The position numbers and the translations under genes are program-made. A model generated the notes under the pieces. It did not search any database. It had not been told where the DNA came from and saw nothing but the letters and a program-made list of their open reading frames with translations. This document shows positions 1-64,000 of a stretch of DNA of 64,000 nucleotides, piece by piece. Numbering within the stretch: the first letter of the stretch is position 1; each line of letters starts with the position of its first letter. Where the stretch lies: assembly GCF_033473495.1 (NCBI RefSeq), contig NC_088935.1:3100001-3164000 (forward strand), in the 5' to 3' direction. The stretch comes from Cercospora beticola (lineage: Eukaryota; Ascomycota; Dothideomycetes; Mycosphaerellales; Mycosphaerellaceae).

Positions 1-1726
1 AGCCCAGTCAGGTTCAGAGCCAAGCTGACGCTCCAAGTCGTCCCCCTCGCGCTGGTGGAAGCGTATCTTTCGACGGCAAGGCATTCGAGAAGAGCAGCAA
101 TGCCTCGGCCTCCTCACGCCCACGTCGTCCTGTTATCAAGACCGCACTCAGAGATGATCGCGGACCAACTGCCAAAGAAAGGAATTTCGCTAAACTAGCT
201 TCACTGACACCGGAATTGCGACGCCGTCATGAGAAGCGCTGGGCGCGTGCGGTTCAAAGCAGTCGATTTCGGCAACCACCGCCAATCGACCAGCCTTTCG
301 GATCGATTGGCACCTTCATTTGGCCGAGTAATGACTACAAACCCCAGGAGGTCTTTGGCAATCACTGTGAAGCCCTAGACTTCATCCGTGTCGGCTGCGA
401 GTCGTACGTAATATGGGTGCCCGAGAAGAATTGCTTCCAAGTCATGGGAGACAATGTGCAGAACGTCACGGATGCCCTTCTGCGACTGCGATCTGCCTAT
501 TTTCAATTGACTGCGCGATCCATGAACGGCGTGAGGAGATACTTCAATCACTGGCGATCAAGCGCCGTGCCTTCTCACATTGCTCTTGAGCCGTACCAAA
601 GACCACTTCCACTCAAGTCCACCTCGACAGGCGATGATGAGGAGCTCATTCGTGCCCCGCGTGGGGAAGGTGCTCTCGGAGCCAGGGTCAATGCACTGGC
701 CGATTCCATGCTCAGTGTTCAGAGCGCGAAAATGCTTCTAGCAAATGCGCTAAAGAAGATACATTACTTTCGGGGCCAGCTGACACTGGGCATCCGGCTG
801 GGCACTTTGCTGTTGGAGCAGTATATGCCGCCGCAAGCTGGCCTCGACTTGTACGAGCTGGACGAGTATGAGGCAATGATCAAGCAGCCACAATTCGCTG
901 CTCGAGTGTCTGAAGAGTGAGTTATGGTACTGAATTAGTGCAACAGCGCTTACTGACTACTGCTAGACTTGCCAACCCAGTCGGAGCTGACGTGCTCTCC
1001 GCTGTACAAGCGGCAGACGATCTCTTCTGTCCGCAGGATGCGTTTCTTGATCGCCTGGAAGAGGTTTTGCCGTCGTACGCTGCAATCTTCACCTTCCCTG
1101 CCGAAGACAGCGACGTGCGCCTCGTGAAGTCATGGCAGAGGAGTGACTTCGAGAGCGAGACTGAGCCTGGAGCATTCCGAATGGTTGCGAATCCCGACCA
1201 ATTCCACAGAAGCGCTACGCATCTTCTTGACGTCTCCCTCACCGACTTACACACCGGGACTGCCTGGCAATTCGACCTAACCGCAGAACTTTCAGTCGTC
1301 CCGAGCAAGTTGCTCGAAAAGTACTCACAGTTCGCTGCCTCGGTCAGCCTACAAGCTCCCTTCAACGCATCAGATGAGTTCACCGTCAAATACAACTCAG
1401 CGGGCGTTACCTTGAAATCACTAAGATACGAAGTACGATATCGTTTCAACATCAAGGGCACGGATTACAATCTCGATCTGGTGCGCTTCCAGGACCGCAC
1501 ATTCTCTGGAGGTCAAACGATTGTGTTCGAGCCAGCATGGAAGCTCAACGTATTTCGGCCGGAGTGGGCAGAGAACCTTTCGCGGAACAAAGATCTTGCT
1601 GTGGGGACAAGCGCCAACTGGTCACACAACATCGATGAATGGTTTTCAGGAGACAGCGGAGAAGATGGCTTTGCACTTCTGGTTAGCAAGCTGACGGCCA
1701 TCGAGAAGGTGCTTCAAGCTGAATGA
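1..1726 (+). CDS. conserved fungal protein of unknown function, 5' end outside the window
   Basis: The frame is open from base 3 with no in-frame ATG near the edge, so the start lies upstream. A 50-nt intron at 917..966 (GTGAGT donor, ACTGAC branch, CTAG acceptor) joins exon <1..916 to 967..1726 in frame; the stop ends at 1726. The visible part is about 556 residues: a basic, Ser/Pro-rich stretch, then a globular segment with a Trp-rich start (GTFIWPS) and a C-terminal region rich in beta-strand-like hydrophobic alternation with a WSHNIDEWF motif. It resembles uncharacterised fungal proteins, some of which I recall being labelled DUF7905, but I cannot confirm this. No signal peptide or membrane segment is visible in this part. 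Function unknown. Confidence 0.75.
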
Positions 1727-2715
1727 CCCAGAGGTCAAGACAGCACCGCTGCTTCACTGCGCTGAAGGCTGTGCGGCTATGTCTGTCGTGGAGAGTGATG
1801 TCTGGAACTGTTGTCATGAGCATGGAGACTGGCAGGCACTAGGGACGCACAAGGACATCTCAAGCTTGCTTCAGGCAGAGCGGTACGATGATAAGACAGC
1901 TTCCCTCCTATGCTGTTCTGATGTATGAGACATTAATGTATTGGCCAAGTGCGACCGGATTGGAGAGTCATTACTCTCTATGTACTTCATGTTCTGCTTT
2001 CCATCCGGGCTATGGAAGGGGTTCAGTATACAGCGTCTGACATTGTGCATGCAAAGGGATGAAAATGAATACTTGATCAAAATTGTGCAGTCACTGACGA
2101 CAGCTACGTTGGATTGGTTTGAGCACTACTTAGGGCCTGCTATGTGGCATACTGAGGCTACCAAACAGACGGGATATGCTGAACATGAGGTCTTGCGCAG
2201 ACCGTCTATGCTCGGTATCAACGATACAAGTTGTTGGAGAGACCTGACTTGATGACAGGACCTGGCCTCCATTGGATGCTGGTGGGTGATCTCGTCGTCA
2301 CGCCCACGCGACCGCTCACGACAGCAGTGCTGTGCGGGTGTGTACGTGCGTCGGACCTTGTGCTGACACCCGGCGGGGCCCATATGGAGTGCGTTAGTGG
2401 CAATCCGTTCTCAGACTTCCTCACTGAGACCAATGATGGCTGATTTGTCTTATCACCAGACAAAAGCTCGCTCTTCACAGCATTCACGTTCGTACTTATT
2501 GGTATGGGCGGCTTTTGCTGGAAAGTTGTCGTTTTTCCGTTCAAGGCTTGTGGCAACTGAGCATTCTCGTCCATATACATCGGAACGCTTGGGGCGTTCC
2601 AGGTCGCGGTGTGGACATGTTTGTTGTATGGAGCGTTCACAGTCGTACGAGAAGCAGGAGGGGTGCCCTTTGAAATGGTCAGAGTGTACGGAGTGCCTGT
2701 ATTCCCGAATTTGCA
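1727..2715. other. intergenic region, convergent gene ends
   Basis: About 1 kb between the 3' ends of the first gene and GLE1. Open frames exist on both strands, but none has fungal codon character, splice-consistent extension or a recognisable domain. I see no gene here. Confidence 0.5.
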
Positions 2716-4461
2716 CTACAATCGTAAATTGAGCTGCTCCTGAAACTTGACGCTCAATTTCTGTAAAGTCGTCTTGGCCAACTCGTGGCCTTCTCGGTGT
2801 GGCGGTTTTGGAAACTCCAGCACAGCCGCTCTCATCGCGGCCAGCGCGTTGTTGCCGTAGAACTTGATGAAGCGAGGCACGAACAGGGGGTCGAGCATGC
2901 CATCCACCGTCACGTAGTGGAGTGATATGCGCTCTTCGACAGGTGTTGTCAGAACTCGCGATAATGCTTCCCAGTACAATCGGTTTGGAAATGGGTTCTC
3001 GTTCTGTGACCTGGAGAAATCGCGGAGCGTGATGGCGGCATAGCCTCGTGATAGGGCTCGGACCGCGTCGTGCCACATGGTCTTGGACGTATACACGTCT
3101 CGTTTGAACCCGAGCGCCAGTCTGCCATCGGGCGTGAGTTCGTTGAACCGGAGACCAAACAAGGCCGCGTGGATCTTGTGGAATTTGGCCCACAACATGT
3201 CGGACATGAAGTGGCCACCCGGCTTGAATTCTGGCTTCGAGAACAGAGTCGCTGTCAGTATACCGATGGGCTCTGCATGCTCAGGGTCTACGGTCGCCTC
3301 GTACGCCAGCTGTTTGAGGATGATTTTGACTGTGTAGTTGACCATGTACAAGAAGACTTTCGGCACCTGCAAAGGATCGACAGGTTGCAATCGGTACAAA
3401 TTGAGGTCAGCAGTCTCTGAAGGGCAACATGTGATCGACCACTTCCAGTGCTCCTGGATAGTGTTGATCTGAGATCCACTGTCAGCAAGATAGGCCAAAA
3501 AGAAAAGGAAGAAGACATGACTTACCCTCTTGCGGTTGCCAATCGAATCGTTCTTAGCCAGCTGGCCGACGGCGAGCTTGATGTGCCGGGCGTTATCTCG
3601 AATGGAGTCGTACAGCTGGCGATTGCTGTTTTTGATCAATGATACCTCCTTGCGCAACTCCTTGCACTGCGCGTGCAGCTTGAGGTAGGCATTGTGTACT
3701 TCGACACGCTCTGCTTGTGTGGTCCCCAAGCCCGAAGGGACAGTCGACTGTGCAGTGCCAGTAGGCTGCTGTCTGTTAGCAGCTTCTGCAGCCTGTTGGG
3801 CTCGCTGCTGATCCAGCTGCTCCTGCCTCTTGGTCTGAGCTTCACGAGCTGCCGCCTCCTCAGTAGCCTTACGCTGAGTCTCAACTCTCTTCTGCTCCTC
3901 TGCTTGTTCGCGAGCGCGAGCTTGCGACTCATCTTCCTCGCGGCGCTTCTTGGCAAGTTGTTGCTCTTGAAGCAATCGCTCCTGCTCTTTGCGAAGTGTC
4001 TCTTCCTTTTGTCGAGCCTCTTCGACGCGCCGGAGCTCTGCTTGCTTCGCTTCTTCCAGCTTTCTCCGCTCCTCGGCCAGCCTTCGCGCCTGTGCCGCTT
4101 CACGCGTTATTCGTTGACGTTCCAGCTCGAGCTGCACTGCTTCGAAAGTGTGCTCGGCGGATCTGCGCACCGCCTCATGCTGCTGCAGTGCTTTCTCGAG
4201 CGCTTCAACGTGACGCTGTTGCTGCAGTAGGGTTTCTTCGTCGAGCTTTCGCTTGAACGTGCGGTCATCGTCGCTCAGCAGCCGCGATAGATCCTCTACC
4301 AGTTGCAGTGATTGCGACTCGTGAGAGCTATGATGGTCGGAGCGAGTACTGGGACTCGCGCGCAGCAGCGAAGTGCTGCTCCGCGATCGATCCGCCGACC
4401 GGTACGGCGTCATGGCGTCGAGGTGGTGGATGTCCGAGTTGTGGATCGTGAAGCACAGCAA
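2716..4461 (-). CDS. GLE1: mRNA export factor Gle1 (nuclear pore)
   Basis: Gle1 sits on the cytoplasmic face of the nuclear pore. With inositol hexakisphosphate it activates the DEAD-box ATPase Dbp5 to release exported mRNPs. The protein has a Ser-rich N-terminus, a long charged coiled coil (about residues 65-230, rich in Glu/Arg/Gln) and the C-terminal Gle1 domain, recognisable from segments such as RGYAAITLRDFSR and the closing helices before LNLRL. A 57-nt intron (3469..3525; GTAAGT donor, TTGCTGAC branch, CTCAG acceptor) has a length divisible by three and no stop, so the unspliced frame looks continuous but holds 19 non-native residues. Spliced length is 562 residues. The start may be the second ATG at 4413, which opens directly into the conserved N-terminus. 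Confidence 0.85.
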   Translation of the reverse strand: MLCFTIHNSDIHHLDAMTPYRSADRSRSSTSLLRASPSTRSDHHSSHESQSLQLVEDLSRLLSDDDRTFKRKLDEETLLQQQRHVEALEKALQQHEAVRRSAEHTFEAVQLELERQRITREAAQARRLAEERRKLEEAKQAELRRVEEARQKEETLRKEQERLLQEQQLAKKRREEDESQARAREQAEEQKRVETQRKATEEAAAREAQTKRQEQLDQQRAQQAAEAANRQQPTGTAQSTVPSGLGTTQAERVEVHNAYLKLHAQCKELRKEVSLIKNSNRQLYDSIRDNARHIKLAVGQLAKNDSIGNRKRVSHVFFLFFLAYLADSGSQINTIQEHWKWSITCCPSETADLNLYRLQPVDPLQVPKVFLYMVNYTVKIILKQLAYEATVDPEHAEPIGILTATLFSKPEFKPGGHFMSDMLWAKFHKIHAALFGLRFNELTPDGRLALGFKRDVYTSKTMWHDAVRALSRGYAAITLRDFSRSQNENPFPNRLYWEALSRVLTTPVEERISLHYVTVDGMLDPLFVPRFIKFYGNNALAAMRAAVLEFPKPPHREGHELAKTTLQKLSVKFQEQLNLRL

Positions 4462-5829
4462 GCTTGATCAACATTCAGCAAATCGATAAGTCGCGCTGTC
4501 ACGTGTACGGGGTGAGTCAGCAACTGAGCTTGGTGAGCCTGTCGTCAATTTATTGATGGGCCGACCGTCAATGCGCAGACAGGGTTCCACGGTGCGGAGC
4601 AGGCCACATGCTGGCCCGGAGGTCTGCTATTTCTGGGCCGCGTCTGAGCTGTGCATGTGTGTGAATTCAATGTGTCTGCGCAACAGTGAGCATCGTATAC
4701 TCCCAGCGCGACTGCCAGACCCGGCGACGAGTGATTAGCACTGTCGCTGTCGTCTGCACGGCGCTCCGGCGTTTGGGTGCGCTGCACCGGGGGTCAGCAG
4801 TGAATACGGCGTGCAGTGCAGTCGAGACACGCGTTCATCAGCATCTCCACTGCCACGCGACGGGCGACGCTGCCACAGCTGCGGCGATCGTGCCAATGCA
4901 GTGCGAGGCAACGCCCAGCTGGCGGTGGTAACTGGCAACAATGGGTGAGCCGATGGCAGCGACGGACCGCAGTGACGATGGCCATCGATGCATCGACAGC
5001 GACGTTGGCATCTGGCGCCGGTTGCGTCGGCTGGACAAAGCTCTCGTCCCCCCGTCCGTCAGCAGCAGCAGCGCAGAGGGCACAGGGCAGCGGGAGCAGT
5101 GCGCAGAAGCAGCGCCAGCAGCATCATCAGCATCATCGCTGCTCCTCGTTGGATGGTCCGCGAGCCTCTCGTCTCCACCTCCCATCGCTCCTCCTCCTCG
5201 TGCTCGTCCGTCTCTCCCGCTACACTGCACACACACACTCTCTCTGTCCCTCACCTCACCCTTCACTCCTCACGCTCCCTCACGCCGCCGCCTGTGCGTC
5301 CCCGCGTGTCCGCCCGTCGCCGCTCCCTCGCCCACGGCCGCCTTTTCGTGCCTCGTGGGTCGCTGCACTCTTTGAGCCGGGCCCGCCTGCCACTCTGCCA
5401 CGCAACGCTACAGCTACGCAACGCTCCACGCGACTGCCGCTGCTGCGTGCGCTGTGCCTGCCCGCCCGCCCACCACCGCCCTGCCCGGCGACGCGATCTT
5501 TACGCCGCATCCGCACCACCGCCGCCAGCTCCTCCACGACGCTCACACCACTACAGACGCACACAGCACCCATCTAGCCCACGCACGCACCACTCTCTGC
5601 ACTGCATATACCGCACCGGTAACCAAGCTTGTTTCTCCCACACAGCAACGATTTTGGCCCCTTGCCTCGACGAAGCATACGTCACAAAAGCAGCTCTACG
5701 GCTATCAGCAACCTCCTGACTCAGGCCCGTTGCATTGCATTGCATTGACTGCCTCTGCATTGCCCTTGGCGCCCACCACGCCGCGCCATACCTCGAGGCG
5801 CTTCGCCAGATCTCGCCCGCTGCATCGCC
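4462..5829. promoter_or_regulatory. divergent GLE1/SSD1 intergenic region with long CT/CA-rich SSD1 leader
   Basis: No gene is supported here. From about 5150 to 5600 the + strand is strongly pyrimidine-rich, with CACACACA and CTCTCTCT runs near 5225-5270, as expected for a fungal core promoter and long 5' leader. Several upstream ATGs precede the SSD1 start. Long leaders are plausible for SSD1, but transcript ends cannot be read from sequence. Confidence 0.45.
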
Positions 5830-8800
5830 ATGGACCAGCAGGGCCAACAACAACAATCAGCGGCATCGCAGGGCCCGCAGGGGCCAGCTGGCCGCCGTCT
5901 GCACATCGCCCACCGCCGCAGCCCTTCAGAAATGACGCCGCTCATGAGTATGTCCCCCGCATCCTCGCCCCCCTTTCCAATGCTGCCCCTCTCAACCACG
6001 CCTCTGCTGACATCGATGACAGTGGAACAGCTGGCTCTAGCCCAGCAGATTGAGATGTTGCAACAGCAACAGCAGCAGATCGCCGCCACGCACCAGCAAT
6101 ATGTCAACATGGGCATGATTCCCCAGCAACAGCAGTTGCCTAATCAGTTCCAGCAACTGCAAGGCCAAATGCAAAACCTCAATGTCTCCCAACCCGGTGC
6201 CTTCCAGTTTCCACAGCAGGGTCAGATGGGCCAGCAACACCTTGGCATTCCCATGACTGGCGGTATCGCACAGCCAGGCGGACATCGAAGGAATCAATCC
6301 GCCATGCCAAACATGGGCATGGGTCCACCGCCTGCACCTTCTGCTGGTGCAGCTGGGTCGGGCTTTGCAGATTTTGGCAATTTTGGACAAAACAGAAATG
6401 AAAACAGCGCGCCTACGCGTGGAAGAGGTGGAGGTGCAGCAGGCGGAGGACATGCTCGTCGACACTCGTTGGCGTTACCCGAAGCCAAAAAGGCCGCAGA
6501 GCTGGCAGAGGCGAAACGCAAGACTAGTGGCTTTCAGTTTCCCATTCCTGGCGCCACTGGTACGACAACCAGCGGCTCGCCGTCAGCAACCAATCGCTCT
6601 GTGAGCCCGGCGAATGCTGAAAGCACACAGCCCGCGGCATCGAACTCTCTTCGAGGCTCCTTCAGCGGTAGGGGGCATGGACGTAGCCAGAGTATGGCCG
6701 TTGGAAATGGACGCGGCATGGCACAAAGCAGCCGAGGAGGGCCACAAGGTTTCCAATTCCCTCCGCCACAGGCGACTAACGACGGTGGTAACACTTCTGA
6801 GCTGGGACGCCGTGGTAGCCAAGGCCACGGTCGAACTAGCTCACGCAACTTCGAGGGCAACTGGCGCAACCCGAACCCAACCAACAATGACTCTTCGCAG
6901 AACAACATGGGCAATTTCCAGATGAATCAGCAAGCCAGCGCCCAGCCTTTCCAGCCAGGTCACCGTGCTCGTGGCTCTATGGCAAACCAATCCATCAGCT
7001 CCATGCAGGGCTTTGGCTACAACGCACAGCCCCAGCTCATGCAGCTTCCACAAGGCCAAGTCCTTGTACAGAATCCTGCCATTTATGGTGGACAGCCGCT
7101 CAACGCTCTGCAGCTTGCACAGCTTCAGGCGTATCAGCAAGCTGGTATTCAGCCTCCAAGTCTCGCTCAATTGACTGGACAGCACAATGGACCCCAGCTT
7201 GGTCCTCAGCAGCAACAGCAGCGCAAGACCTTATTCACTCCGTACCTACCACAGGCCACACTTCCAGCGTTGCTTGGCGATGGCCAACTTGTTGCTGGAA
7301 CTCTCCGCGTCAACAAGAAGAACCGCAGCGACGCTTATGTCACAACACTCGATCTCGACGCCGACATTTTCATTTGTGGAAGCAAGGACCGCAATCGGGC
7401 GTTGGAGGGTGACTACGTCGCAGTAGAGCTACTCGACGTCGATGAAGTCTGGGGACAGAAACGCGAAAAGGAAGAAAAGAAGAAGCGTAAGGATGTTACC
7501 GACCAGCGTGGCGGCAGCATCACCGCTGTCAACGACGCAACGACGCAGCCTGAAAGTGCACAAGACGGCGGACTGCGCCGACGCGGTAGCTTGAAGCAGC
7601 GCCCAACACAGAAGAAGAACGATGATGTGGAGGTGGAAGGTCAGAGCCTGCTCCTTGTGGAGGAGGATGAGATCAATGATGAGCAGAAGCCATTGTACGC
7701 GGGACACATTGTCGCTGTCATCGAGCGAGTCGCTGGTCAGATGTTCTCCGGCACCCTTGGACTGTTGCGCCCCAGCAGTCAAGCCACCAAGGAGAAGCAA
7801 GAAGCTGAGCGCCAGGCTCGCGAGGGCAACACACACCGTCAACCAGAACGCCAGCAGGAGCGCCCAAAGATCGTCTGGTTCAAGCCAACGGACAAGCGTG
7901 TGCCCCTCATTGCAATTCCTACGGAGCAGGCACCAAAGGACTTTGTCGACAAGCATCAGAGTTACGCCGACCAAATCTTTGTTGCATGCATCAAGCGATG
8001 GCCCATCACCAGTTTGCATCCTTTCGGTACCCTTGTCGAACAGCTTGGCACGGCCGGTGACCTTAGGGTGGAAACGGACGCTCTCTTGCGCGACAATAAC
8101 TTCGGACCGGACGACTTTTCAGATGCCGTCATTAAGAATGTGGGATACGAAGACTGGTCTGTCGCCAACGATGGCGAGCCCGCTCTAGAGGACCGCCGCG
8201 ATTTCCGAGACGAGAAAACCTTCACCATCGACCCGAACGGCAGCAAGGAATTAGACGATGCGATCCACTTCAAAGACCTGGGCGACGGTCACGTCGAAGT
8301 TGGCATGCACGTTGCAGATGTGGCACACTTCATCAAGGCCAACTCCCTCGTGGATCGCGAGGCCAAAAAGCGAGGAACGGGTGTCTACCTGATGAATAGA
8401 ACAGTCAACATGCTCCCACCGAAGCTTTCTCAGGATGTGCTTTGCCTGCTCCCTGGCGAGGACCGATATGCCGTGTCCGTCGTCTTCAAGGTGGATTCTA
8501 CAACCGGCCGTGTCATCGAGGAGGACACTTGGATCGGCAAGTCGGTCATCCGAAGCTCAGGCAAGCTTTCGTACGAGGAGGTGGATGCTGTTATCAGCGG
8601 TAACACCTCTGCATCTGTCGATGAGGACCGTGCGAAGCAAATCCTCACCCTCTACAACGTCGCACAGAAGCTTCGCAAGGGACGATATGTCAGTGACGAG
8701 GCCAATATCCCATCCCTTCGCCTGTTGTACTCGCTCGACGATGAAAACGTACCTGTCGAGCACAACATTTTCGATTCCAGCCCCGCGCACGAGATGATCG

Positions 8801-10089
8801 AAGAGTTGAGCCACAAGACCAACGCATTCGTCGCTGGAAAGCTCCTCGCAGCGCTGAAAGAACGTGCTTTGTTGAGGACTCAGAAGATCCCCAACGGCCG
8901 TCGGCTTCGAACTCTGGCTGAGCGGATGAGCAACATTGGATACGAGATCGACACATCGAGCTCCTCTGCACTCCAAAACAGCCTGTTCCGCATTGAAGAC
9001 GCTGAAATCAGGAAGGGCATTGAAACCTTGGTCTTCAAGACCATGGCACGTGCGAAGTACGAAGTGGCAGGCCGTGCGGACACGCCGGACAACCTCAGCC
9101 ACTTCGCCCTCAACCTGCCACTGTACACCCACTTCACGAACCCATCTCGCAGATATGCAGACATTGTCGTTCACCGACAGCTTGAGGCTGTTCTCTCCAA
9201 TGGCGCTACCGAGTTCACCGAGGACGTCGAGTCACTTCACAAGACCGCCGAGACTTGCAACACCAAGAAAGACTCTGCCCACAACGCACAGGAACAGAGC
9301 GTTCACATCGAGTCTTGCCGGAAGATGAACAAGCTCAGTGAGGACCAGGGTGGAGACCTCATCTCCATTGGTATCGTTGTATGTGTGTACGAGTCAGCTT
9401 TCGACGTCTTGATTCCAGAGTACGGCTTTGAGAAGCGAGTTCACTGCGATCAGCTGCCGCTCAAGAAGGCCGAGTTCGACAAGAACAAGCGCCTGCTAGA
9501 GCTCTACTGGGAGAAGGGAGTTCCATCTTCTGCCTTCGTGCCAGAAGATGAACGTCCACAGGCTAAGGGCCACCGTCCCACGAACAGCATGGTTGCTCGC
9601 GACGCTGTCGCCAAGCAGAGGCAGGCTGAGGAGGCTGAGCGCAAGAACATGCAGACTGGATCCATTGATGCCAACGACGTCGATGCACTCTTCGACGATG
9701 ATGACGACGCTTCGGAAGCCACTGACAACACCGCCAGTGGTGTTGCGTTGAACGGCGATCGTGCGACGCAAAGTGGACCACCGTCTCCTGCCAGAAATGG
9801 TCTGGCTCCCCAGAGATCCAAGTCTGACTCTCGTGTGCTGAACAGCTCAGCTCCAGAAGCTCGACTCACCAACAAGGACAAGTATCTCGGACTTTTCACA
9901 CTTCGCGAGGAGGGTGGCAACTACATCCAAGACGTCAAGGAGATGACTCGAGTTCCAGTGCTGCTTAAGACGGATTTGACGAAGAGCCCACCGTGAGTGC
10001 TATACAGCATGCCCTCATACTTGTTATTCAGCCGCTAACATTTTCCCAGATGCTTGACGATCAGATCCCTCAACCCTTATGCTCTGTGA
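5830..10089 (+). CDS. SSD1: SSD1-type RNA-binding protein (RNase II fold, pseudonuclease)
   Basis: Ssd1 binds mRNAs for cell-wall and polarity proteins and represses their translation under control of the NDR kinase Cbk1. Exons 5830..9992 and 10050..10089 (57-nt intron, GTGAGT...CCCAG) give 1400 residues; the second exon supplies the conserved C-terminal tail and stop. Residues 1-450 are disordered and Gln/Gly-rich. They hold five HxRxxS sites (Ser33, 157, 213, 288, 338) and three FQFP motifs (125, 235, 308), matching the Cbk1 phosphorylation and docking consensus. Cold-shock-like domains start near 475, followed by the RNB domain. The usual catalytic Asp cluster reads D801, E807, D809, D810, so one Asp has become Glu. 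Family members are known to be nuclease-inactive. The ATG at 5830 follows GCATCGCC and opens the conserved N-terminus. Confidence 0.93.
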
Positions 10090-11115
10090 GCACACACATG
10101 ACTTGACGAGTCCATCACGAACATGTGCAGCGACGACTCCCTCGACTCAAATGAGTCACTTGAGAAACGGGCTGCAAAAGATATTGGCGCCTTAGGCAGC
10201 CACGAGCTGCGGACTGAATCAACGAGCGCGAATGCCGCTTACCACTGACCGTATACCATCGTTCACCATGAACACAGCGATATCTGATTGAATTCATGCA
10301 GATATACAGACGAGGGACTACAATAGGAAGCAGAGAGATTGACGAGATGCGCCTTGAGAAGCATGATCTGATGTTCGTGAGCCTACTGGCTTCACGTTGG
10401 CGGACGAAAGTAAGAAGTTGAATGTCTTCACAAATTGTACACGTACCATTCGGAACGAGATTGTTCGATGAAAATCAGCGACCAGCCGAGTGGGACTCTG
10501 GAATGAAGACGGGATATTGCTATCTGTTATGCAGATTCTGTGTTTGTAGCGAGGTTCAATGGCTTGTTTTCATTTTACATATTGATCACGCTGTCGCTGT
10601 GACACTTGAGCATCGCGTTCTGTTGACAATGACTTCAGTGCAGGTTCAAGGCTGGGCGCTCATACGTGGAATGGAAGACTCAATGAGCGCACTTGGTAAT
10701 GCCCGAGGTGGGTGTTTGTTTGAGCTGCCTTCCTGCTAGATGACAATGTCGCCTGTGTCAAGCTGCCATCTCTTCCTCACGTATCTACACCTTTTTGCTA
10801 TACTCTGATGCCTTGAAGAGTTCTTCCCTCCTCCTCTTCTGCTTGACTATTCTACTGTGTTTCTCTCGTTCCCTTCTGGCCCAGCTCCCACGTCCTCGGC
10901 CCATGACTGAAAGTGTTCAGTAGGGGTTGCAGAGACGATGGCGTAGAACAACATACCTCAAGGCCATGAAATGCCAAGGTTGCAACCCATCAGCTGGGGC
11001 TTATGGGCAGGCAAAGTGATGCCGCGTTGTATGACACATATCGGTCACTGCTGTGTGAGAGATGCAGAGCGAGCGCACTGACAAGTTCAAAATTGTTGTA
11101 CAACACAACGAATGC
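10090..11115. other. intergenic region, convergent gene ends
   Basis: Between the 3' ends of SSD1 and the DUF2293 gene. It is AT-richer than the flanks and has short pyrimidine tracts near 10800-10880. No coding signal or RNA gene is seen. Confidence 0.5.
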
Positions 11116-13468
11116 TCATCCTGGATAGTAATACCGAGGCTGTGGTGCATACTGAGGTGTACCCGCGGGGTATGGAGCGGGAATCGTCACTGGCGCTGGC
11201 TGCACCGGCGCTGGAGCTCCATGAACTGGTTGTGCTTGGTATGCATATCCTGGCTGGGCCTGGTTGACATACATCACCTGTGGCACGGAGCGACCATTAT
11301 TGCCAGGCCCATATGCAACGTGTCGCTCTGCTTGTGGCCTGGGGATGTATTGTCGAGATATTGGCACGTACTGGATTGGAGCGACCTGGGCGTCCACGAA
11401 ACCGTACTTGGGCGCAGCACGGCTCTCCATGACCGTCCCGCTCTGGTGGACTCTGGGATCCTTCTGCACTGTCCCTTGTGGCAACCCATACGTAGGCAAA
11501 TGCGCGGGCGCGCCATGTACAAAGGTGACTGCCTGACGTGGCTGTGTCTCGGGCACATTGGGACGATCAGCGAACGGGCTCCCACGATGGTCGGCTTGCG
11601 GCTGCGTATGCATGGTCTCTTTGGAATCTGCTCCAGGTGGGCGGGAAGGAGTATGAAGAGGAGATCTGTAGTATTGCGCAGGATCGTTTGAGGACCCATT
11701 TTGGCCATGGCTGTCCAGTCGCCGGCGTTTCCCAGTGGAGTCTCGGACCGGAGACACTGGGTGGGATCGGTGGCCGTTGGATGGCGCTCGTGTGTGGCCT
11801 GCAGTGGCTGAAGATATGGCCTTCCGTCGCAGATTGTCCTGTGTCTCTATGGAAGCGATGGGCTGGTCCTGCGGGCCGCGACCAAATGAAGAGTCAGTAC
11901 GATGTGGAGACGCTGGCATGGCATATGGCGACGCGAGCGGTTGTCCGACAACATGACCTTGTGGAGGTGGAGGGCCAGGTGCGTAATATGCCGGTGATCT
12001 CGATGGGTCCACGGGTACCGGGGCCTACAGCTTTGTTAACACATACTCATGTCTTTCATGCCCGGAAACGAACTCTGCGATACATCCGGCCATCGATCAT
12101 GATGGTTCCATCGTCGTGAGGGCTCTGTGGCACATGTACTCGCACCACAGTTCTGTATACCGTTAGCTTCATGCACCAGCCGTTCCCGGATGTGCTTACG
12201 GCTGATCGATCACATGTGCATCACGCAGCTGCTGTCTAGCAAGGCCGATCTTCTGGCGAACATCCATAAAGCGCTGTTGCATGTTGCGTGCAGGCGGTTG
12301 GTGTCGAGCGAGAAATCTTCTCGAACGCTCGTCATAGCTCTCTGCGCCCAAATCCTCAATTGCCGCAGGTTTGTGGCTGATTTCGAGGCTGGTATCGCTG
12401 GCATAGCCTTGATCGGCGGCTGAATCCTCGTCGTCAGCTTCACTACCGCGTCGCAGCCGGCTGTTGTCATTATCGTCATCGTCGATGACAATGGTCTCGC
12501 GCACGATCTCTTCCAATTCGTTGTCATCTTCGTCTTCGTTCTCACCACGCCATTCGATGAGCTTTTTCAGGCACGTAGGCTCAACTAGCGCACGAGCTTC
12601 TTTCCACTCAAATGCACGCAAGAGGCGATCATAGTCAGTATACGTATGACGGATACGGGCAATGGTTGCGAGTTGAACACGGCGCGGCAGCTCAATGGTT
12701 GAGTTTGTTCCCACACGGTGGCTCCCCTCTTCCCAGGCATGGTCGAGAATGGCCTTCAGATCTTCCTCGGGAATCCGCGGGAACAACTCCTTGATGGCTG
12801 CTCGCACCTTTTCGTTCGTCTCCTGCCCGGTTGTGGGGATATCCCAAGACAATCCAAAGCGGGCGAGGGCCCGCGCCATACGGGTGTTCTCATTCTGCGC
12901 GGCCAGATCTGCTTCCTTAATGAAATTGTCATGCACATGGACGTAGCCAAGTTCCTGGCAGGCATCATCTACAACGTCAGAGCGGAAATGGTACCCAATG
13001 CGATGAATGTGGTGGGAGACTTTCTCCGGATCAACTGCGTGCTTGCTCACTGGCTTGGCCTAAGCAAAAGTGTCAGTAGCTGCGGTTTATGGATGAGAGC
13101 GCACCATGTCTTGGCTCCGGCGAATCCAGAGAATTGCGCGGATTCCTCGCGCGCAACTTACATTGACAACGTTCACAGGCAGTCCTCTTTGTCTTGATAG
13201 TTCTTTGCAGCGATCTGCCAGGTCGGGCGTGCCCACGGGCAAGAACTGGAAGCCGTCTGGCGGATTGGTGTATGTCGTCTGGTACGGTCACTGTCAGTAT
13301 CCGGATGGCTTGGGAGAAGTCGTGGCCACAAACGTGTAGGTCCAATTTTCGTTTTCGTGCGACGACGCGACTCTGCTCCGTCTTGTACGGCTTGTCGCGC
13401 CGCTTCTGGATGTTGCGCGCGGCGCTGGCGGGTCGCGCGCTGGGCGCCCGCGAGGTCGTCGCCGTCAT
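11116..13468 (-). CDS. DUF2293 domain protein
   Basis: Five exons: 13468..13334, 13278..13162, 13059..12200, 12152..12074 and 12024..11116, giving 699 residues. Introns are 55, 102, 47 and 49 nt; the first uses a GTTTGT donor and the last a GTTCGT donor, both weaker than usual but the only choices that keep frame. The N-terminus is short and basic. It is followed by the DUF2293 module (about residues 46-190) with a PPDGFQFLPVG segment, a GYHF segment, a LFPRIPEEDL segment and a RIRHTYTDYDRLL helix. An acidic linker and a long Pro/Gln/Tyr-rich disordered tail follow. DUF2293 proteins are fungal and uncharacterised. It is transcribed divergently from the ESSS gene. Confidence 0.8.
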
Positions 13469-14097
13469 GAGAGGTTGCAGCCAACAGCTATGAATTAGTA
13501 GAACATGGAGAAGGAAAGTCCCAGCCGTACACGTGCAACCTAGGAGATCCGAGCACGGTCTGTCCTGTTGGCAGTCGTGATCCCTCCCGGCGCGGTTTCC
13601 TGGCGCTGCGCGCAATAGATGTCGAGGCGTGCGCACACGCTTTGCGATCTGTGTGTCCTGCGGCCAGGCACGAGTTCACGATTGCACGGAAGTGACAGAA
13701 AAGTCACGCTGCAGTCCGCAGGCTTCGTGTCTACAGCAGCCCAGACGGGCGTGGACGAAGGCAAAGCAAAAGAGAGTGAGGGGGGTCACGAGCAGGCAGC
13801 GTGCAGTGCAGGCGCCATTTCAGAACTACACCGTCGATGCTCAGGTTTGCTGTGCGCGGCGAGTTGCTGCTGTGGTGAAGAGATGAGAGGCCTGGGAAGA
13901 TGGAGCGGAGCGGGACCTCGATGGGTTATGAAGAGACAGAATTAATTGCGAGGCGGACACGAAAGCAACGTGACGGCACGCCGAGCGGCTCTTCCCGAAG
14001 TTTGGCGTCCAGTCTCGACCTCACGCAGCGGCGACGTCGAATACTCACCACCACGCCCGCCCGTCTCGGATCACTACACACCGGGCTCGCCGCCGTC
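13469..14097. promoter_or_regulatory. shared upstream region of DUF2293 and ESSS genes
   Basis: 629 bp between two divergent starts. Overlapping open frames on both strands have no domain support. It is probably two promoters and leaders; no specific operator is recognisable. Confidence 0.45.
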
Positions 14098-14519
14098 ATG
14101 TCTCTACTCCGCTCGCGCATGCTCACGACGCCGCGCACACATCTCCAGATCATCCCGAATCTCGCCGCTCGCGCGCATACACGACCCCTCTCCTCTACCG
14201 CCGTCCGCAGCGCCGGCGACCACGCACACGAAGACCACTATGATCCCCCGGGCGGCTGGCTATTTGGAGTGAAGCCTGGAGAGAAGTACGAGAACGAAGG
14301 CTGGGAGAACGTGTGGTTTTACGGATTCTTTGGCACCATGGCATTCGGCGTCATTGGCTACTGCTACAAGCCCGACACCAGGTGAGTCAAGATGCTGCGA
14401 GCGCCGTCTGAGTGCTCCGGCTGATATTTGATAGCATACAAACATGGGCACTTGAAGAGGCACGAAGACGTTTGGAGGCGGAAGGCATTTTGGAGGACCC
14501 AGACAAGAAGCGATCATGA
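14098..14519 (+). CDS. NADH:ubiquinone oxidoreductase (complex I) ESSS subunit
   Basis: Exons 14098..14381 and 14435..14519 (53-nt intron, GTGAGT donor, CTGAT branch) encode 122 residues. The N-terminus is Arg/Ser/Thr-rich and acid-free over about 40 residues, as in a mitochondrial targeting presequence. Then come the PPGGWLFGVKPGEKYENEGWE block and a single membrane helix (FYGFFGTMAFGVIGYCY), followed by a short helical matrix or intermembrane tail ending DPDKKRS. This layout is that of the supernumerary ESSS/NDUFB11 subunit of the inner-membrane arm. The ATG at 14098 is chosen because it starts the presequence; upstream in-frame sequence is non-conserved leader. Confidence 0.88.
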
Positions 14520-14801
14520 ATGGGATACGTGTTGGGGACCCTAGGGGCGCCTGGGGCGAGCCCAGTCGATAGAGAACGCTGCCACGAGTGCGCACATGGT
14601 GTACATATTGAGTCGAGCGCATCGACAGGCAGCAGGTGATGCACACCGAGACTACGTACTCAAGCCTCATTACGCTGATTTTGGTATGCACCTAACACGA
14701 GCTACGGTGAGGTAAATGGGTGCACGGTTTTTCGCTGATCCAACAGATGACTCTCAGTCGACTGCGTGTTGTTGTAGAGTCGTGAGGTGTGCTTCTCGCA
14801 A

Positions 14802-16012
14802 TCAATCCCTCAAAGCCTCCGCGAGCCAATATGCTGTATCTTGCATGCGCCGCCTTGCATCTGCAGAGTCATCCCATACACCAAGGCCCTTGACTTCATC
14901 CTGGAGGACCATATGTTCAGGGGACGGCAACTGCATCCGCTCCATGTCCCGCGATCGAGGTGACTTCACTCTGCTCTGCCTCTCGAAAGATTTCAGAAGC
15001 AGACGTCGAAATTCAGTCGCCTGTTCAGTAAGTTGCGACTCCACGCCTGTGCACAGCCTAAATCGTGGAAGTCTGAGAGCAAGCGATTTGCTCGGAAACC
15101 GCCGAGAGGACTTGCGCAATGACGCGCTGTCAACAGCTGGCGGAACTTCAGAGCTAAGCCCCTGTGGAAGAAGCTGATCCTGTTCGGCCTGGATCAATTC
15201 ATCCATCTCGCTCATTCTCTGCATTGCATCAGGTGCTGGCGGCGGCACTCTCGAACCTGCCGCGCGGAAAAAGAGAATCGGAGACGCGAATGGGTCGAAG
15301 TAATCTGCTGCATTGCGGAAGAGCAGCCTTCTTGCCTCGCATATTTCGTGCATCGATAGTCGTGCCACGGTTTCCCTTCGAGGCACTTCGATACCTTCAG
15401 ACGTTGTTCCGAAGTCGACCCAGTTCAACACTGGGTTGTTGATTGCCGCTGCCACCACCGCTGCCGGTTCCTTTGGACGGCATTCTGTGAGCGCTAACGC
15501 GGATGCCAGCGTGCCCCCTAGCAGCTCGCCACATACTGCAATCTTGGCAGCAGGCTCTCGACTGGACGTGCTGCTGGCAAGCATGTTTGCAACAACCCAA
15601 TCGTAAGCCGCAGCCAAGTCGAACACTGGGTCTGGGAACTTGTGTTCTTCGCCATATCTGTAGTGAACCTGGATCACGGGACAGGCCAGCGTACTCCGTA
15701 GGGTCGTGATATTGAGGGCGTCATGTTGCGGGTCGTGCAGTAATGGGCCTCGTGGCAGGAAGAGAAGTGCCGCCCGTGAGGTCTGGCCCAGGCTCGGTGA
15801 ATGTGAAGATTCCGGGTAGTGGATGCTGCGGAAACATCATCAACTTTCGTCTCGTATGGGTAGCGCAGCTCTTACTCCACGTCGAGGCTGCCATTGGCGA
15901 CGCGCACCTGGACCCGCTCGCGTGCCGGCGCAATCGTGGCGAAGCGGTGCAGATGTGTGTGGCGCACGCCGGCGCAGCGTGGTCGTGGGTGACACAGGCA
16001 TCGCAGCAACAT
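14802..16012 (-). CDS. alpha/beta-hydrolase-fold protein, possibly mitochondrial, with Glu at the nucleophile position
   Basis: Exons 16012..15876 and 15825..14802 (50-nt intron, GTAAGA...CCGCAG) give 386 residues. Exon 1 encodes an Arg/His/Cys-rich, acid-poor leader of about 30 residues that looks like a mitochondrial presequence, then the first strands of the fold. The nucleophile elbow, normally G-x-S-x-G, reads C144-G-E-L-L-G-G, so the Ser is Glu146. The surrounding strand and helix (AKIAVCGELLGG, then ALALTEC) are otherwise typical of the fungal alpha/beta-hydrolase-3 group. Without Ser it may be non-catalytic or use another chemistry. The 3' end is convergent with ESSS and lies 282 bp away. 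Confidence 0.75.
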
Positions 16013-16480
16013 GCCAATTTGCACGCCGTTGCAGTCGTCGACATGGGCATGGTGGCAGCTGGCGTCGGGGAATCCTGCTCAAGCCTCACGCTACGGCGCC
16101 GAGACGAGCCAGCGCGAGCCAAGCGGCGCGCCTGTCGTTTGGACGGCGCGAATTACGTGGGCGTGCAGTCGGCATGGTCATGCCAGCAACAGATCCGCGG
16201 GAGCGTCATCACGGCGAAGTTGGCTCTATTTCTTCGCACGCGATTGCGGCCGCCGCGTGCTGCTGGTGCTGGTGACATGTAGGTTTCTGCTGCGCCGCCG
16301 TTCGTTCGTTCACGTACATTACTCGACTCGAGCCCGCCCCCGGTGCCTGGTGACGCGTACCCACCGACGACTGCTCCCGCAAGACTCATTGCTATCGCTG
16401 CCCCGCCCCGCAGTCTCGACGGCAGCGACCTGCCCGCAGCGAAGTGAGCGCGCGACTTCTTGCACGTCCCGCGCGCAGTC
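16013..16480. promoter_or_regulatory. divergent upstream region of hydrolase-fold and PX genes
   Basis: 468 bp of GC-rich DNA between two divergent starts. No further gene is supported. Confidence 0.4.
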
Positions 16481-19420
16481 ATGACCGTGCAGATTGAGGT
16501 GACGCCTTCCTCGCCGCCGCCGCGACCTCCACAGCGGAGCGATACCATCGAGAGCCAGTATTTTGTCGACGCGCCCGAGACAGTGGAAGAGCAGGCAGAG
16601 CAGGCCGAGCTGCAGCACCAGCGTCAGCAGTTGCGCCGCAATGAGCCCTCCATCATGACCACGGCGTCAATGGCGTCGGTGCCGCCGCCAGGCTCCATAC
16701 TCACCGGCAAGCAGGAGCACTACCTGAAACGAGAACTCATATCCTACCAAACACAATGGGAGATCAGCGAGCTGTCACACCCGACGGCGCTGCAGCGCTT
16801 TGGAGCGCCATTTCGATCAGATGTTGGCGAGGTTGCGCCTGAGGACTCCGAGCTACCTTTACTACGCTACATCTTTGTGCACCACGTGCGGAATTTTCCC
16901 TTCCTCGACAAGGCGAAAGAGAAGGAGTTTTGGCAGGACAAGCTGCAGACATTCTTGGAGAGCTTCGCTAACAAACATATCTCCTCGGCCGCCGACCGAC
17001 TTGAACAGACCAAGCGTGCAAAGCTGGCCCTCAAAGCGACCAAGCTGGTGGAATTGATGATGGTCTCGGGTATCCCCACAGCTTCAGGATATGAAGAACG
17101 AATTCGCTTCGCAGAGATGGAGGTGGTGGATCGTGGGGCCAACGAGCAGGGACTCGTGGTAAACGTGCCCGAGGGCCACGAAATCAACGGCTGGGACGTC
17201 AATGTTGCGGGTGTGCGTATCGTCAGCGTGAAGAGACATGTCCGCCAGCATAAGCATGCAGAGTTCATACTCCGGGTTAAGCACAAGGATGAAAAGGAGC
17301 GATACGTTGCCAGACGCTATGGCGACTTTGCAAAGATGCACAAAAAGCTACGGCTAGAGCTGCCTGGCAAGGTTTTGCCTCCTCTGCCTCGCAAGAACAA
17401 GGCTCAATCGATATACAGTGGACGCGACGATGACGACAGCGACAGTATCTCATCGTTCTCCACTCAGGATACCTCCGCACCTTCCACGTTGGCGCCGGAA
17501 GCTCCGCCCGAGTCTGGCGGTGGACTGCGTGGCTATTTGTCATCTTGGACTGGCAGCAATAGCAATCGTCACAGTCGTAACGGATCGCGCACCTCATTGG
17601 CGCCATCCCCACGGCCGTCGATCGATGGTCCAACAAATTCCGCAGGTTCCATACCGAAGGAAACAGTGAGTGATACAGTATTGCATCGCGAGAACCAGCG
17701 CGTGTCCCTGCGGGCGTTTCTCCGAAATTTCCTCTCCAACGAAGCCATTGCAAACTCGCGTGCTATGTACGATTTTCTAACAGAGAATCCACTCATACCG
17801 AATCAGGAGGAAATGAAGGACATCCAACGACGCATTGTCATGGACGAGCGACGTCTAGAGGAGCAACGGCAGTTTTTCGAGGTGGCCAGAGATCGTGCAC
17901 GAGAGCTGGATATCCATATGGAAAAGTTCCGCCGCAGTGTTGTGGAGAAGAATGGTCTTCGCGATCTTTTCAGCGAGATCAAGATCAAGGAAAAGATTGC
18001 CGACCTGGATTCTGAGTACAAGAAGTTTGCCGAGTGGCTTCGCATCGAGGTTGCGGCTACCTTGTATCACATGTTCCTGGCCGAAGACAACTCGCCAGAG
18101 CTGTTTGCGCAAGCTAAACGGATCCACAGCCTGGTTCCATATGGCGCGCTTAAACAGGTGATACGCTTCACAAACCCTGCAGCAGTGATGGTGAATGTAC
18201 TTGACATTTTCATGGCGCAACCACTCGGAGCGAAGTCTCTACTGCAACGTATATTTGGTCTGGCTGTAGGCGACGGCATCCGCAGTTTGCAGCGCTCGAT
18301 CGACACGCTCACTGCTAAGATCGATGAACCTGCATTGACCGAGAAGATCAGAAATTACACCGAGACCTACGAGGAAGTGAAGTCAAATATCCGGCAAGAA
18401 GCGAAGGATGAGCAAGTCGATCTCTTGGTCAAGGTGCTACAGAGTGAGGAGACTGAGCCGGTATTATCCTCCGAGCAAATTGGTCGAGTGTTCAACGCCT
18501 ACGTGGCTTGGGACAATGCCGTGGAGAACGTCGACGAAGAAATGCGCCAAGGAGCAGAACTGTTTGCGCGCCTCAAGCAATTGCTCAAGTTGTACACCCG
18601 ACAGCGTGACAAGAAAATGATGCTCGAAATGGTCGAGGAGCCGAACACTCTGCGCTTATTCCGCGACCTCTTCACGATCTTCTACGAGCCCCTTGTGCGG
18701 GTTTACAAGAGTGCGAATGTCTACAACAGCGTCACTGATTTCGCACGCTTCGCAGATGATGCCATCCAGACTATTGAGAAAGCGCAACGGCAGGATGTCA
18801 GCGCAGATCCCAACCAGACCGTCCAGAGCTTCATCGACTTGTGCGAAAGACACGAGGACGACTTGTACAAATTCATCCACGAGGTCCATCTTCACGACAA
18901 CGGACTTTTTGACAAACTCATGACGTGGATCGAAGAGATACTTGACTTCTTGCGCAATGGGCCCAAAGGTGGCAAGTTGGATATGAATGCCCTGTTTGCT
19001 GGTGCCTTGGAGATGAAGCAAATTGATAAAGATGTTGCTCTCCGAGAGATCAACAGCCTAATCAAGTGGCAAACTGCGCGGAAACGATGGCACTCCGACA
19101 AGACACGGCAGAAGATGGCGTCAGGAGGTGCGGCGCAGGAGGATCCACTGGGAGGTCTGGGTTCGACTTTCAAACCCAGTGATTTTGGCCTAAATGCTCA
19201 AGACTTGGCAGATATGGACCTTGCGGATGAGGACGAAGACTACTCGGATTCTGATGAGCAAGATGAAGATGATCCTATAGAGGCGGAACGCAAACGAAGG
19301 CGGCGGCGCCAGGACGTTCTCAAACGCACGGCTGGTGAACCGCTGAAGCCTGAGGTTACTGAGCTACACAAGATGATGCCGCAATTTTTATCCATGCTGC
19401 GGATGGTGCTAGCAGAATAG
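16481..19420 (+). CDS. PX/PXB domain protein with DUF3818 (yeast Lec1/YPR097W-like)
   Basis: A single uninterrupted frame of 979 residues. The start is ATG 16481 (CGCAGTCATGACC); the frame extends a few codons upstream without another ATG. Order of regions: Pro-rich N-terminus; PX-associated PXB segment (about 70-270, with LLRYIFVHHVRNFPF); phosphoinositide-binding PX domain (about 270-350, with RRYGDFAKMHKKLRLELPG and PPLP); Ser-rich linker; then the long helical DUF3818 region (about 400-880). The tail is acidic, with Glu/Asp runs near 910-930. The family is fungal; yeast YPR097W (Lec1) is linked to sterol and lipid handling. Probably cytosolic and membrane-recruited. It ends 137 bp from the F-box gene, convergent. 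Confidence 0.87.
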   Translation: MTVQIEVTPSSPPPRPPQRSDTIESQYFVDAPETVEEQAEQAELQHQRQQLRRNEPSIMTTASMASVPPPGSILTGKQEHYLKRELISYQTQWEISELSHPTALQRFGAPFRSDVGEVAPEDSELPLLRYIFVHHVRNFPFLDKAKEKEFWQDKLQTFLESFANKHISSAADRLEQTKRAKLALKATKLVELMMVSGIPTASGYEERIRFAEMEVVDRGANEQGLVVNVPEGHEINGWDVNVAGVRIVSVKRHVRQHKHAEFILRVKHKDEKERYVARRYGDFAKMHKKLRLELPGKVLPPLPRKNKAQSIYSGRDDDDSDSISSFSTQDTSAPSTLAPEAPPESGGGLRGYLSSWTGSNSNRHSRNGSRTSLAPSPRPSIDGPTNSAGSIPKETVSDTVLHRENQRVSLRAFLRNFLSNEAIANSRAMYDFLTENPLIPNQEEMKDIQRRIVMDERRLEEQRQFFEVARDRARELDIHMEKFRRSVVEKNGLRDLFSEIKIKEKIADLDSEYKKFAEWLRIEVAATLYHMFLAEDNSPELFAQAKRIHSLVPYGALKQVIRFTNPAAVMVNVLDIFMAQPLGAKSLLQRIFGLAVGDGIRSLQRSIDTLTAKIDEPALTEKIRNYTETYEEVKSNIRQEAKDEQVDLLVKVLQSEETEPVLSSEQIGRVFNAYVAWDNAVENVDEEMRQGAELFARLKQLLKLYTRQRDKKMMLEMVEEPNTLRLFRDLFTIFYEPLVRVYKSANVYNSVTDFARFADDAIQTIEKAQRQDVSADPNQTVQSFIDLCERHEDDLYKFIHEVHLHDNGLFDKLMTWIEEILDFLRNGPKGGKLDMNALFAGALEMKQIDKDVALREINSLIKWQTARKRWHSDKTRQKMASGGAAQEDPLGGLGSTFKPSDFGLNAQDLADMDLADEDEDYSDSDEQDEDDPIEAERKRRRRRQDVLKRTAGEPLKPEVTELHKMMPQFLSMLRMVLAE

Positions 19421-19557
19421 AATTTCTAGACTTTTCAGGCCACGTCGGCCTGAGTACGGTATGCATATCCTAGTCATATTTCGAGCTCCTGATGATTTCT
19501 GGATGTCAGAGCTGCATAAATTCCTTCCTACTACGTTCCTGCGCTAGCATACTTCAC

Positions 19558-21090
19558 TCAGTACCACCCATGCCCTTCTTCTCCGAGCTTTTTGTTCTTC
19601 GGGTTCAAGCTCAGTAGACGTTGACCTGGTATGTGGCCGTTGATTGCAGATTCGAAAACTCCACCCACAGCTCTTCTTCCAACATTCGAAAAGCTATTAT
19701 ATCCTCCTGCATCGCTCCCATTGATTGCTGCCCACTCGGGAGAATTATACGGACTACTTCCATCTCCCAAATCACTCCAGCGCGTGACCACAAGAGCATG
19801 TTTGAACGGGAACACTTTGTCACTGGGGTCTTCCAGCATCTGCACCTCAACCAGGTACTCGGTCGGACACTCAGGACATCGTCTTGCAGGTCGACACTCA
19901 TCGCAACCACGCACGATGAAGTCTGGCCGAGCAGCTGAGCGATCGACTTTGAATCCCCGTTGAAGTTGTTTGTGGATTGGATCAGGAGGTGATGGTACAT
20001 GAGACATCATGCATTTGCAGATTTTCGTCAAGTCGCCATCACGCCAGTGCGCGCAGACAGAGAAGAAAGGCGTATACTCTTCGCGGTCGTAGAGAATATG
20101 GCGCTCGGCCGTCTCGGTGAGTGATTTGGCCGGAGGAGAGAAGACTTGCGAGACGACGCGGACGAGCAAGCGTTGTTCGTGGATCATGTAGCGTGTTCGA
20201 TGTGTCCAGCCACTATCTTTGCATTTCCAACGTCGAGCAAGGTTTTCATGGTTGATGCCGTAATTGGGGCCGTATTTTGCTGCGCGTGTTGCGAGTTGCA
20301 CGAAGGAGTAAGGTAATTGACGACCGTGGGTCAGACGCATTCGTGGTAGGATTGATGACTTTACTGCAGGGCACATGAAGACCGGGTTCGCGACGTAGTC
20401 AATCTTGAGCATTTCTTTGCCTGGTTGGAGGCGTTTGTGGAATTTGCCACATGGGAAGCAGATTAGCTGGTCGGGGTATCTTTGATCCATGCTGTACAAG
20501 AAAGCGTGCTTGAAGTCTCTGTTTCCGGGACTATTCAAAGCTTGCAAGGTCATCGGGCCAAGTTTGTGGTATAAGGTCTTGCTTGACATGGCTAAGAGTA
20601 CAGCTTCGATGGGAGTCAATTCCAGTGCGATTCGTTTCCACAGCTCATCTGGCAGAGAAGCTATGCGTTGCTCATGTTCGGGCGAAACGAGCATGCCTTG
20701 GCGTCTGCGTCGCCTGATATCGCGAGGATCTCTCTGCTCCTTGGATTGATCCAGTAACGAGTCGAAGGAGTCGTTGGTAGCTAGTCCATGCAGCATGTCT
20801 CCATGATCGCGTTCTTTCTCTGCACGGGGTCTCGTTCGAGTGCCGGCCATGGTGGCGGGCTGGTCGCTGAAGACTGCATATTCGCGCTCGCCGAGTTCAT
20901 TGACATCGTCTGCGGGAGCAACAGTTGGGCCAGCGCCTCGTTTTCGAAGTTTCTTGCCTTCTTTCTTTCGGCGCTTCTCGACTGCGTCCTTGGTCTCACT
21001 GTAGCTCTCATCTTTTCTGAAGCTCCTTCCGAGCCGGGAGACCAGCCGAGACGAGAAGCTGTTCGGGTTCACTGGCCGCTGATAGTCCAT
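19558..21090 (-). CDS. F-box protein with Cys-rich C-terminal half
   Basis: An uninterrupted frame of 510 residues from ATG 21090. Residues 1-140 are basic and disordered. An F-box-like helix bundle follows at about 146-190 (LPDELWKRIALEL, AVLLAMSSKTLY), expected to bind Skp1 in an SCF ubiquitin ligase. The C-terminal half carries CFPCGKFH and the pair CDEC-x5-CPEC, possibly a zinc-binding pair, plus Trp/Tyr-rich blocks. These are common in fungal F-box proteins whose substrates are unknown. No LRR or WD repeats are seen. The F-box call is moderate because it rests on the helix pattern only. Confidence 0.75.
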   Translation of the reverse strand: MDYQRPVNPNSFSSRLVSRLGRSFRKDESYSETKDAVEKRRKKEGKKLRKRGAGPTVAPADDVNELGEREYAVFSDQPATMAGTRTRPRAEKERDHGDMLHGLATNDSFDSLLDQSKEQRDPRDIRRRRRQGMLVSPEHEQRIASLPDELWKRIALELTPIEAVLLAMSSKTLYHKLGPMTLQALNSPGNRDFKHAFLYSMDQRYPDQLICFPCGKFHKRLQPGKEMLKIDYVANPVFMCPAVKSSILPRMRLTHGRQLPYSFVQLATRAAKYGPNYGINHENLARRWKCKDSGWTHRTRYMIHEQRLLVRVVSQVFSPPAKSLTETAERHILYDREEYTPFFSVCAHWRDGDLTKICKCMMSHVPSPPDPIHKQLQRGFKVDRSAARPDFIVRGCDECRPARRCPECPTEYLVEVQMLEDPSDKVFPFKHALVVTRWSDLGDGSSPYNSPEWAAINGSDAGGYNSFSNVGRRAVGGVFESAINGHIPGQRLLSLNPKNKKLGEEGHGWY

Positions 21091-21751
21091 ATTCGCCAAG
21101 CACAATCACCGCTGGGCAGTCACGATCAAGGATCCGCACGGATCTGGCTTGTTGTTCGCATGGTGATGCTGATGGCACTTTTTGACTTTCTCATTTGCTT
21201 CGGCGTACGCGATGTCAGATGTCTCATCCCTTACTAAGAATGACGTGGCTTCATCTCCGAACAAGCCGGGCGTTGATGAGCATTGCCGTTGCTTCAACAT
21301 GCAGTGTGTAGACTTTCGCGATTTCATGTACCACGCACTTGAATATTTGATCAGACACAGAATGAATTTGAGCCCAACTGCAAGGTCAAAAGAAAGTCCA
21401 ACAACTCGCACTGTAGCGCAATCACCAGGGAGTGAGCCTTTTCGATCAACTTACAGCAAGTCAAATTGGGGTGTAAATGGTTACTTGAGTAGAAACCATC
21501 ACCTAACATGATTCCGTGCAGAAAGCAGGATCGAGATATGACGTTGGAACTAGCAGCCAGATGTGCAGATACACCGAAGCAAAGCTAGCTCTCCAACCTC
21601 AGAATATCTGCTTCAGCACGTCCTCCGCAATCCTAAGTACAGGTTCCCCAATCTGAGAAATCATAGAGCTCCCGTGACGTTTATGCTTCGGGTTCTCGTG
21701 GCTTTTATGCTTCGCGTCCTCGCGACGTTCAGGCTTCGGCGGTTGGTGTGC
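21091..21751. other. intergenic region with a 24-bp imperfect repeat at its end
   Basis: 661 bp between the F-box start and the 3' end of the CxxC gene, both on the minus strand. The only structure noted is the repeat listed separately at 21676..21747. Confidence 0.4.
21676..21747. repeat. imperfect 24-bp tandem repeat, three units
   Basis: Units at 21676..21699, 21700..21723 and 21724..21747 share a core TTNNGCTTCGNGTNCTCG with substitutions and no indels. The period is a multiple of three. Read on the minus strand it gives 8-residue units around TRSI, just past the stop of the neighbouring gene and in another frame. It may be a decayed coding repeat or a simple non-coding repeat. Confidence 0.5.
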
Positions 21752-23776
21752 CTAGCGAACACCACGTCGCCCTTCGTGCCGACTGTGTTCTCTGCCACTC
21801 CGGGACACGCTAGCCACAGTGCTGCCGTCTTCAACATCCACACTCGCGCTTCTCTTCACTTCCCTTACGTATGGGCCGTACCCATCGATGTTTCTGTTGT
21901 TCGGTGCACGCCTGAATTGTTCGCGCGATGGGCTCTCGCTCAGAACGCGGGCGGGCCCACTTGTGGCATCTGGTACTTCAGACCGACGGTGGACTCGAGA
22001 TCGAAGGCGCTGGGACGCACTCATCTCCGCACCGCGAAGCTCGTCGATGTCACCTGGCACAGAAAAGCCTCGAAACTCCGAAGAACTTGCATCACTGTCT
22101 GGAGGGGTAGGTGAGAAGTCTGTGCATTGTCAGCAGATGAAACTCAATCAGTAATGAAAACGGTTGTACTGACCCAATTTCTTAGAGAAATGCACGCGAC
22201 TTGACGCGTCACTAATGCGGCGCCGGATCTCTTCGACATGGTTCTTGTGAGCTGGTGCACTCGGAGATGCACCCGGGCCCTTTCTGTGATGAAGAACTTC
22301 TGTTGCTTCTCGGAAGTACTCTGCAGCTTTATCAGGGTGAGGAATTCGTCCAGACACCGGAGTGACTGTTCGTCGTCTGTACTCATATTCACGCTCGCCC
22401 CAGTCGTCTTTGTTGCCCGACCGCGAGCCTTGACTCGTAACGCTTGCTCGTGCTCTCTGGATTGGACGATCTGTTGGCGCATCGAGATGTTGCTCTGTAA
22501 CATTCCCCATTGCGTGATACTGGTATTGTGCGCCGGTTTCATATTCTCCTCTACCATCTTGGTAACGCCAAGTATCCTCCCTCTGGTCTGCTGGCATCTT
22601 GTTGGCCGCAGTTCTTCTTGCTTCATCTCCAGGCCAACGCGTCTTTTCGGACAGTGCCACAGATGGGATGTGGGCCACTGTAGACTCCTCGGCCTTGACC
22701 TCGATTTCCTTGTCCCAAGTCGAGTTGCTTTGAGACTCCCGGTCACGGCCTCGACGTGATACCTCGACTGAAATAACCTCCTGTGGAGTTTCTCGGCCGA
22801 AAGGAGCGGCGTTTGAGTCTCTGCCGGAGCGTTTCTTCGATGACATCCAGTGCTCGTTGACTGCGTCATCCTTCTCTTGCACGATACGGCGCTCAACTGG
22901 GACGCGGACTACTTCGACCATTCGACCATGCGCGTAAGGGTCTGCGTGTGTCTCGATTCTGCGTTCCGCCTGGCGATATCGTACTACCTCTTCCCTAGCA
23001 AGCTTCCGAATCTCAGACTCGGAGAGCTGCGTAAGATGTGGATCTGGTCTGACTTCACGGGTCCACATCACGCGTTCCGAGCTGGTTGCACGATTCGAGG
23101 AATTTTGCTGAAAAGTCTTGGATGGCACATGGGCGTGTACGGGGCCCGAGTCGTAGCCATCGGCGGGCGGTGGAGGCGGAATCTCGATAGTCTCAAATGC
23201 AACTCGGGCAGAGCCTTTGGTCGAAACGTTCTGTGTCGAGGATGGTGGAGGTGGAGGTGGTGGCAGTGCAGGCACGTAATCAGGGGCTTTAGGAGCACGC
23301 TGCACGGTGGAGGATGCCGGGCCACGCAATTGTTTGTGGACGATGTTGTTCTTAGGTATTTCGATTGACGCAATGTGCCGCCCTCGGTTGCGTTCGGCAG
23401 CGTTCGTAGCTTCCCTCTCAGTGTAAATGACCTCGATTTCTTGCCAATCATCTGGAGTCAGCAGTCGTCTCGCGCGACGCTGACGGGCCTCCGTATTGGT
23501 GGTGTACTCTGCGTGTGGCACGAAGCTCGCAATACCAATCCTGATGTCGTTACTCCTACTTTCTTCGACAATCTCGACGATAGAGCCGCGCTCTTTCTTG
23601 GTGGGATTTTGACAACGTCGGCAAACGCCTGGTGGCGGTGCCATGCCGTTGATGGGAATCGGGTTCTCGCGATGGTAGCGCGCACTGCGTTGGCGCAAGC
23701 AGACGCGACAGATGTGGTAGACCGCAAGAGGAGGCACATCCTGGCCATCGGCGCCAGATGCTGCGGACCCAGGCAT
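21752..23776 (-). CDS. uncharacterised fungal protein with N-terminal CxxC pair
   Basis: Exons 23776..22174 and 22119..21752 (54-nt intron, GTCAGT donor, TGCTGAC branch) give 656 residues; without splicing the frame stops early at 22148. Cys23-x2-Cys26 and Cys52-x2-Cys55, about 25 residues apart, suggest a small zinc ribbon. A short conserved block with GIASFVPHAEYTTN and a LTPDDWQEIEVIY segment follows. The rest is disordered, with a Pro run (about 172-180), Arg/Glu-rich heptad-like stretches and Ser/Arg clusters. I do not recognise a named family. Nuclear or RNA-linked roles would fit, but that is a guess. Confidence 0.68.
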
Positions 23777-24359
23777 AGTTTCTTGTGGCAGTCGGAGGTT
23801 GCTGGAGGTGCTCCGATAATCAATGTTGCTGTGCTCTCGCCGACTGCATCAATCGCAGACTTGGTGCGCTGGAGCGCAGGCCGGCTAAGATGCTTGTCAA
23901 GACGTAGGTGTGCTCCGGCGATGGAATTTATCAATGAATGGCGGCCGGACCGGCAAGTTTGCCGCTCGAAGGGGGTGAACGAGCTGACAGTGTTGAAGAT
24001 CAGAGGATGCGGAGTCGCATGCAAGCAAGTGTGGTTTGTGCAGGTGAAAGAAAGAAGGGGCGACTGTTGCCTCGAACTCACGAGGTCGTGGCGTCGCACA
24101 ACAAAGTGAAGCTTTGCAGGCGCGAAGGCAAATTCGAGTGTTTCCCCACACGAGTGAACAAACTGCTGCATCTTGCCAGCCACCTGCATCTGTAACAGCG
24201 ACATGTGCCCGCCAACGACGATAATCTTCGGCATAGTCGTCATTAGGCATGTGAGCACGCTTGGCTTAGCACTTGAAGAGAGCGCAGAAAGGGAAAGTCG
24301 GGTCAATGACTTCTTCCACTCAATCCGCTGTGGGCCCAATCACTTTTCTACTTGTTTCT
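23777..24359. other. upstream region of the CxxC gene
   Basis: 583 bp. Long open frames on the minus strand here run into the CxxC gene in the wrong frame and show no domain. No gene is supported. Confidence 0.4.
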
Positions 24360-24749
24360 TCATTCGCCAATGACATATGTGCAGCCCGCACTGCTCACGA
24401 ATACTTCATGGCGCCTGTTTGCATCAACGTCCAGTCGACTACCGGGGCCGAAGGTTTCTTTGCGTGGATTCGCATCGTCTGGATAGGTGATGGTGAGTTC
24501 GCCCGCGAGGATCAGATGCGTAGTAAGGCCGGCATGTGAGTGCGGCGGATAGTGCGCATTGCTGCACGATGAATAGCACTCATTAGTGACGCGTCCGTCG
24601 GGAACGGCTTGTCTACTCACGCGCCATCGGTCTGCACACGGTCAGCATACTGCGAGTGGCGACAATGACGCACGACGCACCCAAGTGAAGACGTGCTGAA
24701 ATCCCCAGTCGCGGACCTGCCGCTCTGCCTCGCCGCGGGAGAGATGCAT
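24360..24749 (-). CDS. small cupin-domain protein with an 11-nt exon
   Basis: Three exons: 24749..24681 (23 codons), 24631..24621 (11 nt) and 24561..24360, giving 93 residues. Introns of 49 and 59 nt have GTGCGT and GTGAGT donors, CTGAC and CTAAT branches and GTGCAG acceptors. Only inclusion of the 11-nt exon joins FTW to TDGA and then NAHYPPHSHAG in frame. The fold is a single cupin barrel: HSH at 34-36 as metal motif 1, a LILAGELTITY strand, and an RRHEV motif near the end. The usual Glu of motif 1 is not obvious. Such small fungal cupins are cytosolic and of unknown substrate. Confidence 0.8.
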
Positions 24750-24762
24750 GGCTACGTGAAAT

Positions 24763-24787
24763 GTGAAGTGAAGTGAAGTGAAGTGAA
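24763..24787. repeat. (GTGAA)5 microsatellite
   Basis: Five tandem GTGAA units lie 14 bp upstream of the cupin ATG, so the transcript leader would read TTCAC repeats. One more unit occurs at 24756..24760. Confidence 0.8.
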
Positions 24788-25080
24788 AGTGTGGTGGCGG
24801 AGGAAAGCGTGAAGGTCAGCCCCACCGACTGGGCTCCACTTGGCGCGTGTCTGGGCATTTGCACATGGCAGGTGGCACGCGAGCGACTGGAGCTGCTGCC
24901 AACAACGCTAGCTGACCGCAACACACAAACCACTTGCTTGCAGCAAGCGTGGCATGATGGCCGTTCGCAGCTGAGGTGCCTTCGTTTGCTGCCTCGCTCC
25001 CGTCTCACCTCACCTCACGCTCCTGCACCAACACCAAACCAACTCCCGCACTGTTGTGAACGCGTCCACCTCCCTCTCTC

Positions 25081-25140
25081 CGCTGTCCTCTCCGCTGTCC
25101 TCTCCGCTGTCCTCTCCGCTGTCCTCTCCGCTGTCCTCCC
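25081..25140 (+). repeat. 12-bp tandem repeat in the PLC leader, five units
   Basis: Units CGCTGTCCTCTC start at 25081, 25093, 25105, 25117 and 25129; the last has one change. The array ends four bases before the phospholipase C ATG at 25144. It is pyrimidine-rich on the + strand, so it would lie in the 5' leader or core promoter. Confidence 0.85.
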
Positions 25141-25143
25141 AAC

Positions 25144-27541
25144 ATGGCTTCCACTGCTCCAGCCCCGGCTCCATTGTCGCCGGCGATCACCAAGCGAGCG
25201 GCGGCAATCTTCCAGCCGTCCTCGCAGCATGCCACCTTGGATGAATTTCTTGCCCACCTCACCACGCCTCAGTCTTCCGCTGCGTTGCCCATCGATGTCG
25301 ATACTGCACATCCTCTTTCGCACTACTTCATCTCCAGCAGTCACAACACATGTAAGTCCTGTGCCAAGTAGTGCTCTCCCGAGCCTGTAGTCTGATATGT
25401 CTCAGACCTTTCCGGCAATCAATTGTGGTCCAAGAGCTCTGGGGATGCCTATCAGCAAGTATTGAAGCTGGACTGTCGGTGCATTGAGATTGATCTTTGG
25501 GATGGCGATTCTCCCTCCTCTTCGGAAGCAGAAGACAACGCCAAGAAACCTGACGACGTCAACAAACTGTCTGGACTGCTGAAGAAGAAGCTAAATAGAC
25601 TCCGATCCCGCTCCGATCCAAAGGCAGACGACGATGATCAGCCCAAGCCCGACGATTTGATGCCCATGCCCTGGAGGACTGCATCTGGACGCTCAGAACC
25701 AGTCGTCTATCATGGCTACACGGCAACCAAGGAGGTGCCCTTTCGAAAGGTCAGGCTGGTGCATGGAAATGTCTCGCTGTCGCTGACAATGCACAGGTGT
25801 GTGAGGTCGTTCGTCAATACGCCTTCTATCGCACCACTCTACCTCTGATTGTTAGCTTGGAGGTCCACTGCAGTCCGCCACAGCAAGAAATCGTCTGCGA
25901 GCTCATGCAAGACTACTGGGGTGAATTTTTGGTAAAGCTACCAGACGGCTTCTCTGACTCAACGCCATTACCATCGTTGGAAAACCTGCGGAAGAAAATC
26001 CTCGTCAAGGTGAAGTTTGTCCCTCCAGAGAAGGCCAAGAACAAGGACGCCAACGAGGACGACTCCAGTGAGGACGAGGGCGACGCCACGAAGAAGAGCA
26101 AAATCATCGAAAAGTTGAGCACCATGGGTGTTTTCACGCGTGCCTTCCATTTTCAAAGCTTCGACCATCCGACCTCCAGCATTCCTACGCATGTCTTCTC
26201 CTTCGGCGAAAGCAAACTGCTCAAGGCCTGTGAAGAGCAACCAGAACAGCTTCTAAAACACAACCAGCACTATCTCATGCGCGCTTACCCTAAAGGTGAG
26301 ATGACCAGCTCATGCCCACGATTATGACACTGATCGTTCATAGGGACACGATTAAGGTCAACAAACCTGGATCCTGCTCCTTTCTGGCGCTATGGAGTTC
26401 AGATGGTCGCTTTGAACTTTCAGAAGATCAACGCCGCAAACATGCTCAACTTTGCCCAGTTCGAGTCGACGGGTGGTTATGTCTTGAAACCACACGGCTA
26501 TCTGCCAACAGGCAGTGGTGACGGAGTGCAAGCACGCCGCAGATCCCTCGATCTGAGCGTGAAATTGCACGCTGCACAAGCTCTAGGCACACCCAAGGAT
26601 GTCCCGAAGGCGTACGTCAAGTGTGAACTGCACGTTGGAAGCAAAGACGAATTTGAGAAGAACAAAATCGCAAAAGGAGGGAAGAATAAGGGTGGTGAGT
26701 GGAAGCACAAAAGTAGCGTCGTTGAATCCCGGGATCCCGAGTTCGATGAGCTGTTGGACTTCCGAGGAGTGCACGGCATCGTGCCCGAGTTGTCTTTCTT
26801 CCGGTAAGTGCAAGTCCCCGTCTGCCAGGTCCCGCTGCGTCCGTCTACACCGCTCCTTTCCCCTGCGCTCCGATGTCTCGCCCATGCATTCGCTCTCCCG
26901 ATACCAGGACTGCAGACTGTGCGCAACGCAACATTCTCATCGTCGGCAATCTTCTGCTCAGCAGTCCTTCGGGATCCGCGCTTCAGGTTGGCCTCATTGG
27001 ATGTGTCAAGAGATCCTTTCGAACTCGACTTGAGAGAAGGGGCTGTTGTCCCGTGGGCCACTCAGCTGTGAGCCAAGAACATAGCATGTCACGAGCTTCC
27101 TACGGGGCGCAAGCCGACAGCGTGGAACATATTGATATGCGCCGGGTTCGTGTGAATCCCGAACAGACGGGAGGGGAACGCGGCATCTAGGTCCAGTGCA
27201 CCGGTAACCAGCATGCGTGCAGCATCGGGAGCTGGGTTCCCCATGGCAGCCTCCTGGAACTTGATTCGTTTCGTTCAGGGACAAATTCGGAAGAAATAAA
27301 AACTGACATGTGGGCAGATTGAAGGTGATGGATGATGTTTCTTACCAAAAGGATGACCTGCTTGGCTGGGCGTGCTATCGATTGGGTAAGATCCTACAAC
27401 ACAATCTCTGTTTGACATCTTCCCTAACACTCATCAGACCGCTTGCCGAACGGCCCTATTCTGGTTCATCTACGCGGCGAGGATTATAAGCCCAACGGTG
27501 CGAGGCTGCTACTCTCCGTGACCTCGCAGTGGACCGAGTAA
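25144..27541 (+). CDS. phosphoinositide-specific phospholipase C (X-Y-C2, no PH or EF-hand)
   Basis: It cleaves PIP2 to IP3 and diacylglycerol. Six exons: 25144..25351, 25406..25749, 25797..26295, 26344..26803, 27318..27385 and 27438..27541, giving 560 residues. Catalytic X domain: His67 in SSHNTYLSG, EIDLWDG (97-103) for calcium, and His172 in VYHGYT. Acidic linkers follow, then the Y domain (STMGVFTRAFHFQSF, YPKGTR, FWRYGVQMVALNFQ) and a short C2 domain (DPEFDE, then WACYRLDRL). The lack of PH and EF-hand domains matches the small PLCs found in many fungi. Intron 4 (26804..27317) is 514 nt, about ten times its neighbours; the sequence on both sides is contiguous in the family, so nothing is missing. 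Confidence 0.92.
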
Positions 27542-29410
27542 TCGGCTCGCGCGACACTGTGCTCTTCTCAACATGCGCTTTGTGTTCCCAAGCTCCTGAA
27601 TGCATGGTGCACGAGGTGTGCCGCAACATTACGGTTGCCGGGAATTGCCAACGCATGGCCATCTGATCAATGTTGCAGTACCCTCGCACTGCAGTTCCAA
27701 CTGCCGGGTTTGCATTCGGCGCCTGCTCCTGCTAATGATGCACAATGAGCTGTGTAGGTCCATCCAGCTGCGGGTCGCGAGATGCAGTGGAGACCGCTTC
27801 TCAGTACTCACCGGGCCATTGTTCGGTTGCTGATATCGCACGTCGAGTGGCTTTGAGCATCCGTTGATCGGGCCACGCGTTGCTGAGATGAGCAAAGCGA
27901 TACTATACAGCAATGCGACAGAGAGCGACAGCGGAAAAATACACGGAAGCAATGCAAAGTCGCACATCCTATACCTGTAAGCTCGTTGTACAGCTCCGAC
28001 GTCGCTACGCACTGCACAGTCGTGACTCCGGCTCGTGAAACAAAGCTTCGGCAGTTAATATTTTGATTTTATGGAATCTGAACAATATTCTGATTCGAGC
28101 TGGGATGAAGTCGCCATCTGACTCTTGTGTTTCTCTTTGCAGACAGAATTGCCGGGGTTTGACAGGGATGTGGCGCAGACCCTCGTTGTGCGCATGAAGA
28201 ATGCACACATCACAAAATCTTTCCGCAGTTCGACCCAGAGCCATCAGCGAGCCGTCCATCATCGTGCAACGCTCAACGTGTGCACTTCGGGGCTGCCGGG
28301 CGCCTCGCAGTCGTCTGCACTGGCGCTCATCGGTGGCCCATCAACCGTACTCTGTGAGCAGCATTTTGCAACCTATCTTCCCGACGGATCCCGACTTTCA
28401 AGATCCCTGCAATTCAAGATATCGAATCAATGCCATAATGCTTGGCTGATGAGCGACTCTGCCTCATGCTGAACCCGGTCATCGGACCGGTAGCCAGCAA
28501 GAGAAGCCGCATCTTAGCACGGCAGTCTTCTGCTTGCGACAAATAACATTCTGTTCCGCACGGCGGCATTGACGTGTCGTCCATGGCAGGCCTTGTTTCA
28601 CCGATCACAACTGCCTGGTCACCGGATGCTGCCATTGGCAGGAAGCAACGCAAGATATGGGTTCCCGGTACGAAGGTTTCTGCCCTTTGCCATGCTTTTA
28701 CTTGGCTTCAGTATTCACTCCATTATCACGAATGGAGTGGAGAAGTCTCAGATCTGGAGGCAGTAGTTCGTGATCGGACACAGACACACGGACTTAACGT
28801 GCAATAGATCACTCGGCTTCTGGAAATTCTCTCGTGCATCGTGCAACTCATGTCGCACATTCATTGACAAGTATGGAGATCAGAAGCAAGCTCCCTAGGT
28901 TTCGCGGCTTCCATGTCCGAGCTAGCACTTTCCGGGGGTTCACCGCATAATATGGCCTGCCCGCTGAACCTGCTCTTTCGTACGGACAACTGGGCACAGG
29001 TCACAACATGAGCATGAGTGAGTATCTCACTTGGAGTATGCTGCTGGGTTAGTGTCACCTCGCAAAACCAGGTAGGCTTGTACCTGGTTCTCATATCGGA
29101 TGCAGTCTTTGCAGAACTGCTGGACAAAGGTTATAAGTCAAGCCGCCTTTGCTCCTTCCTGGATTCCTTCTCGTCTCTGCAGGGCAAAGATTTAATACTC
29201 ATTCCATCTTCCATTGGAAGAACGTCTCCGACTCATCACCCAATCGCCTTGTCTCATCACTCTGCCTCATCGCTCGGCCTACTGCAAGTCTTCCCTTTCT
29301 GGCAATTCGATCGACATATCACGACAAAAAGTCCATCCCGCAGATACGCACCTCAAGCCATTGGCGAACAAGTCTCGTTCACGACATTCGAAAATCACAT
29401 CACACACATC
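27542..29410. other. intergenic region, 1.9 kb
   Basis: The largest gene-poor stretch here. Short open frames on both strands lack splice-consistent extension and domains. The pyrimidine-rich, TC-rich part near 29150-29400 is the likely promoter and leader of the zinc-ribbon gene. Confidence 0.45.
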
Positions 29411-29758
29411 ATGACCTACACGGCCAAACGCTACGAGACGCTTAAGCGTCTGGGAATCGAGCAACTCCCACCTCTCCACGCCTGCTCAACGAACGAGAGC
29501 GATACGAGCGACAACACTTTCGCCATCATCAACCCTCTCACATCGACAATGCCCATTCGTGAACGCCCGGTAAGCAAGAGTGTCATTTCCCGACAGTCTC
29601 ATCAGTCAGATAAATTGATCAAATGACGGGAAGTGCTGACGACAGATTTTCCGCACGAACAGGTTCCAGGCCGCAGATGTCCCACCTGTGCGGCTCGTGG
29701 GGCAACGGTGTGGGTCATCCCCGGCAAGCGCTGTCCATCATGCGGCACTGAGGTCTGA
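29411..29758 (+). CDS. 84-residue zinc-ribbon protein
   Basis: Exons 29411..29569 and 29663..29758, with a 93-nt intron (GTAAGC donor, CTGAC branch at about 29637, AACAG acceptor). A nearer AG at 29644 would put the second exon out of frame. The C-terminus has C59-P-T-C62 and C77-P-S-C80 flanking a TVWVIPGKR strand-turn-strand, a compact rubredoxin-like or zinc-ribbon knuckle. The N-terminal half is low in structure. I have the impression that similar short fungal proteins exist, all unnamed. The start at 29411 follows CACATC; the frame is open further upstream, but without conserved sequence. Confidence 0.72.
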
Positions 29759-30821
29759 TCGATCAAAAGGGAGAGATAGCGCGAGGGGACTTTGTGGTTC
29801 TTTCGCGCATCTCGAGGGAATTGTCTTTGGGGAGCCATCGCATGTACCATATGTGTGCATGCAATTACGCACGCGTGCACGATGGACATATTCGGGCTGG
29901 CGTGATGGCGCATTGGTTATCTGTATCTTTTGAAACGAGCGGGGAGTTAGGGAAACTTGCGGTCTGAAGCAGATGGAAATTTCTTGTTACTGGCAAGGCA
30001 TTGGACATACACGTGCACATGCTGCTCTGCGGGAGTTGGATGGCAGGAGCAACAGAGGCGTGATGGCATTGCTCAATTCTGTTCTCTTCATCATCAGCGT
30101 TCTTAGCGTAGCGAGCGCAAAAAGTTTTCTTGTATGATATCGATAGGTCAAACAAGCCGGGGCGATGCATGAGACTTGGGATAATTAATCAACTTGGATC
30201 ACTGGTCTGAACAGCAAACTCAAATTTGTCTTTGCCTGCCTTCTTCTTCGTTGGAAAAGTCAAAAAGCATGGCTTGGAAAGAGAGATGCGAGAGTTTAGT
30301 TCCCCGGCAGGGATGTCATGCATGAATGATGATGGGGCATGGACAAGGATGTGCTTGGATCCATTTGAGTTTGATGTCACGCGTAGATCGTCCGTCTCGG
30401 CGTGCCGTTGCTGGTGCGGCGGGCTGACTTTCCATTGATGAGATGAGCTTCTGTGCTTCGCCGAGTTGAGAACTTTTTGAGATACATAGCATGCATTGCG
30501 ACGATTGTATCTGCCGAATCTTTCAGAAAGCGACTAACGTAGGTTTTGCCCCCAATGTAATTTATTCTCGAACCATCGCCTGATCGCGCATATTTGTCTG
30601 CTCATATTGAGCTAGACGTTCTGTGCATCTGAGGCTATGCTCAGTGGTATTATGCTTGACGCACTCTTCTCTCTCATACCACCTGCGATTGCGATGAACG
30701 AAGAAAGAGCTCACAATATGTGCGATTTCGAATCCGCATGCCCGTTGACTGCGACGGAGTATCAGTAGGCACTTCCGACTCTGCATCAACAATGGCTATC
30801 ATGTCGGAACCCAAATGAGCC
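29759..30821. other. intergenic region, convergent gene ends
   Basis: About 1.06 kb, AT-richer than average, between the 3' ends of the zinc-ribbon gene and the 856-residue gene. No gene seen. Confidence 0.45.
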
Positions 30822-33664
30822 TCAACCACACAGGAAGATATCCTCAGCAACTTGCCATCCGTAGGCATGCTTCAGACGTCTGCCGAAAGTTCGGACCATG
30901 GCTTTGGGGATTTTGGCACCCTTGCGAACTTCCTTCGGCTGATGGAAAGAGATGGATCTCTGCAGATCCAGCTTGCCGGAAGTTTGAACGCCGGCATCTG
31001 TCTCCACGACTTCGCCTTTCGGTACGGGGTTGAACGTCCAGGCGCTCCCATACAACTTGACGGGCTGCAGACCGATGGCGTTGAATGCGAACAACAAGTC
31101 GTCCCAAGGTACTTCGAAACGTTGTTGCGCAGCAGCGGACGGCGATGGCAGCAGTGCCGTGAAGACCTTGAATGCCCTCTTAGGGATCGTGACCTTCTCC
31201 GGCGGTGCTCCAGCTCGTGCCACCTCACGCAGATCATCGTCGGCTAAGATCCGACGAGGATCGGGCGCGGCGGGTGTGCCATGAGTTTTGACTTTGCTCT
31301 TGACAGGGGTTCGCACGAATTCCTTCTTCGGTATTGGCAAGTCGAGATAGTTCGGGTGATGAACGTTGCCGTCCAGCTCAGCGAGAACCCCCTTTTGATC
31401 GTCGCTGTGGACGGCGTGTGACGGCGAGGTCAAGAGCGTTTCTGAGAGCTCACTCCAAGGCTGCGTCCTGTGAATTTCTCGGGTGGTTCTTGCTCTATTT
31501 TTCAGAACTTTGGTCAGGCTGATGCCTGCTGAGCGTGTTACAACCGCTTCAAATGACTTCCAGAAGATATCGAGTTTCCTCTCTGCTCGCACCATTTGGT
31601 CGACAGTGGCCTTGGTAGGCCGCTTCTCTGCCACTGCTGGGTAGTCGGTCATATCCCGATCGTTCGGCTCGAACTTCGAGATGGTGTTGTGGCTCGTGGC
31701 TGCACTGATGCCATAGTGCATCTTGTTCACCAGAACCCGCGTCTTATCCACGGTCTTTGCCACGTCGTTGCGGCATGCCAACAACGTAGCCTTGTTCTCG
31801 TCGAACCAAGGAGCAAGTGCATCGATGCACTTGATTTCGGAGACCAGTGCCAGATCTGCGAACTGAGATGCAATCCATGGATCTATGAGACTTGCTGCTT
31901 CGGTGTCGGTCTCAAACATCTAGCTTCGGAGTCAGTAAGCTCTGGAGTCAGTGGTCTCGTGATAAGACTTACGTATTGAATTTCTTGAACAAGGCCGTGA
32001 AGACCGTGCAGCTCGCGCTGGTGTTGGTTGTGGATCGAGAAAAACAACGTATCGAGCCGTCTCTCGCAGCTAGTTGCCTTCAACTGCAGGATCCATCGGC
32101 CGCTCGCAGGCGAGGCAGAATCCTCAAGTTCGAACCTATACCTGTTCCTGAGCCGTGGACTAGTTTGCAGTCCTCCGTGCAGCATGGAGATCGGTATCAT
32201 CATGAGTCGTGTGAGTACCTCATGCATAGCGGCCCATTTCTCTTCGTCTTGTTTTGCCAAGCGGACAGTCTTGTCGTTTGCCCGAGCCAGCTGGACGTCA
32301 ATTGAGGCCATCGAGCTCAGCCGTTTGGCGATATCATCCCAAAAGACGAAGACAAGATACGCGTTGGTCAACATCTTGTTGAGGGCGGTCTGCCAGTCGC
32401 TACGACAGCCAAATTCAGTCTCCCCGTCATGCTCACGATATTCTCGTAGAGTTGCCGCGAAATATCCCGGATCCTCTTTGAGAAGCCAAATATGATCCTC
32501 CGATGTTTCGCAGCGACTGTCGACCAGCATCTTCAGTCGCTTGAGATCAAGCATTTGGGGAACACGATACGGGGCTTCCAGGGAGTGAGCACTCATCGAC
32601 GGGTACTCATCCGGCCCGGGCGACCCTGGCATCTTCGTTGGCTCCGGAATTGAAGGCGCCAAGAAGAACATCGTTGGGCGTATGTCGTGCAAAATCAACT
32701 TGACACATTCGAGCAGAAATTCGTACGTGCGTTGAAGGAGTTCGAGCGAGAGGAGGCCTTCGTTTGAGCGTCGCAAAAACCTGTATAATCACATTGCTCA
32801 GTATTGGTACTATGCACATGAGCGGAAAGACTGACTTGTACTGGGAGGTCTTCAGCGATATCGCGTGATGCTTGATAAGCTTGCCGTAACGCTGTGGAGA
32901 GTGCCTGTCCTCGAACAGCATACCGGCATCGTCTTCGTCATGGTCTTCGAGATAGTGCTCTGAGCAACAATAGTCCTCAAAAACGTCGGCGAAGTCAAAC
33001 CCTCGATCCCAGCCGCTACCAAGATGTCTGTAAGGCCGTCAGTGTCAGGCACGCTGAGCAGAATACCAAACCAAAACCACATACGCTGCGTTGACGTCCG
33101 CCAGTCGAAAAGTGTCGGGCAAGTTGCGACCACGGGATTTGATGAAGAGAAGCAGGAGATTGCGTTTCAGGAGATCCTCAAGGTTGATGTATGGCCACAA
33201 GTACGCCTCTGGAAGGCATGGGACCCGCTTCTTGTTGGAGCGCAAGTTCTTGAAATCGGGACGATGCCCGGCGGACATGTTGGGCCAGGCGCCAAGAAGA
33301 ATTTGCCGGCGCTGGGTCACGCTCTTTTTGCTGTGCAGAGGTCAGCCGTGTCCACGGAGTTGATGGCTCTGGGGCGACACGCACATCCATCGCTTCTGGA
33401 TCGTGCCCTCGTATCGCTTCACAATCGCGTTCAATTTCGTCCAGTCTTTGAAGATGGACGCGGAGAAGCGTTTCGTGGCGCGCTCGATGTCCTCATCGCT
33501 GAGACTCGCGGGGATGGGTAAGTCTGGGAGCCGTCAGTTTGAAGCACTGGGAGGGCAGCGGTGACGAGCGACGCACCAGTGCCTTTGTTGAAGCGGCAGC
33601 ACTTGCATGGCACCCACTCGTTGCCATCGATTTCTTCGAAGGTGACGGAGACGTATTCCGCCAT
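30822..33664 (-). CDS. large fungal-specific protein of unknown function
   Basis: Six exons: 33664..33577, 33523..33385, 33330..33085, 33027..32836, 32780..31973 and 31919..30822, giving 856 residues. Introns are 53, 54, 57, 55 and 53 nt, all phase-consistent. Conserved-looking blocks are QRRQILLGAWPNMS, EAYLWPYINLEDL, LLLLFIKSRGR, the CVKLILHDI helix, and a C-terminal block with PWDDLLFAFNAIG, RSISFHQP and GRRLKHAYGW. I recognise this arrangement from unnamed fungal proteins but know no function. The N-terminus carries CKCC. No membrane segments; mostly helical. Predictors that treat the pieces separately would give at least three false genes. Confidence 0.72.
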
Positions 33665-34264
33665 CGTTCCACGCGTGGCGAGCAGTCTGAGCTGCTTCCG
33701 ATGTGGGTGAACTGAAGCAGAGAGCACGCGAATAATGTTTGCGGGAGAGGCTCGTCGTTGGTGGGGCGTGCCTGCCTCTGCAGTGCAGGCTTCCGCTCCC
33801 GCACGAGACGCCGCCGCGTCGTGTCGTACACGCGTTTGCTCCCCGCGCTGCCCGTGAGATACTGTATGGCCGTCAGCAGTTCTCCGCCCCATGTGCTTCA
33901 CGAACGTGTCCTGCGAATGGCCACCGCCTAGAATCTTGCTTTGGTCGCGGCAAAGATGTGCTAAAATTGTGTCATTGCTCGTTATATGGAGTCAACCATT
34001 CAACGCCGTCCGGTCGCCCTTATCTCGCTACTGCAATGAGCGGCGACGTGGTGCTAGTTCTCGTAGGTCTCCATACTTCCGCGAGGATCCATGATAGTAT
34101 CGTCTCATCATGCAAACCGAACGCCTAGGTGTGCCTATGTGCCACGGTTCTTCTCAGAAAATGCCAAATTCCCATCCTCCACCCATGCCTCGTCCAAACC
34201 ATCCCCGGGCTTATCGCCTCGAATTCCGGTAGTAGTCCATGTAGTAGTCCTCCAGAAGACGTTC
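33665..34264. other. upstream region of the 856-residue gene
   Basis: 600 bp between two minus-strand genes. Nothing beyond the expected promoter and terminator space is seen. Confidence 0.4.
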
Positions 34265-35422
34265 CTAACGTCGTCCGCCACCACTGCCACCACCACTGCC
34301 CATCTTACGGATTTGCGCCAAAACAATGGGAGTCAGGATTGGCGCAATCGTCGTCCAGTGCTCTTTTCCTTTCTCCACCCATGGTCCAATGTCGTACTTG
34401 CCAATCTTGATACTGGGCGGTGGCTTGTCCCGGCCATCACGACCGCCTCGCCTGTCTCGTGATCTGTCGCTGTACCTGTCGTAGTCGTCGTAATCGTCTC
34501 GCCTCCTCCTGCTGCCGTCACGGCGCCGTGCCGGTGCACGGTCATTGTAATCGTCGTCGCGGCGTCTGCGAGGGGGCCGGTCTGAATGATATGGGTCGTC
34601 GTCATAGTCGCGCGGAGGACGTCCACCGTATCCATCGGCACTTCGTCCCCGGCGACGACGTGGGCGGTAGTCGTCTTCGTCCGAATAATCATCGTATTCA
34701 CGACGTGGCCGAGGACGTCGCTCACTCTTTTGACGAGATGGAATAGGGTCGGCTCCGTATTCTACGGGAGGTGGCCGATCGCCTCGCCTGCGTGGAGGGT
34801 AGTCGTCGTCGTAGGGTGGACGCTCATCGCGATCTCGTCTTCGCCGCGGCGGACCTTCATCGTAGCCGCCGCGCGTGGTGCCTGAGATAGCGCTGTCGGG
34901 CGGAGGGTAGTCGTTTCTCTTGGAACGCCGTGGGCGGTCATCATATGCCGAATCGTCGTTGGAGCGCGGCATCTTGTTGCGTGGAGTGTACTTGGAGCTC
35001 TTGTGATGCTCGCCCTCGTCGGACTCGTAGCCGTCGCGCAGATCGCGAAACTGCTTGTCGCGGGGTCGGTTCTTAGCCTCGAGATCGGGAGCGCGACCGC
35101 CCAGATAAGAAGCCTCGTCGGGGAACTGAGGGCGTTCGTCGGGGTTCAGTCGACTGCGCGAGCCTTCTCTCTTGAGAGCAGGTTTGAGGGTGGCGCCAAG
35201 TGGAGGCAAAGGGATGTGTGCGGGTGGATCTGCGTCGAGGGGCGCAGCTCGGCGACCACGAACGTCGTCTGTGGGTTGTGGATCGCCGCGGTAGTCGGGA
35301 TATGGTGCGGCAGACATGCTGGTAGTGCTATTGCTACTACTGCTGCTGCTGGAAGTGCTGCTGCTGCTGCTGTCGCGCAGGAGAAGGGCGGTGGCGGCGG
35401 AGGTGGAGCGAGGGAAGTTCAT
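34265..35422 (-). CDS. Arg/Asp-rich low-complexity protein
   Basis: One open frame of 385 residues. Residues 20-35 are nearly all Ser/Thr, encoded by a GCT/TGC-type trinucleotide run. The bulk consists of repeated RRRRD, DRPPRRR and YDDDY clusters, like an alternating-charge RD or RS-like domain. The end is more ordered: KIGKYDIGPWVEKGKEHW, a short hydrophobic stretch (IAPILTPIVLAQI) and a Gly/Arg tail. The true start could be the Met at residue 36 (ATG at 35317), which would drop the poly-Ser leader. It may be an RNA-associated condensate-type protein, but no family is recognised. Confidence 0.62.
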   Translation of the reverse strand: MNFPRSTSAATALLLRDSSSSSTSSSSSSSNSTTSMSAAPYPDYRGDPQPTDDVRGRRAAPLDADPPAHIPLPPLGATLKPALKREGSRSRLNPDERPQFPDEASYLGGRAPDLEAKNRPRDKQFRDLRDGYESDEGEHHKSSKYTPRNKMPRSNDDSAYDDRPRRSKRNDYPPPDSAISGTTRGGYDEGPPRRRRDRDERPPYDDDYPPRRRGDRPPPVEYGADPIPSRQKSERRPRPRREYDDYSDEDDYRPRRRRGRSADGYGGRPPRDYDDDPYHSDRPPRRRRDDDYNDRAPARRRDGSRRRRDDYDDYDRYSDRSRDRRGGRDGRDKPPPSIKIGKYDIGPWVEKGKEHWTTIAPILTPIVLAQIRKMGSGGGSGGGRR

Positions 35423-35555
35423 AGGCCATCAGCTGATGGGCGCATGTGCGGTGAGGTGAGCCGTTTCGAGCGTGCCTGGTTTGTGCTGCACGATGATGTG
35501 CCTCCGCCAGCGGCAACCCAGCCACCTCGAACTGTATTGTGGCGTGCACACGAGG

Positions 35556-37030
35556 ATGGCCTTGGAACAGATTTGCCAGGAGATCCTCGACTCCCTGCAC
35601 GGTCCTCTGCGTGACCAGCTGAACATGTTTTATGCAACATCACAAGACGAAGAGTTTCGAAAACAGCAACACGGTCCCGCAGGCATGATGGCAGACACTC
35701 AAGAATCCCAACGAGCATGTATCGCAAAACTACTGAGCTTCAGGACAAGCAGTGGGTCAAGGCGTACGGAGACCACAACACCGCCGATGTATTACTGGCT
35801 GCCACCTACGCCTCTCGCAGCAAAAAGGCTACCGTCGCTAACAACACCGGCCTGCACGAATTCTGAAAGAAGGCGCCCTTGACGCAGATAGCTTAGCAAT
35901 GCTTTGGGCTACAGGAAGGCCGGAATATGATCGTCGACAATGTCCCTATCAAGTGCAAGGTAGGCGATGTTGGACACTCCTCCAAGAATGGTCAACTTCT
36001 AGGTCGGCCAGAGTTGGTCGACGTACAAGAGGAACTGCGCGACTTTCTCCGTGATGCGATTGAGATCTCAAACGCTTCTCTGGTGTTCTTCACGGGACCA
36101 TTAGCGCACGAAAGCTACAAGAAGAACACGAAACGTACCCGCAATCACCGATTGTATCTGTCGGAGGCGGATGCTCAAATTGGCACTGGACCGTATGTCG
36201 AATTACACTTCGATGGAGACGGGATTCACGGTTTGCTCACATCGTCGCCTCATATGTTCAACGCTGTGGAGGGCGGCATGCCAATCGCGGCGGCACTCCA
36301 GAACGGGCTATGTCGAGACTTTATGTACAGCCTCCTAGAACGAAAGAAGCCGGATCTCAGCTTTATCGATCTGACAATGGCTAAGCTAATGGGAGTGGAA
36401 GGCCCTGTGCAGATCCAGAAGCACTTCGGAGTTCATCTCATACTAGAGACGGCCGCTGGACAATCCGTTCAATCACAATTGACCAAGAACGCCGCTGTAC
36501 ATTCGGCAGTCGAGCCAGTCAAGCCATTTGTTTGCCAAGAATGTGGCAAGTCTTTCGCTCGTCGAGACGGTCTGACCGCGCACGCCATCGTACATTCGAG
36601 TGTCAAGCCATTCGTTTGCCCAAAATGTGGCAAGTCTTTCACTCGTCAAAACAATCTGTCCCAGCACGCTATTGTACACTCGGGTGTCAAACGATTCGTC
36701 TGCGATGTGTACGGATGTGGCAAGTCTTTCGTTCATCGAAAAGATTTGACCCGGCACGTCAAGAAGGAGCATGCTAACCTGGAGCCTTTCGAAAAACGAG
36801 ACACGAGGTGTAAGCAGCAAGTTACAGAAGGAAGGCGAGTCAGCCCTAGGGGACTGAGCTGGCTCCGCGAGGGACAGGGATATGAAGGCTCAAAAAGCAG
36901 AAAGGGATATCAAGACTACTTGGGCGGCGAATATGGAAGGTTTCGGAAGCGATGTTACCAGGTTCAGAGAACGAACAGTAGAAAGAGGCAAAAGATGGAA
37001 GATGGAAGATACCCAGAACACGCGAAGTGA
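35556..37030 (+). pseudogene. C2H2 zinc-finger protein gene with two frameshifts
   Basis: Coding similarity to itself continues through three frames. Frame A runs from ATG 35556 to about 35719 (EICQEIL-type opening, QQHGPAGMMADTQES). Frame B runs from about 35720 to TGA 35866 (ELQDKQWVKAYGDH, AATYASRSKKATVANN). Frame C runs from about 35863 to 35959 (LKEGALDADSLAMLWATG). A 43-nt intron (35960..36002, GTAGGC...TCTAG) then leads into an intact frame to 37030. Each switch equals loss of one base. The 3' part holds three C2H2 fingers (CQEC, CPKC, CDVYGC starts, each with an Hx3-5H end) and a basic tail. It is either a young pseudogene or two assembly errors; the downstream 340 codons have no stop. 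Confidence 0.7.
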
Positions 37031-37839
37031 GACGACAAGTGGAAAACGTCGGGCTCGCAGAGTCTGACAACCTTGTACACAGTGGCAGCTCTATCGCTTC
37101 AGTTGACGCTCCCTCCAACACTCTTTGCACGATAAAAACAGCATCCCGGAATTGATTCTTATCGCGTGCCTTCACACCACACGCACCGCTCCATTTCGCA
37201 AAGACACTGTTGGCGCATGCCTTGTTCACCTGGCGTGTCGAGCCACGCACATCTCACCACGCACGTCTCGTCATCCGCCAGCGCTGCTGACTCCTCCCGC
37301 ACGAGCACGCGAGCTGAGAAGAAAAACACTGCCCGACGCACAGCTCATCATCTGATGCATGGATTGCCCGGGCTCACGGGGTCATGGCTGTTTCTGATGC
37401 ATCGCCCATCACACTTCCGTGCCCGCCGCGACCGCAACAGACCTGGCTCCGCCCTCTCTCCCGCCCGTGTGAGATCGAGATGCGCACGAGCCCGAGAATC
37501 GGCGCCGGCTGCTCGGCCGGCGACGACCATGGCGACCTGTGCTCAACGGCCCGAGCTGCCTGCAGCGGTCATTTGAAGCCTCAGGCAGCATTATTGGCAA
37601 CGACTGCCCGTCAACGACTTCCTTTCCCTATGCAATACGCAATCGCACCAAATGCCCTACTTCGAACTGTACAAGTCCGATGACCTTGAAGCGCCCATGT
37701 CACTTCCCCAGATTGTAACAATGGACTACGAAGCTGTGTTGGAGCTGGGCTCTGCTTTGTCCAGTGCTCAACACACCGGAAACGGTAGGCAGAGTGCATC
37801 GATCAATCACGATTTCTTTATTCTCGCAAACTATACCTG
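37031..37839. other. region upstream of the kinase-like gene, possible extra 5' exon
   Basis: CT-rich leader sequence lies at about 37160-37500. An ATG at 37721 opens a short frame to a GTAGGC donor-like site at 37785, which could be a first exon, but no splice to the downstream frame kept phase in my trials. Confidence 0.35.
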
Positions 37840-40584
37840 ATGCTCAGCTGCAAGCTCAACCCAAACGTCCACAGTACAGTCACAGCTTGCTTCGTGTGCA
37901 GCAAAATGGTTCAATACCGCCTTGCATCGCCAGACTCGTCGTCGCAGACTTCGGAGGAATCCACACAAGAAATTGGCATTTACCATATTACCGAGCATGG
38001 TTCCACTTATGGTATACCGGAAAAACTGGTAGCATCGTCAACATCTGCCATAGACAGTAATGGGGTAGATTGGACGCTCTCCTTTCCCATCACTCCTCAC
38101 CGTCCCGTTGGTACTGAACTACGATCTCATCTGGTGCAGACGCCTTTGCCAAAGCCTCCGCCGCCCGGCAGCTGGCCACAGACAAAACAGGTATCCGCTC
38201 CTCCAACCTCGCCCAGCGGCTCTCTCATTCTCAATCGTCCAACACCAAGGCCTCCCGGAGCTTTCCCACCAACTACTCCATATGCGAACAGGATTGCTCC
38301 AGCACAAGATAGCCCAAATGTAACAGAAACTCTTGTTCCAGGGAGTGTACTACCATCGCAATCTACATGGCTCGCAAAGCGAAGACAGTACAAGCCGAAT
38401 GGAAAATCGTACAAATCGACAGGATCAAAAGTCGTCATGGCCCCTGTGGGTGTGCCTACTGGTCCTCAAAAACACGGCATCGAGCGTAGTTGGGTAACAT
38501 GGTACCACGATGGCTCCACTCGCAATTTCATTCCAGCAGTCGCTACTGAAATTGTTGGAAAAGCCGAGGACGTGGACTGGGACGGTATCATGTACCTCTT
38601 GCAAACAACGAATCATGCTCATATCATTAGGCTGCTCGATGGCAGTCACCTGCCCAAACGAGATCCATTGGCTGGACAATTTGTGCGCTACCCGCCCGGC
38701 CCGGAAGGAAATTTTGTCGAAAAGTCGGCCACAGATTTGGGGAATCTGGCGGGATGGGACGAGAAACAGTGGAAGGAGCAACGACGTCGGTGGCGGGACG
38801 GGCGCTTCTCCACCGATCTTAAAGTGTTGCCCGGTTTCTTCCCACATCCATTCCTAGTCTGGGAGCGCATGGACGGCAGGCAGCTTGGCGTTACACTGAC
38901 AAAGCGCCCGAATGGTGTCGAGGAAGAGTTTGTGTGGTACTTTCTCGTCTCCCTCTTGGATGCGGTGCGCTGGCTTCATCATGGCCTCCCCGAGCGATTA
39001 CGGCCTGAGGACGACTGGAGACCGGTGGTCCACAACAATATCAATCCCGATACTATCTGGTTGAATCGCCCTTGGAAGAGGGAGCTTCGCTACGGCACTC
39101 TCAAACTCGGCGATTTCTCACGTGCGGTCGTACTCGATCCCATTTCTACCAACTCACTCAATTCCAGTGTGCGCGACGAGAGATTCCAATCCGTTTCGCA
39201 CAAGAAGCACCCTCAACAGGAAGACTTTGAGGCTCCAGAGCTGTCATGGCTACTTGACACTGACCCTAAAAAAGATGCAGGCAATTTTGGGGGACAGAGC
39301 TCTACGAGCTGCCACCCGGTTGGTGGAAAAAGTGACATTTGGAGTATAGGTGCTGTCGCAGTGGCTCTCATGGGCGGCATATGGATCGACCCCGGCGATT
39401 CAACACTGCTGCGATGGTCAAGCATAACAAGGGAACGAGCATTTGTGCTCCAAACACTCCAGCTCTATAAGCTGGGCGGGAAGAGATGGGATATTACACT
39501 CTTGCCACAGAACTATTCACGAACTCTGAGAGCAGTGCTCGAGAGAATGCTGACCCTAGACCCAAAACGCAGAACAGATGCGATAGAAGCATTGGCCTTA
39601 GCAAGAAAGGGATACGAGAAGTGGGCGACAGAGCGTGTGCCTTCACAATATGAGGATAACACTGAAGATGGTATCGAGAGCGACAACGGAGCGGGTAATG
39701 ACGCAGATGATGAGAATGCTGGCAGCCCTCTGCGTCGGCCTCCGGTGGATCATTTCAAAGTAACGCAGGCGATTAAGCGCCCTTCTTCCGGTTTCAGAAG
39801 AGCTGGAGTAGAGGATTTCGACGATGACGAAGACTCGAGCGAAAACAGTAGACCCGCTAAGAAGAGGAAGCCTAGCGAGCCGCAAACGCCATCTGAACAA
39901 CGACCGAATGCACTAGCACAGAGTCCGCCCCTGCAGCGAAACGGCATTACCAGCCCATCTCATGCAGCTACCTCTTCTGCAGGTCAGGGAAACGGTTCTC
40001 GGAATGGTCCAAGAACCTTGTTGAAGCCTTCTCGTCGCGCTGCCACTCCGCACCCGGGTCAGAAGAAGAGCGTGTCGTTTAATCCAAGACCACAGTACGG
40101 ACCACAGGCCCTGCAGCGAGAGTCGACTTTGTCGCCCGGGCCCAGCCCCATTTCGGACACACCCGACACTATTTTGCAATCAAGTAATGTACGAAAACCG
40201 GCTCAGAAAGGCTCGGGCCTAGTATCTCGGCCAACGTACGACCGGACGCATAATTCTTTTGGCGTCACGAAACGCAAAAGTTCTGCTCTCGCTCCGAGAA
40301 CGGTAGGAGTTTCAGAGCACAGCGGCTCCAATGGGTTGTCTCCAAGGAATGTCACGTCCAAGCCGCTTCGGAAAGAGCAGGTCACCGCACCTCGAGGTCT
40401 CCCAAAGAATCAAACGTGGAAGGCAACAGACCAAATCGAATTTGCAGCACCCTGGAGTGCCCAAGGTCCCACACTTCGTCCGAGACGCCCGTCTTCTTCT
40501 CTGCGCCAAGCTCAGCTTGACGCTGAAAGCGTTGACAGCTCCGCCATCGAAGAGCTGCCCAAGAGCTGGTGTGTGGTATTGTGA
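37840..40584 (+). CDS. protein-kinase-like protein, probable pseudokinase, with C-terminal CaaX box
   Basis: The frame gives 914 residues. The N-terminal 180 residues are Pro/Ser-rich. The kinase-like domain (about 195-600) has the lobe pattern of a kinase, but the catalytic loop HRD reads H398-N-N (VHNNINPDTIW) and the DFG motif reads D425-F-S; no VAxK lysine is evident. SDIWSIGAVAVALM matches subdomain IX. A long disordered Ser/Pro/Arg-rich tail ends in C-V-V-L, a canonical CaaX box predicted to be geranylgeranylated (X = Leu), so the protein may be membrane-tethered. The start is uncertain: sequence before ATG 37906 looks like an intron 3' end (GTGTGCAG), so the first 22 residues may not be real. 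Confidence 0.75.
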   Translation: MLSCKLNPNVHSTVTACFVCSKMVQYRLASPDSSSQTSEESTQEIGIYHITEHGSTYGIPEKLVASSTSAIDSNGVDWTLSFPITPHRPVGTELRSHLVQTPLPKPPPPGSWPQTKQVSAPPTSPSGSLILNRPTPRPPGAFPPTTPYANRIAPAQDSPNVTETLVPGSVLPSQSTWLAKRRQYKPNGKSYKSTGSKVVMAPVGVPTGPQKHGIERSWVTWYHDGSTRNFIPAVATEIVGKAEDVDWDGIMYLLQTTNHAHIIRLLDGSHLPKRDPLAGQFVRYPPGPEGNFVEKSATDLGNLAGWDEKQWKEQRRRWRDGRFSTDLKVLPGFFPHPFLVWERMDGRQLGVTLTKRPNGVEEEFVWYFLVSLLDAVRWLHHGLPERLRPEDDWRPVVHNNINPDTIWLNRPWKRELRYGTLKLGDFSRAVVLDPISTNSLNSSVRDERFQSVSHKKHPQQEDFEAPELSWLLDTDPKKDAGNFGGQSSTSCHPVGGKSDIWSIGAVAVALMGGIWIDPGDSTLLRWSSITRERAFVLQTLQLYKLGGKRWDITLLPQNYSRTLRAVLERMLTLDPKRRTDAIEALALARKGYEKWATERVPSQYEDNTEDGIESDNGAGNDADDENAGSPLRRPPVDHFKVTQAIKRPSSGFRRAGVEDFDDDEDSSENSRPAKKRKPSEPQTPSEQRPNALAQSPPLQRNGITSPSHAATSSAGQGNGSRNGPRTLLKPSRRAATPHPGQKKSVSFNPRPQYGPQALQRESTLSPGPSPISDTPDTILQSSNVRKPAQKGSGLVSRPTYDRTHNSFGVTKRKSSALAPRTVGVSEHSGSNGLSPRNVTSKPLRKEQVTAPRGLPKNQTWKATDQIEFAAPWSAQGPTLRPRRPSSSLRQAQLDAESVDSSAIEELPKSWCVVL

Positions 40585-40701
40585 GAGGAAATTGCCGTTT
40601 CTACGCATGAAAAAGCGGCGCATCGGATCAATACTATCGCAAGAGCTGCACTTCGCCATTGTCGTATTTTCAAATATGTAATCAGTATAACATTTCATTT
40701 C

Positions 40702-42030
40702 TCACAGATGACTGTCTCTGCCAGTGCTGGAATTGACCTCAAGATCTCTCAACTCTCTCTTAGGCGCCGTACTCTCATGTGCTCCCTTCCACTTCACATT
40801 AGGATCCTTCCACGCCCAAGCACGATCCCTCTCCTCTCCATTACCCTTCCCACTCAGCACATTCGCCATATACTTGCCGATGATCGGCAAAAACTTATAA
40901 CTATGAAACGACCCTCCTGTAGCAAAGTAGAGATTCTTCAATCGAGCATCGGGATGTTGGCAAAGCAGCCAATCTTGAGTAGGGGTATAGGCGTCCCAGC
41001 ATAATCGCCAATAATCTGGTTCTTTCTGCGAGAACATTGGCATGACTTTGGTACTCATCTCCCTGATGGCTTCGCGTTTCAGGTTCTCTGGAACGATATG
41101 CTGGTCGCGTTCGGGTGGGACGGAGATTCTGTGACCAGAAGGTGTTTGGATGGTATTTTTGAATGTGTTGGAGTCTGTGTACTTGAGTAGACAGTTCTCT
41201 TTTGGGGGTGGAATGACTTCTCCGTTCTCACCGTATACCACAACGGGCATCTTGCTGAGTTGATTCATCTCCGATGGAGACATTTTGTAGTGAACCACTC
41301 CCACCCCTGCGGCACTGACTTGTCGTTCTACTCGCTGAGCTTCTGTGATATTAAGCTGGTCTTCGATTGGAGACATCAAGCTGCTAGTCCATGCACCGGT
41401 GGAGAGCACGATGGTGTCCGCAGTGAGGATGCGACCATCTTTTGTATGGACACCTTTCACACTGCAGTCGTCGTTTAAGATAATGTGGTCCACTGTGCCA
41501 ATACCATACTTCACGCCTTTCGAAATAGCCGCATTCATAATGCTCGCCGTCGCGGCAGAAGCATCACACCATCCTGCTTCAGGATTCCAATACGCCTTAG
41601 TGAATCCTCGCAAATCCGTGCCTTTCAGAATACCATTCCAGTGATCGTTGAGCTTTTCCAAGGCAATATCTTCAGTGGGATCATGCCCTCTTTCACGGAA
41701 TACACTTCGGATTCGGTCTGCCAAATCGCTTCCTTCCCGATCCAGCATGATCCAGCCTGTTTTATGATAGTAGTGCCGCAACTCTGGCCATTCTGCCCAA
41801 GCCTTCATGGCCTCGTAGGCGAGATTTGCGTAGAAAGCGCTGCTGTAATCGGCACGAATAATCTTGTTGATATCGGTGCTTGCTGCCGGGTCTGGCGATG
41901 GCGGGGTCTGATCGATGACAGTGATATTGGAAGCATCTTTGTATTGGGAAGCTAGGTGATATGCTGTCGAAGCACCGAATACGCCAGTTCCAACGATGAG
42001 AATCGTCTTTTCTTCTTGTAAGACAGCCAT
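40702..42030 (-). CDS. FAD-dependent oxidoreductase, fructosyl-amino-acid oxidase/sarcosine oxidase type
   Basis: A single open frame of 442 residues. The N-terminal Rossmann motif is VGTGVFGAS (13-21), with Asp40 closing the second strand (NITVIDQ). The DAO-superfamily middle and the C-terminal segment (CWDAYTPTQDWLL, LYFATGGSFHSYKFLPIIGKY) match amadoriases and related oxidases that act on glycated or N-methyl amino acids with O2, releasing H2O2. The Cys in RLCWDAY is a candidate for covalent FAD attachment, as known for this group. No peroxisomal C-terminal tripeptide is evident (ends DSHL, SKL-like only loosely). Convergent with the kinase-like gene, 117 bp apart. Confidence 0.85.
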   Translation of the reverse strand: MAVLQEEKTILIVGTGVFGASTAYHLASQYKDASNITVIDQTPPSPDPAASTDINKIIRADYSSAFYANLAYEAMKAWAEWPELRHYYHKTGWIMLDREGSDLADRIRSVFRERGHDPTEDIALEKLNDHWNGILKGTDLRGFTKAYWNPEAGWCDASAATASIMNAAISKGVKYGIGTVDHIILNDDCSVKGVHTKDGRILTADTIVLSTGAWTSSLMSPIEDQLNITEAQRVERQVSAAGVGVVHYKMSPSEMNQLSKMPVVVYGENGEVIPPPKENCLLKYTDSNTFKNTIQTPSGHRISVPPERDQHIVPENLKREAIREMSTKVMPMFSQKEPDYWRLCWDAYTPTQDWLLCQHPDARLKNLYFATGGSFHSYKFLPIIGKYMANVLSGKGNGEERDRAWAWKDPNVKWKGAHESTAPKRELRDLEVNSSTGRDSHL

Positions 42031-42385
42031 AGCGGATGCAAGTGAGTATCGAAACTGTATAATAATTTAGTAATAGGCAGAAGCTCTAGCTTGTAGTATC
42101 TCAGAAAGCTTCACCAGGAAGCCGCGACTCCTGCAGCTACCTTGATTTTGGCATGGAAACAAGCCGGCCAACTCAAAACAAATACGCAAAGTCTTGGATT
42201 CGCGATATGAACAGCCTGCAGGTTCACAGTACAGGTGGAGAAGTGTATAGCGCGGAGCGGGCCGAAAGCCACGTGCACGAAAAATTACTTCACATACTTC
42301 ATCTCCTGCACTTCAAACTCGATTTTTAGCACCTTACGAGGTCCAAAAACGATCGCAATTAGAGCCATTTGAAGCAAAAAGAAAG
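42031..42385. other. upstream region of the FAD oxidoreductase gene
   Basis: 355 bp between the oxidoreductase start and the tRNA. Nothing specific is seen apart from the tRNA terminator. Confidence 0.4.
42376..42380 (-). terminator. Pol III terminator of tRNA-Asp
   Basis: A TTTTT run on the minus strand begins 6 nt after the discriminator base of the tRNA gene. Confidence 0.7.
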
Positions 42386-42489
42386 CTCTCCATCAGGGAA
42401 TCGAACCCTGGTCTCCCGCGCTTGTGGCAGGCGTCCTAAGATGCCTTTTTGCTGACAAGCGGAAATCATGACCACTAGACCAATGAAGA
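42386..42489 (-). tRNA. tRNA-Asp (anticodon GTC) with a 32-nt intron
   Basis: The seven acceptor pairs form between TCTTCAT at the 5' end and ATGGAGA at the 3' end, with one G-T wobble, then discriminator G. The D-arm has AGTGGTCA. The anticodon stem TCCGC pairs with GCGGG. The anticodon loop TTGTCA-C carries GTC at 42456..42454. The intron 42452..42421 sits after position 37, the canonical site. The T-arm is CAGGG-TTCGATT-CCCTG. Mature length is 72 nt before CCA. The B-box GGTTCGATTCC is perfect. Confidence 0.93.
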
Positions 42490-43218
42490 GAATATTGAGC
42501 TATTTCTATGCAATCTTTGGATTCTACTGCACTATATACCTCATTCGTTGGCCTGGGGTAGCAGCCACGCAAGAGAGCTGCTTCCATAGGCTCAGGGTGA
42601 CTTGGAAATCTTCGTGCTATGGTACAGAAGTGTTTCGTGCAGATGAACGAGTGCACAAACAATTTCGAGGCACTAAAAGTAGTCTGATTGCTATGAGAAG
42701 GCCACGAGAAAGGGCGGCCTGAGATCCTCGTCAGTCGCTGTCAGAGGATTGATTCAGTTTTGGTACGGCACTGCTACCGATGGCTCAAGAGAGTGATTTG
42801 CAGTAAATTCCTTTACGGAGACAGTACATTGTGATGGCAATTCGTGTATTCGATTTCCGTTGTTGTCTGCGCTTACCCACGACCAGCTGATGTGACGCTG
42901 GATTGTCATGTCGCGTTGCGCTGAAATCGCAGATATTTAGGAATTCGAGGATGTTGTTGCCTTTGTAACATTTGCTGCCGAAGCGCCTGCCATAGCACTC
43001 CAGGCGCGCATCAAAGTGTGCATTGCACTGAATCTGCTTCGACCTCAGCTGTCACTTCAGCCCGCGTACTTGAATCGCGATGCCATGAAAATTCTCCTCA
43101 CAAGTACGACACTGTACTCCAGGCTGAGGGATGATGACTCTACAGACCTTGCTGTGAGCCATACTACAAGCAATCCCAAGAGTGGTCCATGTCATTGTTC
43201 CTCACACCCACACAGGGC
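42490..43218. other. intergenic region between the tRNA and the regulator gene
   Basis: About 730 bp downstream of the regulator stop. No gene or RNA is recognised. Confidence 0.4.
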
Positions 43219-45707
43219 TCAACCACCCACGCCATATCCGCCGGCTGACCATCGATAGGTCGTAATAATCTGCTGCTGTAGATCCAAATCCACTTGCGAA
43301 ACCTCTTTTGACCCCTTGGCCACAGCCAAACTCATCAGCAGCAACCGCCGCATTTTGCGCTATAGGACACGAACTGCATGCCAGAAGAAGAAATATTTGC
43401 CATTTGCGGGGAAGAACAATAAGAAAAGTTCGAAATCCATTGACAAGATTCACATACCTGGTGTTCGATCCGAGAAGTTGACACACTCGACTCTAGTGCT
43501 CGAACAAAGATTTCTCCCGCGTGTACCAGTTCCGCTGGAGAAGAGCGACTGAAGCTTGCGAGCATGACGTGAACAATGCTGGCGCTGAGGAAGAGAAAGA
43601 TGTCGCAGAATAAATGGTTCATATTGAGATCGGGGTCGATAGTCAATACCTCTTGGAGCGATTGGGATATGGCGTGAATGTTTTTGAGATGAGCAGACTG
43701 CGTATTGGCCCGGGCAGGGGCGTTTAAACGTCCCACTGTACAGCCCTGGAGCGCAAGAGCCATGTCCCAGGACATTCCGTCGAGGACGAGTGGAACGCGG
43801 CACAGGAATTTGCGATATGCCGTCCAAGGCTGTTTGCGCTCTGTTTGATGAGAGCTTTGGTTGTTGATAGAATGGTCGAAAGCTTCTGAGAATTTTGCGA
43901 GTGCTTGACGTTTAGGGTGAGCACAACGGAGCTGGAAGAAGTCGAGTTGGGCTGGGTCCGTTCGCAGTGCAGCTCGATGTTGATCAATCATGAGCTCCAG
44001 TACCCCACTGAATGGCACAAGAAAGTTGAAGATGTCCGAAAGTCGCCTGTCTTCGTCCCGTGCTTGGTGGTGCGCGGCAGCATATCTATCGGATTGCCAC
44101 ATCTCCTCAGCAATGGGGATCATGGTTTCGCGGCAGTCCAGTTCAGTCAACACCACTGGGGCGTTGTGGGCGAGAGCGACTTGCTTATCCCAGACGAAGA
44201 GAGTCCACCAGATCCGCCTTCGCTCTTCCATCTCCTCTGGGGACGCGTTTAGAAAGCGATAGTCTTTCCTATCGACTACAATGGCTCCTTCAATGTCGAG
44301 TGTCGGATCCTCCTCGCCGGCCGGCTGACTGCGCGGACCATCGTAGGGGCTATCACATTGTCCTGAAGCACTTGAGGTGGGACATCTTGAACGGCCAGTC
44401 GCAGTGGTAGTCGCGCCCTGGTGGCGGCATGCTATGTCTGCATTTAGTCGATACTCTTTGGCGAGTTGAAATGCCGTGCGCCACCAAATCGACGCGAAAG
44501 ACCCAACTTCAGTCACCATCGAAGCAAGTGCCAAGTGGAGGTAAGTAGCGACCTCATCCACAAAGCGACGTCTGCCATATTGTCGCGGAGAAGCGCTATC
44601 TCCAGGACTAGCCTGCTGTGTTGCTCCACTGGAGCCTGGGGAACGAGACAGGTTGATCGTGGTGGTGAGCAAACGATCCAGGAGCCGCGCTCGCGCCGTG
44701 GGCGAAGCGCCGAAGAAGGGAGCTTCAGTCGTGACTGCAGCGACTAGCAACATGCTGCAAAGTAACGCCGGAGTGCACGATCGTGGTTCCGCGTGCGTAA
44801 GGAACACTGATTTGCGAAAGACATGGGTGAGGAGGATTGGCGATGCCGGAACGTGAGGCTGTTCAGGATGGTCTTTGAAGTATGCGTCCAGCAAGTCGCA
44901 AGCAAGGTTGGAAGAGATGTGAGGTCGGAGATGAGGAATGACAGGTGCCAAGACTGGATATCTCAGGCTCGACGAGGATGCAGAAATAGTAGCGTGGTCG
45001 GCATTGTTCGACACATACGATAAATTCGAGGAGTGAACATCTAGGCACTGTAGATGCGCGTCCGGCATGTCCGGCTCTGTCACTTGCCCACCAGAGTGGC
45101 TCCAATTACCATCCATGGTTCCCCAGGGCTCAGCAGCCCAGGCATCCATCAGCCATTCCGGCATGCCGATAAAAGGAGTGGTACAGTCCATGCCACTGAG
45201 TCGCTGACATGGTTCCTGCGTGGAGAAATTGGCCTGATGTGGTGTCGAGTTGCCTTCCGTCCCGGGTTGGTAGCCATTTGAAAGATCATAGTCAGTACCA
45301 CTTGTACGGACCAGCGCTGCCTGAGCCTCTGCTGGGAAGCATTGGGGTAATATCAGACCGACGGCTGTTCGCCGTGGTCTTCCTCGGCGACCACTCTGAC
45401 GCTCGTAGGTACAATCCGCCGACAATTCTTTGCATCAACCACACGGTTGTGCAGCATCACATCGGGCACGAGATGCGTTGCACCTGTCGCACGCCTTTCG
45501 AGCCCGGCGTCGTGTGGTCGCGCCAACGGCCCCTGCGGGTGGAGCCGGTGGTGGTTGGCCAGCGTCGCCGTTTGAGCTGTACTGCGGATCCTCCTCAGTG
45601 TTCTCCATGTCCAAATCCGGGGCCGCTGCACGTGGCAGTGCTGAGTAACGATATCGAGGATGGGGGACATGAAAACAATTATTAGGCACGTTTGGTCCCA
45701 GCACCAT
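43219..45707 (-). pseudogene. Zn2Cys6 sugar-regulator gene (XlnR/AraR/InuR-like) with in-frame TGA in the DNA-binding motif
   Basis: Exons 45707..43458 and 43359..43219 (98-nt intron, GTATGT...CTATAG) would encode about 795 codons. The second exon supplies the typical C-terminal end (TTYRWSAGGYGVGG). The Zn2Cys6 cluster has exact spacing C-x2-C-x6-C-x5-C-x2-C-x6-C only if the TGA at 45437..45435 (codon 91) counts as a residue. The expected residue there is usually Arg, so CGA to TGA is the simplest change. The rest of the frame is open and carries the fungal regulatory middle region (RRRIWWTLFVWDKQ). Start alternatives are ATG 45707 and ATG 45608. It lies divergent to GH36, 269 bp apart. UGA readthrough or a sequencing error are the alternatives to inactivation. 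Confidence 0.78.
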
Positions 45708-45834
45708 GCCGATCACAAATGCGGGGGACTCTGTACCAAAGTTTGCTGTTCACGTGCAAGAAGGGTCCCGGACACGACTGTCGTTCGCGTACAGAACGGG
45801 ATTTAAAGCTGCTCTGTCGTTGGTCAAACAGACG

Positions 45835-45842
45835 CGGATCCG
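45835..45842. promoter_or_regulatory. CGGATCCG palindrome in the regulator/GH36 promoter
   Basis: Inverted CGG half-sites, of the kind bound by Zn2Cys6 dimers, lie about 135 bp before the GH36 ATG and next to a TATTTAAT TATA-like box (45845..45852). An 8-bp match can occur by chance; the position in a shared 269-bp promoter is the main support. Confidence 0.35.
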
Positions 45843-45976
45843 GCTATTTAATCACAACAGCAGCTACTGAACCAAGTGGACACCACGTATAGCTGCAAGA
45901 ACGCAGATCACGATGGCGTCCAATAAAAGCCAGGCGCGGAGGTCATCTTGGTGGAGGACGAAATTGTCGATTCAGA

Positions 45977-48126
45977 ATGGGTTCCATCAACGAGAGCTGC
46001 GAGGAAGTGAAGTCCTTCAGCTGGGGGACAAAAGATCTTGTAGTCGAATTTATCCTCAACGATAATGGCGCACCATGCATCGAGCAGGTGCACTCTCCAG
46101 GAGCACCGCACACTCGCAACGTCTCGCCATATTTTGCCTCGGCGAGTGTTCCTCTGAACGCGATACGGATCAACGGCCGTGGCCACAGTGCGGCGAAGAC
46201 CTCGAAGTCTTTAGTGGGCGGAGTGTTGTCGAGTCGATTGATGTATCGGGGTCATTCCCAGCGATCTACGCCCAAATCTGATTGTCTGGACATCGTGTCA
46301 AAAGACGATTTGACCGGCATCGAGGCAGTCCATACTCTGGAGATCTTCCGCGGTGTGCCTGTGCTTCGGAGTTACACGACCGTTCGAAACACGTCTGAGA
46401 AGGCGGTGATCGTCAAGCAGGCGTCGTCACTTGCCATCGGTGGTTTGACACGCGGGGATCCAAACTGGCACCGGAATTACTCGGTGTGGGAAGCCAACAA
46501 CACTTGGTTTCGTGAAGCGCAGTGGCAGCAACGATCGCTCAGTGATGTTGGCATTGATGATATCGGGCTCTTGCAGTTGGACCAAGGACATCGAGCCACG
46601 ATGGCTCGCTATGGAATATCGAATCGTGGTTCTTTTTCTGCGGAAGGGCATTTGCCCATGGGCGGTATTTCGCACGAAGATGGGTCGGACAGCTGGCTTC
46701 GGCAAATTGAGCACAACGGGTCATGGCGATGGGAGATTGGCAAGACGGCCTGTACCTCGCCGCAGGTGGACCGAACTCATTCGACCACGACTGGGAGGTG
46801 GCGCTGGCTGCCAATGAAGCATTCACGTCGGTTCCTGTTGCCCTCTGCCACGTTGCTGGCCCTTTCACGGACGCGTTCGGCGTGCTGAACGACTACCGTC
46901 GCTGTCTCTTGCGCCCGCACGTCGATCGGGCAGAGCTGCCGGTCATCTTCAATGATTACATGAACTGTCTCATGGGCGATCCGACCGAGGCGAAGGTTGC
47001 CGCGCTCATCGAACCCGCTGCTCGTTCCGGCGCCAAGTACTTTGTCATCGACGCCGGCTGGTACGCGGACGACCAGGACTGGTGGGAGGACGTGGGCGCG
47101 TGGCGGCCGTCGTCCAAGCGGTTTCCCTCGGGGTTTGCCAGTCTGATGCACAAGATCAAAGCGCGGGGCCTTGTGCCGGGGGTGTGGCTGGAGCCGGAGG
47201 TGATTGGAATCCGCAGTCCCGTGGCGAAGCTGCTCCCAGAGCATGCATTTTTCCAGCTCAACGGCCACCGGCTGGAGGAACGTGGACGCTACCAGCTGGA
47301 CTTCTCGCAGGATGCAGTTCGCGAGCACATGGACGGGGTGGTAGATGGGCTGGTGGGCGAGTACGGCATCGGCTACTTCAAGTTCGACTACAACATCGAA
47401 GTCGTGAGCGGCAGCGATGCGGCGGGCAGTCCGGGGGCGGCACACCTCGCGCACCAGCGCGCCTACCTCGCATGGGTGGCGGGGTTGTGCCAGCGGCATC
47501 CCGCGCTGGTGGTGGAGAACTGCTCAAGCGGCGGCATGCGCATGGACTACGCGATGCTGGCGGTGCACACGCTGCAGTCAACCAGCGACCAGCAAGACGC
47601 GCTGCTCTACGCCGCCATCGCGGCCGCGTGCCCGACGGCGGTGGTGCCGGAGCAGAGCGCGTCGTGGGCGTACCCGCAGCCGCAGTGGAGCGACGAGACC
47701 AACGCCTTCACCGTCGTCAACGCCTTGCTCGGGCGCGTGCACCTGAGCGGCCGGCTGGACCTGCTCAGCGCGCGGCAGTCCGCACTGGTCGATGAGGGCC
47801 TGCGCGTCTACCGCGAGCACATTCGCGCGCACTTGTGCACGTCGCGGCCCTTCTGGCCCTTGGGACTGCCGCGGTGGCACGACGAATGGCTGGCGCTGGG
47901 GCTTAGTCTGGCGAACGGCAGTGCGGTGGTGGCCATCTGGCGCAGAGGAGGATCGACGAACACGCGCTTTCAACTGCCCCCGCCGCTCCGCCATCTGCGC
48001 GTGGCCACGCTGCTGTATCCCGCCGACTTCGAAGCACGTCTCGACGTGGATAGCGGGAGCGGGAGCGTCCGCGTGGAAGTGCCCGCTGTTCCGTGCGCAC
48101 GTGTCTTGAAGTTCTCCTCATCGTAG
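45977..48126 (+). pseudogene. GH36 alpha-galactosidase gene with a frameshift
   Basis: Two overlapping frames make one enzyme: 45977..about 46740 (N-terminal beta-sandwich, ending in the HNGSWRWEIG block) and about 46732..48126 (GDWQDGLYL, then the catalytic barrel). Together they give about 720 residues, the size of bacterial-type GH36. Catalytic residues are present: the nucleophile Asp in YFKFDYN (codon 47386..47388) and the acid/base Asp in STSDQQD (47587..47589). AGWYADDQDWWEDVG and VENCSSGGMRMDY are family hallmarks. No signal peptide, so intracellular. The frame slips by minus one at 46732..46741. Either one G was lost from a G-run or a 7-bp direct-repeat copy (GAGATTG-like) collapsed. 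There is no room for an intron. Confidence 0.85.
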
Positions 48127-48388
48127 GCTGCAAGTAGGGTACAGTACATATCACATCACCTTCGCAATGCAGTTCGTCTTCCGCAACTTCCGGTACATAT
48201 AGCTACCGCGTCTGAAAGTTCTGGGCCTGCAAGTGAGGTCAGGTGAGGTGAGGGCTTATAATCTAGCAGAGGCACTGAATTACACCTGAGGCAAACCCTC
48301 CACCGTCACTACCTCACTACAACTACCACAACTACTGCGAGTGGAACGAGCGACGCACGCGTCTGACTCGGGACGTCGCACGCCCCAA

Positions 48389-50163
48389 TCAGCTCTTATT
48401 GACCATCTCCACTCGAACCTCCGCTTCCTGTCCTTTCTCTTGCGTCTGCGCAGCGTTCAAATGATCCGTCATCAGGGTGTCGCCGAAGAGCTCATTGATT
48501 TCCTCCAGACTCTTTCCGGACGTCTCCGGCACCCAGAACCACACTGCAATGGCCGTCACCACGTTCATGACAATGAAAAATATGTAATATCTCCATCCGA
48601 CGTTGGCGAGTCCAGTAGGTGAAGCCTGAGCGAGGATGATCTGGATGATGAAGGACCAGAAAGTCGAGACTGCACCTCCTGCTGTCCGGATCTGGGTCGG
48701 GAAAATCTCAGTGCAGTATACCGGTGCTCCAGAATTCCAGCTGATGGAGAATATGATGCCGAACAGAAGGAGGAAGAAGATCCCGAACGCGTTTCCGATC
48801 TTGTTAGGCCCGCCACCAAACACTGCCACGAAAGCCATCACGATCGCAATGTCCACGGCCAAGCCCACCGAGCCCCATATGAGCATTGTCCTGCGCTTTA
48901 CGCGATCGATGATGAATGCGAGGCAGAACAAGTTCGACAGAGGGCCGATGATGCCCCATACACCAGCCAACGCCAGCACCGTCGCGCCTTGGATCCCGAG
49001 CGACTTGTACATGATGGTTTCGTAGTAGTTGATCGCCGAGATACGCAGATTTGCTGGCCAATCTGGATCCCACTCCCCAATAAGAGGCGCCTGCGATAGG
49101 ATGCTTTGCGGAATATGCCCATGAGGGACGAGACCTCATTCTCCTGCTCCCACGTAATTTGCTCGCGCATCTGGACGAACTCCCTCTTGACCATTTCCTC
49201 GTTGCCGGGTCGGCGCATTTTCTTGAGTACTGTGAAAGCTTCCTCGTGGCAACCCTTTTGGAGCAAATATCGCGGCGACTCGGGAAGGAAGAACGTTCCA
49301 CCCAGGAGTACGACTGCCCATAGGACTTGAAGGCCGACTGGGAAACGATACTAGGACGAATTAGGTCACGGCCTCCGCCTACGCATGCCTCACCAGGCTT
49401 ACCGTGAACTCGCCCTCGGCGTAATAGACTGCGAAACCTATCCAGTTCGATACCGCATAGCCAGTCCCGATGAACTGCGCATGCAAGCCAACAATACTTC
49501 CTCTGGATTTTACGGAAATGTTAGCTCATGGCGACAATTGCTTCCAGTGCAAGACTGCTCGCCCACTTACCGATGCTCTGGTGGCGCAAGCTCCGATTGA
49601 TATTGTGGGATGGCGAAGCAAACGATCCCGATGGCGAGACCGGCAATCAGACGTCCGGCGATGAGCATGCCGACCTCCTGAGCGCCCGTCTGGAGCGAGC
49701 ATCCAATAATCGCCACAATGGCACCAATTTGCAGTGTGCCTTTCCGGCCAGTCCAATTGCCAATTGGCCATGAAAGCAGACAACCTATGGCTCCGCCAGC
49801 TGTGTACTGTCGTAAAGCGAAACGTCAGTGCATCGAGCTTCACAAACTGACCCGAGAGTATCGGAACTCACTGTAGAGATGATGGCACCAAGCAGAGCAG
49901 CTGAAGGGTGAAAGAAGGTCTCAAAGTACTCCTGTGCTTGAGCCGTGCCAAAGATTCCTGTTCACACCCGATTAGACAATCATCTCCCCACAGCAGAAGC
50001 TGGCAATTTACCTGAATCATAGCCCCATAGAAGGGAGCCAATTCCCACAAATATGGCTAGAGAGCATCTCAGTCAGCATCAACGTCGGGCACGGCTTATC
50101 GACAAACATACCACAGAAGTAATTGTAGCCATTGGCGTAGTCAGAGATGATGCTTTTTCCCAT
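48389..50163 (-). pseudogene. MFS sugar transporter gene with a one-base loss
   Basis: Six exons: 50163..50112, 50056..50012, 49957..49872, 49806..49571, 49502..49403 and 49350..48389. Introns are 55, 54, 65, 68 and 52 nt, and the first five exons are phase-consistent from ATG 50163. Sugar-porter motifs are present: LLWGYDSGIFGT, GRLIAGLAIGIV, PESPRYLL, PETSGKSLEEI. In exon 6 the frame breaks at about 49045: QIGQQIC is followed by ISAINYY only after a shift equal to one missing G. Exon 6 is 962 nt where 963 would restore the frame to the stop at 48389. Intact length would be about 495 residues with 12 membrane helices. Its place beside GH36 suggests alpha-galactoside uptake. Confidence 0.85.
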
Positions 50164-51231
50164 GTCGGCCTCGGAATGAGCTTCGAAAGAGCTACACGTG
50201 TTCTAGCTGAAGCAGACCGCGGTGTGCATTCTCGTCATGGACTGGAGATCTTGAGCCAATGATAAATGCTTGCCCTTTGTGGTGGTGAAGGGCATCTATG
50301 GTGATTGAGCATGCGGCTCGTCCAATCACAACCCGCTAATGATAGCCTAATTCCCCGTGTTGTGCGCATCCTGCCATCTATCATTGTGGTAGACTAACTC
50401 AGGAGTCTGGGGCCCCGCAGAGGTCGCTTGGAAGGACCTTTCCAGCTGGACGAAAGTTATTATCCACAAGTCTACTCGATAGACCTCCACGACACGAGAT
50501 TCTCCACTCGAACGTTCGGGTTTCCCACGACTGTAAACGCCACGATTTCTATGTGGAAAGCAGCCTACTACTGGTATTCTTGATTGACTAATGCATGCTG
50601 TCGATCAACACCATTACAAGCATGCTGTCTCATTGGTTACACGATTTCCGCACAACGGCGTGAACTTTGAACTTGTAGCTGCAACATTTCCAATGTCGAT
50701 TCAAGGTTCGACATTCGCTTACTTTCCGCGAAAGCGTTGTCAGCAGACTACTTCTAAGACTTACTATATCGGATAATTGGAGATCAACCGCAAGAATCAA
50801 CGCTCCATGCTGCTCTTGGCGTCAGATGAAGGCCTTCCAAGACTGGGTCTTTCGAAGGACGTATTGTTAAGAGGAGCTTCCGCCAACTGGGTATTTTTCT
50901 ACCGACCTAGTAGTGACTTAGACTGACTGCGATACGAATTGGGCGTTGACTCCAACACGATGCAGATCTTCAACTTGAATGAAAAATTAGCCTACTGGAT
51001 CTGATGAATGCATCAGCTATGCCTCTAGCCGAGCTCCCAAGCACGAGTGCCGGCATTGTGCAACCCCATATCGAACTGCACGCCAATGCAATATTACTCC
51101 GCAGTCAAGAAGTCAGCACGTGGCTCTGGCATGGTCAAGAGAGATATTTAAGTACCCCATGGGGAGACCTACTGTGGCACAAATATCATTGATACCAGTA
51201 TTGGCAACTTCAACAGTCCTATCCGCCAGCC
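50164..51231. promoter_or_regulatory. divergent upstream region of transporter and beta-helix genes
   Basis: About 1.07 kb, AT-richer than the cluster. A TATTTAAG TATA-like box lies near 51143, about 90 bp before the beta-helix gene ATG. No gene seen. Confidence 0.4.
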
Positions 51232-53356
51232 ATGTGGACCTCCGGTACGCTCTCGACGTTGCTGTTGACTTGTGCGTTCTCCAAGCTGAGCGCCGCCGAC
51301 TTCTGGGTCTCGCCAAATGGGAACGATGCCAACGACGGGAGTGAAGCATCACCATTCGCAACGCTAGATGCCGCCCGGCAATCTGTCAGACGAGTCAATT
51401 CAAGCCTGCAGTCCGACTTGTTCGTGAACGTTCTGCCTGGAACTTATTATCTCGACAAACCTCTGACCTTCGAGGCTGCTGATTCTGGATCCAATGGTCG
51501 CCGCGTAGTCTGGCGCGCCACGGGCGATGGAGTGAACATTTCTGGCGGGTATGTACACGAAAGTGCAACAACATGGGAACTATGACTAACAAATCACTCG
51601 CAGAACTGCAGTCACAGCCTGGTCTGTTCATGACGCTGGCAAGAACATTTGGAAGGCCAGCGTACCACAAGGGTCCCGGTCTCGCCATTTGTACGTGAAT
51701 CAGAAGCATGCAACGCGAGCACGTCAACAACTTGCCCGATCTGATTTGAGGCTCACCTCGAACGGATTCGCAATCGCGAATCCTGATCGACAATACTTGG
51801 CCAGACTCCCGGGCATCGAAAAAGGCGAGCTTCGCAGTAGAGCTTCTTTCACTGATCGCTACATACCAATCGAGTCCGTCAATGGCAACGACCTCATCAT
51901 GGCTAATCCTGCGTTCAAAAACAACATTATCGGCTTTGACACGTTCACCGTACCTGCCCACGAGGGTGCACTCTGGCTTGCCAATGTGCTAGATCTTCTG
52001 GACGAGACGAATGAATACTTCTTGGATGAGGACGCGTCGGTCGTCTATTACAAGCCTGATGCTGCCGATATGTCGAACCAGAATGTGGTCCCACCTCGGC
52101 TGGAGTATCTCTTGGCCCTTGCTGGCACGTACGATGCTCCTGTCCATGACCTCACGTTCCAGGGTTTCAATTACATGCACACAACGTGGAGTATGTCATT
52201 CCTCTGAATACTTCTTCTTCTTTCCAACCAGCTAACAATGTACACGCAGACCAACCCTCTACCAATCTTGGCTATGTGGACCAACAGACTGGTGGATACA
52301 TTGGCAGAAACAAGGTCTACGACGTCTTCGAATCCTCAAGACCATTCTGGTACCAAGTCCCAGGCTCTATCCAGGCCAGCGCAGTGAAAGATGTCTCATT
52401 CCGTGGCGGCAGTCTCACTGCCATCATGGGCGGTTTCGGTATCGGCAATGATGCGAATGCTCATGCCTCACAAGTCGGTCTCGGAGCATCAAATGTTGAC
52501 ATTACTGGCATGCTCTTCAAACAAACCGGCGCCAACGCCATCACGGTTGGTGGTATTCAAGCCGATGCCCACCATCCCAGCGACCCAAGGATGACCGTAC
52601 AAGACATCACAATCACGGAGAACATTTTCACCGACGTGGCTTACACTTTCCAGTCCTGCGTGCCGATATTCGTCACGTATCTCACAGGAGCTAAAATCAC
52701 CTACAACGATATCTACGACGTTCCTTACTCTGGTATTTGCTACGGTTATGGATGGGGAGCCAATGACCAGGGTGGTAGCGATGAATACGAGAAACGGGGT
52801 CTCTACCAATACCAGCCCAGATATGACACGCCTACTACGCTGAAAGACGGGCTCATTTCCAACAACCTCATCCAGCGATTTGGAACGGTAATGACAGATC
52901 TGGGAGCATTCTACACCTTGGCAAAGAGCCCCGCAACGAGCGTGAGGAACAACTGTGTCGCTCAAAGTGTGGGATTCGGTAAGTGCAGTTCCCTCCACTT
53001 TTCTACAATTTCAGACACACTTGTAGCTGACCCAGATCCCAACAACAGCCGCCGTTTGCACCGATGAGGGTTCTCGTGACTACGTTGTCAAAGATAGTAC
53101 TTTTTTGACAGGCGGCTTTTGGCTGAATCGAAACGAAAGACCTGGTTATACGACTGGAAACCTCACTTTCACCAATCTTGCAGTCCAGGCCGATCCTCAG
53201 AATGGTTCGAACCAGTGGGGCGATACCGTTTCGAATGTTATTCAAGTTGACGACCAAAACAGTCTGCCCGATGAGTTCAAGGGCTACTGCATCAATGCTG
53301 GTATTCCGCAAGCTCAGCGTGGCAGTCGACCTGCTCATCGCGGCCCTTTCCAATAG
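51232..53356 (+). CDS. secreted right-handed parallel beta-helix protein, probably carbohydrate-active
   Basis: Four exons: 51232..51548, 51604..52190, 52250..52978 and 53049..53356 (introns 55, 59 and 70 nt), giving 646 residues. Residues 1-21 form a signal peptide (hydrophobic LSTLLLTCAF, cleavage near SA-ADF). The mature start, FWVSPNGNDANDGSEASPF, is the signature opening of pectate-lyase-like beta-helix proteins. Later repeats (NVDITGMLFKQTG, DITITENIFTDV, AKITYNDIYDV, GLISNNLIQRFG) are regular helix coils. The group includes glycoside hydrolases such as GH141-like enzymes, but I cannot assign a substrate. The last 15 residues, Arg/Pro-rich, look less conserved. Confidence 0.8.
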
Positions 53357-54857
53357 AGTTGCTGGGTGTTCAATGAGAACTGACCTGGAGGCCGAATTGG
53401 TATGGTGGCACTGGTGGCGGATGTGTACATGGGTTAGGAACATGTAAGGCAGTACTGAAAGGTGGATGGGCATCGTAGAGTTCCAACACGGCAGGCATTC
53501 CGTGCTAACGCTGGGTACTCTAGCGGTATAAGAACACTCAGTGTCGTGTATAGATCACAACACTTGTTCACAGCTCTTCCTCTTCAGCTCCGCACTTCGC
53601 CTGTCCGTCGATGAGAACTCAGTTCTTAAATGGCGGGAAGAGGTCGCACGCAAAGAGGTAGCGAGGCTCCAGAACTTTTGTTCAGGGCTCTCAACACTTG
53701 ATCCCAATATGCTCAAAAGAGCTGAGTTGCAGCATGTCCCATTGAGACAAGACGCATTGTGACTGTCCTGTCTACGATTTCCTTTGGCTGCTCGCGCTTA
53801 ATGTACTCACCACGTCAATCTGCTACGACACCGAACTGTCACGTCACATTGAGCTGAAGTCGCAGACATGTGGAGCTGCAAGTATATCTTCAATGTCTCT
53901 GTTAAGTCTGACGCCGAAGCGGCTGCCACAGCGCCTCATGTGGATTAGCGAAGCGGACATTGTACAGTAATATCGTGCTGCCAGCATCGCGTCTGAAGAT
54001 GTGTCCGCCAACTGCGGAACAAACGTCCTCCCACACCTGAACCTTATTGCCGCATGTGTTCCCCTGGAATCGACGTTTACCACCTGGTGGCCAGTCTCCT
54101 TCCATACCTGGCTCTTCCTTGCTGTCTATTCCTTTTCGAGGCCATGCCAGCCACCTGCGGAACATGCTCCTTCTGTAAAGACTTTCGTAAGTATGCTTGC
54201 GGCACAAAGACTCGTAATACGAGGCTTTGTATTTTGTCTTCAACAGCATCGTGGAAGACTCGCATTCCCGGTTTGCACAGCGGTGGAACCACATCCCGGA
54301 AGAAGCTCAGTCACTATTCGAAAGCGACGGAAGCCTATTACAGAGGACTCAATCACTGTTTAACAGGGAATGAAGAACCTGTTTGACAATACCATGACCA
54401 CATCAGGACTGAGTCCTTGGGAAAGCATCAGCGATCGTCTTCACCGGGCTGGGAATCGAACTGTTCATCCCACAGATGCTGCGGCATCTAGAGCTGGCTA
54501 GGCCGCCGCGCGAAGTAGCCCGTGATGAGTATGTAGGGTATTGAGTCACGCAGCGCATGATTGGGGCCCAATACAGAGCAGCGAGCGTTGGCTGCTATGG
54601 GAATGACCAACGACCGCGATTGCAGTTAGGTGCGGCTGTCACTGACTATTGGTCGAGCCAATCACCCGTGGCCGCACAACGCGCATTCGAGTTGTGTCAG
54701 GTTAGAGTGGCCGATATCATGTTGTGCGTTGTTGCCTTGGTCATCGGACTAGCCATTACCGTGATCAAAACGCTGGTCACATCAGTCCATGGCACGTTCT
54801 TGTTGGCGAGGATGGCGTGAAGCCACTCCACCGGAATTGGTGGTGTCTACACTGTGA
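53357..54857. other. intergenic region, convergent gene ends
   Basis: 1.5 kb with short overlapping frames on both strands and no supported gene. A T-loop-like string near 54450 was checked and rejected as a tRNA. Confidence 0.45.
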
Positions 54858-56213
54858 TCATGTGCGACTGTTCCATGTGCGTTCATTGCAGTCATCGCAG
54901 CAAGGCGCCCGGGAAAGATGCCGATCAGAGGATCGATCTCTAGGCGGAAGCTGCGGGCGTTCTGTCCGAGCAGGTGGCTGGTCTGGTGGGAGAGAACCAC
55001 GCGGAACCTGTGTAGGTCCTCTGTGCTGGTTCAAGGGTGTGAGTGGCTCACCGCGGTAGCCGCGAGGCAGTGACGGTGAGTGTCGACTGCTCTCGCGATT
55101 GCGGTAAAGGTGTTGAGGTCCGCGACGAGGGGATCTGGAGCGATCGCGGCCGCGTCGTACCTGCTCTTCGATGCCGTTGATCAGATCGTTCACTTCCTGC
55201 TGGAATACTGCTTGGTCGTATGAAGGGTCTGTCATCGAAGTAGACATTAGCGTCGCGGTGGCCTCGCTGGGAGACGGCTCAACGGCAATTTCTCCAACTC
55301 TCTTATTCGCGTCGATATAGCCCGCCACTGGATACGCCTTTGGCGGTTGTGGTGCCGTTGGAGCACGAGTAGGTCGCGCTAGGGATGCTTCCAGAGGAGC
55401 ATGCGCGTAAGTGTCGAGGCCTGCATTTGCGCCACTCCGCACGCGGCCAGGTGGTTTTGACGGCTGTCGCGCCGCTGGTCCTGGCGCAGTGGCATGCGGA
55501 GCAGCAACGGGCCTACCATTGCTGCCTTGTAAAAGTCTGCTTGGCGCCTTTATAGTTGGCGGGGGCGGGACTGCTGCGCGACGTGGAGCTGGTCGATGAA
55601 ATGGGGCCGGAACGTGACCGCGAATATTCCCCTTGCTTGGTGGTGCTTGCGATGTGGCTTGCACTGGCTTCGACCGACTGGAACTCGAGCGAGGAATTGC
55701 AGACCTAGGAAATTTGCGAGCCCTCGAGTCGTTCGAATCGGGTCGTGATGACGATGTACCAGCGGTCCTAGGCTGAGTCTGCGCTTGTGCAGCAGCCATT
55801 GGCGACCGTCTGTGCGCTTGCTGCCCATGGCCAGCTCGATGGCTCGTGGACGGGCGCGGAGGACGCTTCTCCGGTCGAGAGTGATCATCACAATGATAAG
55901 AAAACGGTCGCGGAGGCGGCGGGGGTTTGAAGAGAGTAGCTTGGTCACGGAAATGGCAGAGCCACTCACTCTCGTAATGTGAGAGAAACCATTCCATTGC
56001 ATTCTCGCCACCCAGGTCCAAATAGTGATGTACCCAATGGTACCAGTTGGTGAACCACAGTGTATGTCCGTCGACACTCCGGCGCTGGTCCATTTCGCGT
56101 TCTGAGAAGCCACGTTGTACGTAGTTGTCGTATGTTGCGTTAATGCTCCCTAGGTTATAAGCCCAGTGGACAGGAGGAGGCGGAGGAAAGTCCGGAGGAC
56201 GGAGACGAGGCAT
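54858..56213 (-). CDS. Pro-rich orphan protein
   Basis: An open frame of 451 residues. The N-terminal 100 residues look ordered (HWAYNLGSINATYDNYVQRG, WFTNWYHWVHHYLDLGGENA), with many aromatic residues. The rest is disordered: Pro runs, Arg/Ser clusters (RDRSRSPRRG) and a Cys-containing end (CCDDC). No family recognised. Just upstream of the ATG lies a textbook branch point and acceptor (TTACTAAC, then ATTTCAG, about 56230-56250), so an intron in the leader or a coding exon further upstream is likely. An open frame at 56252..56593 on the same strand is a candidate for it. Confidence 0.55.
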   Translation of the reverse strand: MPRLRPPDFPPPPPVHWAYNLGSINATYDNYVQRGFSEREMDQRRSVDGHTLWFTNWYHWVHHYLDLGGENAMEWFLSHYESEWLCHFRDQATLFKPPPPPRPFSYHCDDHSRPEKRPPRPSTSHRAGHGQQAHRRSPMAAAQAQTQPRTAGTSSSRPDSNDSRARKFPRSAIPRSSSSRSKPVQATSQAPPSKGNIRGHVPAPFHRPAPRRAAVPPPPTIKAPSRLLQGSNGRPVAAPHATAPGPAARQPSKPPGRVRSGANAGLDTYAHAPLEASLARPTRAPTAPQPPKAYPVAGYIDANKRVGEIAVEPSPSEATATLMSTSMTDPSYDQAVFQQEVNDLINGIEEQVRRGRDRSRSPRRGPQHLYRNRESSRHSPSLPRGYRGEPLTPLNQHRGPTQVPRGSLPPDQPPARTERPQLPPRDRSSDRHLSRAPCCDDCNERTWNSRT

Positions 56214-56608
56214 GCTGAATGTGCGAGTCGTTGTTTCTGAAATTGTTGAGGTTAGTAAGGGCGCGCAATGGCTGCGTTTATATCGCGCTTCATTGTCACC
56301 AAGGGTGCGCCAAGACCCAAACGCGTTTCCAGAACTTCACTTCTGCTCTCACGTCCAAAATCGGCAGTGTCGCTTTGTGAGTGTGTACACGGAGCGTTTC
56401 GCGAAGTTTCCGCTGAAACAGCACGGACACTCGACTTCAGGAACTCAGGCCACGTGTACCGCCGTTGCAACAACTTCTGCTTCACGTAGTCCTGGACTTC
56501 TGTTACTTCTTGACGTGTCTCTCCGGACTTACTTTGGTCTGGTATTGTAAAGTCATTGAAGACGGCTCTGACTCCAGCCTGACTGTCCCACAAGAGCTTA
56601 CTGTTTAC
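56214..56608 (-). other. possible upstream exon of the Pro-rich gene
   Basis: 395 bp between two minus-strand genes. It holds a 113-codon open frame (56252..56593) ending at a TTACTAAC branch-like site. I could not find a strong donor that joins it in phase; a GTTTGG site near 56320 would fit but is weak. Confidence 0.35.
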
Positions 56609-57822
56609 TTACGAGCTCGCAATTCCATGTTTCTTGCCATAATTGAACACTTTTCCCTCCATATCAGGTCCAATGAACAGCCACGCTACGGCTACCACCC
56701 AGCTGAACACTGTGTCCACAAACCAGTTGTTACGCGGAGAGCCTCCGAGAGTGCCCGCTCGCATCGCATGGGCAAGCAGTTGAGTCGTGATGAGATAGCC
56801 TCCTGACTCCAGACCACGCACTGCAGCCGCAGCTACTTGGTCCTCGTCCTGAACCATGTCTCCCTCTTCAAGGATCTTCGTAGCTGGGTGCTTGGTCTTC
56901 TGTTCATTCTCGTATCCAGGTGATGTGATTGACCCAGGGCATACACAGTGAATCTTGATCTCAGCAGCCGGGCCATTGACGGGGTCTCCTTTCCGAGCAC
57001 CATTGTACAGATTCATCTCAGAGCGGAGCGTGTCAGCCAGCGAACGTGAGGCCGACTTGGGCGGCGCATAGGGCGCATAGCCAGCGAGACCAGTGAAGCA
57101 AGCGACACTTGAAGTGATGATGAAATGTCTCGGCTTCTGACTTGACGCGCTGTTGCCCTTGGTGCCAGCTGGTTTGACCCACTCTTTGAGAATTGACTGG
57201 GCGAGATATGCTGCGGCGAAGTAGTTCACATCCATTTGCTGCTTCAGGAGCTCGACAGAAGCATCGAGGAGAAGCATGGGTTGCGCCATGCCGGCATTTG
57301 CCCAAACGACATCCGGAGCATTGCCATTATTCCAGGCAGTGACTTCTTGTACGATGCGTTGGTTTTCTTCGGGCTTGGACACATCTGCGCTGATAGCGAG
57401 GAAACGCTGACGTTCGCCATTTTTCGCGGCTGCCTGACACTGAATCAGGGGCGAGCAGACGCCGACATGCTGAGAGCTTAACGTACCGATATGTACTCTA
57501 AGGCTTCATCAAGCTTCTTCTGTGTCCTTGCAACGATGACGACGTTGGCACCTTTCTGAGCTAGAAGCTTGCCCAAGCCTCTTCCCATGCCTTGCGAGCC
57601 GCCTGTGATGACCACCGTCTGCCAAGTCAGCATTCATACACGACGGAAGACGTTGCGCTTGCCTACCCGGCCGTTCACGTCGAAGTGGTTCTTCCCCGAG
57701 AAGATGCCCATGATGTCCAGCGCAAGTATTAAGACGAGAGCACAAAGAGCGATTGAGGCCCAGTAATAGCCCATTGCCATGGCGAAGGCGGGAAAGTTGT
57801 TGTCGACAGAGCTGAATGTCAT
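56609..57822 (-). CDS. 3-ketodihydrosphingosine reductase (KDSR/Tsc10/Ksr1)
   Basis: An SDR that reduces 3-ketosphinganine with NADPH, the second step of sphingolipid synthesis, at the ER. Exons 57822..57667, 57618..57487 and 57433..56609 (introns 48 and 53 nt) give 370 residues. An N-terminal membrane helix (about 20-38, [14 protein letters not shown]) precedes the dinucleotide motif [10 protein letters not shown] (57-66). The catalytic set is Ser204, Tyr218 and Lys222 (YAPPK). C-terminal hydrophobic segment [11 protein letters not shown]. Length and layout match fungal KsrA. It shares a 129-bp bidirectional promoter with the CCDC25 gene. Confidence 0.9.
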
Positions 57823-57951
57823 GTTGGAGGATCAGTCAGGTCTTGGCGCGGCTGCCCCAAAGCCCGACGCGGCTTGCGTGGGCCATGAGAACGTGCAATT
57901 GCAAGTGACTGCACGACGACATTGCCCAGCAGCAGCAAGTCCGAGTGCAAG
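57823..57951. promoter_or_regulatory. 129-bp bidirectional promoter, KDSR and CCDC25 genes
   Basis: The two ATGs point away from each other with only 129 bp between them, including both leaders. Co-regulation or shared open chromatin is likely; no factor site is recognised. Confidence 0.5.
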
Positions 57952-58710
57952 ATGGTCTTCTACTTCACCAGCAACATCGTCGACCCGCCGGCCTTCATCT
58001 ACGTCGGCAAAGACAAAGTCGAGAGTAAGCCACACGCAGCGATCTTCTGAGAGCACAAGAACACCACAGGCTGACTGTCGTAGAGACGAGGATCTCATCG
58101 CCCACGGCTGGAACGAAGATGTCTGGTTCCATGTCGACAACCTGAGTTCCGCTCACGTCTACCTTCGAATGCGCGATGGCGAAACCTGGGATCGCATTCC
58201 ACAGGAGCTACTCAACGACTGCGCCCAGCTCACCAAAGCCAACAGTATCGAGGGAAACAAAAAGGATAACATTACTGTCATCTACACGCCATGGAGCAAT
58301 CTGAAAAAGAGCGGCAATATGGCTACGGGCCAGGTCGGGTTCCATAACAACAAATTGGTCAAGAGGGTATATGTGGAGAAGCGGGAGAATGCCATTGTGA
58401 ACCGCTTGAACAAGACCAAGGTGGAGAAATATCCCGATCTGCGGCAGGAGAAGGCAGATCGTGAGAATGGAGAGAGAAAGAAGGAGAGGATAGCTGCGCA
58501 GGCAAAGGTAAGGCAGCCATGCCGTGCTCTCATTTCAATTGCCATGAGCTCTTGGATTGCTGACTTTATGTGCAGAAGAAAGAAGAAGCCCGCCTTGCAG
58601 AGGAGCGAAAGCAACTCAAGTGGCAGAAAGAGCACATGTATGACGACGTGCATACCGAGGATCAGATGAGGAGCAACGAAGACGGTTTCGACGAAGATGA
58701 CTTTATGTGA
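57952..58710 (+). CDS. CCDC25 homologue (NFACT-R domain protein)
   Basis: Exons 57952..58024, 58086..58507 and 58576..58710 (introns 61 and 68 nt) give 209 residues, the length of CCDC25. The first intron must end at the AG at 58085, not 58083, to encode VENEDLIAHGW. Conserved blocks: MVFYFTSNIVDPP, DVWFHVDNLSSAHVYLR, TVIYTPWSNLKKSG, VGFHNNKLVKRVYVEKREN, and a charged coiled coil followed by an acidic end (EDGFDEDDFM). The NFACT-R fold is shared with the ribosome-quality-control factor Rqc2/NEMF. The fungal role of this small version is unknown. Confidence 0.9.
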
Positions 58711-58918
58711 TGACTGCGACTTCGTAGGTGTCTGGAGCATAATAGAAGCTGCCTCGATCATGCGATGCGTGATCTGAGTTCACCTCATTGCGTCTAAGAC
58801 TACATCGTTGTTATTGGGAACGCTGAGGAGATTGGCATGCGAACGACCACGCTTTTTAGCCTGCTATCTGAAAGCAGCTCTTCCGAATTAAAGCTCTTCC
58901 GCCGCGCAATCTGCGGCC

Positions 58919-61905
58919 TCAAATGTAATCGCGATCCGCGAAGCTCTGAATCAAACCCTCTGGTGTGGCATCGTACTCCTTCAAGACCACATTGTCACCC
59001 TCAAGGAAGGTGTTGGCCTGGACGAATACCTTGCGCGGCTTGGCTTGACGGACGACTTCTGGACGCAACTTAGTCGCGAACCACTCGTCCACAGTCGTGT
59101 ACTTCTTGTAGAACTCCAGACCCTCTTTCTGGTCTGCTGTAGCCTTGTAGACGTTGAGCTTCTGCAAAAATCGATTCACGGCTGGTCGGCCATGGCTTTC
59201 AATCTTGGTCCTGTCGAGATAGATCTCAACATCCGAAAGATCGTCCTTGGTGTAGCGCAGCTCGCAGAATTCCTTGCCAGCCTCAAGGAAGACGTTCAGC
59301 AGAGCGAATCGAGCCTTCATGTGTGCTTGGCCGTGCTTCTGCGTGGATGGCTCCCAGAACTGCAGAGCAGCAACTCCAGCACGAGCCATTTGCAGGTAAC
59401 AGATGTAGAGCACATCTCCTGCCACACTGTTGATGTCTTCTTTGCCATCTCCGAAGCCAAAGATTGACAGGATGCTGTAGTCTGGACACAGAGACATGGC
59501 AACTGACTCTGCTCGACACTCTTCGTAGCTGGGACCTTCGCCGCCGAAGACTGTACCCCAAGTCTCACCTGGTTTGTACCTGCAAACGTAAAGGTCAGCG
59601 GGGTCGATGCGCCGGCCATGCACTGGAGCTCCGGGTGTGCTTGAGCGTCCATGGCAGTATAAAGTAAGATGCCCGCAGCTGGAGTAACCACGAAAGGTCG
59701 ATCGACGCAGCAACCTAAGCTATACTTACCAAGTAGCGATGGGCTTCCCAGTCCATGGATTGAGTGGAGGGTTCTTCACGTCGAAGTTGTAAACGCCTGG
59801 CTCGGTCTCCTGCAGAAGCTTGCCACAGCCTATTCGTGATTAAGTTAGCTTATACCTCAATGAAAGAAGTGGCTTTGTTATGGATCTCACCGTGTCCAAG
59901 GAGTTCGTGCAGACCAACTTGGACCTCGAAAGCTGCATCCTTGTACTTGTCCCACAGCTCCTGGTCTTCTTTCCGAATGAAGGGTGTCGGTTCCTTTGGC
60001 GCAGCGGCAGAAATCACATTGCCCAAACTGACATTCTTGAAGCCCTCCGTCTGTCGGACGACATCGTAATTGGGTATGTTTATACCAGCTGGAATTCCAG
60101 AGCCCGCAAATGTTAAGACTTCGAGAGAGGTGAAATCCGGGCTCAGGAACCGATCCCTGATCAATTGTGTCAGCGGAGTCCGACAATGGACTCGGTATCA
60201 GTACGGAGAGCTGAAGGACCACTTACTTCTCAAATGCCGCGGGCCAGGGGAGTTTTGGGATTTGTCTGTGAGAAGATGAGCTGGATTCGCTTTACTGCGG
60301 AGAGCAGAAACATACGCAGGTGCTGACTCAACGACTACAAGAGAGAGTCAGCTCGGGCTAGCAACTTGAAACTTCGATATACTTACGCCTGCCAAATGCA
60401 GCGGTCCTCTCCTTGTTGACCATCGCCACGAAGCCTTCCCACTCTCCACGGATGCCGTGCCTATAGACAGTTGTCAGAATGTATTTCTGTCTCGAGATGT
60501 GATCTGCAAGCCAGCAATGACGAGGAAATGGCAACTGCTCTGAACTTACGGATCTCTGTATGTCTCAATGAAACCGATGTTGGTCTCCACGATGGGGCCC
60601 TGCCGGAACGTCAGCCTGTGAGATCGCAAGGGAGCAAATGATCTTACCTTGTCTCTGATCCAGTGCCGCTGTGACTCAAGGTGTGCAAGCATGGATCCGT
60701 CGTGGAAAGCTTTGACGTATTCTCCGTGCATCTTGTCCTCATCGCCATTAAGAGCATACTTCTTGGCTTCTGCCAAATTACGAGCGATCTTGCCCATCTC
60801 CACAGCATGGTCGCCGAAGACAAGACGGACTTTCTTGCCATCGACAGTCCACTCCGTCTCCTTGAGATCACGTTGTGCGGGCTCAGTGACTGCTGATGCA
60901 ACGAGCAACTCAAAGTCCCCGGCAGAAGTCTTGCGAAGTCGAGTGTTCTCAGGCATGAGCTGTTTCTCCTTGAAGAAGTCTGAGATCGCAGCGATCTCCG
61001 CAGTCTTGATGCCTGGAGAGTCGGGATAGTATGTCGAAATGTGGCCTTGTTCCGGATATCCTAGATGCAATTGTGGCACCGAGCTTGAGTCGTAGAGCAC
61101 GCCCTCGACTTGCTGAAATAGACGTGAAGCGTTTTCAGATGTCTTCGCGAGTGCGGCAAATTTCTCTTTTGGGATACCTAGCGTTGCAGTGATCGAATCA
61201 GTATTGTCCAAAGTTGGTAGCAGCGTGTCAACTCAAATTGACAAAGACTTACGTGGAATGAACTTCGAGTCGCCGAAGGATTTGTAGCTACAAATTTCGC
61301 AAGCGGTAGATCAGTTACTGCTGAAGTGCGGATCAGAAGCACGGGCAACCTACTTTCCAGTGTTCCCTAAGAACTGGGCAGAGAATGATAGGAAGTGCTT
61401 CAAATGGTCGTCGGAAATGCCAGCTTCGGACAGCAATGCTTTCCAGTCCCCATTGGAACGCTTATGAAGATCCACGATCAAGTCCTGTCAACGGCGAAAA
61501 CCAGATGGTCAGCTTCTTTCCCATGAGCTGCAGCAGAGGCCACGTCGATAGTCATAGTCAACAACAGCATGGCCGACGACCCATAGCATTGCATCAGAAC
61601 AGGCTTACGTAGATGCTAGAACGCAAAATGTTAGCATACTGTTACCAACGTGCACTGCGAACGACTCACGGTTCTGACTCGTCTGAGACCTGGCGCAAAT
61701 TGACACGAGTCCCTGAAAAGGCCGCTCGACTGATATAGTGAGCATACTTCTTCTCCTGTGGTGACCTAGTTTTGAGTCAGCTCAAGTCAGCGGCAGCCCA
61801 AGTTCTGGTAGTCTCCTACAAGGCGTCAAAGTGGGGCTTGATTGCCAGTGGGCAAACGGTAGGCGGATCATCAGTCAGGTACTGGACGAGGTCTTTTTCG
61901 TCCAT
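58919..61905 (-). CDS. dipeptidyl peptidase III (M49 metallopeptidase), 13 exons
   Basis: A cytosolic zinc exopeptidase that removes N-terminal dipeptides. Exons: 61905..61820, 61765..61670, 61615..61609, 61484..61354, 61287..61253, 61177..60648, 60599..60550, 60460..60387, 60334..60316, 60265..60227, 60156..59891, 59829..59730 and 59579..58919, giving 697 residues, close to the family's roughly 710. Zinc motif HELLGH is at 439-444 and the second motif EECRAE at 497-502. Exon 3 is only 7 nt and exon 9 is 19 nt; both are needed for frame (ESEP-IY-DLIV and LVESAPA-QIPKLPW). Twelve introns make it far more split than its neighbours. The 3' end lies 208 bp from CCDC25, convergent. Confidence 0.93.
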
Positions 61906-62431
61906 TTTGTGTTGTTGATCAGTGTTCGCAACTTTCGAGGCCGAATGAAGGGTCGTGTGTTGGGTTTGGTCGTGGATGTGGATGCGATGTGGTCGGTGAA
62001 ATCGAGACGTGGGGAAGTGGAAGTGGGCCTTGCCTCGCTGTTTGACCAGCTGAAGCGATCCGAATAATGTCTTCCACACCTCAACTCGCGGCTGACTGAA
62101 CATTACGACTACCACAGTTCGCGCGGTACCACATCTGGAGACTGGCAAGCATATTCCGACGTAAGCGTTGCCTGCCGATAAGCCCGAACGAGCCTGCATC
62201 AATCTGTGCCCACAGAGTCCAGAAGTCTTGGAGTAGTCACGACCCGTGGCACGCGACCAAGTCAAATCTGAACATCGGAAAGTGCATTACTATATCCGCA
62301 CAAGGGTATACAACTATCACCATCCTACTGTCGTTCATGAACAATTCCCACCCAAACACAAGAAAAGCTGGCGAGCTCCAGTACCGTATGCTTATTCCCA
62401 ACTCCTCATCCTTAACCACCACGCAAAATCT

Positions 62432-63097
62432 TTACAGAGCAAAGGCCAGGAGAGCGCCGAGGCCGAACATGGCACCCGAGGCAACCTTGAGATTCCCACT
62501 GGCCGCAGAATCCGAGGTCTCGGTCGAGCCGTTCTCAGATGTCTCTGTTGCGTTCTCGTTGCCAGACGCAGAGCTTGGTGTGGCGGCATTGTTTCCTGTG
62601 GTGACAGACACGCCCGTTGCTTGAGAGCCTCCAGGACCGACGACGACGGTAGTTGATGAGGCAACGCTGACGGTGAAAGAGGTCGCGTTTCCGTAGAACA
62701 AGGTGTACACAGAGCCCGGAGCAAGACCGGCTGGAATTGTGGCGACTGGAGGAATGCTGGTCTCAGCAACACCTTGGCCTCCAACTTGCGGCGTAGGCAT
62801 GCCGGTCACAACCTATTGAGGGGATGATGTTAGCTTTTGTACCTGGTCAAAAGCATGCGACGGCGCAACTTACTCCATCCGAGTTGGTTTGCGTGAGGAA
62901 GTTGGTCATGGTGTTTGAGTACGGTGGGATCGAAATGGAAGTTGAAGAGGTCTGAGCCTGGTCACTTTGTCAGAGATGTTGCATCCACAGCGCAGCATCG
63001 TCAAGGAGCGTACATCGTTGTTCTGATCGTCGTTGTTGGTATCCTGGGCGTATGCGGCAGCCACAAATGGCGCCAGAGCCAATACTGAGTAACGCAT
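62432..63097 (-). CDS. small GPI-anchored cell-surface protein
   Basis: Exons 63097..63014, 62951..62874 and 62812..62432 (introns 62 and 61 nt) give 180 residues. Signal peptide at residues 1-18 (LALAPFVAAAYA). The mature part is Ser/Thr/Asn/Gly-rich with VYTLFYGNATSFTVSVASS and N-glycosylation sites (NAT, NET-like). The C-terminus has small residues, then a hydrophobic tail ending GLGALLAFAL, as required for GPI attachment. Probably an O-mannosylated wall protein; no enzyme domain. Confidence 0.8.
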
Positions 63098-64000
63098 GTT
63101 GATCGATGTATGCTACGACGGGTCGTTGGTGATGATCCAATGGTAATTCTCGTTGTGGAAGATGTAGAATGTCGATGTCGATGTTAGAGACAGCGCGAAA
63201 GAAGAATGGAACGAACGAGTGTCACGAATGGCGTGTAGAGGAGGCAGGCGACAAGAGGGCAGGCCGGCAGCTGCATGTATCATATAAACGAAATGAGAAG
63301 CCGTACTGGGCTGTGAGCGTCCGTGCTCGGTATTGGCCGACTGAATGGTGGCAACTCCGCATCCACACCCTGGTCGGCCGGCACCACAGACCGTCTGGAG
63401 TGGTCGCCACTGCTGGAAAAGACGTCGTGGCGATGCGCCAGTATGCGCTGCTGCACTGTCGACGCGTCCTGCATTTCTTGCTGCTCTGACATGGTGTGGA
63501 GCGACGCGTCCCAAGCAACCGCCCGAAATAGCCCTCGACGACCCGTTGGCGGGCCGAGGAGCGTTCTCGCTGCGCGACAGGTTGACTTTTCCCTTTTCTC
63601 CCAGCGTCCTGGGCAGCGCGCCACAACACGAACATACGAGCATGCCCCTGCTTGGCTGATTCTGCGACTGCCGACCTGCCGCTCGCCCTGTACCGTCTTT
63701 TCGTTCTGCAGCACGACGTGCAGTTCCAGTTTCAGCTGCATACCAATTGGACATCTCTTCGGCCAAGTCTGTCAGCTGTTGCGCCCACGAATACTGCAGT
63801 CACGCTCCTGTCAATGCCACTGTCGACATACACCGAGAGCTAGGAGCTCGGTCGCCCAATAAACTCTTTGACTCCAGTCGCGAAGAAGAATGCTCCATCA
63901 GCCACGTCCTCTGTCTGCGACACCACAAGTACTGCCCAGAAGACTTTATGTTCGAAAGGACGAGGACTTGCGATCCAGCTGCTGCATTTGCCCCATGAAA
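63098..64000. other. right edge of window, no supported gene
   Basis: Upstream region of the GPI protein. Several overlapping open frames on both strands lack domains or splice-consistent partners. A gene beginning beyond the edge cannot be excluded. Confidence 0.4.

Follow-up and report, generated by a model that had tools for sequence, protein, structure and literature searches.

Three adjoining genes at positions 43219..50163 of a 64,000-nucleotide stretch of Cercospora beticola DNA (the window), coding for a regulator (- strand), a GH36 alpha-galactosidase (+ strand) and a sugar-porter MFS protein (- strand), each carry one disabling change: a stop codon in the regulator and a frameshift in each of the other two. 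We think it probable that the trio is a set of pseudogenes produced by real and fairly recent decay of a conserved fungal cluster, and the lost item would probably be one import-and-split route for alpha-galactosides. The substrate, the regulation, the order of loss and the loss of activity at the trio are what we infer from the sequence. A preliminary description had placed the three genes side by side, which is borne out by Pfam domains on all of them (Table 1). Among the papers listed on Cercospora with raffinose or melibiose and on fungal alpha-galactosidase pseudogenes or clusters, the titles and abstract openings give no earlier account of this cluster.

Table 1. Features of the three-gene cluster (window positions)
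Feature	Position	Strand	Remarks
Regulator gene, XlnR/AraR-like zinc-cluster factor	43219..45707	-	Met at 45707 (alternatively second Met, 45608); stop codon 43221-43219
Regulator intron, single	43457-43360	-	Splice and 3' end regenerate C. beticola P0121 exactly
Zn2Cys6 motif, broken by stop	45387..45497	-	PF00172 match (E 4.5e-8) when the stop is read as X
Lesion 1, in-frame TGA within Zn2Cys6 motif	45435..45437	-	Sense codon there in relatives P0124-P0126
GH36 alpha-galactosidase gene, single exon	45977..48126	+	PF16875, E 3.2e-7 (first piece); PF02065, E 6.6e-37 (second piece)
Lesion 2, frameshift at end of N-terminal domain	46731..46745	+	Length change versus relatives, not a multiple of three
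Sugar-porter MFS gene	48389..50163	-	PF00083 on three pieces
MFS exons	50163-50112, 50056-50012, 49957-49872, 49806-49571, 49502-49403, 49350-48389	-	Exon model by hand
Lesion 3, MFS frameshift	49040..49050	-	Length change versus relatives, not a multiple of three
50-nt GT-AG stretch treated as intron in P0136	49104..49153	-	Bypasses lesion 3

A stop codon within the zinc cluster of the regulator

The TGA that had been reported at 45435 is present, with the same frame on both sides of it: the minus-strand frames 45749-45435 and 45434-43335 are a single frame split by TGA 45437-45435. Once this codon is set to X, PF00172 (Zn_clus) spans it (residues 85-121 of 163), and the Zn2Cys6 motif is thus interrupted by a stop lying inside it. 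The piece ahead of the stop has no Pfam family match when taken alone; PF04082 (Fungal_trans) is found in the regulator (E 6.2e-10). The relatives with a sense codon at the TGA position (P0124-P0126) lie outside the genus Cercospora. The fungal context for stop read-through is CTA after the stop; the nucleotides that follow this TGA are TGC.

The window's regulator, once spliced, is identical throughout to the C. beticola record P0121, which begins at the first Met downstream of the TGA. The C. kikuchii regulator P0122 begins at the same downstream Met, which is consistent with a lesion that predates the split of the two species and with more than one order of loss. PF00172 is absent from both proteins. 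Their alignment of 623 positions contains 37 differences and a gap of a single residue, without any frameshift or stop, and the differences shun conserved columns (2 of 73, compared with 35 of 544 other columns). A long regulator frame that is otherwise intact in both species suits a retained shorter protein as much as recent decay, raising the possibility that the shortened regulator works without its DNA-binding motif, for instance as a partner or brake of another zinc-cluster factor, and has been kept in the two species, the dead genes being limited to those for the enzyme and the transporter in C. beticola. We consider this unlikely: a gene predictor may overlook an N-terminal part, the Zn2Cys6 pattern is also absent from the records of 6 of the 10 other relatives examined (P0123-P0132), and the constraint on the regulator could entirely predate the stop. 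Some weight, but little, is due to a two-step history in which the truncation would predate the split of the two species, the short protein without DNA binding would have been kept in frame by selection as an independent factor, and the loss of the cluster in C. beticola would have been a second step, following a change of role of the regulator. According to PMC8496228, the C. kikuchii gene models come from BRAKER2/Augustus with OrthoDB hints.

Frameshifts in the GH36 and sugar-porter genes

From the ATG at 45977, the GH36 gene is read in an N-terminal frame (to 46888) that differs from the catalytic frame (46711-48126), and the conserved coding leaves the one and enters the other at about 46735-46745, confirming the frameshift claimed at about 46735. 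Both the GH36 N-terminal and the Melibiase domains score above the cut-off, in these two different frames. The relatives P0001-P0003 are open across lesion 2; P0001 is 95% identical to the GH36 of the window, in a record that begins within the N-terminal domain. Among the best 120 of 5,302 GH36 matches there is no record named C. beticola, about a quarter of the proteins bearing names. The second GH36 piece is matched by 13 distinct solved sequences, and in the alignment with 8k1a the window has KFDYN opposite KWDMN and TSDQQD opposite TSDDTD; in these motifs lie what we take to be the two catalytic aspartates of GH36. Inspection of the GH36 protein by eye revealed no signal peptide.

In the MFS gene, a frame change was likewise found where a lost base had been proposed, at about 49045. 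Three pieces of the gene score above the cut-off for PF00083, and the 61-residue first piece has no match. The hand-made exon model equals the C. beticola record P0136 across the first 239 residues of the latter. When the stretch 49153-49104 is read as a gap, the window yields P0136 exactly, including the out-of-frame stretch ILSQAPLIGEWDPDWPANLR, indicating that the MFS frameshift must exist in the assembly from which P0136 stems. The C. kikuchii MFS protein P0135 is intact, open across lesion 3 and 98% identical. The public C. beticola model of a "metabolite transport protein" is open to question, its splicing going round a frameshift.

Alternatively, a new intron may rescue the C. beticola transporter, as that public gene model implies; P0136 is modelled with a 50-nt GT-AG gap, and the window read in this way reproduces it. 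However, the P0136 junction removes about 37 residues that are retained in C. kikuchii and puts in some 20 read in a different frame, its donor is absent from a short list of common fungal donors, and an MFS intron would leave the GH36 gene and the regulator unrescued. We give this explanation very little credence. A scan for single GT-AG introns of 40-200 nt, with a donor at most 200 nt from the lesion and the frame kept open, found frame-opening introns at every lesion, 26 for the MFS gene, 21 for GH36 and 31 for the regulator. Only 1 of these 78 has a donor on the short list, namely 48961-48891 in the MFS gene; it was rejected as a rescue, as it begins beyond the lesion, leaves an out-of-frame stretch and drops conserved residues.

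The lesions in a second assembly

P0121 and P0136 (on one and two contigs, respectively) stem from an assembly other than that of the window, the longest contig of both records being 6,188,355 bases and the window's contig 5,491,689, although the two assemblies may represent related isolates or even the same one. The second assembly shows the MFS lesion directly (P0136) and the regulator lesion indirectly (P0121); for GH36 the sign is the absence of any record named C. beticola from the best 120 matches. Since both records are regenerated residue for residue from the window, an assembly-specific error is unlikely. This agrees with the earlier judgement that random assembly error is improbable as the sole cause, the regenerated records including the MFS frameshift and, for the regulator, starting at the first Met after the TGA.

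Short indels, a typical fault of long reads, make up two of the three lesions, which would fit intact genes merely looking broken through assembly or consensus error, and three lesions within one 64-kb window are striking. Nine other long frames in the window (5,851 codons), three of which have no Pfam match, had been selected as open ones, and the absence of lesions from them says little. Against such an error, P0136 of the different assembly is regenerated only with the MFS frameshift in place and P0121 is consistent with the regulator stop; the regulator carries a stop codon rather than an indel; and single-base runs at the two indels (46721-46755 and 49030-49060) reach a length of 3 at most, with no tandem array there. 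Error of this kind is, in our estimation, very improbable.

The preliminary description had also offered a reversible, strain-specific off state. One lesion per gene, in frames that are otherwise well preserved, would suit such a state, but the two assemblies have at least the transporter lesion in common, and the three genes bear three dissimilar changes. Furthermore, no slippage array is found at the lesions: the repeat arrays between 43000 and 50500 are two short ones (48052-48067 and 48233-48253), neither of them at a lesion. We regard this suggestion as hardly tenable. RIP is not known to produce indels, and two of the three lesions in the trio are indels.

Conservation of the cluster and constraint on the broken lineage

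Matches to the GH36 and MFS proteins share six contigs when paired by equal length of the longest contig (2118696, 133344, 77361, 76961, 151415 and 5474). Contig 77361 also has a match to the regulator, and contig 49411 has matches to the regulator and the MFS protein. In the relatives compared, the flanking conserved sequence is contiguous at all lesions. The comparison with related species that had been called for thus shows the cluster's coding to be undamaged at two lesions elsewhere, in the MFS protein of C. kikuchii (P0135) and in the GH36 relative P0001.

Where relatives conserve a column to 90% or more, 6 changes belong to the C. beticola side and none to that of the sister. When changes were polarised by the nearest relatives, 18 fell on the C. 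beticola side compared with 7, 47 of 72 remaining unresolved. This bias towards C. beticola is slight, with uncorrected two-sided binomial values of 0.03 and 0.04. The regulator changes were polarised with one relative only, and the lineage counts depend on alignment settings (2 regulator changes under one, 1 under the other). At 95% conserved columns, the GH36 of the window deviates at 5 of 171 and its MFS protein at 8 of 188. These values lie within the range of intact relatives (0-11 of 179-185 for GH36 and 1-10 of 189-195 for MFS, 12 relatives each), indicating no excess on this measure.

Discussion

Decay of a formerly working cluster is the reading we prefer. The conserved fungal trio would comprise an intracellular GH36 alpha-galactosidase together with what are probably a galactoside-importing porter and an XlnR/AraR-like activator. 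Decay may have started when the route was no longer worthwhile or when one member failed first; selection on the remaining two genes would then have been lifted, and each would have gained its own lesion. The regulator gene would at best yield a protein without a DNA-binding motif, the GH36 frame would be lost ahead of the catalytic barrel, and the transporter frame would be lost about mid-protein (near residue 275 of 493).

The preliminary description had spoken of recent loss of the pathway. Fairly recent decay of the cluster, through three separate lesions, is upheld, but loss of the whole pathway is too strong, because one more GH36, three GH27 loci and one galactokinase-domain match persist elsewhere in the genome. 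To judge from these genes, alpha-galactosides are probably still cleavable by the remaining GH36 and GH27 enzymes. For sugar-beet pathology, one probable galactoside import route appears to be gone; an inability to use such sugars does not follow. The lesions seem young enough for the order of loss to be readable from a few related species.

Among the records for the regulator, one relative is called araR and the C. beticola record xlnR. The public "xlnR" model is called into question, since its DNA-binding motif is missing, as a stop would predict. A separate gene on C5, with a 1,033-residue frame that is 47% and 33% identical across two stretches, is in our own reading the better candidate for XlnR. 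With XlnR/AraR-type zinc-cluster activators the cluster regulator has in common the Fungal_trans domain and the Zn2Cys6 type, but it differs in being a paralogue with a broken motif.

GH36 and sugar-porter proteins of the same families as those of the window, 59-60% and 74-76% identical, respectively, occur together in Periconia digitata (P0018 and P0138) and P. macrospinosa (P0022 and P0137), on contigs paired by equal size. The Periconia records are full-length, whereas the C. beticola frames are broken. In Saccharomyces kudriavzevii, the GAL genes are not all neighbours. PMC3276118 states that genes of the GAL network of this yeast are inactivated as pseudogenes (Hittinger et al. 2004, 2010, cited therein) and that one strain retains an intact GAL set. 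Several genes of one fungal sugar route are pseudogenes in both systems; the C. beticola genes adjoin one another and no intact C. beticola allele is present among the few records compared, whereas S. kudriavzevii has its one intact strain. The trio would add a clustered example, from a filamentous fungus, of a sugar route decaying gene after gene, and, like the GAL network of S. kudriavzevii, is one more case of coordinated pathway decay.

Cluster layout and the three lesions

The window (64 kb) lies on a contig of 5,491,689 bases in a genome of 36.07 Mb in 10 contigs, and the coordinates of the cluster and its neighbours are collected in the table. Pfam searches of eight translated pieces matched Fungal_trans, both GH36 domains and Sugar_tr in six of them, with no match for the first piece of the regulator or of the porter. 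The GH36 protein begins MGSINESCEE, an N-terminus at which no signal peptide was seen by eye. Judged by gene family, the cluster would serve alpha-galactoside uptake and intracellular hydrolysis.

Features in and around the cluster (window coordinates unless a contig is named)
Feature	Position	Strand	Remarks
Zinc-cluster regulator, GH36 alpha-galactosidase, sugar porter	43219-50163	-, +, -	order along window
Regulator lesion	45437-45435	-	TGA within Zn2Cys6 motif; reading frames
GH36 lesion	~46735-46745	+	frame change separating N-terminal domain from barrel; reading frames
Porter lesion	~49045	-	frame change; reading frames
C. beticola 'xlnR' model P0121	43219-45437		lacks zinc motif; apparently shaped by lesion
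C. beticola porter model P0136	48389-50163		intron bypasses frameshift; apparently shaped by lesion
FAD-dependent oxidoreductase gene	40702-42066		open
tRNA match	42386-42489	-	104 bases, probably intron-containing; between oxidoreductase gene and cluster
Probably secreted protein	51235-53067		beta-helix-like by eye; three frames, seemingly connected by short introns (one GTATGT donor spotted by eye); third piece without Pfam match
GH27 stretch L008	C2:3506200-3506625		2 TGA inside matched frame; intron or broken gene
GH27 stretch L009	C3:3946432-3946599		1 TAG inside matched frame; intron or broken gene

As the preliminary description held, each gene carries one lesion. PF00172 spans the regulator TGA when that codon is read as X (E 4.5e-8), and the relatives read have ungapped coding sequence across all three lesion sites. 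A search around the lesions for single GT-AG introns able to keep a frame open yielded 78 candidates; one of them, which starts past the porter lesion, has a donor that the script lists as common.

A second C. beticola assembly

Assembly error was already doubted as the sole cause, and the comparison with a second C. beticola assembly (6,188,355 bases in the longest contig of both records used) bears this out. The porter record P0136, on two contigs, leaves exon 6 at '...MREQIT' and resumes at 'ILSQAPLIGEWDPDWPANLRISAINYY', which is the window's own out-of-frame reading ahead of the porter lesion. Reading the window with a gap at 49153-49104 reproduced P0136 over all 476 residues, and its assembly therefore has the identical porter frameshift. 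The regulator record P0121, on one contig, equals exactly the spliced window frame from the first Met past the TGA, at 45191; it lacks the zinc motif, as a stop in that assembly too would predict. For the GH36 lesion the comparison offers an absence by name: neither a C. beticola nor a C. kikuchii name occurs among the best 120 of 5,302 GH36 matches (weakest listed 612 bits), a list in which only about a quarter of proteins carry names, limiting any absence by name, and from which a near-identical fragment of less than roughly 290 residues could, by our estimate, escape. From these two assemblies, possibly of one isolate, assembly error is not a likely cause.

Relatives and age of the probable decay

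GH36 and porter matches are placed together on six contigs, two from Periconia; one of the six also has a regulator match, and a seventh carries regulator and porter matches. The comparison covered sharing of a contig, taken from equal lengths of the records' longest contigs. As read from these sequences, regulator, GH36 and porter are a conserved set. In C. kikuchii the porter (P0135, 493 residues, 98% identical) is unbroken, and locus tags ..316100 (porter) and ..316300 (regulator) leave space for one gene between them. The GH36 relative P0001, 95% identical, is open across the lesion site, and its record begins within the N-terminal domain. Its first codon corresponds to GTG in the window; either damage further upstream or a gene call that starts too late would account for this.

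The C. kikuchii regulator record P0122 (94% identical) starts at the same Met as P0121, and a stop common to both species is plausible. The exact fit of P0121 and the 94% identity of P0122 mark the window as C. beticola or a very close sibling. C. kikuchii genes, P0122 included, were predicted by BRAKER2 with OrthoDB hints (PMC8496228). Among 10 other relatives, 6 likewise have records in which the zinc pattern is missing, and the shortness of a record is therefore little proof by itself. On the boldest reading, of low probability, a shorter regulator without the DNA-binding motif has been retained in two species.

Differences from the sister fall at 1/183 conserved versus 19/281 variable columns in the GH36 C piece and at 2/73 conserved versus 35/544 other columns in the regulator; this avoidance of conserved columns implies that both genes were constrained for the greater part of the period after the split. 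For the porter (3/216 versus 5/275) clear avoidance is not evident. Where relatives show 90% conservation or more, six changes are assigned to the C. beticola side and zero to the sister's; polarisation by the nearest relatives gives 18 versus 7 (47 unpolarised). These counts hint at relaxed constraint in C. beticola. Against this hint, at 95% conserved columns the window departs at 5/171 (GH36) and 8/188 (porter), no more than intact relatives do (0-11 of 179-185 and 1-10 of 189-195; 12 relatives each). The constraint pattern and the single lesion per gene suggest a decay young relative to the species split.

What was probably lost

The cluster is most likely a recent pseudogene set that in C. 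beticola is common, if not fixed. A reversible, strain-specific switch, the other state proposed earlier, is unsupported: no repeat array was found at the lesions, and one lesion is common to two assemblies. The closest regulator elsewhere in the genome is the likely XlnR on C5. This is a better candidate for the name xlnR, which therefore looks misplaced on P0121. Over long stretches the closest other porters of the genome share 35-38% identity, a figure that rises to 40-43% in shorter stretches. Another GH36 gene, on C9, has an open frame of 721 residues, GH27 domains were matched exon by exon at three loci (C3, C5 and C2), and a galactokinase-domain match is also present. The recent pathway loss first proposed is thus supported as decay of the cluster and overstated as loss of the whole pathway: with these matches elsewhere in the genome, one probable uptake-and-split route has been lost, not necessarily alpha-galactoside use itself.
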